From: a virus
Length of the DNA: 56,980 nt
Strand: one strand, 5' to 3'
IMG/VR virus record: IMGVR_UViG_3300025632_000018
Span: 1 to 56,980 of that record
A program made the translations under genes and the position numbers. The notes below the pieces were generated by a model. The model was not told where the DNA came from. It did no database searches and saw only the letters and a program-made list of their open reading frames with translations. Below, piece by piece: positions 1 through 56,980 of this stretch. How positions within the stretch are numbered: position 1 is the first letter of the stretch; each line of letters opens with the position of its first letter.

Positions 1-978
1 GCTAATTTTTCTAAACTTGATTTTAGTAATGATACTGCTGCAGTAACAACTAATATTTCTATTAGTCCTTCTTCATGGGTTTGGTATATTTCAGCAGCTA
101 GTGCTAAAGAATTTGGATTGAATGCTGTTGGTCCAGCACTTGTTGCAAATACTCCAGAACCAAGTTACCCGCCCACTGTATTTGGATATTTCCGTACCAA
201 TGCATCCAATGTTAATAGGTTTAATTTTGCAAATGATACCGCAGCAGGAGTTCATTTACCCAATAATCTTGCTCCAGGTACGGGAAATAAATCTATGGCC
301 TATAGTTCTGCAACTCACGCATATTTCTCTAGAGCTGATACTCAGAGAATTGATTATTCTAATGATACTGCGACTTATGTTACTGTTGGAGGAATGCCTA
401 CTGCCAGATATGAGGGAGCTGCTGTACAGAATCTGACTCACGGATATGTTCTTGGAGGTTTTGCTAGTAGTGTTTATAGACTAGATTTTGCGAATGATAC
501 TGCAACAATGTCTACGAGAGGCAATCTTGCTGCTACCAGGAGAGAGTTTGGTGCTGCAGGAAACTTGACTCATGCATATACCATGGGTAACGGAGATGCA
601 CAGAAGATAGATTATTCTAATGATACTGCAACTTCTGTATTCTTATCTCCTACTATTAGTGCTAGCACTAATACTTATGCAACTGGAAGTATCAGTCATG
701 GATATCTTGCGAGCAGTGGATCTATACAGAGATATGACTACTCGAATGATACTGCATCACCGAATAGTTACGTATCATTCTCATCCAGTTTGGGTAGCAA
801 TGGTGGTGCATCAGGCACCGCATCCTTTGGTTATTTTACTGGTAATGGTCCTCAATACCTTTCTAGACTAGATTTTGCAAATGATACCGTAACTCCAAAA
901 ACAAAAGGAAACCTTGCCAATGCCTCAAATCAATATGGAACGGGAACATCAACTACCGAGTTTGGTTTAAGAGGATAG
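1..978 (+). CDS. repeat-rich tail-fibre-like protein, 5' end missing
   Basis: The reading frame is open from the first base, so the N terminus lies outside the window; 325 codons remain. The protein consists of about 50-residue repeats, each with a D-Y/F-S/A-N-D-T-A block followed by a G-N-L / T-H-G-Y / GG-like stretch. This resembles Kelch-type beta-propeller blades or repeated fibre modules. No catalytic motif is visible. It lies directly upstream of an oxygenase and a carbamoyltransferase. Such repeat proteins are common beside fibre genes in cyanomyoviruses, so a virion surface or adhesin role is inferred from context, not shown. The repeated DNA makes it prone to recombination. Confidence 0.6.
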   Translation, partial: ANFSKLDFSNDTAAVTTNISISPSSWVWYISAASAKEFGLNAVGPALVANTPEPSYPPTVFGYFRTNASNVNRFNFANDTAAGVHLPNNLAPGTGNKSMAYSSATHAYFSRADTQRIDYSNDTATYVTVGGMPTARYEGAAVQNLTHGYVLGGFASSVYRLDFANDTATMSTRGNLAATRREFGAAGNLTHAYTMGNGDAQKIDYSNDTATSVFLSPTISASTNTYATGSISHGYLASSGSIQRYDYSNDTASPNSYVSFSSSLGSNGGASGTASFGYFTGNGPQYLSRLDFANDTVTPKTKGNLANASNQYGTGTSTTEFGLRG

Positions 979-980
979 TA

Positions 981-989
981 TGCTATAAT
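981..989 (+). promoter_or_regulatory. extended -10 promoter (TGCTATAAT)
   Basis: A perfect TATAAT is preceded by TGC, the extended -10 signature. It lies just after the fibre-gene stop and 19 bases before the oxygenase ATG. The same nine bases recur before several genes in this window. No good -35 is seen. Confidence 0.5.
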
Positions 990-1007
990 AAACAAAAGAT
1001 TGATTAT

Positions 1008-1670
1008 ATGATTGATAATCCACTGACACATATTTTGATCCGACCTAATGTAATTTCTCCTGAAGGTATTCGGGAGATGGTGGATCATATTAAACAATCA
1101 CCTTGTGAAGACCTATCTGTATTTGATTCGGAGACGACAAATAGAACAGGTGAGACATCATGGCAGGTTGATAAGAAGACAAGAGATACACAAATTGTTC
1201 CTATGGGAGATTTGTATCCCAAGATTATGGAACTTCTTCATCATGCCGTAAAAGAAGTTATCAATCCTTTCTATGGTATTGAGGTAACCAGTAGTGAAGT
1301 CCCACAGGTTCTATCTTATGGTATTGGTGGACACTATAAACCTCATATTGATGGGCAGAGTATCTGGGTCACACCAAGAGGTGAAAAGATTTGGAAGAAA
1401 TCTACGGATAGAGATATTTCTATGGTCTTTTATCTCAATGATGATTTTGAGGGTGGAGATTTTATTTTCCCAGAACATCATATTCGTGTAAGACCTGAAC
1501 CTGGTATGATGGTTTGCTTCCCTTCCAGTCATTATTATATGCACGGAGTAGAACCAGTGACAAGAGGAAAAAGATATAGTATAGTGTGTTGGGCTACGGT
1601 AAAAGGTCAACCAAGTATGGACGAAATTAATAATCAGTTATCTCAAGAGTATGGAGTTAAAGTAATTTAA
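1008..1670 (+). CDS. prolyl 4-hydroxylase-like 2OG-Fe(II) oxygenase
   Basis: A 220-residue protein with the double-stranded beta-helix pattern of the P4Hc family. The iron ligands are probably H113 and D115 (HIDG) and H179 (YMHGVEPV), with R189 in GKRYSIV as the 2-oxoglutarate anchor. The strand between them carries FYLNDDFEGGDF, typical of P4Hc enzymes. The family hydroxylates prolines or other protein side chains using O2, Fe(II) and 2-oxoglutarate. It sits between a repeat-rich fibre gene and a carbamoyltransferase, so the neighbouring fibre is a plausible substrate. That is inference. Hydroxylation of a small molecule or nucleic acid cannot be excluded. Confidence 0.8.
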   Translation: MIDNPLTHILIRPNVISPEGIREMVDHIKQSPCEDLSVFDSETTNRTGETSWQVDKKTRDTQIVPMGDLYPKIMELLHHAVKEVINPFYGIEVTSSEVPQVLSYGIGGHYKPHIDGQSIWVTPRGEKIWKKSTDRDISMVFYLNDDFEGGDFIFPEHHIRVRPEPGMMVCFPSSHYYMHGVEPVTRGKRYSIVCWATVKGQPSMDEINNQLSQEYGVKVI

Positions 1671-1673
1671 ATT

Positions 1674-3083
1674 ATGGCAAACATTTTGGGAGTGCAATTC
1701 GGACATGATGGATCCGTCTGCCTTGTTAAGAATGGTAAGTTAGAGTTTGCCATTGGAACAGAAAGAATTACTGGTATTAAAAAGCAACAAGGATTTACAG
1801 ACGAGATTATAAATTATGCTTTGGACTCTTGTGGTTTAACAGTTGATGATATTGATTGTGTTGCCACCAATGATTTTAAGCAAGAATTTTTTGGTAATGA
1901 ATATCTTGTAGATAATTTTATTATTCAGGGTAGAGAGATTAAGTGTTATATTATTTCTCATCATCTGGCACACTGTGCCTCTGCATATTATACTAGTCCA
2001 TTTAATGAGGCACATTGTTTCAGTATGGATTGTAGTATGGGAAAGATAGAAGCAAATTCTCTGGTGGCATATGGTAAGGGGAAGAAACTTTTTGCCGAAT
2101 ATTGTCCCGGAGAAATGGTCGGAGTATTATATGGTGAAGTAACAGAGAAGTTAGGACTCGGACCTGCACTTCATAAGGCAGGAACAACAATGGGTCTCTC
2201 ATCATATGGGACACCATTTGATTTTGATTATCAATCTTATACTGATGATATCAAACATAAGATGAATGTGGCAGCATCCGTTCAGAATTTGTTTGAGAAT
2301 AAAGTATTGAGTGTCTTAAATGATATAGATCAGAACTCTAATAACCTTTGTCTCTCCGGAGGATCATTTTTAAATTGTAATGCTAACTCAGAGGTCGTAA
2401 GAAAATCTAAATTTAAACAGTTTCATCACTTTCCGGCATGTGGTGATGATGGAACAGCAGTTGGTTCTGCACTTTATGTGTCTCATCATATTCTTGGAGA
2501 GGCAAGGTATGATTACGAACCACAAGACATCTGTTATACCGGAAGAGATTATCCAAGTCAGACACCGGACTATAATCACATAGCAAGACAAATTGCCGAT
2601 GGTAAAATCATTGGTTGGTTTCAGGGCAAATCAGAGTTTGGTCCAAGAGCACTAGGTAATCGTTCTATTCTTGCAGACCCAAGAAACTTTCATAATCGTG
2701 ATCTCATCAATCATGTTGTGAAGAATAGAGAATGGTTCCGTCCTTTTGCTCCTGTTGTATTAGAAGAATGCTATCAAGATTGGTTTGACTTTCCTATACC
2801 TAGTCCTTATATGCTTTATACCGCACAGGTGAAGCAACCAGAAAAAGTTCCAGCCATAACTCATGTTGATGGGTCTGCCAGATTTCAGACAGTCACAGAG
2901 AAATCTAATAAGCACTACTATAATATTATTAAAGCATTTGGAGAACTAACTGGTGTGCCTGTTCTACTCAATACAAGTTTAAATGGGAACGGACAACCTA
3001 TATTAGAAACCGAAGAGGATGCACAAGAGTTTTACAAAAATTCTAAATTAGACATGATGATTATCAATGGTGCTATAATATAA
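1674..3083 (+). CDS. NodU/CmcH-type carbamoyltransferase
   Basis: This 469-residue protein starts three bases after the oxygenase stop. The N-terminal part has the ASKHA-like GVQFGHDGSVCLV segment and the Kae1-like metal-site motif HHLAHCASAYY near residue 97. The C-terminal domain carries WFQGKSEFGPRALGNRSIL, diagnostic of the carbamoyltransferase C-terminal family (NodU, CmcH, TobZ). These enzymes activate carbamoyl phosphate with ATP and move the carbamoyl group to a hydroxyl. It is somewhat shorter than bacterial relatives (about 550-600). Pairing with a hydroxylase suggests hydroxylate-then-carbamoylate chemistry on a virion protein, glycan or base; the acceptor is unknown. Confidence 0.85.
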   Translation: MANILGVQFGHDGSVCLVKNGKLEFAIGTERITGIKKQQGFTDEIINYALDSCGLTVDDIDCVATNDFKQEFFGNEYLVDNFIIQGREIKCYIISHHLAHCASAYYTSPFNEAHCFSMDCSMGKIEANSLVAYGKGKKLFAEYCPGEMVGVLYGEVTEKLGLGPALHKAGTTMGLSSYGTPFDFDYQSYTDDIKHKMNVAASVQNLFENKVLSVLNDIDQNSNNLCLSGGSFLNCNANSEVVRKSKFKQFHHFPACGDDGTAVGSALYVSHHILGEARYDYEPQDICYTGRDYPSQTPDYNHIARQIADGKIIGWFQGKSEFGPRALGNRSILADPRNFHNRDLINHVVKNREWFRPFAPVVLEECYQDWFDFPIPSPYMLYTAQVKQPEKVPAITHVDGSARFQTVTEKSNKHYYNIIKAFGELTGVPVLLNTSLNGNGQPILETEEDAQEFYKNSKLDMMIINGAII

Positions 3084-3086
3084 ATA
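3071..3086 (+). promoter_or_regulatory. overlapping extended -10 and T4-type late promoter
   Basis: TGCTATAAT (3071-3079) runs directly into TATAAATA (3079-3086), the exact T4 late-promoter consensus. Both lie at the end of the carbamoyltransferase gene, 23-30 bases before the next ATG, so one site could serve host-type and late sigma factors. Confidence 0.5.
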
Positions 3087-3108
3087 TTTGAAAGTTATCT
3101 CACAAAAA

Positions 3109-3495
3109 ATGGCAAAATATCTAAAGCATTATTGGAAGAATGGTGGGTCATGGCTTACCACATCAAATGTTGTGGGTCAGACACACCCAGAGTCAGACTA
3201 TGCCGGTCTTGGGGTAAAGATCTGGATGCACGACTCTGATGGTGTTGACGTATGTCTTTCTGAAGTTCCTGATAGCACTGCGATTTCTACGATCACCGTA
3301 GGTTCCAAGAATGCGGTTATTGAACTGACCGAAACTCAATTTAATTCTGTTAAAACTCCTCTTGATGAAGAATCAGTTCTTCGTCAGGCAGCAATGGAGG
3401 CAGAAATGAGTGGTGATACTGACACTGCAGCAACTAAGAATACTGCTGCAGATGCCAAAGCAACCGAAGCACAGAATGCACTGAATGCACTCTGA
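3109..3495 (+). CDS. conserved cyanophage protein, unknown function
   Basis: A 128-residue protein starting at the MAKYLKHYWK methionine; a TTG seven codons upstream is less likely because it would fall on top of the promoter. The N-terminal half is rich in W, G and H (VKIWMHDSDGVDVCLSEV). The C-terminal tail is a low-complexity A/T/E/D helix that looks coiled. I recognise it as a type of small protein seen in cyanomyoviruses, but know no function. It is preceded by a consensus late promoter, which favours late expression. Confidence 0.65.
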   Translation: MAKYLKHYWKNGGSWLTTSNVVGQTHPESDYAGLGVKIWMHDSDGVDVCLSEVPDSTAISTITVGSKNAVIELTETQFNSVKTPLDEESVLRQAAMEAEMSGDTDTAATKNTAADAKATEAQNALNAL

Positions 3496-3508
3496 TTTGA
3501 CAATTTAA

Positions 3509-3516
3509 TTTAAATA
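3509..3516 (+). promoter_or_regulatory. candidate late promoter (TTTAAATA)
   Basis: A TTTAAATA element, close to the late consensus, lies 42 bases before nrdC and just upstream of a terminator-like hairpin. Confidence 0.3.
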
Positions 3517-3525
3517 TTTTATACT

Positions 3526-3557
3526 AATAGGAGTTTAAACCTCCTATTTTCTTTTTT
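3526..3557 (+). terminator. hairpin with T-rich tail abutting the nrdC start
   Basis: AATAGGAG (3526-3533) and CTCCTATT (3541-3548) form a perfect 8-bp stem with a 7-base loop, followed by a T-rich run to 3557. The nrdC ATG begins at the next base. It may terminate upstream transcripts or act as a leader hairpin. Confidence 0.6.
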
Positions 3558-3800
3558 ATGAACTTTACTGTATACACAAAAGAAAATTGTCCTCACTGTT
3601 ATAAGATTAAACAAGTATTGGAATTGACCGGAACAGATTTTGTATCTTATAAACTTGAAGAGGACTTTACAAGAGAGGAATTCTATGCTAAATTTGGTAA
3701 AGGTTCTACCTTTCCACAGGTAGTATGTGACAATAAAAAATTGGGAGGATGTGTTGACACAATCAAATTCCTCAGAGAACATCAAGTCATCAAGTCTTAA
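3558..3800 (+). CDS. nrdC: glutaredoxin
   Basis: An 80-residue thioredoxin-fold protein with the dithiol active site C11-P-H-C14 (ENCPHC), the cis-proline TFPQVV loop and a C-terminal GG-C-V-D-T-I segment that binds glutathione in the family. Length and architecture match small phage glutaredoxins such as T4 NrdC, which reduce ribonucleotide reductase. No nrdA or nrdB is visible in this window, so the partner would be elsewhere in the phage or host. Confidence 0.88.
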   Translation: MNFTVYTKENCPHCYKIKQVLELTGTDFVSYKLEEDFTREEFYAKFGKGSTFPQVVCDNKKLGGCVDTIKFLREHQVIKS

Positions 3801-3991
3801 CATAAATAAAAATGAAGACCACAGAAATCGTGGTATTGAATTTTTACTTAATGGAGGAAAAAGAAAGCAGACACAACCATTTCATATTATCTTTGAAAAG
3901 ATGGTCTGCTTTCTGAGACGGGAAGTAACTATCTATTTCGAATTTTCTATTAGTACAAGAAAAAGAGAAGTAATCTCCCGGAGTAAGAAAA

Positions 3992-4219
3992 ATGTTAGCA
4001 ACTAGTTTAGTATTTGGATCATTTTTGACTATTCTATTTCTCATGATGGGACTTTTAATTGGTTGGACTGCTAGAGAATACATGATGAACTATCGGGAGG
4101 CACCGAGATATCATCCCGAAATGTTTGATGAGCAAGGAAATCTTATTCCAGACGAAGTAATCGCATTTAATTTTGAAAACTATGACGACAGTAACGAAGA
4201 AGAAAACGACAACGACTAA
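3992..4219 (+). CDS. small membrane protein with acidic tail
   Basis: A 75-residue protein with one strong hydrophobic helix at about residues 4-27 (ATSLVFGSFLTILFLMMGLL), then a polar segment and a very acidic C terminus rich in E, D and N. It looks like a single-pass inner-membrane protein with a cytoplasmic tail. Its last 47 bases overlap the next gene in another frame. The 191 bases upstream, back to nrdC, hold an ATAAATA late-type element at 3802-3808 but no convincing gene. Function unknown. Confidence 0.6.
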   Translation: MLATSLVFGSFLTILFLMMGLLIGWTAREYMMNYREAPRYHPEMFDEQGNLIPDEVIAFNFENYDDSNEEENDND

Positions 4220-4763
4220 GGCAGCATCATTAGAACTTCCAAGAAATCCATTTGTCTTTGAAGTTTTGGATCTTGTTTCCAAACAGAGAAGTAAGGCAAA
4301 GAAGATTGAAGTTCTGAAAAAGTATGAGCATATTTCTTTGAAGGCAGTATTCATTTGGAACTTTGATGAAAGTGTAATATCTGTTCTTCCTGCAGGAGAG
4401 GTTCCTTATTCTGGATTTGAGGATCAGGCATCATCAAATGGAACTTTGAGCACTAAAATTACTGAAGAAGTTCGTAGAATGCACGAAACCGATTCATTCT
4501 CAATGGGTTCGAGTGATAAGAACGGACACACTACAATTCGTAGAGAATTTAAAAACTTCTACCACTTTATTAAGGGTGGTAATGATAGTATGAATAGTGT
4601 TCGTCGTGAAACGATGTTCATTAACATTCTTGAGGGACTTCACCCACTAGAAGCAGATGTTGTCTGTCTATGTAAGGATAAAAAACTTTCTGAAAGATAT
4701 AAAATCACAAAGGAAATTGTGAGTGAAGCATATCCAGATATTACTTGGGGAAATCGTTCATAA
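4173..4763 (+). CDS. conserved cyanophage protein (DUF6433-like)
   Basis: A 196-residue protein with a K/T-rich N-terminal tail (TVTKKKTTTTKAAS) followed by a compact alpha/beta region containing KYEHISLKAVFIWNFD and FINILEGLHPLEADVVCLC. I believe this is the small conserved family found in many T4-like cyanophages and pelagiphages, DUF6433, from memory only. No enzymatic motif is visible. The start overlaps the preceding membrane-protein gene by 47 bases, so translational coupling is likely. Confidence 0.6.
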   Translation: MKTMTTVTKKKTTTTKAASLELPRNPFVFEVLDLVSKQRSKAKKIEVLKKYEHISLKAVFIWNFDESVISVLPAGEVPYSGFEDQASSNGTLSTKITEEVRRMHETDSFSMGSSDKNGHTTIRREFKNFYHFIKGGNDSMNSVRRETMFINILEGLHPLEADVVCLCKDKKLSERYKITKEIVSEAYPDITWGNRS

Positions 4764-4765
4764 TT

Positions 4766-5125
4766 ATGGCAAATCAATTGGGAGATGCTCCTACTAAAAC
4801 AGAAGAGGAACAGTCTATGACTTCATGGACACCATCAGAAAAAGAAAATTCTAAATCCGTATATGGATGTGATATACTGATAGAGAATGGAACTTGGGAA
4901 CAAGTATCCACTAAAGATTGTCCTTATGATGCCATGATAATCACCTATGTGGTTGATGGGGAAACGAGATATGATTTGACTCGTAGTCAGAAAGAAGTTC
5001 GTATATTTAACATGTACTGGGATAAGTTCCGTGAGAATCTAAAGGGAATTGGTTTTGGTATGGGAAGAACCAATCCAAAACTATGGGGACTGGAACCACC
5101 ACCCCCAACCAAAAAACGAAAATAA
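4766..5125 (+). CDS. conserved cyanophage protein, unknown function
   Basis: A 119-residue protein starting two bases after the previous stop (MANQLGDAPTKTEEEQ). It has an acidic N terminus, a central Y-D-L-T-R segment and a C-terminal block MYWDKFRENLKGIGFGMG, ending in a proline/lysine tail. I recognise it only as a cyanophage-type hypothetical. Its spacing suggests co-translation with the gene before it. Confidence 0.6.
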   Translation: MANQLGDAPTKTEEEQSMTSWTPSEKENSKSVYGCDILIENGTWEQVSTKDCPYDAMIITYVVDGETRYDLTRSQKEVRIFNMYWDKFRENLKGIGFGMGRTNPKLWGLEPPPPTKKRK

Positions 5126-5189
5126 TTCCAAAATATCGGCAAAAAAAATCCCGGCAATTTTTTGGTCTGTAGGGATTTTCAGAAACCTC

Positions 5190-5218
5190 TTGACTAAATA
5201 CAGTATAGGGTCTATAAT
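5190..5218 (+). promoter_or_regulatory. consensus sigma-70 promoter for the riboswitch unit
   Basis: TTGACT (5190-5195) and TATAAT (5213-5218) are separated by exactly 17 bases. The predicted start, about 5225, coincides with the first base-paired position of the downstream RNA motif. This would be read by unmodified host RNA polymerase. Confidence 0.85.
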
Positions 5219-5221
5219 GGA

Positions 5222-5282
5222 CCTATCGTTCATCAGAGGAGACTCTGACGCAAGTAAGTCGCGGAACGGAGCCGTTCATCCC
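5222..5282 (+). promoter_or_regulatory. glutamine-II (Downstream-peptide type) riboswitch
   Basis: The leader begins CGTTCATC, then an AGAG-GAGA-CTCT hairpin, then GACGCAAGTAAG and GGAACGGAGC, and ends two bases before the ATG. CGTTC near the start can pair with GAACG in the core, and a second GCCGTTCATC copy just before the start codon can form an alternative pairing. This order matches, from memory, the Downstream-peptide/glnA glutamine aptamers of cyanobacteria and cyanophages. In that class a pseudoknot next to the start codon controls translation of a small protein. The peptide encoded here is also of the expected type. The boundaries are approximate. Confidence 0.82.
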
Positions 5283-5444
5283 ATGATTGAATTTCTTTTA
5301 TATTCATCACTCACATGCCAACAAGCCGATAGTATTATGCTGAAGATGAAAGCAAACGAGAATCTCTCTGATGCTTTTAAGGTTGAGTTGGTAGAGACCG
5401 TAAAGGAATCTGTACCTGAGTGTATATGGGACGCAAACGACTAA
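5283..5444 (+). CDS. riboswitch-controlled downstream peptide
   Basis: A 53-residue protein (MIEFLLYSSLTCQQADSIML...) ending in SVPECIWDAND. It is of the small type that follows Downstream-peptide glutamine riboswitches in marine cyanobacteria and their phages. ATG at 5283 is chosen because it immediately follows the RNA motif; an in-frame ATG at 5218 overlaps the -10 box and is unlikely. Biochemical role is unknown. By analogy with glnA-type control of glutamine synthetase inactivating factors, it may act on nitrogen assimilation; this is inference. Confidence 0.8.
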   Translation: MIEFLLYSSLTCQQADSIMLKMKANENLSDAFKVELVETVKESVPECIWDAND

Positions 5445-5485
5445 AGGAACGGACCTAAAAATCCAACTACTTTAGGAGTAAACAA

Positions 5486-5653
5486 ATGAACACACTTCAA
5501 ATGATTAAAAAGCAGATCAACAAAGTATCTGCACTGCACGACGCACAGATCACTCACACCTCATATCGTGGTGTTGAGTATGATACTCGTTGTGTAAAAT
5601 CAAACGAAACACACGGTACATTCTGTTATCGTGGTCGTGTCTACAATAAGTGA
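5486..5653 (+). CDS. DUF4278-like small protein
   Basis: A 55-residue protein preceded by TAGGAG five to ten bases upstream of the ATG. It has two repeats of Y-R-G-V/R-x-Y (TSYRGVEYDTR and CYRGRVYNK), the signature of the cyanobacterial/cyanophage DUF4278 family. It follows the riboswitch peptide by 41 bases and is closed by a terminator, so the two genes probably form one short early transcript. Function unknown. Confidence 0.75.
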   Translation: MNTLQMIKKQINKVSALHDAQITHTSYRGVEYDTRCVKSNETHGTFCYRGRVYNK

Positions 5654-5674
5654 GTCACTTACGTTAAAATTGTT

Positions 5675-5700
5675 AGGGGGGTTGCAAGACCCTCTTTTTT
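5675..5700 (+). terminator. Rho-independent terminator
   Basis: A G-rich arm (AGGGGGGTT), a GCAA loop and GACCCTCT form a hairpin followed by six or more T residues. It closes the riboswitch/DUF4278 unit. Confidence 0.8.
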
Positions 5701-5702
5701 TA

Positions 5703-5711
5703 TGCTATAAT
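5703..5711 (+). promoter_or_regulatory. extended -10 promoter (TGCTATAAT)
   Basis: Immediately after the terminator and 22 bases before the next ATG. It probably starts the transcript that leads into thyX and phoH. Confidence 0.55.
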
Positions 5712-5732
5712 TAATTCAAATATCGCAGTATT

Positions 5733-5909
5733 ATGGAGAAAGAAAGGTTAAAACTAATTGTCCGAAATCTTGAATTGCTTGTTGATTCTCTAAAGGCAGA
5801 AGTTTATTCTGATGTTGATATACATACCACAAAGCAAGAAAATTTTGATAATCCATCTTCTGATTATATTTTAGATTACGACGAAGTTTTTGAGGACGAT
5901 GATGGATAA
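5733..5909 (+). CDS. small acidic hypothetical protein
   Basis: A 58-residue protein with a helical N terminus (MEKERLKLIVRNLELLVDSL) and an Asp/Glu-rich tail ending FEDDDG. First gene after a promoter; it overlaps the next gene at a GATGATGG stretch. No family recognised. Confidence 0.55.
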   Translation: MEKERLKLIVRNLELLVDSLKAEVYSDVDIHTTKQENFDNPSSDYILDYDEVFEDDDG

Positions 5910-6081
5910 TCGCACTAAAATCAAAAAGGTTAAAGATCTTGCAAAACTATTTGAAAGATTAATAGCACAAGATCATCTTTATAGTGAAGAACGTATTGTA
6001 GAGATGAAAGAAGCACTCTCTTCAATAAAAGAACAAATTGTAAAAATGGAACAAAAGAATTACAAAGGATTTGGTAAATGA
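5902..6081 (+). CDS. small helical hypothetical protein
   Basis: A 59-residue, charged, mostly helical protein, probably a short coiled coil (KVKDLAKLFERLIAQDHLY ... EQIVKMEQKN). Starts at 5899 and 5902 are both possible inside the end of the preceding gene. Its stop overlaps the thyX start (ATGA), implying coupled translation. Confidence 0.5.
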   Translation: MDNRTKIKKVKDLAKLFERLIAQDHLYSEERIVEMKEALSSIKEQIVKMEQKNYKGFGK

Positions 6082-6713
6082 ACGTAAAACTGATTAGTGT
6101 TACTCCTGATGCAGAGAAAATGATGGGATATGTGGCACGAGTGTCAAATCCTTCTAATCAAGAGAATCCAAAGGTTGCTGGTCTTCTTAAGTATTGTGTA
6201 AAGCACCAACACTGGAGTGTCTTTGAGCAGTCATTCATGACTCTTGAGATTGAGACTACTAGAGGACTGGCAGCTCAAATCTTGCGTCATCGGAGTTTTA
6301 CATTCCAGGAGTTTTCGCAACGGTATGCAGATTCATCAATGCTTGCCGATACTATTCCTTTGTTTGATCTAAGAAGGCAAGATACAAAGAATCGTCAAAA
6401 TTCTATTGATGATATTAATCCACATACTCGTCAAAATTTTGAAATGAAGATTCAAAAGCACTTTGATGATGCTATGCAACTGTATCAAGAAATGCTTGCT
6501 GCTGGAATTGCAAAGGAATGTTCAAGATTTGTGCTTCCTTTGGCAGTACCAACCAGAATTTATATGAGTGGTTCATGTCGCTCATGGATTCATTATATTG
6601 ATTTGCGTTCTGCTCACGGAACTCAAAAAGAGCACATGGACATCGCAGAAGCATGTAAGAGTGTTTTTGTAGAACAGTTTCCAACAGTAGCAGAAGCTCT
6701 GGAATGGATCTAA
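6078..6713 (+). CDS. thyX: flavin-dependent thymidylate synthase
   Basis: A 211-residue ThyX protein. The signature RHR (70-72) and EFSQRY (78-83) form the family motif RHRxxxxxxxSxRY, which binds FAD and dUMP. The enzyme makes dTMP from dUMP using methylene-tetrahydrofolate and NADPH, supplying thymidine for phage replication. ThyX is typical of marine cyanobacteria and their T4-like phages, in place of T4 Td. It overlaps the preceding small gene by four bases. Confidence 0.95.
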   Translation: MNVKLISVTPDAEKMMGYVARVSNPSNQENPKVAGLLKYCVKHQHWSVFEQSFMTLEIETTRGLAAQILRHRSFTFQEFSQRYADSSMLADTIPLFDLRRQDTKNRQNSIDDINPHTRQNFEMKIQKHFDDAMQLYQEMLAAGIAKECSRFVLPLAVPTRIYMSGSCRSWIHYIDLRSAHGTQKEHMDIAEACKSVFVEQFPTVAEALEWI

Positions 6714-6716
6714 ATA
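6709..6716 (+). promoter_or_regulatory. candidate late promoter (TCTAAATA)
   Basis: A CTAAATA element overlaps the thyX stop, 22 bases before the next ATG. Confidence 0.35.
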
Positions 6717-6737
6717 TTTTTATACTGAATTGATAAA

Positions 6738-6986
6738 ATGGCAACGTATCCGATTATTAATAAAGAAACTGGTGAACAAAAGGAAATAGTTCTGAGTATT
6801 CATGAGTGGCCAAAATGGTGCGAAGATAATAGTGATTGGATTCGTGATTGGTCTGACCCATCTACCTGCCCTAGACCAGCAGAAGTTGGTGAATGGAGAG
6901 ATAAACTTGTGGCAAGAAATCCTGGATGGAATGAAGTTTTGAACAAGGCATCAAAAGCACCAGGTTCTAAAGTATCTAAAATCTAA
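6738..6986 (+). CDS. conserved small protein upstream of phoH
   Basis: An 82-residue protein. The start MATYPIINKETGEQKEIVLS resembles the beginning of FmdB-type small zinc-ribbon regulators, but the paired cysteines are missing; only C28 and C43 are present. The middle is rich in W and D (WPKWCEDNSDWIRDWSD). The C terminus overlaps phoH by one base, so the pair is probably co-translated. Function unknown. Confidence 0.6.
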   Translation: MATYPIINKETGEQKEIVLSIHEWPKWCEDNSDWIRDWSDPSTCPRPAEVGEWRDKLVARNPGWNEVLNKASKAPGSKVSKI

Positions 6987-7747
6987 TGGCAAGAAGAAAA
7001 AGAGCATCTGCGAATGATCAACCCATTGGAGTTGGTCTTACAACAAAGCAGATGAAAAGAAAGAAACCATTAAGTTCTGGATACTTAGTGGATATAGACC
7101 CACTCAATGATAATCAAAAAAGATTGTTCAATTCTTATAAAGAAGGAAAGCATCTAGTCGCATATGGTTGTGCAGGAACAGGTAAGACCTTTATAACCCT
7201 CTTTAACGCACTTAAAGATGTATTGGACGAGAATACACCTTATGAGAGAATCTACCTTGTGAGGTCTCTTGTAGCAACTAGAGAGATTGGGTTTCTTCCC
7301 GGATCCCATGAAGACAAGGCAGACATTTATCAAATTCCATATAAGAACATGGTGAAGTATATGTTCCAAATGCCTTCTGATGCTGATTTTGAGATGTTGT
7401 ATGGCAATCTTAAATCACAGGAATCAATTAAATTCTGGAGCACATCATTCCTTCGTGGAACGACACTTGATAATGCGATTGTGATTGTCGATGAATTTCA
7501 GAACCTGAATTTTCATGAACTCGACAGTATTATCACTCGTGTTGGTGAAAATACACGAATTTGTTTCTGTGGTGATTCTCGACAGTCAGATTTAAATAAG
7601 GCAAATGAAAGGAATGGTATTGTTGACTTTATGAACATCTTGCGTAAAATGCCTTCTTTTGATATAATTGAGTTTGGAACTGACGATATTGTTCGATCTG
7701 GTCTAGTCAAAGAGTATATCGTAGCAAAAACAGAAGCAGGTTTTTAA
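6986..7747 (+). CDS. phoH: PhoH-like P-loop ATPase
   Basis: A 253-residue PhoH-family protein. Walker A is GCAGTGKT (residues 61-68) and Walker B is VIVDEFQN near residue 165, followed by the sensor-like CFCGDSRQ. A basic N-terminal tail (MARRKRAS) precedes the domain. PhoH is nearly universal in marine cyanophages and related to helicase-type ATPases with RNA-linked roles; its phage function is not established. It lies in an overlapping chain with the nuclease and gp33 genes. Confidence 0.93.
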   Translation: MARRKRASANDQPIGVGLTTKQMKRKKPLSSGYLVDIDPLNDNQKRLFNSYKEGKHLVAYGCAGTGKTFITLFNALKDVLDENTPYERIYLVRSLVATREIGFLPGSHEDKADIYQIPYKNMVKYMFQMPSDADFEMLYGNLKSQESIKFWSTSFLRGTTLDNAIVIVDEFQNLNFHELDSIITRVGENTRICFCGDSRQSDLNKANERNGIVDFMNILRKMPSFDIIEFGTDDIVRSGLVKEYIVAKTEAGF

Positions 7748-8427
7748 TGTTTAATCATGTTGATTTGAATCTTCCTCAACTTGAGAGGGAGACTATTGAT
7801 GGAGTCAGATACTATTCTGTTCCTGATGAAGAAGAACTCTTAAAACTAGTTTCTATCACTTCGGTGACGAGTCATTATAATAAGGAGACTTTTATAAAAT
7901 GGAGAAAAAGAGTTGGTGATGAGGAAGCAAATCGAGTCACAAAGGCGGCAACACGTCGTGGAACTGATTTTCATAGTCTCACTGAGTGTCACCTAAAGAA
8001 TGTAGAGTTACTAAAAGTTCCTCCTATTTCTGATTTTCTATTTAAAATTTCCAAGGGAACTTTAAAGAATATTGATAATATTCATGCTCTGGAAACTTCC
8101 CTATATAGTAAGCAGTTGGGTATTGCTGGAACCGTCGATTGTATTGCAGAATACGAGGGTGAATTAGCAATAATTGACTTTAAGACTTCTAAGAAACCGA
8201 AACCAAGAGATTGGATCGAAAACTATTTTGTACAATGTGCTGCATATGGATGTATGTTGTATGAAATGACTGGTATCCCGGTCAAAAAATTTGTAATCAT
8301 TATGGCTTGTGAAAATGGAGAATGTGTTGTCTACGAAGAACGAAACAAATCAAAGTACATCAAACTTCTTACCGAATATATTAGAAAGTTTGTTAGAGAT
8401 AAATTGGAACTCTATGGAACCGAATAA
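7747..8427 (+). CDS. PD-(D/E)XK exonuclease (Cas4/RecB/MGME1-like)
   Basis: A 226-residue nuclease. Catalytic candidates are H76 (GTDFHSL), D131 (GTVDCIAEY) and D144-F-K146 (AIIDFKTSKK), followed by the Q-x-x-x-Y helix (YFVQCAAYGCMLY). This order is that of the RecB/Cas4-like exonucleases. It starts on the last base of phoH and overlaps gp33, placing it in the replication/recombination operon. A role in DNA end processing or host-DNA breakdown is inferred. Confidence 0.88.
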   Translation: MFNHVDLNLPQLERETIDGVRYYSVPDEEELLKLVSITSVTSHYNKETFIKWRKRVGDEEANRVTKAATRRGTDFHSLTECHLKNVELLKVPPISDFLFKISKGTLKNIDNIHALETSLYSKQLGIAGTVDCIAEYEGELAIIDFKTSKKPKPRDWIENYFVQCAAYGCMLYEMTGIPVKKFVIIMACENGECVVYEERNKSKYIKLLTEYIRKFVRDKLELYGTE

Positions 8428-8674
8428 GGAACTAGAAAAGGTAATCGAGAATAAATTTTTGACACCTTCTAAGTTTGCGTTAGAAATCGAAAAGATTGTT
8501 GCCGAGGAAAAAATCAACTATATCGATGCGATTGTTCACTATTGTGAAGTCAATGAACTTGATGTAGAATCAGTCACAAAACTTGTATCGAAACCACTGA
8601 AAGAAAAACTGAAGTGGGATGCCACGAGACTTAATTTTATGAAAGCAACTTCGAAAGCAAAACTGCCTTTATGA
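8414..8674 (+). CDS. 33: late transcription co-activator gp33-like
   Basis: An 86-residue protein starting inside the exonuclease gene. The pattern FALEIEKIVAEEKINYIDAI ... CEVNELDVESVTKLVS ... ATRLNF matches, by eye, the core helices of T4 gp33 (MVEEFGMSYLEATTAFLEEN). Gp33 bridges RNA polymerase and the sliding clamp at late promoters. The location beside gp59 and gp32 supports this, and many TAAATA-type late promoters in the window require such a factor. Identification rests on a short helical pattern. Confidence 0.72.
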   Translation: MEPNKELEKVIENKFLTPSKFALEIEKIVAEEKINYIDAIVHYCEVNELDVESVTKLVSKPLKEKLKWDATRLNFMKATSKAKLPL

Positions 8675-9267
8675 AAGTGACTCCATTTGATACCTACCAA
8701 CATTATTTGTCACTCAAAAATCATTTTACAAACCCAAAATACGACTTCTTCCGATATGGTGCGAAGACCCGTGCAAGTGTTTCTTCATTCAATAAAAGAA
8801 GAGATAAGTATTGGTTCGAGAAAACCAGTCGTAAATATAATGATGAAGAAGTTGTAAAATTTCTTGTATCTAACTTCGCATACGCCGACAACCCACAAAA
8901 CTTATGGATTGGAGAAATTATCAGTTCTGGAGAAAGGACTTACGCAGATTGGACAAAGAGACAACAGAGTTTGACTTACTTGTTCAAAGAACAAAGCAAC
9001 GAATTACTCTCGAACAACGAATTAGAGAATCTATTCAGTTGCTCGAAAGGTCATCCAACAATCTTAAAAAGATTTCTTGGTGGAGACATAAGTCTTGAAA
9101 CTTTTGTAATCTATGATAGAATATTCTCATTCAGAAAGAAGTTTGATAAAAAACTGAAAGATCCTGTATGGGAAACCGTAAGTTTAAAACTCCAAAAATA
9201 TTCTCCCTTTCTAAATATTGATGTATTCAAGTTTAAGAAAATTTTGCGGGCCCTTGTAGATGAGTGA
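8671..9267 (+). CDS. 59: helicase loader gp59
   Basis: A 198-residue protein whose ATGA overlaps the gp33 stop. It has the conserved DTYQHYLSLKNHF and KYDFFRYGAKTRASVSSF segments and NPQNLWIGEIISSGE typical of phage gp59. In T4, gp59 loads the gp41 helicase onto gp32-coated fork DNA. Gp32 is encoded 400 bases downstream, matching the functional link. Length is close to T4 gp59 (217). Confidence 0.9.
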   Translation: MKVTPFDTYQHYLSLKNHFTNPKYDFFRYGAKTRASVSSFNKRRDKYWFEKTSRKYNDEEVVKFLVSNFAYADNPQNLWIGEIISSGERTYADWTKRQQSLTYLFKEQSNELLSNNELENLFSCSKGHPTILKRFLGGDISLETFVIYDRIFSFRKKFDKKLKDPVWETVSLKLQKYSPFLNIDVFKFKKILRALVDE

Positions 9268-9592
9268 CTTTTTTGATTCTGAAATCATTCAGGAAGAACT
9301 GAGTGAAATTAATGAAATGCAAGAAAAAATCTACGAAAGTTTTATTACTTTCGGTAGAATGTCCCGTGAACAAAAACTTGAACACGTTGAAATACTTACA
9401 ACCTTGCTTGAAAAACAGCAAGTGATGTATACTAGACTATCTCTTTCTGATGACCCAAAGGCCATCGAGATGAAAGATAATCTACGCAAATCAGTTTCAA
9501 TGATGGGTTTCCCACCAGAGACTGATATGATGACTTTATTCAGTAGTATGAATGCTACAATCAAATCTCTCAAAGACTATATTGACGACTGA
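9260..9592 (+). CDS. DUF1825 protein
   Basis: A 110-residue helical protein beginning MSDFFDSEIIQEELSEINE and containing EKQQVMYTRLSLSDDPKA, the signature I recall for the cyanobacterial DUF1825 family, also present in cyanophages. It overlaps gp59 by eight bases. Function unknown; two long helices suggest a coiled-coil or partner-binding protein. Confidence 0.78.
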   Translation: MSDFFDSEIIQEELSEINEMQEKIYESFITFGRMSREQKLEHVEILTTLLEKQQVMYTRLSLSDDPKAIEMKDNLRKSVSMMGFPPETDMMTLFSSMNATIKSLKDYIDD

Positions 9593-9601
9593 GAGAATTT
9601 C

Positions 9602-9610
9602 TGCTATACT
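9602..9610 (+). promoter_or_regulatory. extended -10 promoter for gp32 (TGCTATACT)
   Basis: TGC precedes TATACT, 46 bases upstream of gp32. The leader contains CTAAGGTAATCTAA, similar to the leaders of other early units here. Confidence 0.5.
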
Positions 9611-9655
9611 ATCCGAGTAAATCCAAAACATCCAAACTAATCTAAGGTAATCTAA

Positions 9656-10579
9656 ATGTCTTTTGCTGATCTTAAGAAGCAATCCAAACTGGGTTCTTTG
9701 ACACAAAAACTGGTCAAGGAAGTCGAAAAAATGAATAATGCAGGTAGTTCAGGAGATGAACGTCTGTGGAAACTAGAATGTGATAAAGGTGGCAATGGTT
9801 ATGCCGTTATTCGTTTCCTTCCTGCTCCTGAAGGTGAAGACCTCCCATTCGTCAAACTCTATTCCCATGCCTTCCAAGGTCCTGGTGGATGGTATATTGA
9901 GAACTCTCTGACAACTCTGAGTCAGAAAGACCCAATGTCAGAATACAACACGATGCTGTGGAACAACGGCACCGATTCTGGTAAAGAACAAGCACGTAAG
10001 CAGAAACGTAAACTGACTTATGTCGCAAATATCTATGTTGTAAAAGATCCTGCTAATCCTTCTAATGAAGGTCAGGTAATGCTTTACAAATTCGGTAAGA
10101 AAATCTTTGATAAGATTACTGCCGCAATGCAACCTGAGTTTGAGGACGAGGAAGCAATCGATCCGTTTGACTTCTGGCAGGGTGCTAACTTCAAACTGAA
10201 GGCAAAGAATGTTGCCGGTTATCGTAACTATGATTCTTCAGAGTTTGCCCGTCAGGATGCACTTCTGGAAGATGACGAAGCAATGGAAGCAATATGGAAG
10301 AAAGAGTATTCTCTCGAAGATTTTGTTGCTCCCGATCAATTCAAGTCTTATGATGATCTGAAGAAGCGTCTTGATTATGTTCTCGGTATCAAAGGAACGA
10401 CTAAGTTCCAAGACCAAGAATCCGTTCAGGAAGAAGAAGAGTTCCGTCAACAGAATCGTGCAGAATCAAATCCTGTCCCTCAGTCAATGAAGGAAGAACT
10501 TGATAGTCTGTCACCTACCAAGACTGATGATGACGATGATGATACACTCTCATACTTTGCCGCACTCGCAGCAGACTAA
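9656..10579 (+). CDS. 32: single-stranded DNA-binding protein gp32
   Basis: A 307-residue gp32 protein. The basic N terminus (FADLKKQSKLGSLTQKL) corresponds to the cooperativity domain. The core has the FLPAPEG, PGGWYIENSLTTL and KDPANPSNEGQVMLYKFGKK segments of the OB fold. The acidic C-terminal tail ends TKTDDDDDDTLSYF, like the partner-binding tail of T4 gp32. It coats single-stranded DNA in replication and recombination. A strong terminator follows. Confidence 0.95.
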   Translation: MSFADLKKQSKLGSLTQKLVKEVEKMNNAGSSGDERLWKLECDKGGNGYAVIRFLPAPEGEDLPFVKLYSHAFQGPGGWYIENSLTTLSQKDPMSEYNTMLWNNGTDSGKEQARKQKRKLTYVANIYVVKDPANPSNEGQVMLYKFGKKIFDKITAAMQPEFEDEEAIDPFDFWQGANFKLKAKNVAGYRNYDSSEFARQDALLEDDEAMEAIWKKEYSLEDFVAPDQFKSYDDLKKRLDYVLGIKGTTKFQDQESVQEEEEFRQQNRAESNPVPQSMKEELDSLSPTKTDDDDDDTLSYFAALAAD

Positions 10580-10586
10580 GTAAGAT

Positions 10587-10610
10587 GGGGAGGGAAACCT
10601 CCCCTTTTTT
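10587..10610. terminator. Rho-independent terminator between convergent genes
   Basis: GGGGAGG, a GAAA loop and CCTCCCC form a perfect 7-bp hairpin followed by six T residues. It ends gp32 transcription and lies against the stop of the convergent gp53 gene. Confidence 0.9.
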
Positions 10611-11259
10611 ATGGATTTGTAACTCTAGTATTTTCTGTTCTGATTAGATTGTCGTCAACATATTCTGATGAACGATCATAAATCATAATTTCTCTCATAT
10701 CATTCAAAAACTGCTGTAAATATGATGGTTTTAGTAGATATATTGATGATTTTTCATTATTTTTTCTAACTTCATATTCATAGTTATTGATATTAATCAC
10801 AGGATTTAAAGTAGTTGCAGTATTCGAAGGATTTGGAATTGTAAAATCTTCATCTACAACTTTACCTGCCGGAAGAATCAATCTACCTTGAGTATCTTTT
10901 ACTTCTGTTGTTTCATAATGATGCACGGAAGATAATCCAGTAACACCATACTTATTTTCTGAATATCTATAGAGGTCACGATTTGACAGTGGCCACTGAT
11001 CTCTGACTCTTGTAATATTTGCCGTCATTAAAACGACCCAATCAAGTTCTGCACTTCCATAAAGTTCTTCGGCAACTGTATCGGGTCTTGCACCCTCTAC
11101 AATTTCATACTTATCAAAAATGGTGAATACATTTTGTAAGTCATCACGTAACTTATTTCTTCTGAATAAATTCTTAACTCTCAAATAATTTTGAGAAGAA
11201 TTGCTGTCAGATAAAAATGATTGATAGTCTAATTCTGGTAGTTCTCTGAAATATCCCAT
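10609..11259 (-). CDS. 53: baseplate wedge protein gp53
   Basis: A 216-residue protein starting MGYFRELPELDYQSF. It has the segment EIVEGARPDTVAEELYGS followed by LDWVVLMTANI, a LysM-like motif characteristic of gp53 (T4: 196 residues). Gp53 clamps neighbouring wedges around the hub. It is last in a four-gene minus-strand block and ends against the gp32 terminator. Confidence 0.9.
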   Translation of the reverse strand: MGYFRELPELDYQSFLSDSNSSQNYLRVKNLFRRNKLRDDLQNVFTIFDKYEIVEGARPDTVAEELYGSAELDWVVLMTANITRVRDQWPLSNRDLYRYSENKYGVTGLSSVHHYETTEVKDTQGRLILPAGKVVDEDFTIPNPSNTATTLNPVININNYEYEVRKNNEKSSIYLLKPSYLQQFLNDMREIMIYDRSSEYVDDNLIRTENTRVTNP

Positions 11260-11260
11260 T

Positions 11261-12283
11261 TTAGTATCCTACTCCTCCGGGTGTTGCTGGATCCTGACCT
11301 GGTGCATATGGACCAGTATACGGAATATAATCAGTATTATAAATTGGTTCGAGTTCTTGAAATGTTAAGTCCATAATCATTGATACTGGTGTTCCATCTT
11401 CATAAGTTGTGTAATTACCCTCTCCTGTATAATTGACATTTACGGACGATAAAAAACACTGTTTAAATTTATGTAAGAATGAGTGTGGTTGACCACCCTG
11501 TCTATATCTCAATTCAAAAATATCTGGAGTTTTTAAGAAAGTTTGTCCATCTACTTTTGGTGCCATATGATATTTAAATGTTCTTATAATATTTCTAATC
11601 TCTTCTGCTTCTTTTGGTCCTCTGGGCACGAATTTGAATTGAAATCTAAAAGTGCGAAGACTTGGACCATTAAATAATAACTCCATATTTGGATTTAAAA
11701 TTTGTCCTGTTGATCTTGCTAAAATTTGAGCTGGAGTAATATTAATATTAGCAATAGCGACTGCCTTTGACGCTAATATTCTAGTTACAAATCCTGCGGC
11801 TCCTTCGACTCCTCCAGCTGCCTTTTTAATATTCCCTGCAGTTGCTGATACTGCACCAATAGTAGATTTTAGACCATCCATCACATCCGCATTTCCTGCA
11901 TTATCCACATAGTCTCTACCGGTATTCATGATATCCATCACTCCACCGACTGCGGCACCGGCAATACTATTCAGATTTGATGATTGATACGATACTGAAT
12001 TGCTATCAGAAATACTTGATGGTATTGGTAATAATATTGTTGCCTTTGATGCTTTTTTGGAGTTTTGTCTTATTCCTCCTGCTCTTGCACTTATGGAGGT
12101 TGTAGATATATCTTTATTAATTGGATTCCCATCATCATCATTTATCTCTACATTAATGTTCTTGGCACGATTAGTAGCCTTAATTGCAGTATATTCAATA
12201 ACATCTATCTGCAAATAATCAGTCCTCTCTGTAAAAGCAGTATATGGATATCTTAGTATAGGTTTCGTACTATTTTGTGGCAT
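11261..12283 (-). CDS. 48: baseplate tail-tube cap gp48-like
   Basis: A 340-residue structural protein one base from gp53. The N-terminal half is Ser/Ala/Gly-rich; the C-terminal half has ELLFNGPSLRTFRFQFKFVP, KYHMAPK and a terminal LTFQELEPIY segment typical of tube and tube-cap folds. Position between gp53 and gp4 and its size (T4 gp48: 364) support gp48. A CTAAATAA late element (12299-12306, minus strand) precedes it. A gp54-type assignment is the main alternative. Confidence 0.7.
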   Translation of the reverse strand: MPQNSTKPILRYPYTAFTERTDYLQIDVIEYTAIKATNRAKNINVEINDDDGNPINKDISTTSISARAGGIRQNSKKASKATILLPIPSSISDSNSVSYQSSNLNSIAGAAVGGVMDIMNTGRDYVDNAGNADVMDGLKSTIGAVSATAGNIKKAAGGVEGAAGFVTRILASKAVAIANINITPAQILARSTGQILNPNMELLFNGPSLRTFRFQFKFVPRGPKEAEEIRNIIRTFKYHMAPKVDGQTFLKTPDIFELRYRQGGQPHSFLHKFKQCFLSSVNVNYTGEGNYTTYEDGTPVSMIMDLTFQELEPIYNTDYIPYTGPYAPGQDPATPGGVGY

Positions 12284-12298
12284 CTGCCTTACTTTTTA

Positions 12299-12306
12299 GT
12301 TATTTA
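12299..12306 (-). promoter_or_regulatory. late promoter for the gp48-gp53 pair
   Basis: On the minus strand this reads CTAAATAA, 16 bases upstream of the gp48-like ATG and overlapping the end of the 133-residue gene before it. Confidence 0.5.
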
Positions 12307-12701
12307 GAACGAACTTTAGCAAAACCGAGTTCTATCACATCAGACATCTCTTCTGGATAGATTTCGTAGAGTCCACCAATGATTTGATTGTAATCATATT
12401 GCCTTCTACTATTCTGCGTATTCCAATGAAAATTAATTCCACGAAACCCCCAAGAGAATACTTCGGTAACACCTACAAGAGGGTGTTGGTCATACTGCAT
12501 TCCTGGTGTCTTGGCATTATAAAAGAAGGTATAATATTTTCCACTAGAAGGAACCTTACCACCTTCGGATAAAACACTGATTAATTCAGTCATAATATCA
12601 TCAGCAGTTTCGATACCAATTAAAGTATCAACAACACCACGCACACGATTATCATTATCTTCTGTTGGATTTCTTCTTTGTTGGAGTGTTTTTCTTGGCA
12701 T
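12300..12701 (-). CDS. conserved virion-region protein, unknown
   Basis: A 133-residue protein between gp4 and gp48. It starts with a basic stretch (MPRKTLQQRRNPTE), then has the aromatic block GKYYTFFYNAKTPGMQYDQH and FSWGFRGINFHWN. Its start overlaps the gp4 stop by one base. The position in a head/baseplate block suggests a structural or assembly role, but I do not recognise a T4 counterpart. Confidence 0.6.
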   Translation of the reverse strand: MPRKTLQQRRNPTEDNDNRVRGVVDTLIGIETADDIMTELISVLSEGGKVPSSGKYYTFFYNAKTPGMQYDQHPLVGVTEVFSWGFRGINFHWNTQNSRRQYDYNQIIGGLYEIYPEEMSDVIELGFAKVRSK

Positions 12702-13138
12702 TACTTAATACCGAGTTCGTTTTCTGTAAGGACCTTAAACTCATAACCATGATCTAAACACCATTCTTTAGCGGCATTCCACTTTGCCTGATTTTTAGCA
12801 TACTCAACGACTTCATAGATATAACGTTTCGATGTTATTTTTTTAACTTTAGGTTCGATACACTGTTTAAATGGTTTGATTTCAATAATCATTTTTTTAA
12901 TCATACCATTTGATTCTTTGACTTTAATATAAAAGTCTGGAAAGTATCTGTGATATCTGTTATCAATGGGTGAACGATAGGGAACAATAACTTCTTCACT
13001 TCCCCATTCTAAAATATTCTGGTTATTATCACAATAAATCATAAATTTGCGCTCCCATAAGGAACGATAAATGATGTTATTGGGATCACCCTTATACTTT
13101 TTAGGATAAGATGGTTTATATTTTCCCTTATATGACAT
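12701..13138 (-). CDS. 4: head completion protein gp4
   Basis: A 145-residue protein starting MSYKGKYKPSYPKKYKGDP, then NIIYRSLWERKFMIYCD and PIDNRYHRYFPDFYIK. These match T4 gp4 (gp50.65) closely. The D-F-Y-I-K and I-I-E-I-K segments are like the D...ExK core of Holliday-resolvase/PD-(D/E)XK nucleases, which fits the view that gp4 trims DNA at the portal. It acts in head completion before tail joining. Confidence 0.9.
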   Translation of the reverse strand: MSYKGKYKPSYPKKYKGDPNNIIYRSLWERKFMIYCDNNQNILEWGSEEVIVPYRSPIDNRYHRYFPDFYIKVKESNGMIKKMIIEIKPFKQCIEPKVKKITSKRYIYEVVEYAKNQAKWNAAKEWCLDHGYEFKVLTENELGIK

Positions 13139-13178
13139 CTAAATAACTAATAACAAAGTAGACATACAGGTATTTAGA
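13139..13178. promoter_or_regulatory. interlocked divergent late promoters
   Basis: CTAAATAA on the plus strand (13140-13147) points toward gp54, and CTAAATAC on the minus strand (complement of 13170-13177) points toward gp4. Each element lies just outside the start codon of the opposite gene, so the two 5' untranslated regions cross over. Confidence 0.6.
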
Positions 13179-14111
13179 GTGGCTCGTCCTTATGTAAGAA
13201 GTATACAACCAAGAGATGCTAAAGAAATATTTGGTAAATTATCACAAACAAATCATTATCAAGTGAGTTTTGGTAGTCTTCCTGGAGAAGTCGAAAGGCA
13301 TATTCGCAGAAAGTTTGGTGTCTTTGATGCAAATAATTTTATGTCTCAAAAAGGTGGTGTTCTTTGTTCTGATGCATCATTACCAGGAAGTTCTTTGGCA
13401 ACTGGAGAAGTAAGAGATAATTTTATGGGCATTCCACAAGAGTTTGCTCATACTCGTTTATATGCTGATGTTGATTTTACTTTTTACATTGATTTAGATT
13501 ACACAAATCTTCGTATTTTTGAGGGGTGGATTGACTATATTAGTAGTGGATCTGAAAGCACGGATGGAATGAATGAATTGACCGATAATTATTATCGTCG
13601 AATGCAGTATCCTGAAAATTATAAAGCAAATACGATGTATATCACTAAATTTGAAAAAGACATTGATAATAATGGAAGAAGATTGGATTATCTTTTTGTA
13701 AATGCATTTCCAAAATTGGTAAATGCAATTCCAGTTCAATATGGTGGTGCAGATATTTTAAAAGTAGGTGTGAGTTTTAATTATGATCGTTATATTATGA
13801 ATCCACAAGGTTCTGTCACAAGAGGAAATTCTGGAAGTTTTAATGATGTAGATAGAACTCAATCATCAGCAGAATTACAACAAGCAAAACGTAATACAAC
13901 TGACTCTTTATCTGGTGCTCCTCCAGCACCAGTACTACCAACACGAAATGAAATATTACGAAGCGAAGCTGCCCAACTCGCAGAATCGAATGTGATAATA
14001 GAGAAGGACAATATATTTCCCGATCTAGAAATAAGAACCTTCACCAATAACACCTTTACGACAGAGAGAGACAAGACATTCCCGGACCTTGAAATAAGAA
14101 CCTTTAAATAA
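13179..14111 (+). CDS. 54: baseplate tail-tube initiator gp54-like
   Basis: A 310-residue protein with a GTG start at 13179. The core has VDFTFYIDLDYTNLRIFEGW and a C-terminal VSFNYDRYIMNP, a pattern shared with the tail-tube-like fold of T4 gp54. The last 70 residues are low complexity with two copies of FPDLEIRTF separated by a T/N/E stretch, a recent duplication. It is divergent from gp4. Assignment depends on position and fold pattern; another tube-related protein is possible. Confidence 0.62.
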   Translation: MARPYVRSIQPRDAKEIFGKLSQTNHYQVSFGSLPGEVERHIRRKFGVFDANNFMSQKGGVLCSDASLPGSSLATGEVRDNFMGIPQEFAHTRLYADVDFTFYIDLDYTNLRIFEGWIDYISSGSESTDGMNELTDNYYRRMQYPENYKANTMYITKFEKDIDNNGRRLDYLFVNAFPKLVNAIPVQYGGADILKVGVSFNYDRYIMNPQGSVTRGNSGSFNDVDRTQSSAELQQAKRNTTDSLSGAPPAPVLPTRNEILRSEAAQLAESNVIIEKDNIFPDLEIRTFTNNTFTTERDKTFPDLEIRTFK

Positions 14112-14115
14112 CCCC

Positions 14116-14123
14116 GCTAAATA
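14116..14123 (+). promoter_or_regulatory. late promoter (GCTAAATA)
   Basis: A CTAAATA element between gp54 and gp26, 29 bases before the gp26 ATG. Confidence 0.5.
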
Positions 14124-14151
14124 AAATTACTGAAGTGTTATTACAATTACT

Positions 14152-14874
14152 ATGCCTTTACCCAAGATTAATACACCGACTTATGAGTTGGTGTTGCCTT
14201 CTACCGGAAAGAAGATTAAATATAGACCCTTCCTTGTGAGAGAAGAAAAAATTCTTATTATGGCAATGGAATCTGAAAATATGACCGAGATTACCAATGC
14301 TATTGTTCAAATACTTTCAGATTGTATTGTTTCAAAGGATGTCAAAGTAGAATCTCTTGCTACTTTTGATATTGAATACTTATTCTTGAATGTTCGTGCC
14401 AAGTCTGTTGGTGAAACTGTTGATGTGAATATTACTTGTCCTGATGATGGTGAGACACAGGTAGAAATGTCGATTGATATTGATTCAATTAAGGTTCAAA
14501 AGACTAGAGGACACAAAAATATCATCAAACTTGATGATGAACTTTCAATGAAATTAAAGTATCCCTCACTAGATCAGTTTGTTGAGAATAATTTTGAGAC
14601 AGAAGAGGGAGCAAGTGAAATTAACCAGTCACTTTCAATGATTACATCTTGTGTTGAGATGATTTATAATCAAGAAGAGAGTTGGGAAGCATCTGATTAT
14701 TCGAAGAAAGAACTTGATGAATTTATTGAGCAATTGAATACTAAACAATTCAAACAAATTGAGAAGTTTTTTGCTACGATGCCAAAACTTTCTCATACAA
14801 TTGCAGTGAAAAATCCAGAAACTGGTGTAGAGTCTGAAGTTGTTTTGGAAGGATTAGCAAGTTTTTTCAGTTAG
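14152..14874 (+). CDS. 26: baseplate hub assembly protein gp26-like
   Basis: A 240-residue protein beginning PLPKINTPTYELVLPSTGKK, then YRPFLVREEKILIMAME, the signature of the T4_baseplate family (gp26; T4: 208 residues). A central segment has a TCPDDGE pair that may form a small beta domain. It is needed for hub assembly and is probably a tail chaperone rather than a virion part. A 59-codon gene follows within three bases, as tail chaperone pairs often do. Confidence 0.83.
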   Translation: MPLPKINTPTYELVLPSTGKKIKYRPFLVREEKILIMAMESENMTEITNAIVQILSDCIVSKDVKVESLATFDIEYLFLNVRAKSVGETVDVNITCPDDGETQVEMSIDIDSIKVQKTRGHKNIIKLDDELSMKLKYPSLDQFVENNFETEEGASEINQSLSMITSCVEMIYNQEESWEASDYSKKELDEFIEQLNTKQFKQIEKFFATMPKLSHTIAVKNPETGVESEVVLEGLASFFS

Positions 14875-14876
14875 GT

Positions 14877-15056
14877 ATGGCTCATACAAGTCTTGAGTCA
14901 TACTACAAGATAAATTTTGCCTTGATGCAGCATCATAAATATTCATTAACAGAACTAGAAAATATGATTCCGTGGGAGAGAGAAGTTTATCTTGCTCTAC
15001 TTCAACAATACATTGAAGAAGAAAACCTAAAGGCACAACAAAAGAGTGGAATCTAA
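14877..15056 (+). CDS. small hub-assembly protein (gp51-like)
   Basis: A 59-residue protein, MAHTSLESYYKINFALMQHH ... PWEREVYLALLQQYIEEE. The MMxxHxYSxxELExMxPWERE pattern is typical of the short second member of tail-assembly pairs after the gp26 family. It is often annotated as gp51-like in cyanophages, though much shorter than T4 gp51. It starts three bases after gp26 and overlaps the next gene by 11 bases. Confidence 0.6.
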   Translation: MAHTSLESYYKINFALMQHHKYSLTELENMIPWEREVYLALLQQYIEEENLKAQQKSGI

Positions 15057-16719
15057 CTTAAACATAAAGAAAACTGATACACCTAAGTTAAATGTAGAGA
15101 CTGTTTCATCGGCAGTCTTTGGAAAAGAGGAAGGTGGAAGTAATATTGGAGGTGGTTCCGGAGAATCGATTAGAAATATTCATAAGACATTAAGTAAATT
15201 ATCTGGTCATGTAAGAAAGGCTTTAGTTCGTATTAAGGCATTAGAGGGAAAATTTTCTGAGGTAGAAACTAAATTAGTAACTAATACTGAAAAAATTGAA
15301 AGAATTGTAAAAATTCAAAAGATATTAGAAAATAAAAAAGGAAATAAAAAAGATAATATAGGGGGCAATCAAAAAGATTTAACTAAAAGTCTCATAGAAA
15401 CAAATAAAATTCTTGTTCAGATACAACAAGAATTGATGAAAAACATTTCTATACAATCCGGAAATGAAAAAGATAAACAAGATAAAGTTAAGAGAACACA
15501 ATCAAAGAATAAACTAAAAAAAGAAGAATCTCAATTAGAAAAATCATCAAAGAAACTTGGATCATCGATAGCAAAGGCATCTGATAAAATTCTTTCCCCT
15601 GTAAAAGGAATTTTTGGTCAGATTATGGACTTTGTTGGAACTCTTGTACTTGGTATTGGAGCTAATGCAATTTTTAAATGGTTAGAAAATAAAGAAAATC
15701 AAGAAAAAGTGCAGGGATGGTTTGATTGGATTAAAGATCATTGGAAATGGGTTGCTGCAGGTATTGGTGTATTATTTGCATTACCCTTGGTTGGTGCAAT
15801 TGCGGGAGTAATTTCTACAATTGGAAGTTTAGTCGGCGTTATTGCATCACTTGCCACACCATTATTAGGATTGATGTTAAATCCATTATTCTGGAAGATT
15901 TTATTGGCAATTGGTGCTGGTATTCTGATTTATAAGGCGGGAGAATGGGTAGTTAAAGGTATTAGAAGAAATATGGTTGGAGGTGAGGGTTTTGTTGACG
16001 CACACGATGCGTTAGATGATAGACTGAAGAGGGATGGACTTGGTATTGAGAAAACATTTTTTGGTATGGGAAAAGCACGCGGATATGTCCTACCCACAAA
16101 AGAAAATAATTATATGGGATCTTTTGATTTAACACCAGAACAACAAGCAATTGTTGATGATACGATAAACAAGAGAAAAAAATTAGATGACTTGAAAAAG
16201 ACTATGGAGGACGAAATAACAACAAAACGAGAAGCAGTAGATCCAAGTAAGTTTCAAGGAACTGGAACAGCTGGTCCTAGTGGTAGTCCTACTAGCTCAA
16301 ATTCTTTACTGTTTGATGAAAGGGAAAGAATTAAAGCAGAAGTTGAAGATTCATACCTTCCAAAAATTCAATCTATAATCAATCCTGGTGGGATAGAAGC
16401 AAGAGCACTGGGTGGTCCGACCACTGCAGGGAAGATATATGAGGTAGGAGAAAAAGGTCGAGAACTTTTTGCTCCAAACGTTGATGGTTCTATAATTAAT
16501 AATATGAGAACAGAAAAAATATATGAGATGATTTCTTCTGGAAGAAAAGGTCGTGGAGGAGTAAATATACAAACTCTTTCAACAATTACAAATCAACTGC
16601 CACCACCTGAAGTTAAAGTTCCAAGTGGACCTGCAACTGAAGTTCCTGATATTGCTAGTGTAAATATGGCAGATCCATATCGTCAATTGACACCAATGCT
16701 ATATGGCATAACAGTGTAG
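15046..16719 (+). CDS. tape-measure-like tail protein
   Basis: A 557-residue protein with a GTG start overlapping the previous gene. It has a long basic/acidic coiled coil (about residues 40-190) and a hydrophobic region of two or three helices (about 225-310). A linker follows, then a C-terminal KIYEVGEKGRELFAPNVDGS segment, the motif that ends many phage tape measures. The C terminus has TNQLPPPEVKVP. It may correspond to T4 gp29 (590 residues) in position and size. The next two genes share its layout but carry hydrolase domains. Confidence 0.65.
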   Translation: MESNLNIKKTDTPKLNVETVSSAVFGKEEGGSNIGGGSGESIRNIHKTLSKLSGHVRKALVRIKALEGKFSEVETKLVTNTEKIERIVKIQKILENKKGNKKDNIGGNQKDLTKSLIETNKILVQIQQELMKNISIQSGNEKDKQDKVKRTQSKNKLKKEESQLEKSSKKLGSSIAKASDKILSPVKGIFGQIMDFVGTLVLGIGANAIFKWLENKENQEKVQGWFDWIKDHWKWVAAGIGVLFALPLVGAIAGVISTIGSLVGVIASLATPLLGLMLNPLFWKILLAIGAGILIYKAGEWVVKGIRRNMVGGEGFVDAHDALDDRLKRDGLGIEKTFFGMGKARGYVLPTKENNYMGSFDLTPEQQAIVDDTINKRKKLDDLKKTMEDEITTKREAVDPSKFQGTGTAGPSGSPTSSNSLLFDERERIKAEVEDSYLPKIQSIINPGGIEARALGGPTTAGKIYEVGEKGRELFAPNVDGSIINNMRTEKIYEMISSGRKGRGGVNIQTLSTITNQLPPPEVKVPSGPATEVPDIASVNMADPYRQLTPMLYGITV

Positions 16720-16723
16720 AAAT

Positions 16724-18427
16724 ATGGTATTACCACTTCTTACTGGATTAGGAAAAGCACTTGGAGGTAATGCAACCAAACAAGTTGCTAGAAAAACTGT
16801 TAAAAAAATATCAAAAGATAAAGTAAAATCTGCTGCAAAAAATAAAAAAAATAATAAAATATCTAAAGATTCTTCGGTATTGTCAACAAATTCTATTGGT
16901 GATATAGAAACAAAATTATATAATGAAGAATCAACGTTGGATAGTTCACAAAAATTAAAGACACCAACTCTAAAAATAAAATCAATATCAAAAACTGATT
17001 CTCCGATAGAGCAGTTAAAACTTAATGTCACTAATATTCATAATTTTTTAGTTCAACAAAATAAACAAAAAAATAAATTAAAAAGAGAAAATCAAAGAAG
17101 AATTCTTGAAGAAATAAGTAAGCAAAAGAAAAAATCAAAAGAAAAAAGAATAGAATCTCCTATTAATAAATCAATAAAAAATATAAAAGAATCCACCTCA
17201 AATAAAAATCAAGGAAGTATTCTTGATAATTTATTGGAATTTATTGGACTTATAATAGGAGGAATTGTAGTCAATGCACTTCCTGCAATTATATCCAAAG
17301 TAAAAGAAATTATTGACAGTGTTGTAAATTTTCTAACACCAATTCAAAGTGGATTTAATTTTATTAAGGGATTTTTTACTGGAGAGTTAGATCAAAAAGA
17401 GTATGATGTAGATAGAAAAAGAATTGATGATGCACTTGCATCATTTGAAGCAGATGGTGGATTAGTCGATCAATTTGCAGAAAAAATGGGACCTCTTGGA
17501 GCTCTTGTTAAGCAATTGAAACCATTTATCGGTATAGTTAGAAAAGAAGTAAAAGGAAAAAATATAACTCTTGCTATAGTAGGAGGTAAGGAGGGAGTAT
17601 TAAATACGGAAACTAAAGAATTTATAGCAAAAGAGTGGACATCGGCAGAAAGGGAAAGAATGGGTGTGAAAGGTTCATCTTCTGCAGGTGCAGGTAATTT
17701 GAATCCTACTGATATTTCAAGTCATTCTGGAGATACTGTCACTTCTCGTGGAGGAACAACTGCAAATCAAGTTTCAGGATTTCCAATCACTAGTCATTTT
17801 GGTCAGAGATGGGGTAGATTGCATGGAGGTATTGATGTTGGAACACCTACCGGAACACCATTAGCTCTTGCTCATGCAGGAAAAATCATGTATGCGGGAT
17901 TGAATGGTGGATATGGAAATATGATTGATGCATGGGTTCCCCATCTCAATGTTCAATTTAGATTTGCTCATTTAGTAAAGTTATTTAAAAAAACCGGAGA
18001 TAATTTTAAAGCAAATGAAATTTTAGGCAAAACTGGTGGTGGTGCCGGAGATCCTGGAAGAGGTAGTTCAACAGGATCTCATTTACATTATGAAATTGAT
18101 ACTCAAAAAAATGGAACAACATATGGTGGATCTAAAAATAAAGATCTATTGTATGATATGGCAAAACATGTAATTCTCGGATCTTCTTCATCTTCATCTA
18201 ATGGTGAAGGTGGTACTATAATTCCACAAATTAGAGGAAATATGCCATCTGATGAAGTTGTTGGAAGAATATCACATTCTGCAATATCTGATCAAAATGT
18301 TTCTACATATTATTATATTCAACCATATGATACTATTCAAAATCAAGTAGTTCCATTTCCGGTTTCAGTGAAAAAAAATTCAAGTATCACTAAACAATCC
18401 GAATTAAACCCAATATGGACGAAGTAA
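16724..18427 (+). CDS. tail protein with M23 endopeptidase domain
   Basis: A 567-residue protein. A lysine-rich coiled-coil N terminus leads to a hydrophobic segment (LEFIGLIIGGIVVNALPAII, about residues 172-191). Next comes an FTGELDQKEYDVDRKRIDDA module shared with the following gene, and then an M23/LytM domain. Zinc ligands are seen in HGGIDVG (about 365) and the HLHYEID motif (about 452). M23 enzymes cut peptidoglycan cross-links, fitting local wall digestion during tail penetration. The C-terminal 70 residues are a hub-tail-like Gln/Tyr-rich region similar to the end of the next protein. Confidence 0.82.
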   Translation: MVLPLLTGLGKALGGNATKQVARKTVKKISKDKVKSAAKNKKNNKISKDSSVLSTNSIGDIETKLYNEESTLDSSQKLKTPTLKIKSISKTDSPIEQLKLNVTNIHNFLVQQNKQKNKLKRENQRRILEEISKQKKKSKEKRIESPINKSIKNIKESTSNKNQGSILDNLLEFIGLIIGGIVVNALPAIISKVKEIIDSVVNFLTPIQSGFNFIKGFFTGELDQKEYDVDRKRIDDALASFEADGGLVDQFAEKMGPLGALVKQLKPFIGIVRKEVKGKNITLAIVGGKEGVLNTETKEFIAKEWTSAERERMGVKGSSSAGAGNLNPTDISSHSGDTVTSRGGTTANQVSGFPITSHFGQRWGRLHGGIDVGTPTGTPLALAHAGKIMYAGLNGGYGNMIDAWVPHLNVQFRFAHLVKLFKKTGDNFKANEILGKTGGGAGDPGRGSSTGSHLHYEIDTQKNGTTYGGSKNKDLLYDMAKHVILGSSSSSSNGEGGTIIPQIRGNMPSDEVVGRISHSAISDQNVSTYYYIQPYDTIQNQVVPFPVSVKKNSSITKQSELNPIWTK

Positions 18428-19948
18428 ATGGATAAAAGTTTAGACCAGGCTAAAAAAATAAAACTAAATGTTTCCAATATTCGTAGTGTTCTTATAAAAG
18501 GCAATAAGGATCAGAAAGAAATAAATTTGAGAAAAGAAAGATTATCTGCTAAACAAAAAAGTAAAGAAAAATTTAAAGAGAAAGAAAAAAAATTAGAATC
18601 TCCAATAAAATCTTCATTAAATAAAGTTAAGGAATCTGTAGGTTCTCCAACTGGTGGTAGTATTTTCGATAAACTTTTGGAATTTTTAGGATTGACTTTA
18701 TTGGGAATTATAGTTAATGCTGCTCCTATAATAATTGAAAAAGTTAAGGAAGTTTTTGATATTGTTGTGGAAGTATTTACTCCAATCCAAAGCACATTTA
18801 ATTTGATAGTTGGGTTTATGACTGGAGAAATTGATGACCCAAAATATGATGCAGATAAAAAAAGAGTTGATGGTGTAATTGAAAAGTTGAATAAACCGGG
18901 AGGTAAAGTTGATAAATTGATTAGTAAAACTGGATTATTAGAACCATATATCAGAAAGTTTACAAAAGCTTTGAATATGGGATCAAAAGGTGTTGTTCTT
19001 GCAAAACAAGGAGGTATGGAAGGATTTAAAGATACAAAAACTGGAAAATTTACAAAAAGACAATGGACAACTTCTGAAAGAAAATCATATGAATCATCAA
19101 AAATAACTAAAGTATCTGATGGAGAAATTGAAACATTACCAGAATCTTCCGGAGAAACCCCAATAAACAGTGATGATCCAAGTGTCAGGATTGATGATCA
19201 CCACCCAAGATCTCAGGCAGCTAGTCCTGGTGGATCAGGTAAACCATTTGAAGCAGGAACTAGATATAAAAATGGAAAAATCTTCCTACATTGGACTGCT
19301 GGAACCTATACGAGTACTTATGGCACATACCATACTATCTTTACTGGTGATGGTAAAGCTCATAGAAAAGCATCTTATGACACATTTAGAAACGGGCATA
19401 CTTGGGGTAGAAATGATGAAGGTGTTGCACTGAGTATAGCTGCTCTTGGTGACAAAACATCACAAGGTAGATGGCCGAGTAAAGATGATCATGGAAAATA
19501 TCCAATAAAATCAGTGCAAATACAATCTATGGCAGAAGAAATTGCAAGATTGGCAATTGCATGGGACTGGAAAAAAAGTGATATAAAATTGGGGAGAGTT
19601 TATACTCACGCAGAAATTGCTAGGGAAGAGAATCCTCCATATGGTCCGAACTCTCGTGACCCACAGACAAAATGGGATTTATGGAATTTAAAATCAGGTG
19701 CGCCAGAGTGGTCAGGTGGACCAGAAATTAGAGGTCTTGCTAAAAAATATTATGATAAAATGAAATCTACAGTAGCAACAGGTGAAGGAGGATCTATTAA
19801 TATGTTTACACAAGCAAGACCAGACGAAAGAAAAATGGCAGCAATTAATCAACCAATGTACGAAGATGAAGAAGAAATTATAAATGTTTATATACAACCA
19901 ATAAATAATAAAAGAACAGTATATAATTATCAACCAATACCGGTATAA
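18428..19948 (+). CDS. tail protein with N-acetylmuramoyl-L-alanine amidase domain
   Basis: A 506-residue protein that starts right after the previous stop and is a partial paralogue of it. It shares the KESVGSPTGGSIFDKLLEF...GLTLLGIIVNAAPIII region and MTGEIDDPKYDADKKRVDG. The C-terminal domain has FLHWTAGTYTSTYGTYHTIF (first zinc histidine) and GRVYTHAEIA (second), the amidase/PGRP-type layout. It probably cleaves the glycan-peptide bond. A Tyr/Gln/Asn-rich C terminus ends YNYQPIPV. Together with the M23 gene it gives two different wall activities on the same scaffold. Confidence 0.8.
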   Translation: MDKSLDQAKKIKLNVSNIRSVLIKGNKDQKEINLRKERLSAKQKSKEKFKEKEKKLESPIKSSLNKVKESVGSPTGGSIFDKLLEFLGLTLLGIIVNAAPIIIEKVKEVFDIVVEVFTPIQSTFNLIVGFMTGEIDDPKYDADKKRVDGVIEKLNKPGGKVDKLISKTGLLEPYIRKFTKALNMGSKGVVLAKQGGMEGFKDTKTGKFTKRQWTTSERKSYESSKITKVSDGEIETLPESSGETPINSDDPSVRIDDHHPRSQAASPGGSGKPFEAGTRYKNGKIFLHWTAGTYTSTYGTYHTIFTGDGKAHRKASYDTFRNGHTWGRNDEGVALSIAALGDKTSQGRWPSKDDHGKYPIKSVQIQSMAEEIARLAIAWDWKKSDIKLGRVYTHAEIAREENPPYGPNSRDPQTKWDLWNLKSGAPEWSGGPEIRGLAKKYYDKMKSTVATGEGGSINMFTQARPDERKMAAINQPMYEDEEEIINVYIQPINNKRTVYNYQPIPV

Positions 19949-19977
19949 TCTTTCTAAGGAGTATGAATATAAAATAA

Positions 19978-21270
19978 ATGGCAAACCCAGCAGTCGCATC
20001 AAAATATCAAAAATTTGAAATTAGTAAGAAAGGAAGATCCTTTCCACTTCAATCTAAAGTTACGAGTTTTGATTATTATGAAAGTTTATTATCTCCTAAT
20101 ATTACCGCCACGGTATCATATGTGGATACTGGATTAGTTGAGGTAGATCAAAATGTTGCGACCTATGATAAGGAGTATGATAAACAAGAAAGACCCGGAA
20201 CATTATATAATACACTTCCAATTGTTGGTGATGGATCTGAAGAAATTAGATTTAAAATATCATCGGCACTTGGAACATTAGATTTTTCAACAACTCCATT
20301 ATATGTAAATGGTTCCATCAATCCAGATCAAGATTCAAATCGTGAGTCTGTCATTCTAAGTCTTGTTTCTAAATCTGCGATTAAAAATCAAGAAACCTTT
20401 GTGAAGAAAAATTATTCGAAGTCAACCAATAATACACAATCGGTTGAATTGATTGTACGTGATTTATTGGATATTGACAAATTTTATGCGGAGAAAACTT
20501 CGAATAAGTATCCGTTTATAGGCAATAATAAATCACCATTTGATGTGATTTGTATGTTAGCATCAAAATCTGCCCCAGAAAATGGAAATCCTGGATTTTT
20601 CTTTTATGAGACTCGTGACGGACACTATTTTAAATCAATTGATACTTTGATTGAGCAAAAACCGGTCGCAATTTATTTCCGCAATGATTTCAATAGAAGT
20701 AGTGTGAGTGATAATTCAAATGATTTTAAAATTTTATCTTTTAGTATTATTAAAAATCAAAATCTAATCAATGCACTAAAATCTGGTGTGTATTCAAATC
20801 GTAGGTGTGTATTTAATCCCAAAACTTTCCTATTAGAAGAAAAACAATTTAATATAGGACCTTTAAAAAAATCACTAGGTAAAAATGAAGCACCGACACC
20901 ACAAGATAAAAAGCATACTAGAACACTATTCAGTATAAAAGATGTTGGTTGTCTTTCCTCAAAGGTAGAAGAAAGTGATGAAGGTGATGTGAATAGTTAT
21001 CAAGGTTCTGTTCAAATGAGATATAATTTATTGTTTACACAGATGGTAAAAATGCAAGTTCCTTGCAATCCAAATCTTAAGGCAGGTGATATTGTTAAGT
21101 GTAATTTAGAAATTATTACTCCGGGAGAAAAGGAGCAAGGTTCAGTTGATCCTGTAGAGAGTGGTAATTATATGATTTTAGATTTATGTCATCATTATGA
21201 TCCCCAAAGATCATTTAGTGCAATGACTCTTGTTCGTGATACATACGGTCTATATACAGGTAAAAACTAG
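19978..21270 (+). CDS. baseplate hub protein gp27-like
   Basis: A 430-residue protein. Position directly before an OB-fold gp5-like protein, size (T4 gp27: 391), and segments such as VTSFDYYESLLSPNITATVS and NPNLKAGDIVKCNLEI are consistent with the gp27/phage-hub fold that makes the cup holding gp5. A late-type AATAAATG context precedes the start. No enzymatic motif is seen. Confidence 0.75.
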   Translation: MANPAVASKYQKFEISKKGRSFPLQSKVTSFDYYESLLSPNITATVSYVDTGLVEVDQNVATYDKEYDKQERPGTLYNTLPIVGDGSEEIRFKISSALGTLDFSTTPLYVNGSINPDQDSNRESVILSLVSKSAIKNQETFVKKNYSKSTNNTQSVELIVRDLLDIDKFYAEKTSNKYPFIGNNKSPFDVICMLASKSAPENGNPGFFFYETRDGHYFKSIDTLIEQKPVAIYFRNDFNRSSVSDNSNDFKILSFSIIKNQNLINALKSGVYSNRRCVFNPKTFLLEEKQFNIGPLKKSLGKNEAPTPQDKKHTRTLFSIKDVGCLSSKVEESDEGDVNSYQGSVQMRYNLLFTQMVKMQVPCNPNLKAGDIVKCNLEIITPGEKEQGSVDPVESGNYMILDLCHHYDPQRSFSAMTLVRDTYGLYTGKN

Positions 21271-21272
21271 AA

Positions 21273-21779
21273 ATGGCAAATAATACTGGATATGATTTTG
21301 GTAATAATAAATGGTTTTTAGGACAAGTTCCTCCTGAAAGTAATCAACACTATGGAGTTGAATGGCATGATCAGCATGGAGATAGGGTAAAAGTTAGAAT
21401 ACCCGGAATGCATCCGATGAGAAGTAATGATGATGCATATGAACTTCTTGATAAGGATCTTCCTTGGGCAATTGTTGCAAAACCAACAACACATGGAAAT
21501 CGTAACTATCAAAGTTCGGGAATTTGGGGTGGAGAATGGGTAATTGGATTTTTTATGGATGAAGATTGTCAGATTCCGGTGATTACACAAGTTTTATCTA
21601 ATCATGACCCTGGTAAAATTAAAAAATCGACGAATGGAACAACATTAGGACAATCTGTAAGCAGGTATACTCTTGGAAATCCTCCATTCAATGCTCATAT
21701 CTTATCTCCAAGTGTTCCGAGATCGATGATGACAAAGTTTGATTTGGATAAAAACTTTTTTGATGGTGCCAAAAAGTGA
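21273..21779 (+). CDS. gp5-like OB-fold hub protein
   Basis: A 168-residue protein. NNKWFLGQVPPESNQHYGVE followed by DRVKVRIPGMHP is the N-terminal OB-fold motif of T4 gp5/VgrG-type spikes. The lysozyme and beta-helix parts of T4 gp5 are absent; they appear to be separate genes downstream (wall hydrolase and spike). It lies between gp27 and these genes, as expected for a split gp5. Confidence 0.78.
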   Translation: MANNTGYDFGNNKWFLGQVPPESNQHYGVEWHDQHGDRVKVRIPGMHPMRSNDDAYELLDKDLPWAIVAKPTTHGNRNYQSSGIWGGEWVIGFFMDEDCQIPVITQVLSNHDPGKIKKSTNGTTLGQSVSRYTLGNPPFNAHILSPSVPRSMMTKFDLDKNFFDGAKK

Positions 21780-21811
21780 ATAAATATCAGGATAAGGAGG
21801 CAAAATTATAG

Positions 21812-24349
21812 ATGGCATATACTGAAAGAGAACTTTTTATAAGAACAGTTGCCGCAGAATCTAGAGGTGAAGATTTAATAGGACAGGCTCTTGTTGCTAG
21901 AATTATATTAAATCGTGCTGGACTTATACAAAGTGGTGCTGTCGGAAAGGGGACCTTTCTAGCAAATGATGCCAGTATAACCGGAGTCATTTATGGAAAA
22001 AATCAATTTCAAGTTGTTAGTGATGGATCAATTAATAATAATTTTTCGCAGGTAGAACTTGATAATGCAGAAAAAGCAATTGCTATTGCTGAAAATCGGT
22101 CAGACTTAAGAGGTAGACTAGAAGCAAGAAATACACCTCCGAATGAGATCAACAGTGCGATGGCATCGACTGGTTTTAGAACTGGTTCAGCATTTAATGA
22201 CCCATCTCAAAATATAAACGTAACTAAATTTGGAAATCATTATTTTAATACTGCTGGAAATAGTAATTTACAGATACCTAATGCAACTGTAAAAACAACA
22301 GAAAGTCCAGGATCAACTCAATCTTCTGCACCTGTTGAGACAGCAAAAGATCCTGCAACAAAAGCAACCACCACAAGTGATAACCCTGTGCCGGTCCCGG
22401 ACAAGGATTTGGAATTTAATAATCCATATTTTCAACTTGATAATGAACGACTTGATGCAGAAATAGAAGCAAATAGAAAACAGATTGCTGAATTAAATGA
22501 AAAATCTTCCGATCTTTGGACGGATGAAGAGAAAGAAAAATATAAAATGTTATCTGCCGAAACAGATGCATTATTTGCAGCAAAATTTGGTAATGATTTG
22601 CAAGAACAGGCAGATGCTGACGGGTGCGTGGCAAGAGAAACTCCGTTAGGAATGACTTTTAAAAATACTCCTGCATGTGAAAAACTTTTTAATAGTGTTG
22701 CATTTAGAGATGCAATCACAAGAATGCAGACAGAAAGAGATCTGCCAGATCCTTGTGGGACATCAGAGATGTCTAAAATCAATACACAACTACAAAAGTT
22801 TTTCACAGTCCTAAAAGGAATCAAAAAATATGCCGATTTATATGTAAACGGAACTATTAATAAGATACAAAATCTTACGGCACTTATTAGAAGCACATCT
22901 CAAATTATTGGTGCAGTTCTCAAAATTCTTGTTAATCGACTACGAGATTTCTTAATTGATAAAATTAGAGCAGGTATTGAAGATCTTATTCATATGATTC
23001 TTCCTACAGTATTAAAATCAATTAAAAATACTATTATTCAAACTGTAATAGACAATATTTTCTGTGCATTTAAAGATGTTATTTCTAATCTTGCAAATCT
23101 TGTTGGGGACTTCTTATTTGAAATGATTGGAAAAATTGTTAATGTTCCTTTCTGTGCCGCACAACAATTTACTAATGCACTTGTAAATAATGTTGCAGCA
23201 ATCGTTGATCAAGCAGTTGGCCCAATCTTAGATCAGATTAATGATGTTCTTGGTGGAGTTACAAAAATTATTGGTAACGTATTCCAGGCACTTGACTACA
23301 TTTTAGGATTTGAAGCATTCTTATGTGCAAAACCAAATTGTCCCGAGATCAAAAAGTTTAAGGCAAGTCCTTGGGGTGGACCATCTCAATCTCAGATTGA
23401 TGACTTTGCAGGATTCTTAAGTCCACCATCAGCAGGAGATCTGATTGAAGATGCGACAAAGTTTATTGATGGAATTGAAATCTTTGGAAAACCTCTTGGA
23501 GATTCGGCAGGAACTATTCCGTCAGACATCACTAAATGTGACCCAAGTGCTTATAAATGTGGACCACCAAGCATTGAAATCTTTGGTGGTGGAGGAGTAG
23601 GTGCAGTTGCCGAAGCTGTTGTAGATAATATTGGAAGAACAATCGGTGTAAATCTTATAAATGGTGGTTCTGGATATACAAGACCTCCATTTGTGTCTTT
23701 TGTTGATGGTTGCGAAGATACATTTACTAGTGGATATTCAGTAATTAGTGAATCTGGTGGAACCGGAACTGGAACTGGTGGAACCGGAACTGGAACTGGA
23801 ACTGGTGGAACCGGAACTGGAACTGGTGGAACCGGAACTGGAACTGGAACTGGTGGAGAAGTTATTGATATAATACTTACAACAACACCAGTTGCACCAC
23901 CAACAGACGGTAGAACTGAATTTGATCCTCCATCAGATACTGGTCAACCGAGTGGAAATGATTTTGTTGTTTGTTTAGAAGGGTTTAGAATTTTGGATAC
24001 TGGTATAGGATATACTACAAATGATAATATTATAATTACTCCAGATATTCCAGGACTTGAGGCAACTGTTCAAATGACCGAGTTTGGACAAATTGTCAGT
24101 ATCCAAATCGGAACAAATGCATGTGGTCTTCCAGGGTATCCAGATATTGAAATAAATAGTCCAACAGGTGAAGGAGCTATTATTGAACCAATACTATCAT
24201 TCACTCGTGTTTCAGACTTTGATGAGTCTGCAGATGATGTCCAACTATCACTAGATGGACCAATTGATACATTAAGAGGAAGAAGTGTGTTAGTAGAAAG
24301 AGGATTTACAAGAAAAGATCTTGTCCGTGTTGTTGATTGTGTGAGTTAA
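21812..24349 (+). CDS. hub-associated protein with SleB-like cell-wall hydrolase domain
   Basis: An 845-residue protein with AAGGAGG upstream of its ATG. Residues 5-145 form a SleB/Hydrolase_2-like domain; E16 in AAESRGE is the likely catalytic acid, followed by VARIILNR. The middle (about 300-540) has long amphipathic and hydrophobic helices with several Cys. Residues about 649-682 are a GT/GG low-complexity hinge, followed by a beta-rich region. It may replace gp5 lysozyme in cutting peptidoglycan during injection. Its place beside the OB and spike genes supports this. Confidence 0.72.
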   Translation: MAYTERELFIRTVAAESRGEDLIGQALVARIILNRAGLIQSGAVGKGTFLANDASITGVIYGKNQFQVVSDGSINNNFSQVELDNAEKAIAIAENRSDLRGRLEARNTPPNEINSAMASTGFRTGSAFNDPSQNINVTKFGNHYFNTAGNSNLQIPNATVKTTESPGSTQSSAPVETAKDPATKATTTSDNPVPVPDKDLEFNNPYFQLDNERLDAEIEANRKQIAELNEKSSDLWTDEEKEKYKMLSAETDALFAAKFGNDLQEQADADGCVARETPLGMTFKNTPACEKLFNSVAFRDAITRMQTERDLPDPCGTSEMSKINTQLQKFFTVLKGIKKYADLYVNGTINKIQNLTALIRSTSQIIGAVLKILVNRLRDFLIDKIRAGIEDLIHMILPTVLKSIKNTIIQTVIDNIFCAFKDVISNLANLVGDFLFEMIGKIVNVPFCAAQQFTNALVNNVAAIVDQAVGPILDQINDVLGGVTKIIGNVFQALDYILGFEAFLCAKPNCPEIKKFKASPWGGPSQSQIDDFAGFLSPPSAGDLIEDATKFIDGIEIFGKPLGDSAGTIPSDITKCDPSAYKCGPPSIEIFGGGGVGAVAEAVVDNIGRTIGVNLINGGSGYTRPPFVSFVDGCEDTFTSGYSVISESGGTGTGTGGTGTGTGTGGTGTGTGGTGTGTGTGGEVIDIILTTTPVAPPTDGRTEFDPPSDTGQPSGNDFVVCLEGFRILDTGIGYTTNDNIIITPDIPGLEATVQMTEFGQIVSIQIGTNACGLPGYPDIEINSPTGEGAIIEPILSFTRVSDFDESADDVQLSLDGPIDTLRGRSVLVERGFTRKDLVRVVDCVS
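23757..23857 (+). repeat. GGAACTGGAACC-type tandem repeat in coding region
   Basis: About 100 bases of nested GGAACT/GGAACC/GGTGGA repeats encode a Gly-Thr hinge. Copy number is likely to vary by slippage. Confidence 0.9.
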
Positions 24350-24952
24350 ATGGTAAAACCAACAAACCCAGAAGTTATTGTTTCAGATAACCCATTTGGC
24401 ACCATTATTATGGGTCCGGTTGGTGAGCAAGATAAAGTTGGTGAAGACATTGACACCAATAAAATTGAGATGCTGAAAAGTGGATATTGTCAGATACATA
24501 GTCTCAATGGAAGTAATACGCAAATTGTTCCTGGTTGTTCTCATGAAATTTTAGGAACTAATCTTGCTCAGGGAAGAAATGAAGACGAAAAAGAGAATGT
24601 TGCCAAGTCAATTGTATGTGAAAATGGTGATATTGTATTAGATGCCGCAAACGGAAATATCAAACTAATTGCAAAAAATATATACATTGAAACTGTTGGT
24701 GATAAGAGTGACGGATCAATCCTAATCAAGGCAAATGATCACATTACAATGAAAGCAGATGAACAACTCAATCTTGCCGGTGGTAAGGTTTGTGTAACAT
24801 CTGCCGATAGTATAACTCTAAATGCAAAGGGTTATTTGAGGTTATTATATGCCGATGTTATTCAGGGTTCGCCACTTTCAGGAATACTAGGCACATTTAT
24901 TCCTGGTCCCGTTGCCGACTTAATTACAGATATTGCGGAGACTTGTAAATAA
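24350..24952 (+). CDS. gp5/VgrG-like spike protein
   Basis: A 200-residue protein. A regular alternation of hydrophobic and small polar residues (ENGDIVLDAANGNIKLIAKN, GSILIKANDHITMKADEQL) is typical of the gp5/VgrG C-terminal triple beta-helix that forms the membrane-piercing needle. Starts one base after the previous stop. A split gp5 spike is the best reading. Confidence 0.72.
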   Translation: MVKPTNPEVIVSDNPFGTIIMGPVGEQDKVGEDIDTNKIEMLKSGYCQIHSLNGSNTQIVPGCSHEILGTNLAQGRNEDEKENVAKSIVCENGDIVLDAANGNIKLIAKNIYIETVGDKSDGSILIKANDHITMKADEQLNLAGGKVCVTSADSITLNAKGYLRLLYADVIQGSPLSGILGTFIPGPVADLITDIAETCK

Positions 24953-25767
24953 TGGCTTTTCAAAGTTTAGATAGTGGAACTGTAGATGTAATCCATCCTA
25001 TATTAGGAAGTGCATTAAATATACCAAAAGGTTTTTGGGAACCGGGATCAATTGCGGCACATAAGGGACACTTTGGACAAGGTGCATTAACAGTTCCTTT
25101 TAGTGCTGCACTTGTAGCAGGACCATCATTAACATCACCATTAAGTTTCAATTCTATTGGTCTTGATGTTCATACTGGTGTATGGAATACATTAGGAACA
25201 GATGTGAGACTTGGAACTGATGTTTCAATTGGACCATTGACTGTTGATTATAGTGCCATTTTTTCCGAATTAAATGGTCTCAAATCTTCGGTTACTCCAG
25301 ATTGGGGAGCTACAGCACCTATTATTAAGAGTAATGGAGCAAGCATTTTTCAAAATAGTCCATTTGGAAATCTAAATGGATTTTGGATGTATAATGGTTC
25401 ATTTGTTTCAACTGGACCACATACATCCGATATAAGACTCAAGAAGAATATAGAACCATTGACAAATGGTCTGGATAAGATTATGAAGTTGAATCCAGTG
25501 ACCTTTGACTGGGATGAAACAATTGTTCCAGATCTTGCCGGAAAATATCCACATATGGTTGGATTGATTGCACAAGAAGTTGAGGAAGTTGTGCCAGAAG
25601 TCGTTTATAAAACGATGGTAAATAGTGTCAAAGATGGAAAAGAAAAGGGACGAATTTATAAAAGAGTTCTTTATGAAAATTTAGTTGCTCATTTGATTGA
25701 TGGGATGAAAGAACAACAAAAACAAATTGAAGAATTGAAACAACGAGTATCTGAATTGGAGAATTGA
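24952..25767 (+). CDS. tail protein with S74 intramolecular chaperone domain
   Basis: A 271-residue protein. The C-terminal half begins SDIRLKKNIEPLTNGLDKIM and contains VGLIAQEVEEVVPEVV, the peptidase S74/endosialidase chaperone motif, ending in a coiled coil (EQQKQIEELKQRVSELEN). S74 domains fold trimeric fibres and then cleave themselves off at the start of the motif (before S-D). The N-terminal 160 residues would be the mature short fibre or spike. Confidence 0.82.
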   Translation: MAFQSLDSGTVDVIHPILGSALNIPKGFWEPGSIAAHKGHFGQGALTVPFSAALVAGPSLTSPLSFNSIGLDVHTGVWNTLGTDVRLGTDVSIGPLTVDYSAIFSELNGLKSSVTPDWGATAPIIKSNGASIFQNSPFGNLNGFWMYNGSFVSTGPHTSDIRLKKNIEPLTNGLDKIMKLNPVTFDWDETIVPDLAGKYPHMVGLIAQEVEEVVPEVVYKTMVNSVKDGKEKGRIYKRVLYENLVAHLIDGMKEQQKQIEELKQRVSELEN

Positions 25768-25769
25768 AG

Positions 25770-26849
25770 ATGGATGAATCATTAAGGAATAGAGCAAGAG
25801 AAGTCTTTGAGAAAGATCAAAAGCAACTAGATGATGCATTTGAACCATCATCTGATGTGAAAGCAGTTGGAATTGTCTCCTCAATAACTATTACAGAAAA
25901 TGCTGACGGAACATATACAAAGACTGTAAAAGAAGAAAAAGCAGAAGATCTTTATTTTGATGATAGTGTTGTAGGAAAGGCTGAGAATCAAATAAAAGAA
26001 GATGCCGAAACACTTCAAGAATTCTGTAAAGAATTTGATGATCAAATTATTTCTTATAATGCCGAAATTAATGCAAAAAAACAAGAAATAGTAACCTTAT
26101 CTGCAGAAGCACTCGAACGTAATTGTTGGTCAGGTATTGTTTATACTGCAACTACTACGGGAGGAGTAATAGCAAGTACAGGTGTCGGTGCCACTACAGA
26201 AAATGTTGGAAATTATACTCTTATTGAAGATCGAGATGCACTTGAGATCTATAAAAAAATGGCAGGTCCAAATTTAGATTATGGTGCAGAAAATCCATTT
26301 GATCCAACCAGTATTGTAACTTTAACCTCTTCTTACTCTGGATTTGGACATGAAAATATTCGAGATAATGGAAAAACTGTATCTAGTGATAATACTACAG
26401 AAGTGAGTGCAGATGATTATAATGTTGGAGGGGGAGGAGATGGCAGTAAAGAATATCTTACAAATTTTGAAACCTCCCCTACAGTAGGATCAGGTCAAAA
26501 TGTATCATCAACATCTTCAAATCATATTGGTCCAAGAAACGTAGGTCCATTTAGTGCCTATGCTGGTGTTGGTGTTGCACCATATGCGACTAATACATCA
26601 CTGACGGGAACTGCTGGTGCAAATAAATGTGTTGCTATTGCAAATTCTATTTCAACATTATCGTCAGAAATCACATCTCTCCGAACTCAAAGAGATGCTG
26701 CTGTTAATAGATCAAATCTCAATAAGGTAAAAGAAAAGAAGATGGAAAAAGAGTTGCAAAACTGGGGATCGAATAACGTTAAATCAAAACAAACTCAAAG
26801 AAAAACCTCAAATGCAGACGTAATTTCTGCCGTAGACGCAATGATTTGA
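25770..26849 (+). CDS. virion-region protein, unknown
   Basis: A 359-residue protein starting at the ATG three bases after the previous stop (MDESLRNRAREVFEKD). It has an N-terminal helical region, a central NCWSGIVYTATTTGG segment and a Ser/Asn/Gly-rich beta section. A C-terminal coiled coil (SSEITSLRTQRDAAVNRSNL) ends it. Gene order points to a baseplate or fibre component. No family recognised. Confidence 0.6.
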   Translation: MDESLRNRAREVFEKDQKQLDDAFEPSSDVKAVGIVSSITITENADGTYTKTVKEEKAEDLYFDDSVVGKAENQIKEDAETLQEFCKEFDDQIISYNAEINAKKQEIVTLSAEALERNCWSGIVYTATTTGGVIASTGVGATTENVGNYTLIEDRDALEIYKKMAGPNLDYGAENPFDPTSIVTLTSSYSGFGHENIRDNGKTVSSDNTTEVSADDYNVGGGGDGSKEYLTNFETSPTVGSGQNVSSTSSNHIGPRNVGPFSAYAGVGVAPYATNTSLTGTAGANKCVAIANSISTLSSEITSLRTQRDAAVNRSNLNKVKEKKMEKELQNWGSNNVKSKQTQRKTSNADVISAVDAMI

Positions 26850-26870
26850 CCACTTCCCCGACTGGCACAC

Positions 26871-26899
26871 TTGACACCGGCACTCAGATGCCTTATAAT
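26871..26899 (+). promoter_or_regulatory. consensus sigma-70 promoter before the tRNA unit
   Basis: TTGACA (26871-26876), 17 bases, TATAAT (26894-26899). A TGGCACAC element lies just upstream. The leader ACAAGGTAAGCAACCAAGGC resembles those of other early genes here. Confidence 0.85.
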
Positions 26900-26923
26900 A
26901 ACAAGGTAAGCAACCAAGGCACC

Positions 26924-27112
26924 ATGCAAGACGAGTTTCTCACACGTTGTGTTGTAGACCCCACCAAACGCACAATCTACATCTATTCCAGTGAAGGAGA
27001 CACCAAAGAAATTGTTTGTGATACTGTAGATCAGTTCATGAATGTTCTTGAGGTCATCCGTAATACTTGTCCAGAAGATGCCTTGGTTTATGCAGAACCA
27101 CTGGAGGTGTAA
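26924..27112 (+). CDS. small early hypothetical protein
   Basis: A 62-residue protein, MQDEFLTRCVVDPTKRTIYI ... EPLEV. ATG at 26924 is chosen because it follows the promoter and shared leader. A TTG 26 codons upstream is in frame but lies before the promoter. First gene of an early-type unit with the antitoxin-like gene and probably the tRNAs. Confidence 0.65.
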   Translation: MQDEFLTRCVVDPTKRTIYIYSSEGDTKEIVCDTVDQFMNVLEVIRNTCPEDALVYAEPLEV

Positions 27113-27286
27113 ATGGAGATTTTTACCCTGAAAGAATGGGAAGACAATTTTGATGAACTCTTAGAAAGAGTCGAAAACGGTGAAACCATAGGTATTGTAA
27201 GAGAAGATGGTAAGGCAGCAGTCATGATGCCTGCAGATGATGAACTAATACGAATACACACTGAGAACAATAACGAAGCTCAGTAG
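27113..27286 (+). CDS. Phd/YefM-like antitoxin-type protein
   Basis: A 57-residue protein that begins right after the previous stop. FDELLERVENGETIGIVRED followed by GKAAVMMPADDEL is the Phd/YefM antitoxin core (family pattern: LLxxVExGExxxIxRxGKPVAVLxP). These proteins dimerise, bind operator DNA and neutralise RelE/Doc-type toxins. No toxin gene is next to it, so it could act on a host toxin or as a regulator. The toxin-binding C-terminal part is short. Confidence 0.72.
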   Translation: MEIFTLKEWEDNFDELLERVENGETIGIVREDGKAAVMMPADDELIRIHTENNNEAQ

Positions 27287-27296
27287 TTCATCATCA

Positions 27297-27368
27297 GGGA
27301 GTGTCGCATAATGGTTAATGCGCCCTGCTTATAACGGGGTCATCCGAGTTCAATTCTCGGCATTCCTA
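27297..27368 (+). tRNA. tRNA-Ile (UAU)
   Basis: Acceptor GGGAGTG pairs with CATTCCT. The anticodon arm CCCTG-CTTATAA-CGGGG gives anticodon TAT, and the T arm is CCGAG-TTCAATT-CTCGG. No CCA is encoded. It would read AUA codons, which this AT-rich genome uses. Confidence 0.9.
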
Positions 27369-27370
27369 TT

Positions 27371-27442
27371 AGTGTAGTTGTGATGTAAGAAAACACGCCT
27401 CTTCGGAGAGTATTGCAGGTATCAAACCCTGTCATCTACACT
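27371..27442 (+). ncRNA. tRNA-sized element without a normal anticodon arm
   Basis: Exactly 72 bases between two tRNAs. AGTGTAG and CTACACT form a perfect 7-bp acceptor-like stem, followed by TT at positions 8-9, a GTG/CAC D-like arm and a CAGG-TATCAAAC-CCTG T-like arm. Where the anticodon arm should be there is CTC-TTCG-GAG, a compact UUCG tetraloop hairpin. It is therefore a degenerate tRNA or a tRNA mimic. Confidence 0.5.
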
Positions 27443-27446
27443 ATCT

Positions 27447-27519
27447 GCTTCCTTAGCAATCTGGTGAATGCAGCAAACTCATAATTTGCCTAAGGAGAGT
27501 TCGATCCTCTCAGGAAGCA
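27447..27519 (+). tRNA. tRNA-Met (CAU)
   Basis: Acceptor GCTTCCT pairs with AGGAAGC. Anticodon arm GCAAA-CTCATAA-TTTGC gives CAT; T arm GAGAG-TTCGATC-CTCTC. Elongator Met is likely; a lysidine-modified Ile tRNA cannot be excluded. Confidence 0.9.
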
Positions 27520-27522
27520 TTA

Positions 27523-27690
27523 GGAACTTGAGACGTTCCAACCAAGGTGCTCATCGGTTCGGATATACCGAAACCCTGTAAGTGAGGATAAACCCCCTTG
27601 GATATTCACAACGGAAATTGTGTCTTACTCCATTATAAACTGTCAGTATACTGGGTGTAATGCCCACATAGCATACGGATAAGTGTAATG
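27523..27690 (+). ncRNA. structured RNA region within the tRNA cluster
   Basis: Several helices follow in order: GGAAC/GTTCC (27523-27539), and CCAAGG (27542-27547) with CCTTGG (27596-27601). The latter encloses CTCAT/GTGAG and CGGT/ACCG. Then come CACAA/TTGTG (27607-27622) and TGGG/CCCA (27652-27666). No open frame of note. It may be a small RNA or tRNA-precursor spacer; no known family recognised. Confidence 0.4.
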
Positions 27691-27694
27691 CCTT

Positions 27695-27779
27695 GCGAGT
27701 ATGGCGGAATCGGTAGACGCACCAGACTTAAAATCTGTTGAGCATTGTGCTCGTGGGAGTTCAAGTCTCCCTACTCGCA
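27695..27779 (+). tRNA. tRNA-Leu (UAA)
   Basis: 85-base class II tRNA. Acceptor GCGAGTA pairs with TACTCGC. Anticodon arm CAGA-CTTAAAA-TCTG gives TAA. A long variable arm (TTGAGCATTGTGCTCG) and T arm GGGAG-TTCAAGT-CTCCC follow. It reads UUA. Confidence 0.93.
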
Positions 27780-27813
27780 CTCAGGGGAAGGAGTTAGCCC
27801 CACTATATGTAAA

Positions 27814-27905
27814 GTCACTCTGCGAGAAATGAAGATTATATGATAGGGTTTTCTTTTGGTGAGTGACTAACATGAGGTTCCTGGTGGTGCGGGAACCTTT
27901 TTTTA
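27814..27905 (+). terminator. long hairpin and terminator of the tRNA unit
   Basis: GTCACT (27814-27819) can pair with AGTGAC (27862-27867) around a 42-base loop. A strong terminator follows: AGGTTCC (27875-27881), 10-base loop, GGAACCT (27892-27898) and a run of T. Confidence 0.8.
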
Positions 27906-27909
27906 TGAA

Positions 27910-27917
27910 AATAAATA
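27910..27917 (+). promoter_or_regulatory. late promoter (AATAAATA)
   Basis: Late-type element 21 bases before the ATG of the next gene and just after the tRNA-unit terminator. Confidence 0.5.
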
Positions 27918-27937
27918 AAAGAAAGAATAATATTATT

Positions 27938-28246
27938 ATGTCTTATACAGTAACCACAAAGAATTGTTGGTATAATGACTATAGGATGATAGTCAAGATG
28001 TTCTTCTTAAATGATGTTCCATTTACATTTGATGATTTGCCTGTGGGTTATTTTTATGATCGAGAAATAATAGAAGAAGCAGATAACAATAAAGAATATT
28101 CTGTAGAAGATATTTACAAAGGATCTAATTATTTGATTATGGAACAGTGTCATCCTTGCTTTGATGATATTGAGATATTAAATCCAGAGAACTTACCAGA
28201 AGAAATACAAAGTTTCTATAATGGAGAAGAGGATTTACTGAGATAA
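27938..28246 (+). CDS. small acidic protein, unknown
   Basis: A 102-residue protein starting MSYTVTTKNCWYNDYRMIV, with acidic and aromatic residues throughout and no recognised motif. Upstream in-frame methionines overlap the terminator and the late promoter, so this start is preferred. It is followed at its stop by another late element, suggesting late, possibly virion-related expression. Confidence 0.6.
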   Translation: MSYTVTTKNCWYNDYRMIVKMFFLNDVPFTFDDLPVGYFYDREIIEEADNNKEYSVEDIYKGSNYLIMEQCHPCFDDIEILNPENLPEEIQSFYNGEEDLLR

Positions 28247-28249
28247 ATA
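28242..28249 (+). promoter_or_regulatory. late promoter (GATAAATA)
   Basis: Overlaps the stop of the preceding gene, 33 bases before the 1749-residue fibre gene. Confidence 0.5.
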
Positions 28250-28281
28250 AAATATAGAAATGTCCTAGAAATCGTAATAAG

Positions 28282-31200
28282 ATGCCACTCAATAAGCTTG
28301 ACAATTTCATTAAGAATACTGAAGGTCGTATACTATATGTAAGTCCATCAGATTTAGACTCGACTGATAGTATTGATAATCAAGGTAATTCACTTGCTCG
28401 TCCATTTAAAACAATTCAAAGAGCAATTATAGAATCGGCAAGATTTTCATATGTCAAAGGAAGTAACAATGATTTAATTGAAAAAACCACCATCCTCTTA
28501 ATGCCTGGTGAGCACGTAGTTGATAATAGACCGGGATTTTATATTAAGAATGTGAGTGGAGCATCTCAAGTTGTTTCTCCTGGAGGAGCATCAAGTGCAG
28601 CACAAACAACATTAGATTTAGATCTTGCTAGTAATTTTGATTTAACTCAAGAAGATAATATTCTTCATAAGTTTAATAGTGTTAATGGTGGAGTAATTGT
28701 TCCTCGTGGAACTTCAATTGTTGGTCTTGATTTAAGAAAGACCAAAGTGCGCCCACTTTATGTTCCCAATCCAACTGATGTTAATGTACCAAATTCTGCT
28801 ATTTTCAGAATTACTGGTACTTGTTATTTCTGGCAGTTCTCTTTCTTTGATGGAAATGAATCCGGAACTGTTTATACTGACTCAACAAACTTTTCTGTAA
28901 ATAATAAATCAAAACCAATTTTTTCTCACCATAAACTAACTTGTTTTGAGTATGCTGATGGTGTTAATCAAGTAACTGGTTATGATTTAACTGATCTTGA
29001 TATGTATTATGCGAAACTTTCAAACGCATATAACACATCATCAGGAAGTCCAGATAGAAATATTGATAGTAAGTATCCTCAGGATCCTGATGGATTTGCA
29101 AAACAAAGACCTGAATGGGAGATTGTTGGAGCATTTGCATCAGATCCAATTTCAATTTCTGCAATCGAAGCAGGATCTGGTGGAACACCGAATAATCAGG
29201 TTACAGTAACAACAACAGTAGATCATGGTCTTACTGTAGGAACACCAATTAAGATTAATGGTGTCTCGCCAACAGATTATAATATTTCAACAAAAGTTCA
29301 AAGTGTTGATTCATCTAATGCAAGAATTTTTACTTATCTTCTTCCAACATTTAGAAAGAATCTTCCAACACCAGGAACTGCATCTGGAGCATCAGTAACA
29401 ATTGAAACTGATACTGTATCTGGTGCATCCCCTTATATCTTTAACATCTCATTACGTTCTGTTTTTGGAATGAATGGAATGTTGGCAGATGGAAGCAAAG
29501 CATCTGGATTCCGTTCAATGGTTGTGGCTCAATTCACTGGAGTCAGTCTTCAAAAGGATGATCGTGCGTTTGTAAAGTATGATAAAACTTCTAGAGGATA
29601 TGCTGGAATTAATATAACCAAACAATCTGGTGCAGATTTATCGAATGGATCATCATCTACAAATCCAGATCAAGTATATCATTTAGATTCTAATGCTGTT
29701 TATCGTCAAGGATGGGAGCAAACTCACATTCGTATCACAAATGATGCAATTCTACAAATTGTTTCTGTTTTTGCGATTGGATATAACAAACACTTCTCTA
29801 TTGAAAGTGGTGGAGATGCATCTATTACTAACTCAAACTCTAACTTTGGACAATTGTCTTTGATTGCAGATGGATTTAAAAAAGAAGCATTTGCTAAAGA
29901 TAATAAGGCATTTATTACAAATATTATCCCTCCAAGATCAACAAATGAAGCAGAAGAAAGTATTGATTGGTTAAGTATTGATGTTGGAGTTACCACTGCA
30001 GTTGGAGTTTCAACTCACCTATATCTTCGTGGATTTGAGTCGGAAGATAGTATTCCACCAGTTTTGACTCAAGGATACCGTATTGGTGCAAAAGTAAATG
30101 ATAAGTTATTTGTAAATGTTGGTTCAGGAACCAGTGAAGCAAACATTTATATGCAGGATGGATTAACATCATCCACTAAAGAATTTAATGTTACTGCCAG
30201 TGCAGATAGCAAGTTGACTATTGGTTTAAATAATGGATTACAAACTGGAGAAAAAATCATTCTTCTGAGTTCTTCTGCCGATTATCCAGAAAATATTGAT
30301 GCACATAAACCATACTATGTAATTTCCCTTTCTGATGCGACAGATGTTGCTGATAGACCTAAAATTCAATTAGCATCAACAAAAACAGATGCTGATAATA
30401 AAAATTTCATTATTTTTTATGGGGGCACTGACCTTAGAGTTGTAAGCAGAATTACTGATAAATCTGCCGGTGATGCTGGTAGTCCGGTTCAATTTGATTC
30501 TACACAAAATCGTTGGTATATTACGGTAAACACTACGAATGGAATTTATTCCACTTTAAACACTTTAGGTGTTGCAGGTATTGGTGCAGAAACTAATCCT
30601 ACATTTATTAAGAGAGCACCAGACAATAGAAGTTTGGATGAAAAGATTTATAAGTTCAGAGTTGTTATTCCAAAAGAACTTATAAATGCAAAAACACCAG
30701 AATCTGGATTTATTATTCAAGAATCCAGCACAACCGGTGTCAGGGAAAATACAGACTTTACTTTATCAACAATTGGTTTAAATGATTTTGAATATAATAG
30801 AAATCCAAGATTTATTTCGGCATGTTCTCATAGCACAAATACTTCAACTGTAATTACAGAACTTCAACATAATCTTGATGTTGGGGATCAAATTATTATC
30901 ACTAATGTAACAGATACTAATAACACTGTTGGTTCTGCGACTAGTGGATATAATGGAACATTTACTGTTGCAACAGTAAGCGCAGACAATATGTCATTTA
31001 CATATTCAAATACAACTGGAAATCCTGGATTATTCAATAACAACACAAGCACCAGAAATCTAAGTCTTCCAAGATTTCAAAGAAATGATTTGCAGAGTAA
31101 CTTCTATGTTTATCGTAATGAAGTAATTAATGAATATGTTGAAAATCAACAAGATGGTGTTTATCACATATATGCACTCAAAGCAGACAATAAAATTTCT

Positions 31201-33531
31201 GCAGAATTTACAGAATTGGAGTATGGTCAAAATGTTACTAATTTATATCCTCAAACTGATAGAGACAATGTAAATGATAATCCAGGATCAACTAAGTCAA
31301 GAGCACTTTCTTTTCCAATTGGTGATGTTAATACAAGTGATTTAAAAGGAAGTATCACCAGAGAATCTGCAGATTCTTTCATGACAAAACTTGGTGGCGG
31401 TCTTATTGTAGATTCTGTTTCACCAGATAGTGGTGGTATTTCAACTATAACATTTACTAGAAATCATAAATTTGCCGGTATTTCTACTGCGACACTTACT
31501 AGTGCAGGATCAGGAACAAGAACTAATGGGACATATTATAATGTAAAACTTTACAATGAAAATACATATTCAACTTGGAATGGTGCCACTGCACAAGTTG
31601 TCGTATCTGGTAATACTATTAATAGTTTCCATATTCAAGCACCTGGATCCGGATATTCTAATTCAGATACACTTTTCTTTGACAATGCTTCAATAGGTGG
31701 AAATCAGGATGGTTCTGTTACGGTATCAAATTCTGGTATCTCAACAAATGTTGGGGATGTAGTTCAGATTACTGGTATTGCAACAATTTCTGATGCATAT
31801 TACAGAATTACTAATGTTCCAGGTGCAAATAAAATTGCAATTGCTAAAACTTCTGGTGATCCCTCTACTTTCCAAGGAAGCATTCTTCTTTCCAGTGGAC
31901 CTTCAATTTCAGTAAGTTCTTCTACATTCCTAAGTGGTATTACAACCTTTACGTGTTCATCTGCACATGGATTGATTTCTGGTAATAAGTTTAGAGTAAT
32001 TGATGCAAGTAGTAATAATCTTGGGGATTATCTCGTAAAATCTAAAGTAAATTTGAATACATTTACTGCAGAAACTACTACAGCACTAACAAGTCCAGCA
32101 TTTCTATTAAAACATAATTTTTCATCTAATTCAGGTGTATCAGATTCAAGTTCAGAAAATCTTGCAGGTAGGCAAAATACCTTCTATAGTGGAGATACTT
32201 TCGTTATCAATAATGGTGGAAATACTATAGGAATCAATACTACTTTAATTCCTCTTTCCCATCCAAAATCTGGAGTATCTGCTGGTGTTGGACTTACTGA
32301 AAGATTGCCAATAGGATCTTATATTCAAATTGATGATGAGATTATGAGAGTCGCATCAACATCGATTACGGGTTCAGATAAACTGACCGTTCTTCGTGGT
32401 GTTTTCTCATCAAATGTTGGAATACATTCCGATACTTCATTAGTCAAAAAAATTAATGTAATTCCTGTTGAGTTCCGCAGACCATCAATTATTCGTGCAT
32501 CGGGACATACGTTTGAGTATCTTGGATATGGTCCAGGTAACTATTCAACTGGTCTTCCACAAGTTCAAACAAGAACTCTGACAGAAAAAGAAGAGTTCTT
32601 AACACAATCTCAAGAAAGATCTGCTGGTATTGTTGTTTATACTGGTATGAACAACAGAGGTGACTTCTATATTGGTAATACCAAGAAATCTTCTTCGACT
32701 GGTGAGGAAACTTCATTTGATACTCCAATTCCGACAGTTACTGGAGAAGATCCCGCAAGATTGAGTGCAATCTTTGACGAAATTACTGTTAAGGAAAGAA
32801 TTGTTGTTGAAGGTGGAGATTCACGTCAAATTCTTTCACAGTTTGATGGACCTGTTACCTTTGGTGGTGAAGTAAGAATTAAAAATACACTAGCACTTAT
32901 TGGTAAATTAAGAATACTTAATACTACAAATAGTACCGGTATTGGAAATGGTTCTGTTGTGATTGATGGTGGTGTTAGTATTGCTAAAAATCTTTTTGTT
33001 GGTGGCAATACAAACATTACAGGAGATTTTGATGTAACTGGAAACACTACTTTTTCAACTATAGTAGCAGCAGGTGCAACATTTGGCAATATTCAAATTG
33101 CCCAGACTGATGATAATACTATTGATACTTCATCTGGTGATTTTAAAATAAGTTCTATTGTAGGATCACTTGTTGCAATTCAAACAAATACCACAATTAC
33201 TGGTATTTTGAGTGTAACTGACGATATTACAGCATTCTGGTCCTCCGATGAAAGATTAAAGGATAATATTACTCCAATCCATGATCCTCTATCAAAAGTC
33301 ATTTCAATCAGTGGTAATACATTTGATTGGAATGATAAGTCTAATAAGTCGGGAAATGATGTTGGATTGATTGCACAAGAGATTGAAAAAGTTCTCCCAG
33401 AAGCAGTTACAACAAGAGACAATGGATACCTTGCAGTTGATTACCATAAGGTTGTTCCTCTGCTTGTAGAGGCAATTAAAGAACTCTCTGGTAAGGTCGA
33501 TGCACTTGAACAAAAATTACAGGATAAATAA
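28282..33531 (+). CDS. giant tail-fibre/baseplate structural protein with S74 domain
   Basis: A 1749-residue protein. The N terminus (ILYVSPSDLDSTDSIDNQGN ... PFKTIQRAI) is the conserved start of a cyanomyovirus structural family whose following segment looks like a pectate-lyase-type beta-helix (about 20-250). The rest is Ser/Thr/Asn-rich beta repeats with HNL/HGL turns. Residues from about 1650 hold the S74 chaperone: WSSDERLKDNITP, VGLIAQEIEKVLPEAV, then a coiled coil. Likely a long trimeric tail fibre or baseplate-attached fibre. Confidence 0.82.
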   Translation: MPLNKLDNFIKNTEGRILYVSPSDLDSTDSIDNQGNSLARPFKTIQRAIIESARFSYVKGSNNDLIEKTTILLMPGEHVVDNRPGFYIKNVSGASQVVSPGGASSAAQTTLDLDLASNFDLTQEDNILHKFNSVNGGVIVPRGTSIVGLDLRKTKVRPLYVPNPTDVNVPNSAIFRITGTCYFWQFSFFDGNESGTVYTDSTNFSVNNKSKPIFSHHKLTCFEYADGVNQVTGYDLTDLDMYYAKLSNAYNTSSGSPDRNIDSKYPQDPDGFAKQRPEWEIVGAFASDPISISAIEAGSGGTPNNQVTVTTTVDHGLTVGTPIKINGVSPTDYNISTKVQSVDSSNARIFTYLLPTFRKNLPTPGTASGASVTIETDTVSGASPYIFNISLRSVFGMNGMLADGSKASGFRSMVVAQFTGVSLQKDDRAFVKYDKTSRGYAGINITKQSGADLSNGSSSTNPDQVYHLDSNAVYRQGWEQTHIRITNDAILQIVSVFAIGYNKHFSIESGGDASITNSNSNFGQLSLIADGFKKEAFAKDNKAFITNIIPPRSTNEAEESIDWLSIDVGVTTAVGVSTHLYLRGFESEDSIPPVLTQGYRIGAKVNDKLFVNVGSGTSEANIYMQDGLTSSTKEFNVTASADSKLTIGLNNGLQTGEKIILLSSSADYPENIDAHKPYYVISLSDATDVADRPKIQLASTKTDADNKNFIIFYGGTDLRVVSRITDKSAGDAGSPVQFDSTQNRWYITVNTTNGIYSTLNTLGVAGIGAETNPTFIKRAPDNRSLDEKIYKFRVVIPKELINAKTPESGFIIQESSTTGVRENTDFTLSTIGLNDFEYNRNPRFISACSHSTNTSTVITELQHNLDVGDQIIITNVTDTNNTVGSATSGYNGTFTVATVSADNMSFTYSNTTGNPGLFNNNTSTRNLSLPRFQRNDLQSNFYVYRNEVINEYVENQQDGVYHIYALKADNKISAEFTELEYGQNVTNLYPQTDRDNVNDNPGSTKSRALSFPIGDVNTSDLKGSITRESADSFMTKLGGGLIVDSVSPDSGGISTITFTRNHKFAGISTATLTSAGSGTRTNGTYYNVKLYNENTYSTWNGATAQVVVSGNTINSFHIQAPGSGYSNSDTLFFDNASIGGNQDGSVTVSNSGISTNVGDVVQITGIATISDAYYRITNVPGANKIAIAKTSGDPSTFQGSILLSSGPSISVSSSTFLSGITTFTCSSAHGLISGNKFRVIDASSNNLGDYLVKSKVNLNTFTAETTTALTSPAFLLKHNFSSNSGVSDSSSENLAGRQNTFYSGDTFVINNGGNTIGINTTLIPLSHPKSGVSAGVGLTERLPIGSYIQIDDEIMRVASTSITGSDKLTVLRGVFSSNVGIHSDTSLVKKINVIPVEFRRPSIIRASGHTFEYLGYGPGNYSTGLPQVQTRTLTEKEEFLTQSQERSAGIVVYTGMNNRGDFYIGNTKKSSSTGEETSFDTPIPTVTGEDPARLSAIFDEITVKERIVVEGGDSRQILSQFDGPVTFGGEVRIKNTLALIGKLRILNTTNSTGIGNGSVVIDGGVSIAKNLFVGGNTNITGDFDVTGNTTFSTIVAAGATFGNIQIAQTDDNTIDTSSGDFKISSIVGSLVAIQTNTTITGILSVTDDITAFWSSDERLKDNITPIHDPLSKVISISGNTFDWNDKSNKSGNDVGLIAQEIEKVLPEAVTTRDNGYLAVDYHKVVPLLVEAIKELSGKVDALEQKLQDK
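33523..33530 (+). promoter_or_regulatory. late promoter (GATAAATA)
   Basis: Overlaps the end of the giant fibre gene, 18 bases before the next ATG. Confidence 0.5.
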
Positions 33532-33548
33532 CTCTAAAGCTTATAATA

Positions 33549-35789
33549 ATGGCAAATATTAGGAAGTCATTTAATTTTAGGAATGGTGTTCAGGTTGATA
33601 ATGATAATTTCATTGTAAATTCGAATGGTCTGGTGGGGATTGGAACATCTATCCCTACTGAATCTCTCGATTTGATTGGAAATGCAAAAATTACTGGATT
33701 TACAACAACAATAACCTTAGGAGTTGCACAGACTGCAAACTTTTATAATGATCTAAAAGTGGGACCAGTCAATATAGATCCTAGTAGTGGAGTAATCACA
33801 GCAACAAAATTTGTTGGAGATGCCTCCGGTCTTCAAAATATTTTCGCAATTTCAACAACTGGTTGGATTTCACAAGGAGTAGGATTACATACATTTAGAT
33901 CGATTGGTATTGGAACCACAAATCCAGTATATAATTTACAAATAGGAGGAGACCCTGCCACAGCAACTGGTGCGGGTTTTGATGGTGGAAATATTCTTGC
34001 AAGTGGTATAGTTACTGCAACTAGTTTTGTTGGAAATTTAACAGGTAATGTAACTGGTAATGTAACTGGTGTAGCTGCATCTGCAACTAAACTTGAAACT
34101 GCGAGAGATTTTAATATCACTGGTGATTTAGAATCAAGCACTATATCTTTCGATGGAACAGGTAATGTTAGTTTACCATCTGAACTGTCATCTAGTTTCA
34201 GTGCAAATACAAGTGGTATTGTAACTGCGAGTAAGTTTGTTGGTCCTACAGAATCAACAACATCAACGATTACTACCGGAACAATTACCACAGGAACAAT
34301 CACGAATGCAAACATCACTAATGCTGATGTTGGTATTGGAACCTTTGATGATTTAAGAATCAATAAATCTGCTGCAGCAAGTCTTGTTGTTACGAGTACA
34401 ACAAACTCATCTGTAAGTATTGGTGAATCTGTAGGTGCAGGTAATAGTAGTGCCCAGTTACTCTATACACCAGGCACAGGACGTTTGGATATTAATAACT
34501 ACGATGTTGGTGGAGTCAGTATCAATCTTCATGAAGGGACTGGTACAGGCACAACAGAAAGTTTCAATGTCAACTATGACAATTCAACACAGTTTGAAGT
34601 CACTTATGATGGAAAAGTTGGTGTAAATCGTGGTGGTGCTGCATTAGAAAATAATTTAGAAGTTGGTGGTGATGCTCTTATTACTGGAAATTCTCAAATT
34701 GTAGGTATACTTACAGTCGGAACAGGTTCAGAACAAGTAACTCTTGGTGATGGTAGTCCTATACCAGTTTCAGATAGTCAAAATTTTAATACTTTAAGTG
34801 GAATTAGCACATTTAATAAGTTGAGTGTGCAAGATATTCAAGTTGGAGGAGGAATAACAGTATCTTCTGATGTTTATGTTGGAAATGACGTTGGTATAGG
34901 AACAACAACAAACGTTGGTTTTGCTACTGGAGGTATTAATCCAAAACTTCAAATATTTGGAGTAGCATATTCTACAGAAGGATTCATATCCAAGCAGACA
35001 CTTGGAATTACAACAAATATTGACGGATCTTTTCAATCAGATCCTAGAACAATTCCAAGTGATTTAGGTTCAACAATTCCATTCTTGTCTTATGGGGATT
35101 TCCAAGTTGATAGTGGTGCAGCAGGATTTATTTCATCTAATTTTCTAATAGTTCCTACAGTTGGAGTTGCTACCGTAGGATTTGGATCAACTAATCTTGG
35201 AATAATTTCAAAAAATCATATACCAGGTGGAAGTGAATCAGAATACTTATCATCAGTTGGTGTCAATACTTACTTTGCAAGGTCTGTATTTGATGTAGGA
35301 ACTGCTTCTACATCGATGAATAGTTATTTCATTCCTCCATCATTAACAGAAACTCAGATAAGTGTTGTTAGTAATTTATGGCAGAATCCATCTGGATTTG
35401 GGACAGTACTTTCAAGAAAAGTTACTCCAAATGGACTTGTTCCTGGAGGATTAGTATATAACTCCTCAAGAGATAACATCCAGATTAGAAATACTGCATC
35501 ATCATTTAGAAACTTAAGTCCTGTTGTTGCATTTGGAACTATTGTTAGTGGTGCAGTACCAACTCCTGCTGACGGATATAATTTGGATGCTCCAGCAAAC
35601 AGCACTAATGATGCAAACTTTAGTTTTAGCACTGCATTACAATCAGCAAACTATACGGTAATTGTTTCTAATACCGGAACATCAACATTTACTGTTCCTG
35701 AAGTGAATAAAACAACTGCTGGATTTAAAATTACTTTTAGTTCTAGTGCTAGCACCAAAAGTTACTCTGTAATGATACTTCAAGTATAA
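33549..35789 (+). CDS. tail-fibre-like structural protein
   Basis: A 746-residue protein beginning MANIRKSFNFRNGVQVDNDN and containing repeated VGIGTT / IVTATSFVGNLTGNVTGNV stretches typical of trimeric fibre shafts in cyanophages. No S74 domain is present; the C terminus is a compact beta domain ending KSYSVMILQV. It follows the giant fibre gene within 18 bases and is probably a fibre or collar component, co-expressed late. Confidence 0.75.
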   Translation: MANIRKSFNFRNGVQVDNDNFIVNSNGLVGIGTSIPTESLDLIGNAKITGFTTTITLGVAQTANFYNDLKVGPVNIDPSSGVITATKFVGDASGLQNIFAISTTGWISQGVGLHTFRSIGIGTTNPVYNLQIGGDPATATGAGFDGGNILASGIVTATSFVGNLTGNVTGNVTGVAASATKLETARDFNITGDLESSTISFDGTGNVSLPSELSSSFSANTSGIVTASKFVGPTESTTSTITTGTITTGTITNANITNADVGIGTFDDLRINKSAAASLVVTSTTNSSVSIGESVGAGNSSAQLLYTPGTGRLDINNYDVGGVSINLHEGTGTGTTESFNVNYDNSTQFEVTYDGKVGVNRGGAALENNLEVGGDALITGNSQIVGILTVGTGSEQVTLGDGSPIPVSDSQNFNTLSGISTFNKLSVQDIQVGGGITVSSDVYVGNDVGIGTTTNVGFATGGINPKLQIFGVAYSTEGFISKQTLGITTNIDGSFQSDPRTIPSDLGSTIPFLSYGDFQVDSGAAGFISSNFLIVPTVGVATVGFGSTNLGIISKNHIPGGSESEYLSSVGVNTYFARSVFDVGTASTSMNSYFIPPSLTETQISVVSNLWQNPSGFGTVLSRKVTPNGLVPGGLVYNSSRDNIQIRNTASSFRNLSPVVAFGTIVSGAVPTPADGYNLDAPANSTNDANFSFSTALQSANYTVIVSNTGTSTFTVPEVNKTTAGFKITFSSSASTKSYSVMILQV

Positions 35790-35793
35790 GGAC

Positions 35794-35822
35794 TTGACAA
35801 GACTCTAAAAACCATGTAGACT
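35794..35822 (+). promoter_or_regulatory. candidate sigma-70 promoter
   Basis: TTGACA (35794-35799), 17 bases, TAGACT (35817-35822). The -35 is perfect; the -10 matches four of six. It would make a short RNA ending at the terminator 45 bases on. Confidence 0.35.
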
Positions 35823-35864
35823 ACCTTTGTTAGGGTTGAAGAGGAAGCTATAAGACACTTTAAG

Positions 35865-35897
35865 AACCGTCTACCAGGTCGCACTGGGGACGGTTTT
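35865..35897 (+). terminator. terminator after the fibre genes
   Basis: AACCGTC (35865-35871) pairs with GACGGTT (35889-35895), with an inner CCAG/CTGG stem and a GTCGCA loop, followed by T residues. The T run is short. Confidence 0.65.
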
Positions 35898-35898
35898 C

Positions 35899-35907
35899 TG
35901 CTATAAT
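35899..35907 (+). promoter_or_regulatory. extended -10 promoter for the helicase
   Basis: TGCTATAAT directly after the terminator. The transcript leader AGAAGGTAATCGAGGGACACC matches the early-leader consensus of this window. Confidence 0.6.
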
Positions 35908-35930
35908 AAGAAGGTAATCGAGGGACACCT

Positions 35931-37124
35931 TTGACCATCACTCTCAGACCCCATCAACGCAAAGCACTGAATGAGATGCTGGCATATGACAAAGGTCAGT
36001 TGATCATCCCTACGGGTGGTGGTAAGACCTTGTGTATGATACATGATATTGTTGAGAATCAAAAGTATATTGATAATGGTTCTACTATTGTTGTTGTAGC
36101 ACCACGTATTCTGCTTGCAGAGCAACTTTGTAGTGAGTTTCTTGAGGTAATTGATACAACTCACACACATGTGATGCATGTTCATAGTGGTGAGACTTCA
36201 CACTTCTCCACAACAAAAGCAGAAAAGATCAATCTTTTTGTAAATACTGCTAGAACTGCTGGTGAGAATGTAGTAATCTTTACCACATATCACTCTCTAC
36301 ATCGTCTTGTAGAAGCAGATATCGAAGTCAACACGATTTACTTTGATGAAGCGCATAACTCAGTCCAACGTAACTTTTTCCCTGCTACGGAGCACTTTTC
36401 TGCTGATGCTGATCGGTGTTACTTCTTCACTGCTACTCCTAAGCATTCTCTCTCTATTTACAAGCCAGGGATGAATGATTATGAGGTCTACGGTAAAGTC
36501 ATCTGTAACATTCCTGCTCCTACATTAGTAGAGCAAGGATACATTCTGCCACCTAAGGTTGTTGTAAAGCAACTGGATATGGTTCAGGACAAGCAAATGA
36601 TTGCCGACCGTGATTGTCAGAATCTGATTGAGACAATTGATGAGAACTCACTGGATAAGATTCTGATTGCCGCACGTTCTACCAAACAGATTATCAAACT
36701 TCTGAGTCAATCTGATTTCCGTAATGAACTAGCAAAACGTGGTTATTCCTGTCTGTATATTACATCCAAGACTGGTGCAATCATTGATGGTCAGAAAGTC
36801 AATCGTGAGGTATTCTTTGATACTCTGAATGCATGGGGTAAAGATCCTAACAAAAAGTTTGTTGTTCTTCATCACTCTATTTTGTCTGAAGGTATCAACG
36901 TCAGTGGACTTGAGGCGGTGTTGTTCATGAGAAACATGGACTATATCGGTATTTCGCAAAGTATTGGACGTGTGATCCGTCTAGGAGGCACCCAGAAGAC
37001 CTTTGGACTGGTCTGTGTTCCAGTTTATGATAAAGTGGGCATCAGCACTGCTAAATCCGTTCAGGCAGTCGTTGACACCGTGTTTAAGCAGGGTCAACCT
37101 GCCATCTCTGTTATCCGTCGTTGA
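35931..37124 (+). CDS. superfamily 2 DEAH helicase
   Basis: A 397-residue helicase. Motif Q/I: LRPHQRKALNEM and IPTGGGKT (Walker A). Motif II is DEAH (IYFDEAHNS), motif III is FTATP and motif VI is QSIGRVIR. A TTG start is used because the conserved LRPHQ segment lies before the first ATG, and GAGGGACACC upstream gives a ribosome site. It resembles the DEAD/DEAH helicases common in cyanophages, related to UvsW-type recombination helicases but shorter than T4 UvsW. Likely role: branch migration or fork repair. Confidence 0.88.
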   Translation: MTITLRPHQRKALNEMLAYDKGQLIIPTGGGKTLCMIHDIVENQKYIDNGSTIVVVAPRILLAEQLCSEFLEVIDTTHTHVMHVHSGETSHFSTTKAEKINLFVNTARTAGENVVIFTTYHSLHRLVEADIEVNTIYFDEAHNSVQRNFFPATEHFSADADRCYFFTATPKHSLSIYKPGMNDYEVYGKVICNIPAPTLVEQGYILPPKVVVKQLDMVQDKQMIADRDCQNLIETIDENSLDKILIAARSTKQIIKLLSQSDFRNELAKRGYSCLYITSKTGAIIDGQKVNREVFFDTLNAWGKDPNKKFVVLHHSILSEGINVSGLEAVLFMRNMDYIGISQSIGRVIRLGGTQKTFGLVCVPVYDKVGISTAKSVQAVVDTVFKQGQPAISVIRR

Positions 37125-37131
37125 GGTCATT

Positions 37132-37470
37132 ATGAACACTAGATATCTAAAACAAAAAGGAAGAATGTTTCAACAAAAAATCAGAGATCTCATCATTGAA
37201 TCTTTTGGTCTTCCACAAGAAGATGTAAAGTCTTGTAGTATGGGTGCTGGTGGTGTTGACATTCAATTATCATCTCATGCTAAAAGAGTTTTTCCATTCT
37301 CCATTGAATGTAAAAATGTAAAAGGTTTATCTGCACTATCAACTTATTATAAACAATCAGTTTTAAACTGTGTTAAAGAAACAATCCCTGTTCTTGTGTG
37401 TGAGATGCCAGATGGAAAACCTTTGGTTACAATGTCATTGGAAGATTTTTTCGAAGTTGTACGTCGTTGA
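37132..37470 (+). CDS. small PD-(D/E)XK-like nuclease
   Basis: A 112-residue protein starting seven bases after the helicase stop. The segment GAGGVDIQLS followed by FPFSIECKNVKG fits the D...ExK core of small Holliday-resolvase or VRR-type nucleases (D at about 42, E-C-K near 60). A C-terminal VLVCEMPDGKPLVTMSLEDF completes an alpha/beta fold. Its place next to an SF2 helicase suggests joint action on branched DNA. Motif-based inference. Confidence 0.65.
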   Translation: MNTRYLKQKGRMFQQKIRDLIIESFGLPQEDVKSCSMGAGGVDIQLSSHAKRVFPFSIECKNVKGLSALSTYYKQSVLNCVKETIPVLVCEMPDGKPLVTMSLEDFFEVVRR

Positions 37471-37475
37471 TATTG

Positions 37476-37484
37476 TGCTATAAT
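37476..37484 (+). promoter_or_regulatory. extended -10 promoter (TGCTATAAT)
   Basis: Immediately after the nuclease gene, followed by a leader with CCAGGTAATCTAAG. Confidence 0.55.
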
Positions 37485-37512
37485 ATCCAGGTAATCTAAG
37501 ATTATTATTCAA

Positions 37513-37896
37513 ATGAATCCTTCAAAATACATTACATCCTCCATGCGAACTACCATTTACAATTCGGATGGAGAACATCTTAACAAATCCATTAAACATG
37601 GTGCAGTTTGTCAGGGAACTACTGGTCGAAAATTTAATAAAAATCAACGTGTCATTGTTGCAGATAAACGCAATGATGGTAATTATGATCTTGGATTTGG
37701 TGTTGCAACAGGAGAACAAATCGAAGTTGATGCTACTAAAATTTGGAAAAATTGGCAAGATCATCCCAATTCTGTGATTAATTGTGTTTCTTTTTTTGCA
37801 AAAGTAGAAAACGTTCCCAGACACATGGTTAATCCTACACAAACTGATATTCCTAATCATCTTCGGGAACCTTTGTGGACTCTTTCTGCCAATTAA
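37513..37896 (+). CDS. hypothetical protein
   Basis: A 127-residue protein, MNPSKYITSSMRTTIYNSDG ... EPLWTLSAN. Mostly beta-predicted with a basic KFNKNQRVIVADKRND segment that may bind nucleic acid. Single gene between two early-type promoters. No family recognised. Confidence 0.6.
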   Translation: MNPSKYITSSMRTTIYNSDGEHLNKSIKHGAVCQGTTGRKFNKNQRVIVADKRNDGNYDLGFGVATGEQIEVDATKIWKNWQDHPNSVINCVSFFAKVENVPRHMVNPTQTDIPNHLREPLWTLSAN

Positions 37897-37901
37897 TAAA
37901 C

Positions 37902-37968
37902 TGGCACACTCTGCTTCCGACTTTGCCTCACTCTGCTATAATACAAAGGTAATCAAGGGAACACCACC
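37902..37968 (+). promoter_or_regulatory. early promoter and leader
   Basis: A TGGCACACT element (37902-37910), an extended -10 TGCTATAAT (37934-37942) and the leader AGGTAATCAAGGGAACACC before the ATG. This is the most complete copy of the recurrent early module. Confidence 0.65.
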
Positions 37969-38109
37969 ATGAAATGCAAAGTTCAACTCTATGTTGCTGG
38001 CACCGTATTTGATGAAGTTGTTGTTGCACGGGACTATGAAGATGCAAAAAAAACTGCCCTTGCACGTAATCCTACAGCAACAATTGTGAGTGTCACTGCC
38101 GTTTTCTAA
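37969..38109 (+). CDS. small conserved early protein
   Basis: A 46-residue protein (MKCKVQLYVAGTVFDEVVVA ... SVTAVF) with a beta-alpha-beta pattern. I recognise it as a small protein widespread in T4-like cyanophages; function unknown. First gene of a long chain of overlapping small genes. Confidence 0.65.
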   Translation: MKCKVQLYVAGTVFDEVVVARDYEDAKKTALARNPTATIVSVTAVF

Positions 38110-38363
38110 TGTCCAAGTTTCTCAAACCCCATGTTCATAATCAGAGTCTCCTGAACCCAAAATCAGGAGATCCTGACGGTTTTGTATCTAAAGACGGAAT
38201 GTGGGCTGCTGTTCCACTAGCGGGAAAGAAGAAAGGGTTCTGTATTATACATAATGGTAGTCAAGTGCATAATGTAAAAACGTATAAGCAAGCACTTGAT
38301 TATATCAAAAAGTATTCTAAAATCAAAAAGAAAGCAACCTCTTCTCTTGAACAATTTCTATGA
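38109..38363 (+). CDS. small basic hypothetical protein
   Basis: An 84-residue protein whose ATG overlaps the previous stop (TAATG). It has the segments GKKKGFCIIHNGSQVHNVKT and YIKKYSKIKKKATSSLEQFL. Lysine-rich C terminus; no family recognised. Confidence 0.6.
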   Translation: MSKFLKPHVHNQSLLNPKSGDPDGFVSKDGMWAAVPLAGKKKGFCIIHNGSQVHNVKTYKQALDYIKKYSKIKKKATSSLEQFL

Positions 38364-38542
38364 CTGATAAACAACAAAAGCGCAAAGATGCACTTGGACT
38401 TTTTTATGAGAGTGTATTGAAACCAGATCATGAACTCAGAAAATGTGCTCACAATCAAGAATGTTTCTTTGAGTTGATGGAATGGAGAGCAGATATATTA
38501 GAATATCTTGACCGTTGTAGAAATCAGGAGTTTAACCAATGA
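38360..38542 (+). CDS. small helical hypothetical protein
   Basis: A 60-residue, mostly helical, charged protein (MTDKQQKRKDALGLFYESVL). It has overlapping ATGA junctions on both sides, so it is translationally coupled. Function unknown. Confidence 0.55.
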   Translation: MTDKQQKRKDALGLFYESVLKPDHELRKCAHNQECFFELMEWRADILEYLDRCRNQEFNQ

Positions 38543-38787
38543 CAGCACAATATGTGCTTTTTTTGGTATTTGGAGTTATTTTATATGTGATAGTCATTGA
38601 TCCAAATGTCGCAAAAGCATTTGATTATGTTCTTCAGTTAGTGAATACAAACATTAGAAAGGAATTGTGGTGGTTAAAAAATAATCCTGCCAATCCTGTG
38701 GTAAAATATATGATATACCGTAAAAATCTCAATCTTGCAAAGGAATTGCGAGCAAAAATAAATAAACACCTAGAGGCAAAAGAATAA
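38539..38787 (+). CDS. small membrane protein
   Basis: An 82-residue protein with an N-terminal transmembrane helix (YVLFLVFGVILYVIVID) followed by a basic amphipathic region ending LAKELRAKINKHLEAKE. Probably a single-pass inner-membrane protein; function unknown. Confidence 0.58.
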   Translation: MTAQYVLFLVFGVILYVIVIDPNVAKAFDYVLQLVNTNIRKELWWLKNNPANPVVKYMIYRKNLNLAKELRAKINKHLEAKE

Positions 38788-38788
38788 T

Positions 38789-39103
38789 ATGCTGTCTACA
38801 AACTACCGTCTTCGGTTAGAATTTATTTGTAAATGTATTGCAAATAACGAAGAGGTAAAACTTGATGATATGGTATGGGCACAAAAACTTGCGAAAGCAA
38901 ACACAACTGCCTATGAAATGTTGAAAAAAGCAAGAAGACAATCTTCACAAAACATTGAGGAAGGTAGTATGGATGATTTTCTTAATCGGATGGGGTTAGG
39001 TGATCCCGACCCATCCGAATATAAAACGGGATTTGGATCTGCTGATGAAATTGTAGATTGGTTTAATCATGAAAAAAGAGACGATTGGAGGCAAAGAGAT
39101 TAA
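38789..39103 (+). CDS. hypothetical protein
   Basis: A 104-residue protein. The N-terminal half is helical with YRLRLEFICKCIANNEEVKL and MVWAQKLAKANTTAYEML. A flexible middle and an acidic/basic C terminus (WFNHEKRDDWRQRD) follow. No family recognised; the genes on both sides are closely packed. Confidence 0.58.
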   Translation: MLSTNYRLRLEFICKCIANNEEVKLDDMVWAQKLAKANTTAYEMLKKARRQSSQNIEEGSMDDFLNRMGLGDPDPSEYKTGFGSADEIVDWFNHEKRDDWRQRD

Positions 39104-39104
39104 A

Positions 39105-39341
39105 ATGCAGGCAGTAATTTACAGCAACGGAAGTCAGGAGTGTGAGAGAATGGCATCTCTCATAAAATTTCTTGGGGATAACTTTCATGAATATGTGTTA
39201 GGTGTTGACTTTGATGATAAGGCATTTGAGTCAGAATTTGGTTCAGAGGCAACATATCCTCAAGTATCAATCGGTTATCATCACATTGGTAGCATGAAAG
39301 AAACACTTCAATATATGAGTGAGAATGGAATGTTTGTATGA
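39105..39341 (+). CDS. glutaredoxin-like protein lacking the CxxC pair
   Basis: A 78-residue protein beginning MQAVIYSNGSQECERMASLI. The beta1-helix1 layout and ATYPQVSIGYHHIGSMKET (cis-Pro loop plus IGxxxE helix) are those of glutaredoxins. The usual C-P-x-C is replaced by S-Q-E-C with only one Cys, so it cannot do dithiol chemistry; monothiol activity or a binding role is possible. ATG at 39105 is preferred over 39069, which lies inside the preceding gene. Confidence 0.62.
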   Translation: MQAVIYSNGSQECERMASLIKFLGDNFHEYVLGVDFDDKAFESEFGSEATYPQVSIGYHHIGSMKETLQYMSENGMFV

Positions 39342-39547
39342 AACCCCTAATCCTTATTGCTTGTTTTTTACCTCTGGTATTGATTTGGATCGTTATGAAA
39401 CTTTCACTGTGGATTGCAGCTGTTAACCAAGAACAGAATTATGTCCGAACAGAATCCAAAAAACCACACGGACCATATGTGGCAGATGCATATGCGGATG
39501 TTGATGAGGAGGAAGAAGAATATGGAAACCGCACAGATTATCGATGA
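39338..39547 (+). CDS. small membrane protein with acidic tail
   Basis: A 69-residue protein with an N-terminal transmembrane helix (LILIACFLPLVLIWIVM) and a very acidic end (ADVDEEEEEYGN). ATGA overlap with the previous gene. Function unknown. Confidence 0.58.
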   Translation: MKPLILIACFLPLVLIWIVMKLSLWIAAVNQEQNYVRTESKKPHGPYVADAYADVDEEEEEYGNRTDYR

Positions 39548-39671
39548 TGCTTTATATGAATATTATGCTGTAGAACAAGGTAAACCTGTCCCCAATTGGA
39601 AGTATATGAAAGATGCTGATTGGTGGATTGATTATCTTGAAAGTTTAGGTATTGACCCAAGAAATCCATAG
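39522..39671 (+). CDS. small hypothetical protein
   Basis: A 49-residue protein, METAQIIDDALYEYYAVEQG ... GIDPRNP. GAGGAGGAAG lies 8-15 bases upstream as a strong ribosome site, itself within the preceding gene's acidic codons. It overlaps that gene by 26 bases. Confidence 0.55.
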   Translation: METAQIIDDALYEYYAVEQGKPVPNWKYMKDADWWIDYLESLGIDPRNP

Positions 39672-39702
39672 TGTTAAATATAACACAAGTTGCACTGAAG
39701 CA

Positions 39703-39870
39703 ATGGATCAGAACTTAAATTGGAACTTACTGCATCAGTTTGCAAAAGAACTGGGTCAAGAAGGTCATGACTACAAAATACATAAGAGATCCTTATCAGA
39801 CACAGTGAGCACACACAAGGAAATTGTGATAGAATATGGGTATAAACAAGAGAAACCTGATGCCCGATGA
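39703..39870 (+). CDS. small hypothetical protein
   Basis: A 55-residue protein (MDQNLNWNLLHQFAKELGQE ... YKQEKPDAR). ATG at 39703 is the first in frame; the frame is open further upstream, so a non-ATG start nearer 39652 is possible. No family recognised. Confidence 0.45.
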   Translation: MDQNLNWNLLHQFAKELGQEGHDYKIHKRSLSDTVSTHKEIVIEYGYKQEKPDAR

Positions 39871-40078
39871 AACTTGGACAGTCATGAACAATCTTGAGCA
39901 ATCATTTTCCCGAATTTCTACAGTAGAATTTATGTTGGATGAATTGCAAGAGGCTGTAGATGAACAAAATCAAATGAAAATTGTTGATATTTGTTATGCA
40001 CTAAACTCTTTCCTTCCAGTTTATACTGAAAACTGGGATAAAAACTTTAAGAAAGCATGGGAACAGGTTGTAGTATGA
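39860..40078 (+). CDS. small helical hypothetical protein
   Basis: A 72-residue acidic helical protein (MPDETWTVMNNLEQSFSRIS). It overlaps the gene before it by 11 bases and the one after by four (ATGA). A longer start at 39836 exists. Function unknown. Confidence 0.52.
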   Translation: MPDETWTVMNNLEQSFSRISTVEFMLDELQEAVDEQNQMKIVDICYALNSFLPVYTENWDKNFKKAWEQVVV

Positions 40079-40281
40079 TACCAGTTTTTGTTGATGATCC
40101 TAACACATGGACCAAAATACAGGTTCCACAAGAGATTGTGAGAATTTGTGAGAATTTTACGGCACTTGATCCCTATAATGAAGAGAATACAATCACTGAG
40201 AAGTTGAGATTGATTGATTGTTATTGGTATAATATGGGATACTATGATATTGCTCCCCCACTCTTTCCTTTGTTTAAATAA
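40075..40281 (+). CDS. small hypothetical protein
   Basis: A 68-residue acidic protein (MIPVFVDDPNTWTKIQVPQE ... PLFPLFK) starting at an ATGA overlap. No motif recognised. Confidence 0.55.
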   Translation: MIPVFVDDPNTWTKIQVPQEIVRICENFTALDPYNEENTITEKLRLIDCYWYNMGYYDIAPPLFPLFK

Positions 40282-40282
40282 A

Positions 40283-40450
40283 ATGATCAATCCAATCTCC
40301 TATGTAAAGAACACCAGAACTTCTTATTCCAAGTTCTTAGAAAAGAGTGTGAAGGAAGTTCAGGTTCAGTTTGATGATGAAAATCCTGCATGGATTCCTT
40401 ATGATACTTTAATCGCAATAGATCGCATGATTACAAATGAAAAAGAATGA
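40283..40450 (+). CDS. small hypothetical protein
   Basis: A 55-residue protein (MINPISYVKNTRTSYSKFLE ... IDRMITNEKE) that starts one base after the previous stop and overlaps the next gene. A TTAAATAAA late-like string precedes it. Confidence 0.55.
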   Translation: MINPISYVKNTRTSYSKFLEKSVKEVQVQFDDENPAWIPYDTLIAIDRMITNEKE

Positions 40451-40850
40451 TGTTATAGAATACACGGGATGCTCTGAAGAGCAAATAAGATGGGGAAACA
40501 ATGATGATCCCACTTCACATCTTATAATTGGTAAAGAATATATTATTGAAAAAGTGGATGTTCGTTCTCAACATACGAAAATAAAACTTTACAATAAGGA
40601 GGGATGGTTTAACTCAGTATGCTTTGAACTGAAAGATTCTGGGGTAAATAGTAGTTTAGAATATCTAAAAGACATGGATCCAGATAGCATACAGTTAGAG
40701 ACCACATCTAAACTCTTTGAATATGAAAAACTATCCAGAGAAATTGAGAACTGTGAAGATCTTGATACAATGAAAGTAATGGCAAGATGCTTTATTAAAT
40801 TGTATCTAAGACATCAAGAAGTTACAACCCAAATTATGAAAATGCCATGA
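40437..40850 (+). CDS. hypothetical protein with SH3-like N terminus
   Basis: A 137-residue protein. The first 70 residues (DVIEYTGCSEEQIRWG ... HLIIGKEYIIEKVDVRSQHT ... GWFNSVCFEL) have the pattern of small SH3-like phage proteins. The rest is helical (LETTSKLFEYEKLSREIENC). Overlaps neighbours on both sides. Function unknown. Confidence 0.58.
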   Translation: MKKNDVIEYTGCSEEQIRWGNNDDPTSHLIIGKEYIIEKVDVRSQHTKIKLYNKEGWFNSVCFELKDSGVNSSLEYLKDMDPDSIQLETTSKLFEYEKLSREIENCEDLDTMKVMARCFIKLYLRHQEVTTQIMKMP

Positions 40851-41059
40851 GTTTAATTGATCCCTCCGACCCATTGTTCTTTACAGAATCATCCAGTGAA
40901 CCTTATGATCGACATCACTATAAAGTTACAAAAACTGATGGTAAGTCTCTTACAGTAGAATCATGGGAAGAAGCACAATCAATCTGGTGGAATACTCCAA
41001 CATCTTTTCTCTCTCATATTGATGTGCTAGATAAAAAAGAAGTAAAAGGTTTCAAATGA
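40847..41059 (+). CDS. small hypothetical protein
   Basis: A 70-residue protein (MSLIDPSDPLFFTESSSEPY ... LDKKEVKGFK) with an ATGA junction. Contains YKVTKTDGKSLTVESWEEAQ. No family recognised. Confidence 0.55.
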   Translation: MSLIDPSDPLFFTESSSEPYDRHHYKVTKTDGKSLTVESWEEAQSIWWNTPTSFLSHIDVLDKKEVKGFK

Positions 41060-41202
41060 TGAATGATTTTTTAGACAACTTAGGTGCTCAACAACACGAA
41101 AAAATGATTGAGAAAAATGCCAGCAAAGAAGACTACTACAACTCGCAAAGCGAAGGCAAAGAGTTCAACAAAAACTCCCAAGAAAAAGAATCTAACACCT
41201 GA
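41056..41202 (+). CDS. small hydrophilic protein overlapping the next gene
   Basis: A 48-residue protein (MMNDFLDNLGAQQHEKMIEK). Its ATG overlaps the previous stop. The last 86 bases are shared out of frame with the Lys-rich gene at 41117. The second half (Ser/Asn/Lys/Glu-rich) may be dictated by the other frame. Confidence 0.45.
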   Translation: MMNDFLDNLGAQQHEKMIEKNASKEDYYNSQSEGKEFNKNSQEKESNT

Positions 41203-41365
41203 AGAAATGCATCCATTTAAAGCATTCCCTTATCGATTAGAATACAGGGACGGAAATGAAGATCGAATCTGCCATTTTGATTGTAATGAACACAGACAAG
41301 CACACATTAAACGATACAAACTCAGAAAAAACAAATACACAATTAATGATCTCACCGTTGCCTAA
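41117..41365 (+). CDS. small protein with Lys/Thr-rich tail
   Basis: An 82-residue protein, MPAKKTTTTRKAKAKSSTKT then EEMHPFKAFPYRLEYRDGNE and a C-terminal CHFDCNEHRQAHIKRYKL. The basic tail suggests nucleic-acid binding. The C/H residues could bind metal. It resembles small proteins I recall from other cyanophages; function unknown. Confidence 0.6.
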   Translation: MPAKKTTTTRKAKAKSSTKTPKKKNLTPEEMHPFKAFPYRLEYRDGNEDRICHFDCNEHRQAHIKRYKLRKNKYTINDLTVA

Positions 41366-41474
41366 CCTAATCGCAACGGGCTTGATATTTCTGTCCGTCT
41401 TTGCTATAATCCTTGCAGGATACATTCACGGGCACATGAGTATCTCTGCTGTCTACAAAACTTTAAATCCATGA
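41346..41474 (+). CDS. small membrane protein
   Basis: A 42-residue protein dominated by one transmembrane helix (LIATGLIFLSVFAIILAGYI). An in-frame ATG at 41286 would add 20 polar residues but overlaps the upstream gene more. Function unknown. Confidence 0.5.
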   Translation: MISPLPNLIATGLIFLSVFAIILAGYIHGHMSISAVYKTLNP

Positions 41475-41629
41475 CTAAAAAAGAATTTACTGGAAAGGGT
41501 GGTGAAACTTGGGAGTGGGAAGAAACTCCTGAGGTTACTGAAGCACTCAAGCAACTTCATGATAGAGTGAGACGTGCTAAACTCAAAGAGCAAGATGATC
41601 AACTAAACTATGATACAGGAGGAAAATGA
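41471..41629 (+). CDS. small hypothetical protein
   Basis: A 52-residue protein (MTKKEFTGKGGETWEWEETP ... LNYDTGGK), overlapping the genes on both sides. Helical C-terminal half (EALKQLHDRVRRAKLKEQDD). Confidence 0.55.
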   Translation: MTKKEFTGKGGETWEWEETPEVTEALKQLHDRVRRAKLKEQDDQLNYDTGGK

Positions 41630-41904
41630 GCGATCAATTTATGAATGACGACGAATATGATCAATTAATGAAAGATGGACTGGAAAGGTACAAGAAAAGA
41701 ATGAACAACATCAAGGAAGCAAAACTTGATTTTGAAGATATGGAACTTCTTCAATTGGAGTTTTATGTAAGTGAAATGGAGAAAAATTGTTCGATGGGTG
41801 GAGAGATCCGTCGTCATGAATCCATTTACAATAAAATCAAAAAGGAACAATCAAGAAGAATTCTTGTTAAACTTGAAGAAGAAGCACTCGGTAAATTTAA
41901 ATGA
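41626..41904 (+). CDS. helical hypothetical protein
   Basis: A 92-residue charged, helical protein (YDQLMKDGLERYKKRMNNIK ... LQLEFYVSEMEKNCSMGG). AGGAGG precedes the ATG. Probably a coiled-coil protein. Confidence 0.57.
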   Translation: MSDQFMNDDEYDQLMKDGLERYKKRMNNIKEAKLDFEDMELLQLEFYVSEMEKNCSMGGEIRRHESIYNKIKKEQSRRILVKLEEEALGKFK

Positions 41905-42128
41905 AAGATCAACCAATCACAGTCGAAGACTATAAAGAGCACAGTCAAGAGTTCTTTGATAAGTATTTTTATGTTGCCAAAGAACTTGGTGAAGGTGCTA
42001 AGGCAGAAGACATCCTTAAAATTATGGAGTCTCTTGCTGGTGTTGTTATGAAGAAAAGATCTGAAACTAAAGTAGGACCTTTTGGATTTAATAAAAAACC
42101 ACCCGAAGAGAACAATGATTCAGACTGA
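41901..42128 (+). CDS. small hypothetical protein
   Basis: A 75-residue protein (MKDQPITVEDYKEHSQEFFD ... PPEENNDSD), with a helical core AEDILKIMESLAGVVMKKRS. ATGA junctions at both ends. Confidence 0.56.
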   Translation: MKDQPITVEDYKEHSQEFFDKYFYVAKELGEGAKAEDILKIMESLAGVVMKKRSETKVGPFGFNKKPPEENNDSD

Positions 42129-42369
42129 TACAAAACCAGAAGTCATTATACCAGAAGGTGCCGAACTTATTGACGAGTGTTTCTATGTTTGGGCAACTCG
42201 TTATGGTTTGTTTTCTTCTATGACCAAAGATGGTCGTCAAATGCTCACTGGTGCCATTAAAGAAAATGTGACTATTATGACACGATGGCACCTTAAGTGT
42301 GAACAAGAAGGTTGGCCTGAAGGTAGCACTAGAGTAGTGAATAGTGGCATAGTTAGTGGTAAACTTTAG
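42115..42369 (+). CDS. small hypothetical protein
   Basis: An 84-residue protein (MIQTDTKPEVIIPEGAELID ... GIVSGKL). Contains YVWATRYGLFSSMTKDGRQM and a helical segment. Overlaps the previous gene by 14 bases. No family recognised. Confidence 0.56.
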   Translation: MIQTDTKPEVIIPEGAELIDECFYVWATRYGLFSSMTKDGRQMLTGAIKENVTIMTRWHLKCEQEGWPEGSTRVVNSGIVSGKL

Positions 42370-42420
42370 TATATGAAGGTTAAAGTGTTAAATACTTAAA
42401 ACATCCAAACAAATCTTAAA

Positions 42421-42573
42421 GTGGATTTATCCGACAAAAAAGCAACAAAAAAAATTATCAAAAGATCTAAAAAACATCCTGAATGGTATTCTCAAGAAGA
42501 AGTTTTATATGCTAAAATGATTAGAAAGCAATTAAAGAAAAATGAAAGACAGTCTGAAAGTAGACCAGAATAA
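42421..42573 (+). CDS. small basic protein (GTG start)
   Basis: A 50-residue, very basic protein with the segment KHPEWYSQEEVLYAKMIRKQ, a pattern I recall from small cyanophage proteins. GTG at 42421 follows AAATCTTAAA. It overlaps the next gene by 32 bases. It may bind nucleic acid. Confidence 0.6.
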   Translation: MDLSDKKATKKIIKRSKKHPEWYSQEEVLYAKMIRKQLKKNERQSESRPE

Positions 42574-42697
42574 AGACGGAACCTTTAGTCTTGAATGGGA
42601 TAAAGATGATCCTAATTGGAAGTTCTTAAATGGTATGACAAGTAAGGAAATTCAGGAAATTGTAAATCGAGCAATCAAAGATCAACTTGACTCTTAA
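42542..42697 (+). CDS. small conserved cyanophage protein
   Basis: A 51-residue acidic protein (MKDSLKVDQNKDGTFSLEWD ... IKDQLDS). The pattern D-G-T-F-S-L-E-W-D-K-D-D-P-N-W is one I recall from a family common in T4-like cyanophages. Function unknown. Confidence 0.65.
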   Translation: MKDSLKVDQNKDGTFSLEWDKDDPNWKFLNGMTSKEIQEIVNRAIKDQLDS

Positions 42698-42707
42698 TAA
42701 TAAAAAA

Positions 42708-42938
42708 ATGGCACTCTCAGAATCAGTCGAAGCATCACTCAAAGAAGCAGAACAATCACTTCGCAATGCACTTGCATTTGCGGCAAGGCAAGAAAGACCA
42801 ATGGTTTGCAACAATATTGCAGAGATGATAAGTAAAATAGAATCAGTTATCTCTACTGATGAAATTCTTGATAAACTTGAAAATCGTAATCCTGGAGATA
42901 GTGGCATCTTTGACTCTTGGTTTAATACTGATGAATAA
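42708..42938 (+). CDS. small helical protein
   Basis: A 76-residue protein (MALSESVEASLKEAEQSLRN ... DSWFNTDE), two helices and an acidic tail. Conserved type in cyanophages by recollection. Function unknown. Confidence 0.6.
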   Translation: MALSESVEASLKEAEQSLRNALAFAARQERPMVCNNIAEMISKIESVISTDEILDKLENRNPGDSGIFDSWFNTDE

Positions 42939-43012
42939 ATGTGAATAAAAACTTAAATTCCTAGATAATATTGGATTCTAATGTTAGAATATCAACACAC
43001 CGAAAGAAATCT

Positions 43013-43168
43013 ATGACTTTACCAAAAAACGGCAAGAAATTGACCGAAATGGAGGAAAAAAGCATGAAAATTGCCCTAAAAGAGGCAGATATACGTGCAA
43101 TTCATCCTGAAAGAATGGAAGCTCTTGCTCATTATTTGGTAGAAAAGGCAAAAAGTCAAAATAAATAA
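43013..43168 (+). CDS. small basic hypothetical protein
   Basis: A 51-residue protein (MTLPKNGKKLTEMEEKSMKI ... KAKSQNK). The frame is open upstream to 42971 (TTG); the ATG is preferred. No family recognised. An AATAAATAAA late-type string at its stop precedes cp12. Confidence 0.5.
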   Translation: MTLPKNGKKLTEMEEKSMKIALKEADIRAIHPERMEALAHYLVEKAKSQNK

Positions 43169-43189
43169 AAGTATAAGAACAGTAGCACA

Positions 43190-43417
43190 ATGGAAAACAT
43201 CGAAACTCACATCGCCAAGGACAAAGAAATCCTTGACAATCCTATGATCTCTCCCAATCAACGTCGTCACATTGAAGGTGAACTACATGAATTGGAAGAA
43301 TATGCTGAACATCATAAGAAAGAAATTGAAGCAGGTGATCATCACGATCCGTCATACCTTGAGTTGTTCTGTGATCAGAACCCATCAGAACCCGAATGTT
43401 TGGTTTATGAAGACTGA
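43190..43417 (+). CDS. cp12: CP12-like Calvin-cycle inhibitor
   Basis: A 75-residue protein. The C terminus LELFCDQNPSEPECLVYED contains the CP12 signature C61-D-x-N-P-x(4)-C70 with the terminal V-Y-E-D that inserts into GAPDH. The N-terminal redox Cys pair of plant CP12 is absent, and the central helix (ELHELEEYAEHHKKE) stands in for the AWD_VEEL core. CP12 ties GAPDH and phosphoribulokinase into an inactive complex, shutting the Calvin cycle. Phage copies are thought to push host carbon into the pentose-phosphate route and nucleotides. A terminator follows directly. Confidence 0.88.
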   Translation: MENIETHIAKDKEILDNPMISPNQRRHIEGELHELEEYAEHHKKEIEAGDHHDPSYLELFCDQNPSEPECLVYED

Positions 43418-43444
43418 TTGAGACAGTTTGAGAAGTGTCACACT

Positions 43445-43465
43445 GACCCTTACAGGGTCTTTTTT
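43445..43465 (+). terminator. Rho-independent terminator
   Basis: GACCCT-TAC-AGGGTC hairpin followed by six T residues. It ends the long small-gene transcript after cp12. Confidence 0.85.
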
Positions 43466-43471
43466 ATGCCT

Positions 43472-43502
43472 TATAATATAGAGGTAATCAAGCAAAGGCA
43501 CC
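43472..43502 (+). promoter_or_regulatory. early promoter and leader
   Basis: TATAAT (43472-43477) with CTTACA 17 bases upstream inside the terminator arm, then the leader AGAGGTAATCAAGCAAAGGC. Confidence 0.6.
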
Positions 43503-43916
43503 ATGGGTACCCGTTCCCGCATCGGCATCCAACTTCAAGATGAGAGCATCGTTTCTGTTTATTGTCATTATGATGGATATCCTGCGTTCAATGGTAAAGT
43601 TCTGCGTGACAACTATGATACCGTTGAGAAAGTAAAAGAACTGATTGATGGTGGTGATATGTCCTGCACCTGGACTAATTCTGGTTGGGGTAATGAAACT
43701 CTGCCTGAGTCTGGTGCTCTGTATTATACTATGCGTGGTGAATCTCTTGAAGATAATGCACCACGTCTTGACAAAGATATGGAAGAGTTTTTCTCTGATG
43801 GTGAAGAATACTCCTACATCTTCCGTAATGGTAACTGGTTTGCTTATGACATGCATCAGTTTGAAGATATGGTAGCACCAGAACCTGTGGAAATCCCTGC
43901 TGGTCCAGTTGCCTAA
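43503..43916 (+). CDS. conserved phage protein (MGTRSRIGI family)
   Basis: A 137-residue protein. The start MGTRSRIGIQLQDESIVSVY followed by CHYDGYPAFNGKVL is shared by a family common in phages and bacteria, with no function known to me. Trp/Tyr-rich C-terminal half (NGNWFAYDMHQFEDM). It lies alone between two early-type promoters. Confidence 0.7.
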   Translation: MGTRSRIGIQLQDESIVSVYCHYDGYPAFNGKVLRDNYDTVEKVKELIDGGDMSCTWTNSGWGNETLPESGALYYTMRGESLEDNAPRLDKDMEEFFSDGEEYSYIFRNGNWFAYDMHQFEDMVAPEPVEIPAGPVA

Positions 43917-43926
43917 GTGTCCCAAT

Positions 43927-43982
43927 GCATCCTGAAACCCTCTCAGGATGCCCTATAATATGTTCATACAAGGGAAACCACC
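43927..43982 (+). promoter_or_regulatory. promoter with 9-bp palindrome between -35 and -10
   Basis: GCATCCTGA (43927-43935) and TCAGGATGC (43943-43951) are perfect inverted repeats with a 7-base centre, ending two bases before TATAAT (43954-43959). The leader ACAAGGGAAACCACC precedes the ATG. It could be an operator or a terminator arm. Confidence 0.6.
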
Positions 43983-44351
43983 ATGACTGCCACTTTCACT
44001 GACTACGTTGCTCAACAGGATGCACGTAACACCATTCAGTTGAATGTCACCAAGTATGCTCTCATGCTTTGTGATGCACTGCAACAGTCTCATCAGCGTC
44101 AACATCCAAATGGTCGTAACTATTCTTATGCACTGATCTCCGGTCGTAAGTATCATAAAGTGATGCAGTGTGTCGATGGTCAGACGGAATCAGTTCATGC
44201 CTTCATTGATAAGAAAACTGGTGAAGTATACAAGGCAGCATCATACAAGGCACCAGCAAAAGGTGTTCGTTTCAATCTGCTAATCATCGAAGAACGTGAG
44301 TTTGTGTTGGAGAACTGTGATTGGGCAGGTGGTTATCTTTACATTCGTTGA
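43983..44351 (+). CDS. conserved cyanophage early protein
   Basis: A 122-residue protein (MTATFTDYVAQQDARNTIQL ... GGYLYIR). The segment HAFIDKKTGEVYKAASYKAP followed by GVRFNLL is one I associate with small conserved cyanophage proteins. Function unknown. Early-type promoter and leader. Confidence 0.65.
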   Translation: MTATFTDYVAQQDARNTIQLNVTKYALMLCDALQQSHQRQHPNGRNYSYALISGRKYHKVMQCVDGQTESVHAFIDKKTGEVYKAASYKAPAKGVRFNLLIIEEREFVLENCDWAGGYLYIR

Positions 44352-44387
44352 TTATTCCCAAATCTTTTCATTAAACACTGAATTATT

Positions 44388-44771
44388 ATGGCACACGAAT
44401 ACGATCTCACGGAACAATCTGATCTTGATATGTTAGATGAGGTTGATGGTGAGTATTACAATTGGGATCAGAATCACTCTGGTTATTTGTGGTTGACTGA
44501 TGCATGTGTGGAGAAGTATGGATTAGAGAAGGGTATGGATGTAGAACCCATTGACTGGGATATTTGGGATGATGAGTATTACGCTGAATACAAAGAGATG
44601 GGATTAAAGTGGGATCTTCCTATTCAACAATATGCCTCAGTGCATGATAAGGATGGAAAGTATCTCCGTGATTGCACCTATGAAGACTGGGAAGTATGTA
44701 AGGCAAATGGTATTAAGGAAGAAATGTTAAGTGATGAAGGTTGTGAAATTATGGGATGGTGTGACGGATGA
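44388..44771 (+). CDS. acidic hypothetical protein
   Basis: A 127-residue, strongly acidic, Trp/Tyr-rich protein (MAHEYDLTEQSDLDMLDEVD ... IMGWCDG). Net charge is very negative, so a DNA-mimic role is conceivable but unsupported. Overlaps the following gene. Confidence 0.58.
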   Translation: MAHEYDLTEQSDLDMLDEVDGEYYNWDQNHSGYLWLTDACVEKYGLEKGMDVEPIDWDIWDDEYYAEYKEMGLKWDLPIQQYASVHDKDGKYLRDCTYEDWEVCKANGIKEEMLSDEGCEIMGWCDG

Positions 44772-44929
44772 TTGTAAATCTAACAAAGAATGAGATAAAG
44801 CATCTTGTATATCTTCTGGGTAAAGGAGATGCTGATTATCCTGAATTAAATCAGAATTTACTGAACAAATTAGGATCACTGATTGAAGTCTGTACTTGCA
44901 AAGAAAAAAATTCTGAGACTGAACAATGA
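44768..44929 (+). CDS. small helical hypothetical protein
   Basis: A 53-residue protein (MIVNLTKNEIKHLVYLLGKG ... KNSETEQ) with the start overlapping the previous stop. One amphipathic helix pair; no family recognised. Confidence 0.55.
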   Translation: MIVNLTKNEIKHLVYLLGKGDADYPELNQNLLNKLGSLIEVCTCKEKNSETEQ

Positions 44930-45084
44930 AAGCATCATCTGATCGATGGATTGTCTCATGGAAACGTGAGAAGAAAAATGGTTACACTTCAACTCAGCAA
45001 GTTGTAGTCTATGGAATCAAAAATGTTGAGCACATTATCAATACAATGGTTCCGACAGATGAATGGAGTGTAACACCAGCATGA
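44926..45084 (+). CDS. small hypothetical protein
   Basis: A 52-residue protein (MKASSDRWIVSWKREKKNGY ... EWSVTPA), a beta-alpha pattern with basic N terminus. ATGA junctions on both sides. Confidence 0.55.
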   Translation: MKASSDRWIVSWKREKKNGYTSTQQVVVYGIKNVEHIINTMVPTDEWSVTPA

Positions 45085-45215
45085 CTGCTAAAGAAAAACT
45101 TTTATTCTTATCATCTTTTATCTGGGTTTTACATTGGGGAACATGTCTTACATCTTTCATAGTGGATACGGTTATTCTCAAAAACGGTGTGAGGATATTG
45201 CCCATTGGTTTTTGA
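45081..45215 (+). CDS. possible small membrane protein
   Basis: A 44-residue frame (MTAKEKLLFLSSFIWVLHWG ... ILPIGF) that starts at an ATGA overlap and is mostly hydrophobic. Its last 73 bases overlap the metallopeptidase gene in another frame. It may be only partly meaningful. Confidence 0.4.
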   Translation: MTAKEKLLFLSSFIWVLHWGTCLTSFIVDTVILKNGVRILPIGF

Positions 45216-45559
45216 GTGAATTTTTCCCACGACACAAAATTGTGGTAGAGATTGAACATAAAGGTCTCAAACGTGATGGTGTTGTTGGGTATTGTGATGT
45301 GATTGGTAATGATTATCGGCCACGACACTTCTTGATTGAACTTCAGGCACGTATGTCTGAGGAGATGTATATAAAAACTCTTTTTCATGAACTGACTCAT
45401 CTGGCACAGTGGGTAGGTGGTTCTCTGCGGTTTCATCATGGAAAAATGAGGTATTGTCAGGAACCGGTGGAGAATTATGATTATTGGGATCAACCACATG
45501 AAATTGAGGCACGGAAGGAAGAAGTAAGGCTATATGATCAGTGGTTAAATGAGGAATAG
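45143..45559 (+). CDS. SprT-like zinc metallopeptidase
   Basis: A 138-residue protein with the zincin motif H82-E-L-T-H86 (FHELTHLAQW) and a downstream QPHEIEAR glutamate (about 120-122) as third ligand. Size and layout match small SprT/Spartan-like or phage metallopeptidases. Spartan-type enzymes remove proteins from DNA, but the substrate here is unknown. ATG at 45143 is chosen (TTG three codons earlier). Confidence 0.72.
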   Translation: MSYIFHSGYGYSQKRCEDIAHWFLSEFFPRHKIVVEIEHKGLKRDGVVGYCDVIGNDYRPRHFLIELQARMSEEMYIKTLFHELTHLAQWVGGSLRFHHGKMRYCQEPVENYDYWDQPHEIEARKEEVRLYDQWLNEE

Positions 45560-45590
45560 AGTGTGCCAGTCGGCAAACCGGTTCAGATGC

Positions 45591-45619
45591 TTGACATTAC
45601 CATGAATCGGTGATATATT
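45591..45619 (+). promoter_or_regulatory. consensus sigma-70 promoter for the R-M-like cassette
   Basis: TTGACA (45591-45596), 17 bases, TATATT (45614-45619). TGTGCCAGT occurs 28 bases upstream. A second hairpin-prone GATTCATGG...CCCCGATC leader follows before the GTG start. Confidence 0.8.
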
Positions 45620-45672
45620 AGATTCATGGGAGAAATCCCCGATCAACATTAGTCTTTAAGGAGATTGTAATT

Positions 45673-46815
45673 GTGTCCAAAACAAAAAAGCAAGGTGCAG
45701 GAACATCAATCGAGCATTATATTCAAGATGCAGCAGAGATTCGATTGACCGCACGTTTACAAGAAGAGGCAGAGAGATTAGGAGTTGCCTCTAAGAGCAT
45801 TTCTTCAGAAATCAATAAGGAATTTGAGAAGGCATGTGTAGACGGTAATATTGAGACTAAGTTCTCTAAGAGTAAGTATTCTAAAAATATAGAAGCAACA
45901 TATCAGTCTATAGTTCAGGATCTTATTAAGAAATATCCTGATCGTAAGTTTTATTTTCAGTGTGTAGATACAGAGTATCGCAATTTAGGAAAGAAAGGTG
46001 ATATTCTTATTCATTTTGATGATGGTGAGAAAATCTCTGTTAGTGTTAAGAATTATCAGAATGGATATTCTTCTATTCAGGTATGTTCAGGAACATTTAA
46101 TTCTACATTAAATAACATCTTATTTGATAATACTGATTGTTCTCCTGGAATGTATATTTCACCTTATGGTGTAAAGTTTAAGGGAAGCAATAGAGAGTAT
46201 CGTGATGGACTTGTAATGAGACAATATCCTGAATTACTTCCTTTCTTTGGTAAGTTGGATAATATTAATGATAGTATTCGTGACTACTATATTAATAGTC
46301 CAGAGGCAGAGCATTATGAAAATGTAGCAGATCAGTGGAAGAAGGATTGTTCTTCTGTTGGTACTGAAGTTGCACCTCTTGTTGTTGAGGCACTTTCATT
46401 TCTACCTAATGAATCGGTTCTTGGTAGAATGCAGAAAGCAACTGGTTTAGTATCTGATGAGCATCTACTCTGTCTTGGTAAAGGTGAATATCTATTCTCT
46501 GTTACTAATGAGGATTATCATAAACTTTGCAATCGTGTAAAGGCAGCAACTCATGTTGAGTTGGAGAGTAGAGGACAATCAGTTTTCTATCATATCTGTG
46601 ATGCTGATGGTGTAATCATTAGTATTAATCAACCATGCACACTGCAAAAGAATGGAGCATGGTTTGCAACCAATGAACCAAAGTTTGAGGGTGTTCGTGA
46701 AAAGAATGATAAAGGTAAAAAGTTTATGCTTAAGTGGGGTCAAAGAAGACCACGTAAGAGTAAAGAACTTGCAACATCTACAAACATGTATCTTAAATTA
46801 AAAGACTATATGTAG
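45673..46815 (+). CDS. restriction-endonuclease-like protein (PD-(D/E)XK candidate)
   Basis: A 380-residue protein with a GTG start and AAGGAG about 10 bases upstream. An N-terminal helical region (20-90) leads to KKGD110ILIHF and KISVSVK126NYQ, the D...x-V-K spacing of PD-(D/E)XK nucleases. SIQVCSGTFNSTLN follows. The pattern resembles type II restriction enzymes that pair with N6-adenine methyltransferases. It is the first gene of a cassette whose later members are methyltransferase parts. Codon use and AT content look like the surrounding phage. No family assigned with certainty. Confidence 0.6.
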   Translation: MSKTKKQGAGTSIEHYIQDAAEIRLTARLQEEAERLGVASKSISSEINKEFEKACVDGNIETKFSKSKYSKNIEATYQSIVQDLIKKYPDRKFYFQCVDTEYRNLGKKGDILIHFDDGEKISVSVKNYQNGYSSIQVCSGTFNSTLNNILFDNTDCSPGMYISPYGVKFKGSNREYRDGLVMRQYPELLPFFGKLDNINDSIRDYYINSPEAEHYENVADQWKKDCSSVGTEVAPLVVEALSFLPNESVLGRMQKATGLVSDEHLLCLGKGEYLFSVTNEDYHKLCNRVKAATHVELESRGQSVFYHICDADGVIISINQPCTLQKNGAWFATNEPKFEGVREKNDKGKKFMLKWGQRRPRKSKELATSTNMYLKLKDYM

Positions 46816-46835
46816 TCTAATGTTTTGATTTATTA

Positions 46836-46867
46836 ATGAATCTTTCAAACTCACTTGAAAGATTCAT
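46836..46867. repeat. 11-bp inverted repeat
   Basis: ATGAATCTTTC (46836-46846) and GAAAGATTCAT (46857-46867) flank a 10-base centre, just after the nuclease-like gene. There is no T run, so it is more likely a protein or RNA-processing site than a terminator. Confidence 0.7.
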
Positions 46868-46905
46868 ATATACATGGTATTCTTGAAACAACCTTTAAAA
46901 AAACA

Positions 46906-47982
46906 ATGAGTAAGCATTCCTTCGGCGTAATTAACGCACAAAAATTTCCAAAAGCACCCGATTGTAAAGAGGGGTATGAATGGATTGATGGTGGAGATGT
47001 TAAGATGATCCCAATTGAAAATTGGGAGTCTGATTATGAGTGTGATGCAAATACTAAAATAAATGATCACACAAATTATGAAAAAGTAGAGAGTAATTTA
47101 CAAGCAACGGGATTTGATCATTCTTTTGAACCAGGACATGCAGTTCCTATCCCTGGGACAAATAATGTTTCAGGAAAGAGTGCTAGAACTCGTCATAATA
47201 TTCTTAAAAACAATGGATATAAGTATTATCCAACTAGGTTAATGACACCTGTTGAGGGATATGATGAAAGAATATCATCATTTTCTGAGGCGATGTCTGC
47301 TGATCTGCAACATAAACCACATAGAGAATTGAGTATGAAGCAAATTGCACAACAAATGTGGGCACAAAAAGATAAAGGTATTTCCTGGTATCATGGGCAA
47401 CCCGTTAATCCTGTGACCGGAGAAATTATCTATGGGGATGATGAATTTGATCATGCTTATGATACAGAGTTTGGAATCAATCAGGTATTTTGGCATAAAG
47501 TTCCAAGGGGAACTATCAGAAATTTAGTAAACAAAGGATTTTCCACTGCTGTGAAAATCAATGATAAAGATGAGAGAGTAATTAAGCAAGAAGTCAAAGA
47601 TCATGAACTTGGAAATGGTAATGATGGATATAAAGTCAGTTTGATTTGTATGGATGACGCTGGCGCAAATGCTCCTGCTAAATTGTGGAATTTGTTTATG
47701 AATCCAAATAATAAGATTCGTCACATTATTTTCACTAAAAAAGCACAAACGGCAGAAGAAGTGAAAACAATGAGAGAGACCTGGAGAAAAACTTTGATTA
47801 ATTATGCAAAGATTGCTATTCAGTTTTCTCTGCAAAATAAATATATTTCTCCCGAAACAAGGGAAGAATTTATTAATGAGCGACTTCATATAATGTTTGC
47901 AAATTTTGAACTTTATGGGTATAATCATCTTGAGGATGAGGAAAATTATGTGAAGATTGATATGTTTCGTGAGTATGTTTGA
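46906..47982 (+). CDS. ParB-like protein in the R-M-like cassette
   Basis: A 358-residue protein. MIPIENWESDYECDANTKIN, then ATGFDHSFEPGHAVPIPGTN and NVSGKSARTRHNILKNNGYK with Y-P-T-R, follow the ParB/sulfiredoxin pattern (position-specific G-x-x-R and hydrophobic-P-x-R). The C-terminal two thirds are helical and unrecognised. ATG at 46906 is used; an in-frame TTG at 46855 falls in the inverted repeat. ParB-like proteins often accompany phage DNA methyltransferases. Specific role unknown. Confidence 0.45.
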   Translation: MSKHSFGVINAQKFPKAPDCKEGYEWIDGGDVKMIPIENWESDYECDANTKINDHTNYEKVESNLQATGFDHSFEPGHAVPIPGTNNVSGKSARTRHNILKNNGYKYYPTRLMTPVEGYDERISSFSEAMSADLQHKPHRELSMKQIAQQMWAQKDKGISWYHGQPVNPVTGEIIYGDDEFDHAYDTEFGINQVFWHKVPRGTIRNLVNKGFSTAVKINDKDERVIKQEVKDHELGNGNDGYKVSLICMDDAGANAPAKLWNLFMNPNNKIRHIIFTKKAQTAEEVKTMRETWRKTLINYAKIAIQFSLQNKYISPETREEFINERLHIMFANFELYGYNHLEDEENYVKIDMFREYV

Positions 47983-48065
47983 TCTAATCTAACAGATAAA
48001 GTATAACGACATTATTCTCATTGGAGATTGGTTTGTTTAATTAAATAAATCACCTCTAAGAGAAT

Positions 48066-48989
48066 ATGCAGTTTGATATAATAGTAACGAATCCACCATT
48101 TCAGGATTCTACCAATAAGAAGAAGACACAACATAAGCTATGGATTGACTTTACACAGAAAACATTCAGTGAGTGGTTAAAACCTGGAGGTATTCTCCTT
48201 CAGGTTTCTCCTAGTAGTTTCTTATCACCATCCAGTAAGATTCTGCAACTGTTTAAGTCTAAGGCAGTGAAGTTTCTGAACTTAGATACAAAAACTTATT
48301 TTCCTGAAGTGGGAAGCACGTTCGCCGACTATATGGTCTCCAACCGTCCCGGCATCGAAAAAACTAAAGTTGTTACTCAAGACGGTACATTTGACTGTAA
48401 AATAGATGATTCAGTGTTCTATTTGCCTATAGATTTATCAGAAAATGCCTTATCTGTTCATAATAAGGTAATGTTTGAGATAAGAGAGCACCTTGATGTA
48501 AGATATGATTATGTGACGTGTCATAACGTGAATTTGCTACGGGAGACTGGTATCATCAATAAGTGGGATAACTGTTGTGACATTAAAACTAAACAAGAGT
48601 TTATTGATAGTCATCCAATTCTACACACAAACAAACAAACTTGGTATTCACGAATTCGACAGGATTGGGCATCAAAGAAGAAAGTAATGTGGTCACGGAG
48701 TGGATATACAAAACCAGTTTATGATGATGGTATTTTAGGTGGTACTGATATGGTATATTATGTGTTGGTGAATGATAAAGAATCGGGAGAGAATCTAACA
48801 CATAACCTGAATAGTACGCTAATGAAGTATATTCTCAAGACTGCAAAATGGTCTGGGTTTGGTAATGAGAAAGTATTTTGTAGGTTGCCAAATTTACCAA
48901 TTGATTGTAAAATGAGTGATGATGATGTGTTTGATTTCTTCAACATCACAGAACAAGAGAGAGTGTATGTCAGACAAATTGTGGGATGA
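48066..48989 (+). CDS. N6-adenine methyltransferase, motif IV/target-recognition part
   Basis: A 307-residue protein that starts with the catalytic motif: MQFDIIVTNPPFQDS, where NPPF is motif IV of amino-methyltransferases. LWIDFTQKTFSEWLKPGGIL corresponds to motifs V-VI. The remaining 200 residues (WSRSGYTKPVYDDGILGGTD, GFGNEKVFCRLPNLP) look like a target-recognition domain. The SAM-binding motif I is missing. The next gene supplies it, so this is half of a split enzyme. A TAAATAAAT late-type string precedes it. Confidence 0.82.
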   Translation: MQFDIIVTNPPFQDSTNKKKTQHKLWIDFTQKTFSEWLKPGGILLQVSPSSFLSPSSKILQLFKSKAVKFLNLDTKTYFPEVGSTFADYMVSNRPGIEKTKVVTQDGTFDCKIDDSVFYLPIDLSENALSVHNKVMFEIREHLDVRYDYVTCHNVNLLRETGIINKWDNCCDIKTKQEFIDSHPILHTNKQTWYSRIRQDWASKKKVMWSRSGYTKPVYDDGILGGTDMVYYVLVNDKESGENLTHNLNSTLMKYILKTAKWSGFGNEKVFCRLPNLPIDCKMSDDDVFDFFNITEQERVYVRQIVG

Positions 48990-49437
48990 AGTAAAGAATA
49001 GGATGAATGATCACTCTTATATGGGTGAGATTAATCGTGACGAATACAGAGTCAAAGTAACAGCCGAGGTTTTTACTCCGACTGATTTGGTGATAAGAAT
49101 GATTCGTGAATGTGGTACGGATGAGTTTGTATCAGGCAAAACAGTTCTTGACCCTGCATGTGGAGATGGTCAGTTTCTAACAGCAGTCAAGTGGGTGAAA
49201 GTGTTGTTTCATAATATGAGTGAGGAAGATGCACTTAAAGATATCTATGGTGTGGATATTATGAGAGATAATGTTGACCTATGTAAGAAAAGATTGGGAG
49301 GAGGAAAAATATTAATGGGTAATACATTAGATCCTGCAAAGAGATTAGACGGTCAAAGTGATAGTGAACATGATATGATGAAGTTTCTATTTCTAGCACA
49401 GACAACGGTCTATAGTGCCGAAGCAATGGACACCTAA
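48967..49437 (+). CDS. N6-adenine methyltransferase, SAM-binding part
   Basis: A 156-residue protein overlapping the previous gene by 23 bases in another frame. AEVFTPTDLVIRMI (33-46) is motif X, VLDPACGDGQFL (60-71) is motif I that holds S-adenosylmethionine, YGVDIMRDNVDLC (94-106) motif II and MGNTLDP motif III. With the first part the order is IV-TRD-X-I-II-III, the beta-class arrangement, split into two chains. It could be two subunits or the product of a broken fused gene. Confidence 0.82.
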   Translation: MSDKLWDEVKNRMNDHSYMGEINRDEYRVKVTAEVFTPTDLVIRMIRECGTDEFVSGKTVLDPACGDGQFLTAVKWVKVLFHNMSEEDALKDIYGVDIMRDNVDLCKKRLGGGKILMGNTLDPAKRLDGQSDSEHDMMKFLFLAQTTVYSAEAMDT

Positions 49438-49442
49438 ACAAG

Positions 49443-49514
49443 TGGCACAGGGTGTCCTGAAACCCCACCAGGATGCCTTATAATACAGAGGTAATCAAGG
49501 GAACACCACTCACC
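49443..49514 (+). promoter_or_regulatory. early promoter with palindrome and leader
   Basis: TGGCACA (49443-49449), TCCTG-AAACCCCAC-CAGGA (49455-49473), TATAAT (49479-49484) and the leader AGGTAATCAAGGGAACACC. This is nearly the same layout as at 43927. Confidence 0.65.
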
Positions 49515-49784
49515 ATGCAAATCACCAACAATGTCACCACGGTTGATTTCTTTCCTGAGGCATTCATTGCCGAGGCAGATGAAGAGAAAGGAATGATCAC
49601 TGTGGTCAAACGTTTTCAGAAACGTGTTACTTTCAATGCTAATGGTCTGAAGTCTTATTCAACTGTGACGGCACTGAATGCACGTAATGAGTGGGACACA
49701 CGTATTGCGAATGGTGCGGTGGTAACTGATTTCAATCTTGACAAAATGCCACGTTCAGAGTATACTCCTATGGCAGTAGGTTGA
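49515..49784 (+). CDS. small early hypothetical protein
   Basis: An 89-residue protein (MQITNNVTTVDFFPEAFIAE ... YTPMAVG). ATG follows CACTCACC after the shared early leader. Beta-rich; function unknown. Confidence 0.6.
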   Translation: MQITNNVTTVDFFPEAFIAEADEEKGMITVVKRFQKRVTFNANGLKSYSTVTALNARNEWDTRIANGAVVTDFNLDKMPRSEYTPMAVG

Positions 49785-49930
49785 TGAGTAAGGTTAATTT
49801 TATTCAATACATGCTGGCATTTATCATCACGATGTTCGCAATGTCATCTTATTTGATGTTCCTTGCAGAACGTGACACCAAAATGATGAACTATTATGAC
49901 TCAACAATCGAATCAAGAGTTCGTGAATGA
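49784..49930 (+). CDS. small membrane protein
   Basis: A 48-residue protein with one transmembrane helix (YMLAFIITMFAMSSYLMFL), starting at a TGATG overlap. It overlaps the next gene by 35 bases. Function unknown. Confidence 0.52.
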   Translation: MSKVNFIQYMLAFIITMFAMSSYLMFLAERDTKMMNYYDSTIESRVRE

Positions 49931-50039
49931 CTTGTTTGACAAACTCTTTAAGCACACAGACACGGACATGATTGATTTGCACGATGATGATTCTTGTGAT
50001 GACCATCTCCAATTTGAAAAACTCATTCTTGACTTCTAA
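49896..50039 (+). CDS. small acidic protein
   Basis: A 47-residue protein (MTQQSNQEFVNDLFDKLFKH ... FEKLILDF), Asp/His-rich in the middle (DLHDDDSCDDHLQFE). Overlaps neighbours on both sides. Confidence 0.5.
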   Translation: MTQQSNQEFVNDLFDKLFKHTDTDMIDLHDDDSCDDHLQFEKLILDF

Positions 50040-50308
50040 TGACTGATCTAACTTTTTCTGGTGTATTTGTTACTTGTGAAGATTATGGATGCATTTATAC
50101 TGTTTGCACTGAAGGTGAATTGTTTTATGCACCTATTCATAATGATGGAAAGATAGATTTTGATGAATTTAATATGGTAGATTTTTGGGAATGTGATTTG
50201 GATGTGGAAGAATTGGAGGAGATACAATCAAAGTTAATTGATATGATGCAAATTGCCGGACTGTATTTCAAATCACAACCAATTGAATTATCAGGAGTTA
50301 ATGAATGA
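50039..50308 (+). CDS. acidic hypothetical protein
   Basis: An 89-residue protein (MTDLTFSGVFVTCEDYGCIY ... IELSGVNE). Acidic, with YAPIHNDGKIDFDEFNMVDF. Begins at a TAATG overlap. Confidence 0.56.
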   Translation: MTDLTFSGVFVTCEDYGCIYTVCTEGELFYAPIHNDGKIDFDEFNMVDFWECDLDVEELEEIQSKLIDMMQIAGLYFKSQPIELSGVNE

Positions 50309-50520
50309 AAAAGACTGAGATTAATATTGAACTGAATGTGCATGAGTTAGATATTATACTCAAGGCACTTGAATTAGTAGAGAACGGAGATGAGATACAG
50401 ATCAATCGATCATCAGGTAGTATTGACACCTTGTATGATCGATTGTATGATTATTATGCCACATTAGACACAACAAACGTCGAACTCAATTATGAATCTT
50501 ATGTTGAACCCTCTTTCTAA
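50305..50520 (+). CDS. small hypothetical protein
   Basis: A 71-residue acidic protein (MKKTEINIELNVHELDIILK ... NYESYVEPSF). ATGA junction. Two helices around a short turn; unknown. Confidence 0.56.
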   Translation: MKKTEINIELNVHELDIILKALELVENGDEIQINRSSGSIDTLYDRLYDYYATLDTTNVELNYESYVEPSF

Positions 50521-50677
50521 AAGAACACCAGTGACCCCACAAACAAATCCAGAGTTATGGTATTCATGGTATAATGTGGTCAAAGAAGATGCACCTGAGG
50601 TATTAGATCAGTTTATTGAAAACACTGCTGCAAAGATGGAACTGACTGTTGATTACTTTACTGCGGAGTTCTTGTGA
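50501..50677 (+). CDS. small hypothetical protein
   Basis: A 58-residue protein (MLNPLSKRTPVTPQTNPELW ... TAEFL). An ATG at 50492 adds three residues; either start overlaps the preceding gene. Confidence 0.52.
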   Translation: MLNPLSKRTPVTPQTNPELWYSWYNVVKEDAPEVLDQFIENTAAKMELTVDYFTAEFL

Positions 50678-50904
50678 AATACATGTATGTTGTTGATTAC
50701 TGGGTGCCATTTCCACAGTCAGAGTATGGAGGGTTAATTACATTGATTGCAGAGAATGATGCAGAAGCCCTTGAATTGTTATCTGATGAGGAATCATTTA
50801 ATGAGGACTATGGACATTTGATTATGGAAAAGATTATTACCGCAAATAAACTCAGCTTGCTAGATGAATATGAATCTGGTATAATAGAAGCATTCTGCAC
50901 TTAA
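50674..50904 (+). CDS. hypothetical protein
   Basis: A 76-residue protein with a GTG start at a stop overlap (GTGA), with an in-frame ATG at 50683 as alternative. YMYVVDYWVPFPQSEYGGLI and the acidic EALELLSDEESFNEDYG suggest a small alpha/beta fold. Unknown. Confidence 0.53.
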   Translation: MKYMYVVDYWVPFPQSEYGGLITLIAENDAEALELLSDEESFNEDYGHLIMEKIITANKLSLLDEYESGIIEAFCT

Positions 50905-50909
50905 TCTCT

Positions 50910-51062
50910 ATGGAAGAATTATATAAACTACAGGAAGAAGGGACGATGGGATGGACTGATGTTACGGGAGCATTAACAAAGGAGGAATGTAAGAGACAAT
51001 ATGAAGAAAATTTAAATGATGGTACAAATCCAAAACGATTAAAGATTGTAAGAGTCCAATGA
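50910..51062 (+). CDS. small conserved cyanophage protein
   Basis: A 50-residue protein (MEELYKLQEEGTMGWTDVTG ... KIVRVQ). The L-T-K-E-E-C-K-x(2)-Y ... G-x-N-P-x-R-L pattern is one I recall in many cyanophages. Overlaps the next gene (ATGA). Confidence 0.62.
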   Translation: MEELYKLQEEGTMGWTDVTGALTKEECKRQYEENLNDGTNPKRLKIVRVQ

Positions 51063-51337
51063 TTGATTTCCCACACCTACCACCCGAAGGTTTTTCTTAT
51101 TCATTTGAATCATTTAGCGCAAGGTATGATGCAGTATGGATAGTCAATCATGCAGACTTCTCTTATAGAGATACACCACCCAAATCAATATGGGGATTCT
51201 ATTCATCAAAGAAGGGAAAGTATTATGCACCGATTAATTCAAAGAAGGTAGGTAAGGAAGTATTGATTCAGGATACAACTCCTTATAGTGCAATGAAAAA
51301 GAACCTAAATCCATTAGAAGCAATATTGTATTCATGA
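51059..51337 (+). CDS. hypothetical protein
   Basis: A 92-residue protein (MIDFPHLPPEGFSYSFESFS ... LEAILYS) with VWIVNHADFSYRDTPPKSIW and a lysine-rich middle. ATGA overlaps on both sides. Similar small proteins occur in cyanophages; function unknown. Confidence 0.57.
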   Translation: MIDFPHLPPEGFSYSFESFSARYDAVWIVNHADFSYRDTPPKSIWGFYSSKKGKYYAPINSKKVGKEVLIQDTTPYSAMKKNLNPLEAILYS

Positions 51338-51582
51338 GTTATGTTCCAAAGGTTAATGATTATGTAATATGGAATCATCATGGTATTATACATGAGGGAT
51401 GGGTATACTTTGTTGATAGTGCCTATATTACGATTGAGACAGGAGTAAGACCTAAACCAAACTGTGAGTATACCAGAGAAGAGAAACATAAGTATATTCA
51501 TACTCTGCTTTGTTGTTATCCTCATCAATGGAAAGATCTAACTTATGTGAAGAGCCGGAAGAGCATTTATGAATCGTTATAA
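51334..51582 (+). CDS. conserved small protein
   Basis: An 82-residue protein (MSYVPKVNDYVIWNHHGIIH ... KSIYESL). The start DYVIWNHHGIIHEGWVYF is typical of SH3-like small phage proteins. Likely coupled to the oxygenase gene downstream, which it overlaps by 14 bases. Confidence 0.58.
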   Translation: MSYVPKVNDYVIWNHHGIIHEGWVYFVDSAYITIETGVRPKPNCEYTREEKHKYIHTLLCCYPHQWKDLTYVKSRKSIYESL

Positions 51583-52216
51583 GAAAGTATTATTTCCTAT
51601 ACATTTGTTTCAGACAAATATTCGTGAAAACGGATTAATCTTAGATGATGTATTAGATAAAATCGAATATCTTTATAAGAAAAAAAATTTAAAAGTTCCT
51701 GATGGTTGGTTGACTGACAGTCTGTTTACTACATTTGATATAAATGAAATTAATTCATTTATTTTTCATGAGGATAGTATATTTTTCAAGTACTATCATG
51801 ATTATGTAAAAAAGTTTTTTGATAAACCAGTTGAATTTGAGTTTGATGATATTTGGTTAAATGTTTATTCAAAAGGTGAATTTCAGGAACAGCACACACA
51901 TTCAAGTTTTGATGTTTTCTCAAGAAGATCACATTTCTCTTGTATTCATTATTTAAAATTTGACTCAGAAGTTCATGAACCAGTAATATTTGTTGATCCG
52001 ATTGAGGAAAAAAGATATAATACAATAGAGATGGATTCAAATTATTATGGTAATGGTAGATGGTCACCTTATGTTCGTGAGGGTGATTTATTAATGTTTC
52101 CACCATATTTGAGTCATTATGTGAGTAAGTCGGATCCGACACCAAACAATCCAAGAATATCAATTTCATTTAATATTTGGATCAAACAATATGGAGATCG
52201 AAAACATGGAAATTAA
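51569..52216 (+). CDS. 2OG-Fe(II) oxygenase (2OG-FeII_Oxy_5 type)
   Basis: A 215-residue protein. The iron site is GEFQEQHTHSSFDVFS with CIHYLKF on the next strand, the distal histidine is FPPYLSHYVSKSD, and R in NPRISISFNIW anchors 2-oxoglutarate. This is the pattern of the PF13759-type putative oxygenases frequent in cyanophages. It is the first of three oxygenases flanking a glycine-rich tail protein. Substrate unknown. Confidence 0.78.
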   Translation: MNRYKKVLFPIHLFQTNIRENGLILDDVLDKIEYLYKKKNLKVPDGWLTDSLFTTFDINEINSFIFHEDSIFFKYYHDYVKKFFDKPVEFEFDDIWLNVYSKGEFQEQHTHSSFDVFSRRSHFSCIHYLKFDSEVHEPVIFVDPIEEKRYNTIEMDSNYYGNGRWSPYVREGDLLMFPPYLSHYVSKSDPTPNNPRISISFNIWIKQYGDRKHGN

Positions 52217-52688
52217 TTTTGATGATAATTTTTTAGAAAATAAAGAATTTAAGATTGTTCGGGATTATTGTTTAAATGCATCATATCATTATGGTGAGAG
52301 TGATAATGGTGATGATATTGTGACGGGAATGGTGCATAACATACCAGAGACAGAATTTGTATATAAGTTATTTCGTAAGAAGTTAATGGATAAATGTTCA
52401 TTTCTTTCTAATATGAAATTATATCGGATGTATATTAATTGTTTTGCTCCAAATGAGAATCCATATTTTCATACTGATGGGGAGGGAGTTACATTTTTAC
52501 ATTATGCGAATGATAGATTTGATTTACAAGAAGGAGGGGAGACACAATTTTATGTGGATGAGAACATTTATGGTGTGATTCCAATACCAAATCGATTAGT
52601 CATGTTTGATGGTAGGATTTTACATCGTGCAACATCATTTCGGAATGGTCATCGATTTACGGTTGCAATTAAGTATTCTCCACAATAA
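52206..52688 (+). CDS. P4H-like 2OG-Fe(II) oxygenase
   Basis: A 160-residue protein overlapping the previous gene by 11 bases (a start five codons earlier at 52191 is possible). PYFHTDGEGVTFLHYAND gives the H-x-D pair, GGETQFYVDE the next strand, RILHRAT the distal histidine and GHRFTVAIKY the 2-oxoglutarate arginine. It ends 22 bases before the glycine-rich protein and shares its operon, making that protein a candidate substrate. Confidence 0.8.
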   Translation: MEINFDDNFLENKEFKIVRDYCLNASYHYGESDNGDDIVTGMVHNIPETEFVYKLFRKKLMDKCSFLSNMKLYRMYINCFAPNENPYFHTDGEGVTFLHYANDRFDLQEGGETQFYVDENIYGVIPIPNRLVMFDGRILHRATSFRNGHRFTVAIKYSPQ

Positions 52689-52691
52689 ATA
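52684..52691 (+). promoter_or_regulatory. late promoter (AATAAATA)
   Basis: Overlaps the stop of the P4H-like gene, 19 bases before the glycine-rich tail protein. Confidence 0.55.
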
Positions 52692-52710
52692 TAAAAAAGT
52701 CATTATATTC

Positions 52711-53886
52711 ATGGCAACGAACGTCACAAAAACATCACACTTTACATCTGGTGCGGGTAATCCGATTTCATTTTCGCAGATTAAGGCGCAATTTGGTGGA
52801 AATACTTCTGATATCAAGGCGAGTGCATATTTAAGAAATACTGGTGATGATGTTGATTGGGATGGACCTAATGCATCATCAATTAGTCCAAGGATACCGG
52901 ATGCAACAGAAAATAGTAGTGTTACTTCAACAAATAATGACTGGACGGTAGATTCATTAAGAGATACAATTACAGGATATAATGTCACTCAGAGTGGAAA
53001 TAATGAAGAATTGGAATATGGTGATACTAATACATCAACATGGAATGGAAATTTAAGTCGTAATGTTTTAAAGAAGTTTGATGTAACAGGAACGATTTTT
53101 GCAAATCAAACTGATAAAGATGCACTTACATTTGATGGAAATTTATATAATTTAGAGATAGAGGTTGATCAAGCGGGTGCAATTTATGGAGAAGGTGGTG
53201 CTCTTGGAGGAAGTGGAGGAGATGCATTATATGTGAACAATACTTATACGAAATCAGATGTTGAGATTCGATCTTATGGTAGGATCTGGGCTGGTGGTGG
53301 AGCAGGTACATCGGGCAATCCCGGAAATCCTGGAGGATCTATTAATAATTGTAGTGCTACTCAGTATAGGTATGGTGTATCTAATCCTTATACGAGTGGA
53401 ACTAATTTAGCATCTGCAATGCCTGGTCGGTCGTGTCGCATTGCACTGGGATCTGGAGCAAGGTGGATGAATGCGAATCAAACTGCTATCAGAAATCGTT
53501 GTCGTGGAAGTGGATCAAGAAGAGGAATGGGTGTATATCCGGCAGGTAATTATCAGTGTTCGGCAAATTGGTCGATTAATTGTTACAAACCAATCAATTT
53601 TAGTATTGGTGGAGGTGCAGCTGGAGCTGCCGGTGGTGGAGGAGTTGGACAGGGATTTAGTAATTTCAATAGTCCAGGAAGTGGTAATCCTGGAGGAAGT
53701 GGATCCACGAATAGTTGTAGTGGAGGAAGTTCGACAGGTAATAGTGGTAATCCCGGAAATTCTGGTGGTAAATGGGGACAGAGTGTGGTTGGAGGAGGAA
53801 GTGGAGGAAAATCAATTCAGAAAAGAAATGCCAGAGTCGAATATTATACTAACAATACTGTAAAGGGATCAATCACTAATATATAA
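52711..53886 (+). CDS. glycine-rich tail adhesin-like protein
   Basis: A 391-residue protein. Residues 1-150 begin MATNVTKTSHFTSGAGNPIS and contain a virion-attachment-like domain found in cyanophage fibres. From about 170 there are glycine-rich blocks: GAIYGEGGALGGSGG, GGAGTSGNPGNPGGS, GGGAAGAAGGGGVGQG and GNSGNPGNSGGKWGQS. These resemble the polyglycine-II sandwich tips of T-even-type gp38 adhesins. Several G-N-P-G motifs recall collagen-type hydroxylation sites. Late promoter upstream; oxygenase genes on both sides. Host-receptor binding is inferred. Confidence 0.68.
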   Translation: MATNVTKTSHFTSGAGNPISFSQIKAQFGGNTSDIKASAYLRNTGDDVDWDGPNASSISPRIPDATENSSVTSTNNDWTVDSLRDTITGYNVTQSGNNEELEYGDTNTSTWNGNLSRNVLKKFDVTGTIFANQTDKDALTFDGNLYNLEIEVDQAGAIYGEGGALGGSGGDALYVNNTYTKSDVEIRSYGRIWAGGGAGTSGNPGNPGGSINNCSATQYRYGVSNPYTSGTNLASAMPGRSCRIALGSGARWMNANQTAIRNRCRGSGSRRGMGVYPAGNYQCSANWSINCYKPINFSIGGGAAGAAGGGGVGQGFSNFNSPGSGNPGGSGSTNSCSGGSSTGNSGNPGNSGGKWGQSVVGGGSGGKSIQKRNARVEYYTNNTVKGSITNI

Positions 53887-53898
53887 TAAAAAAACAAT

Positions 53899-54231
53899 AT
53901 GATGTTAAATGAATTGATATTTAAATTTATGGATGAGTTTTTTCTTCAAGAGATGCACGAATCATTTCATGCATCAAAGAATTGTCAGAAAGAACGGTGG
54001 AGTATATGTGAAGGATGTGAACACTTTGATGAACCGGAGGAAGGATGTAAGGAATGTGGATGTTATTTGCCACATAAGATAAAAGATCCATGGGGTGATT
54101 GTCCTTTAGATAAATGGATATCAAATGATGAGGAATGGAAGAATAAACATTATAATCAGTTAAAAGATGTTATAATAGAGAAGTATCCAGAATATCAAGA
54201 ACTTATTGAAAGACATGAAAGAATCAACTGA
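53899..54231 (+). CDS. zinc-ribbon protein (DUF6171-like)
   Basis: A 110-residue protein. C-E-G-C-E-H-F (residues about 37-43), EEGCKECGCYLPHKI and WGDCPLDKW give C-x2-C...C-x2-C-x-C...C, a zinc-ribbon pattern I recall as DUF6171, often next to cyanophage oxygenases. A paralogue lies at 54816. Overlaps the P4H-like gene that follows. Function unknown. Confidence 0.68.
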   Translation: MMLNELIFKFMDEFFLQEMHESFHASKNCQKERWSICEGCEHFDEPEEGCKECGCYLPHKIKDPWGDCPLDKWISNDEEWKNKHYNQLKDVIIEKYPEYQELIERHERIN

Positions 54232-54832
54232 ATTGAAGGGAAGGTATTCTGATTTCATTGGAGAATACTCATGTGTATATTCTACGGAGTATTGTAATGA
54301 GATTATAAGGGGTTTTGATTATTATCAGGATATTGATGCAGTTTATTGTGAGGATGATCAATTTGAGAATAGTAATGCCGGTAGGTTTGATTGGGCATTA
54401 GATTTACATGATATGAGTCCGAGTATGAATGGTCCTGTATCACAACAAATGAATGAAGTATTGTTTGAATGTTTAGAAGAGTATACACAAGTCTTTGGTC
54501 ATTTAAAAATAGTACCATTTTATTCATTGGCACAAAAGATACAGAAGACACCAGCAGGAGGAGGTTATCATGTCTGGCACGATGAGAATAGTAGTGTACA
54601 AGAAGCACGAAGATCTCTTGTATGGATGATCTATTTGAATGATGATTATGAAGGAGGAGAAACAGAGTACTTGTATTATAAGAAAAGAATACAACCAGAG
54701 AGAGGTAAGTTACTTATATGGCCTGCAGGTATGACACATTGCCATAGAGGAGGATTAGTATTAAAGGGGAATAAGTATGTTGCGACAGGATGGTTCTATC
54801 TGGGAGGAATGAATTATGGAAGAGAAGAATAG
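54215..54832 (+). CDS. P4H-like 2OG-Fe(II) oxygenase
   Basis: A 205-residue protein. YHVWHDENSS gives the iron ligands (H122 and E124, or H119), WMIYLNDDYEGGETEYLYY the core strand, GMTHCHRGG the distal histidine (175 or 177) and GNKYVATGW a lysine for 2-oxoglutarate. The HxE form and Lys anchor are known variants. It lies between two zinc-ribbon paralogues and after the adhesin. Start at 54215 is preferred to a TTG at 54206. Confidence 0.8.
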   Translation: MKESTELKGRYSDFIGEYSCVYSTEYCNEIIRGFDYYQDIDAVYCEDDQFENSNAGRFDWALDLHDMSPSMNGPVSQQMNEVLFECLEEYTQVFGHLKIVPFYSLAQKIQKTPAGGGYHVWHDENSSVQEARRSLVWMIYLNDDYEGGETEYLYYKKRIQPERGKLLIWPAGMTHCHRGGLVLKGNKYVATGWFYLGGMNYGREE

Positions 54833-55094
54833 AGATGAAGACTTTCCTTCTGTTAATGAACAAGGAAAGAATTTAGCAAAGTTTACATTTGAAGTAGTCA
54901 AGAATGTAATTGATCTATCACCTAGTAATGAGAGTAAGTTACTTCTATCTAAAGAAGAACAGAAGGAAAGAATGGATATATGTAAGAAGTGTGATTATTA
55001 TAGTGTAAGACAGAATAGATGTAGACAGTGTGGTTGTTATCTGGGTACTAAGGTGAAGTTCGGTGTGAGTCAGTGTCCAATAGGTAAATGGTGA
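54816..55094 (+). CDS. zinc-ribbon protein (DUF6171-like), paralogue
   Basis: A 92-residue protein overlapping the oxygenase by 17 bases. CKKCDYYSVRQNRCRQCGCY and SQCPIGKW repeat the cysteine pattern of the protein at 53899, with a different N terminus (EDFPSVNEQGKNLAKFTFEV). The duplication flanks the oxygenase. Last gene before a 400-base non-coding region. Confidence 0.68.
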   Translation: MEEKNRDEDFPSVNEQGKNLAKFTFEVVKNVIDLSPSNESKLLLSKEEQKERMDICKKCDYYSVRQNRCRQCGCYLGTKVKFGVSQCPIGKW

Positions 55095-55187
55095 ATACTA
55101 ATGAACTAATGGTAACAACGGATACATTATTGATTAAAAAATAGGTTTTAAATATGATTATAAATATAAAACTGTTTTTTACATAGT

Positions 55188-55239
55188 TGTGGAAAAGTAT
55201 TGTATTTCTGTGGATAAACCCTATTATTTGTGTGGAAAA
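55188..55239 (+). repeat. three DnaA-box-like 9-mers spaced two helical turns apart
   Basis: TGTGGAAAA (55188-55196), TGTGGATAA (55209-55217, an exact DnaA box) and TGTGGAAAA (55231-55239). Starts are 21 and 22 bases apart, so they face the same side of the DNA. Confidence 0.65.
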
Positions 55240-55242
55240 CCT

Positions 55243-55307
55243 CTTATAAACCTCAGATCTTATGCCTTATAAAGTTCTTATAAACCTCAGATCTTATGCC
55301 TTATAAA
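55243..55307 (+). repeat. 31-base direct repeat, two copies
   Basis: Two identical copies (55243-55273 and 55277-55307) separated by three bases. Each begins and ends with CTTATAAA and contains CTCAGATCTTATGC. Confidence 0.9.
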
Positions 55308-55404
55308 CCTTCTGAGACTTGTGACCTTTACCCGCAGGCTATCACACTCAGAGCATTTTGTCAACCACCCCCGCATAAAAATTCTGAGACCCACACATTT
55401 TTTA

Positions 55405-55587
55405 TCGTCGAGACTTATAAATAATGCTTATGGATCTCGACTAGATATGCACTTGACATCTAGACGAGATAACAGTATAATATACAAGTAACATACAAAT
55501 CTCGACGAGACCCATGTATTACTACGATCACAATCTCGACTATACATCATTAAGTAATGATCATAATGTATACGATCTCGACGAGAT
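55405..55587. repeat. palindromic ATCTCGACGAGAT operator-like copies
   Basis: A perfect 13-base palindrome lies at 55575-55587. Near copies lie at 55499-55511, 55458-55470 (within the promoter spacer) and 55434-55446. Partial copies are at 55405 and 55533. This is much denser than anywhere else in the window. Confidence 0.75.
55453..55481 (+). promoter_or_regulatory. consensus sigma-70 promoter
   Basis: TTGACA, 17 bases, TATAAT. The spacer contains an ATCTAGACGAGAT copy of the palindrome, so repression by a protein bound there is plausible. Confidence 0.85.
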
Positions 55588-55705
55588 GTGTGAGACATAC
55601 ATGCATAATACATCACTAGATATGCAACTAGATGCATACGATGATGATGAGTATGCACGAGATACACATGATTACGTCGAGCTTGCATACAAACATTACG
55701 CATGA
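55514..55705 (+). CDS. Asp/Tyr-rich small protein
   Basis: A 63-residue protein (MYYYDHNLDYTSLSNDHNVY ... ELAYKHYA) with unusual composition, rich in D, Y and H and strongly acidic. It has a consensus promoter. The start has only a weak ribosome site (ACGAGACCC), and the gene contains palindrome copies in its coding DNA. No family recognised. Confidence 0.52.
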   Translation: MYYYDHNLDYTSLSNDHNVYDLDEMCETYMHNTSLDMQLDAYDDDEYARDTHDYVELAYKHYA

Positions 55706-55735
55706 TATAATACGTAAACATCACACGAGATACAC

Positions 55736-55888
55736 ATGTACGCACAGAAACGCATTGTAAGTGTTACATTAGACATTGAGTGTTATGAAGATCTAGACCT
55801 GCAGAATATCAATTGGGTTGATATCTTAGGACTAGAAGGTGATGAGAATATTGATATTAGCATCAGAGAGACTGCAGATCTATATTAG
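55736..55888 (+). CDS. small conserved cyanophage protein
   Basis: A 50-residue acidic protein (MYAQKRIVSVTLDIECYEDL ... RETADLY). The pattern Y-E-D-L-D-L-x(4)-W-x-D-x-L-x-L-E-G-D-E is one I recall in T4-like cyanophages. Function unknown. Confidence 0.62.
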   Translation: MYAQKRIVSVTLDIECYEDLDLQNINWVDILGLEGDENIDISIRETADLY

Positions 55889-55970
55889 TGTGCCAGTTCG
55901 TGGATCGGCACAGTTTAAACTAGTGTCTTGTGCCAATCGTGGAACCGTCCACTAAATGAGCACAGGGCAT

Positions 55971-56014
55971 CGAATTCGTGTATTGTAGAAGGGTCAAAGA
56001 AATTCACCTCAAAA
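55971..56014 (+). promoter_or_regulatory. shared leader module, copy 1
   Basis: TCGTGTATTGTAGAAGGGTC then AAAGAAATTCACC before the ATG; TATTGT (55981-55986) is the likely -10. Two more copies lie at 56234 and 56874. Confidence 0.6.
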
Positions 56015-56182
56015 ATGATTAACAACGACACACTTGAGATGTTATCAGCACGGGAACAATTGATGCATGATATCGACGCAATTGTTGATGGTGAACTTAG
56101 TGGCATTATAAGTGATCGATTGAGTAATGAATTGGTGACGCGTCTATGTGATGCTGTCTGTCGTAATTTCCCCACTAAGTAA
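56015..56182 (+). CDS. small acidic helical protein
   Basis: A 55-residue protein (MINNDTLEMLSAREQLMHDI ... CRNFPTK). Helical; conserved type in cyanophages by recollection. ATG follows the shared leader. Function unknown. Confidence 0.58.
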   Translation: MINNDTLEMLSAREQLMHDIDAIVDGELSGIISDRLSNELVTRLCDAVCRNFPTK

Positions 56183-56233
56183 CAAGAATATGTGCCAGTC
56201 GTAGAGGTGTCCACTAATCTCCCCACTGGCACC

Positions 56234-56273
56234 AAAATCGTGTATTGTAGTTAAGTCATCAGGAATTCACCAA
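56234..56273 (+). promoter_or_regulatory. shared leader module, copy 2
   Basis: AAAATCGTGTATTGTAGTTA ... AGGAATTCACCAA directly before the ATG. TATTGT is at 56243-56248. TGTGCCAGTC and ACTGGCACC (inverted copies) bracket the upstream 40 bases. Confidence 0.65.
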
Positions 56274-56510
56274 ATGCAAGGTTACAACGGTTGGACAAAT
56301 TGGGAAACCTGGAATGTTGCTCTCTGGATCGGAAATGATCCTGGTTTGTATGAACTTGCATGTGATGTTGCCAGGGATGGTGGAACTTATGGTCATATGG
56401 TTAGTATGATTTTAGAGTGTAGTAAAGAAACACCAGACGGATGTAAGTGGGACGATGTTAATATCAACGGAATAGAAGTAAACGAAATGATGAAAGAACT
56501 TATAGACTAA
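56274..56510 (+). CDS. conserved phage protein (YNGWTNWETWNVALW family)
   Basis: A 78-residue protein. The start MQGYNGWTNWETWNVALWIG is a well-conserved signature of a small protein family in phages and bacteria of unknown function. Central C-D-V-A-R-D-G-G region and a helical C terminus. Controlled by the shared leader. Confidence 0.72.
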   Translation: MQGYNGWTNWETWNVALWIGNDPGLYELACDVARDGGTYGHMVSMILECSKETPDGCKWDDVNINGIEVNEMMKELID

Positions 56511-56552
56511 GTAACCCTTACTCAACTCTCACTAACTAACACTTTTTTTCAA

Positions 56553-56702
56553 ATGGATTACGACACTTTCGACACTGACATCTTCTCTGAGATTAATGAC
56601 ATGCCGGGTGAGATTTATGATGTGATTGAATATAAGGAAGAGTATGAAGATGATAAGAAGTTTGACGTAGAAGGTTACATTAACGGAAACACTGATTACT
56701 GA
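56553..56702 (+). CDS. small acidic protein
   Basis: A 49-residue acidic, tyrosine-rich protein (MDYDTFDTDIFSEINDMPGE ... NGNTDY). Follows the previous gene after 42 bases and overlaps the next start. Confidence 0.52.
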   Translation: MDYDTFDTDIFSEINDMPGEIYDVIEYKEEYEDDKKFDVEGYINGNTDY

Positions 56703-56809
56703 TGAAATTTACTCTCGTTCGTTTCAAAGGTCAATGGGTGAAAGTATCGAACAAACTATCACCTCCAAGCAACTGGGTTACAGTTATTAACTCACCTCAC
56801 ACTAAGTAA
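56702..56809 (+). CDS. very small basic protein
   Basis: A 35-residue frame (MKFTLVRFKGQWVKVSNKLS ... NSPHTK) starting on the last base of the previous stop. Basic and beta-like. Real by position, but too short for certainty. Confidence 0.45.
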   Translation: MKFTLVRFKGQWVKVSNKLSPPSNWVTVINSPHTK

Positions 56810-56873
56810 CACAAACCGGTCGGCCGCGAGTGGACAGTTGGACAAAGTGGCATAAGGTCACGGCACAGACCCC

Positions 56874-56912
56874 AAAATCGTGTATTGTAGAAGGGTCAAA
56901 GGAATTCACCAA
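56874..56912 (+). promoter_or_regulatory. shared leader module, copy 3
   Basis: AAAATCGTGTATTGTAGAAG ... GGAATTCACCAA, identical in most positions to copy 2; TATTGT at 56883-56888. Confidence 0.65.
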
Positions 56913-56980
56913 ATGCAAACTTACACCGACCCCTGCACTTATGCCATGCAAAATGATATGAACCGTCTCAAGGAAGAGAT
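56913..56980 (+). CDS. early gene, 3' end outside the window
   Basis: Starts MQTYTDPCTYAMQNDMNRLK and is still open at the window edge (22 full codons). It directly follows leader copy 3. Nothing more can be said. Confidence 0.45.
   Translation, partial: MQTYTDPCTYAMQNDMNRLKEE

Follow-up and report, generated by a model that had tools for sequence, protein, structure and literature searches.

Both types of glutamine riboswitch found in the hosts activate on glutamine, and their usual targets are DUF4278 genes (PMC6316151). In marine picocyanobacteria, Glutamine-II (RF01704) precedes short ORFs as well as DUF4278 genes (PMC2864571, PMC6316151), and the nucleotides of the class II aptamer that contact glutamine have been defined in a crystal structure (PMC6698751). 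In cyanophages and other marine phages, glutamine aptamers have been reported as Rfam matches (PMC9964418, PMC9004378, PMC9602691). The locus described here shares with type I (RF01739) the P1 helix CGUUC:GAACG, a P2 hairpin and P3, and in most relatives the E-loop AAGUA/GAAG, whereas an additional aptamer-like core and an entire gene lie within its P3, its junction reads CGC instead of CGG, and its P1 strands are separated by approximately 220 nt. With Glutamine-II it has the strands CGUUCA, GACGC and GGAACGG in common, but it lacks a P2 around the strand B1, and nested rather than pseudoknotted pairing is supported. The host gifB/IF17 and PMM1846 units are alike in that a glutamine aptamer precedes a DUF4278 protein; as a difference, the aptamers of the examined host loci are compact and lie in front of the gene. 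A further resemblance is to the promoter-early-stem-loop cassettes of T4-like phages, where a promoter and a hairpin precede exchangeable small early genes (cited in PMC4503421); the cyanophage hairpins differ in forming a covarying aptamer-type fold that includes coding sequence.

The stretch analysed (the window) is a 57-kb viral contig from an IMG/VR record with cyanomyovirus-type genes; thyX and PhoH lie close to the element, and DUF6433, glutaredoxin and carbamoyltransferase are encoded as well. Relatives were drawn from IMG/VR and GenBank, and about 180 distinct cyanophage arrays were compared. The arrays were surveyed using sequence patterns, hence the conservation of fixed letters is partly by construction, whereas the claims regarding codon bias and GGAACGG rest on loci found by protein similarity. 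BLAST located the conserved motif in 417 phage records, in which the listed features are hypothetical proteins or none. Comparison of these sequences leads us to propose, with a probability of roughly 0.6, a promoter-led transcript in which a nested pair of glutamine-type aptamers would be built around a small gene (ORF1) and would switch the following gene (ORF2). The features of the locus are as follows.

5190..5218, + strand: sigma-70-type promoter TTGACT-17-TATAAT
about 5225, + strand: transcript start expected from the promoter
5227..5231, + strand: A1 (CGUUC), 5' strand of outer P1, pairs with 5447-5451
5233..5248, + strand: outer P2 hairpin UCAGAG-GAGA-CUCUGA, from pairing across arrays
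5249..5256, + strand: junction CGC-AAGUA, 5' side of the type I E-loop, from the RF01739 match and relatives
5257..5261, + strand: 5' strand of outer P3, AGUCG, covaries with 5438-5442
5264..5277, + strand: inner P1 hairpin GAACG-GAGC-CGUUC (B1:A2), paired in 178/178 arrays
5279..5285, + strand: 5' strand of P2', UCCCAUG, contains the ORF1 start codon (5283-5285)
5283..5444, + strand: ORF1, 53 aa, in the loop of P2', PHROG 504
5425..5431, + strand: 3' strand of P2', UAUGGGA, within the coding end of ORF1
5432..5434, + strand: inner CGC, presumed equivalent of the linking strand of the glutamine pocket, by reference to PMC6698751
5438..5442, + strand: 3' strand of outer P3, CGACU, its last base being the first of the ORF1 stop codon
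5441..5475, + strand: alternative (off) helix CUAAAG (5441-5446):CUUUAG (5470-5475), overlaps the ORF2 Shine-Dalgarno site
5443..5446, + strand: AAAG, 3' side of the E-loop, including the final two bases of the ORF1 stop codon
5447..5451, + strand: B2 (GAACG), 3' strand of outer P1, pairs with A1
5475..5478, + strand: Shine-Dalgarno sequence GGAG of ORF2
5486..5653, + strand: ORF2, 55 aa, PHROG 545 and probably DUF4278 (PF14105), by profile matches here and in relatives
5675..5702, + strand: terminator-like hairpin with a T run, from a sequence scan

A sequence-only reading of this DNA had described a phage glutamine-type riboswitch with its own promoter, and that much is well supported; its assignment to class II, its restriction to the 5'UTR and its peptide-only target are not supported to that degree. 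The promoter, called perfect there, is indeed present and strong, although it matches 11 of the 12 consensus positions. A scan of 15 kb found 60 promoter-like sites with 57 expected, so that the match alone proves little; a promoter-like site stands at the equivalent place in 143/170 hairpin-led relatives. The glutamine-aptamer motif begins at 5227, about 9 nt past the -10 box, and its core pattern occurs once in 57 kb and in none of 100 shuffles. The RNA was said to sit two bases from the start of the peptide and the unit to be self-contained, ending at 5444, whereas 14 nt separate the end of the strand GAACG from the ATG, and the 3' half of the aptamer, the regulatory helix and the DUF4278 gene occupy 5425-5653. 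Between the upstream gene and the promoter, at 5146-5182, there is an inverted repeat, AAAATCCC...GGGATTTT, perhaps the terminator of that gene.

Strands A (CGUUCA) and B (GACGC...GAACGG) alternate along the arrays, with a short hairpin or a small ORF as the spacer between them: 167 arrays are of the hairpin-ORF type, 30 are ORF-ORF, and L365 is hairpin-ORF-hairpin. In the window, the 5' motif GACGCAAGTAAGTCGCGGAACGGA (5247-5270) is repeated on the 3' side as GACGCAAACGACTAAAGGAACGGA (5430-5453, 71%), and CGTTCATC, found at 5227, recurs at 5273 directly before the start codon. A plain hairpin takes the place of the gene in L083, L093-L095, L097 and L365, with a GAAA loop in four. Circularly permuted arrays without the 5' CGUUCA strand were considered and rejected, since that strand does occur in them, some 200 nt further upstream and in front of a different small ORF. 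In the 30 ORF-ORF arrays (L123, L162, L316 and others), an additional small ORF, often with ..LKSKVEG.C.., lies in the P2 loop of the outer aptamer, so that two genes are enclosed per array.

In the Rfam scan, no family reaches its gathering score at the site. The window RNA alone scores 23.6 bits against RF01739 (cutoff 35), a profile that cannot span the gene, and this is the sole relevant weak match; RF01704 is absent at the site and gives just an unrelated 6-bit match. The Infernal/Rfam search thus does not support the Glutamine-II/Downstream-peptide class to which the RNA had been assigned. Relatives without ORF1 exceed the RF01739 cutoff in cmscan (L083, Synechococcus phage ACG-2014f, 41.1 bits; L093, 37.9 bits; L095, 35.6 bits), and their alignment is nested, with P1, P2, P3 and the E-loop matched. 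The maximum for RF01704 in relatives is 32.7 bits versus a cutoff of 33. A Glutamine-II pseudoknot would have a P2 flanking GGAACGG, and none was found around B1; with this helix missing and no RF01704 match at the site, we rejected membership in that class. The helix CUAAAG:CUUUAG around B2 does resemble a Glutamine-II P2, but the A2:B2 knot it requires is contradicted at pair 5 in 27/178 arrays. The glutamine-aptamer signal is real, and the earlier reading saw just its first half; judged by sequence comparison, the RNA appears to be a full aptamer with the type I parts P1, P2, P3 and E-loop.

The three-way junction formed by P1, P2 and P3 is supported by pairing and covariation over 149-178 arrays. 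A1:B2 is paired in 149/149 arrays, and its single compensatory change occurs in L371, where A1 becomes CGUUU and B2 becomes AAACG together, restoring A1:B2 alone; the support for P1 is this double change plus constancy. GGAACGG directly follows the stop codon in 104/105 ORFs found by protein similarity. In the outer P2, a fraction of 0.937 of cells is paired, compared with a shuffled mean of 0.737. P3 covaries as AGUCG:CGACU, AGUCA:UGACU (3/3) and AGUUG:CAACU, with few changes, and its weak point is a C-A mismatch in 17/178 arrays (those with AGCCG). AAGUA of the E-loop is present, and the opposite side is GAAG, the consensus, in 120/183 arrays and AAAG, as in the window, in 63/183. The mean predicted probabilities of outer P1 and P3 are just 0.03 and 0.02, the fold being about 6 kcal/mol above the ground state in the window. 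Since both helices are absent from the predicted ground state, they would need ligand and tertiary contacts to form.

Inside the outer P3 there is a second, circularly permuted aptamer core together with a start-codon stem. This stem, P2', follows A2 and precedes the second CGC, carrying the start codon on one strand and near-C-terminal codons on the other. It covaries (UCUUAUG:CAUAAGA, UCUCAUG:CAUGAGA, UCUUGUGG:CCACAAGA) and, by thermodynamics alone, has a predicted probability of 0.969 in the window and a mean of 0.79 over 149 arrays, versus 0.011 for a slid control. GGAACGG, CGUUCA, P2' and CGC correspond to the glutamine-contacting nucleotides of class II in circularly permuted order, hence a second glutamine-binding site in the inner core is possible. 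L340 and L360 keep the motif, including CGC, although their reading frames end ahead of it; in the ORF1 tail, Asp codons are GAC 203 : GAT 5, in contrast to 39:205 elsewhere in the ORF. Selection thus acts on the ORF1 end at the RNA level. In the modelled ligand-free fold the ORF1 start also lies in P2', so that translation of ORF1 may be weak, or may occur only where ribosomes prevail over the structure.

ORF1 itself is a real protein under purifying selection, with a median dN/dS of 0.23. The 53-residue peptide of the sequence-only reading is confirmed as a 53-codon ORF, placed inside a longer frame in the ORF list. Over its full length (residues 1-53 of 53) it matches PHROG 504 (E 1.4e-27), a family conserved among cyanophages, in which two Cys are invariant. 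When predicted alone, with rows from GenBank phage records left out, its structure is a helical hairpin (mean pLDDT 83); searches of Pfam, NCBIfam and PDB gave no relative, and the fold search returned just matches with E above 4. The variants in L116, L118, L406 and L409 have Sec-like signal peptides, and as the family keeps its two Cys, some members may be exported and disulfide-bonded.

ORF2 of the window scores 23.1 bits against DUF4278 (PF14105; cutoff 25.3, E 9.4e-5), and 29/30 of its aligned relatives match the family at E ≤ 0.01, the best at 2.3e-7. The stop-codon strand of ORF1, CU[A/G]AAG, pairs with CUU[U/C]AG, which overlaps the ORF2 Shine-Dalgarno sequence; 99.5% of cells in this off helix are paired, with A-U, G-C and G-U variants, and its mean probability is 0.925. 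The pairing covaries with the stop codon (U to C variant, UAA 34:0 and UGA 22:39; Fisher p 3e-11, a value that ignores kinship): UAA never occurs with the C variant, while UGA occurs with both, as A-U, G-C and G-U pairing requires. Tree-aware counting, which recombination may inflate, gave 6 changes in the same direction and 0 in the opposite. The off helix draws on nucleotides that the outer aptamer also needs, and in the window ligand-free folding favours the former by about 6 kcal/mol, suggesting that ORF2 is off by default and that a ligand would turn it on, which agrees with the direction reported for host glutamine riboswitches (PMC6316151). Another hairpin that could block the Shine-Dalgarno site, CCUAAA:UUUAGG, is not conserved and was rejected. 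The peptide alone had been taken as the target; the regulatory helix lies at the ribosome-binding site of the next gene, and a link to nitrogen control is better founded for this DUF4278 gene than for the 53-aa peptide. By eye, host peptides behind Glutamine-II aptamers (L304-L307; MN.L.QIREKI.RA.R.YEAQ..) look similar to phage ORF2 in its N-terminal half (MNTLQMIKKQINKVSALHDAQI).

From these results, a hypothesis regarding the mechanism may be put forward, in which the RNA structure enclosing a whole gene probably controls the nitrogen-linked gene behind it; we infer glutamine as the ligand, the direction of switching, the second binding site and the fate of ORF1. The outer aptamer would be of type I, with A1:B2 as P1, the 5' hairpin as P2, AGUCG:CGACU as P3, and the E-loop, and P3 would contain the permuted core composed of the inner P1 hairpin, P2' and CGC. 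The complete ORF1 would form the P2' loop; P2' would hold the start codon of this gene, and the outer E-loop its stop codon. When glutamine is lacking, CUAAAG, the strand with the stop codon, would pair with CUUUAG at the Shine-Dalgarno site and close ORF2; glutamine would draw CGACU-AAAG-GAACG into P3, the E-loop and P1, freeing the site and turning ORF2 on, while the start of ORF1 would remain closed in P2'. Ribosomes that translate ORF1 would disrupt this fold. More tentatively, and with the odds somewhat against it, the element may be a two-site riboswitch, in which a canonical type I and a circularly permuted glutamine aptamer stand back to back on one P3 and enclose the complete gene, glutamine locking the inner start and opening the gene that follows, and the sensor being dismantled in turn when the inner gene is translated.

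With two strands of each kind, A and B, four helices are possible, and the nested arrangement had to be weighed against two side-by-side glutamine aptamers, of which A1:B1 in the 5'UTR would control ORF1 and A2:B2, Glutamine-II-like with ORF1 in its P1 loop, would control ORF2, the B1:A2 hairpin being the off state of both. Such a layout would fit the sub-threshold RF01704/RF01739 matches of 22-31 bits, mostly at A1-B1, in the 19 relatives scanned, the score of A1-B1 in L365 (35.1 bits, at the cutoff) and of A2-B2 in L083 (32.1 bits), and a sub-class with CCGAC[TA]CGG, hence its own mini-P3, in B1; moreover, A1:B1 could form first during transcription. Covariation contradicts it. Pair 1 of B1:A2 is G-C in 151 and C-G in 27 of 178 arrays; the pair 5 bases of B1 and A2 are swapped together (G-C to C-G) in 27/178 arrays, while A1 and B2 are unchanged except in L371. 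The swap leaves B1:A2 and A1:B2 paired but disrupts A1:B1 and A2:B2, which supports nested pairing: pair 5 is broken without compensation in 26/149 arrays for A1:B1 and 27/178 for A2:B2, with the nested pairs intact. On the ORF2 tree, the B1 and A2 states change 16 times each, and on supported branches the independent pairs change together in 6/6 cases, a tree-aware count that recombination may inflate. The mean predicted probabilities are 0.14 for A1:B1 and 0.002 for A2:B2. The nested model also predicts P3 as AGUCG:CGACU, leaving AAGUA opposite GAAG/AAAG as in the type I E-loop, whereas side-by-side pairing leaves both the P3 covariation and the E-loop strand unexplained. We consequently rejected side-by-side pairing as the fold and regard it as an unlikely account of the locus; the nested helices, the alternative helix and the identity of ORF2 are all supported by comparison.

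The nested RNA might instead not, or no longer, bind glutamine, and either couple the translation of ORF1 and ORF2 or sense another ligand or ribosome traffic. The AAAG variant of the E-loop in 63/183 arrays points that way, and the off helix and the stop codon would fit translational coupling; with the pocket strands CGUUCA, CGC and GAACGG kept in both cores and ORF1-less relatives above the type I cutoff, we consider loss of glutamine binding rather improbable. Far less credible is the idea that small early genes are exchanged at the repeats, which would be kept as recombination substrates and not as a sensor. The flanked ORFs are exchangeable, the ORF0, ORF1 and ORF2 families varying between arrays, and promoter-early-stem-loop cassettes are described for T4-like phages (cited in PMC4503421); however, DNA exchange predicts neither compensatory changes, nor covariation between stop codon and Shine-Dalgarno site, nor an Rfam riboswitch match, and it may act in addition to a sensor. 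Hardly any weight is left for a free-standing Glutamine-II aptamer in the 5'UTR that controls just the 53-aa peptide, as first proposed: the promoter, the 5' motif and the ORF were correctly located, but the site has neither an RF01704 match nor a Glutamine-II P2 around B1, and the proposal ignores the conserved 3' half and the DUF4278 gene.

Returning to the nested switch, its gene-enclosing arrangement looks phage-specific. The B1 motif and ORF1 were each found in 0/300 host-family genomes, while the control, RF01704, was found in 42/61, and a host origin of the cassette was rejected for this absence. The host homologues of ORF2 in L428 and L429, two genomes found by ORF2 similarity, have an RF01704 aptamer (43.9 bits) just upstream. 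In the main texts of the open-licence literature, we found no report of a gene-enclosing aptamer or of nested glutamine aptamers; on sequence grounds, the element would be a variant of a known riboswitch class in an arrangement not previously reported in that literature. Weinberg in 2010 reportedly tied a conserved peptide sequence to the Downstream-peptide motif, which may anticipate part of it. If the proposal is true, a whole gene can interrupt an aptamer and lend it its last codons and stop codon as parts, and split riboswitches, which score below family cutoffs, are missed by standard annotation. The arrangement would point to cyanophages sensing the glutamine of the host so as to time a DUF4278 protein; hosts place members of this family under glutamine riboswitches, and the N-terminal part of a glutamine synthetase inactivating factor belongs to it.

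Several observations concern individual relatives. The sub-class with CCGAC[TA]CGG in B1 comprises L082, L085, L355, L365 and others; this sequence could give a mini-P3 and a free-standing A1:B1 aptamer, and the sub-class may use the tandem rather than the nested fold. A strong manA RNA (RF01745) adjoins the cassette on its 3' side in L087 (2251-2444, 182.6 bits) and L084 (1962-2156, 141.7 bits), placing two structured RNA elements in a row. Finally, a Glutamine-II-like motif is present at about 4989 on the - strand of L215, a Dehalococcoidia metagenome-assembled contig from the Red Sea, which is possibly a misbinned phage or picocyanobacterial contig.
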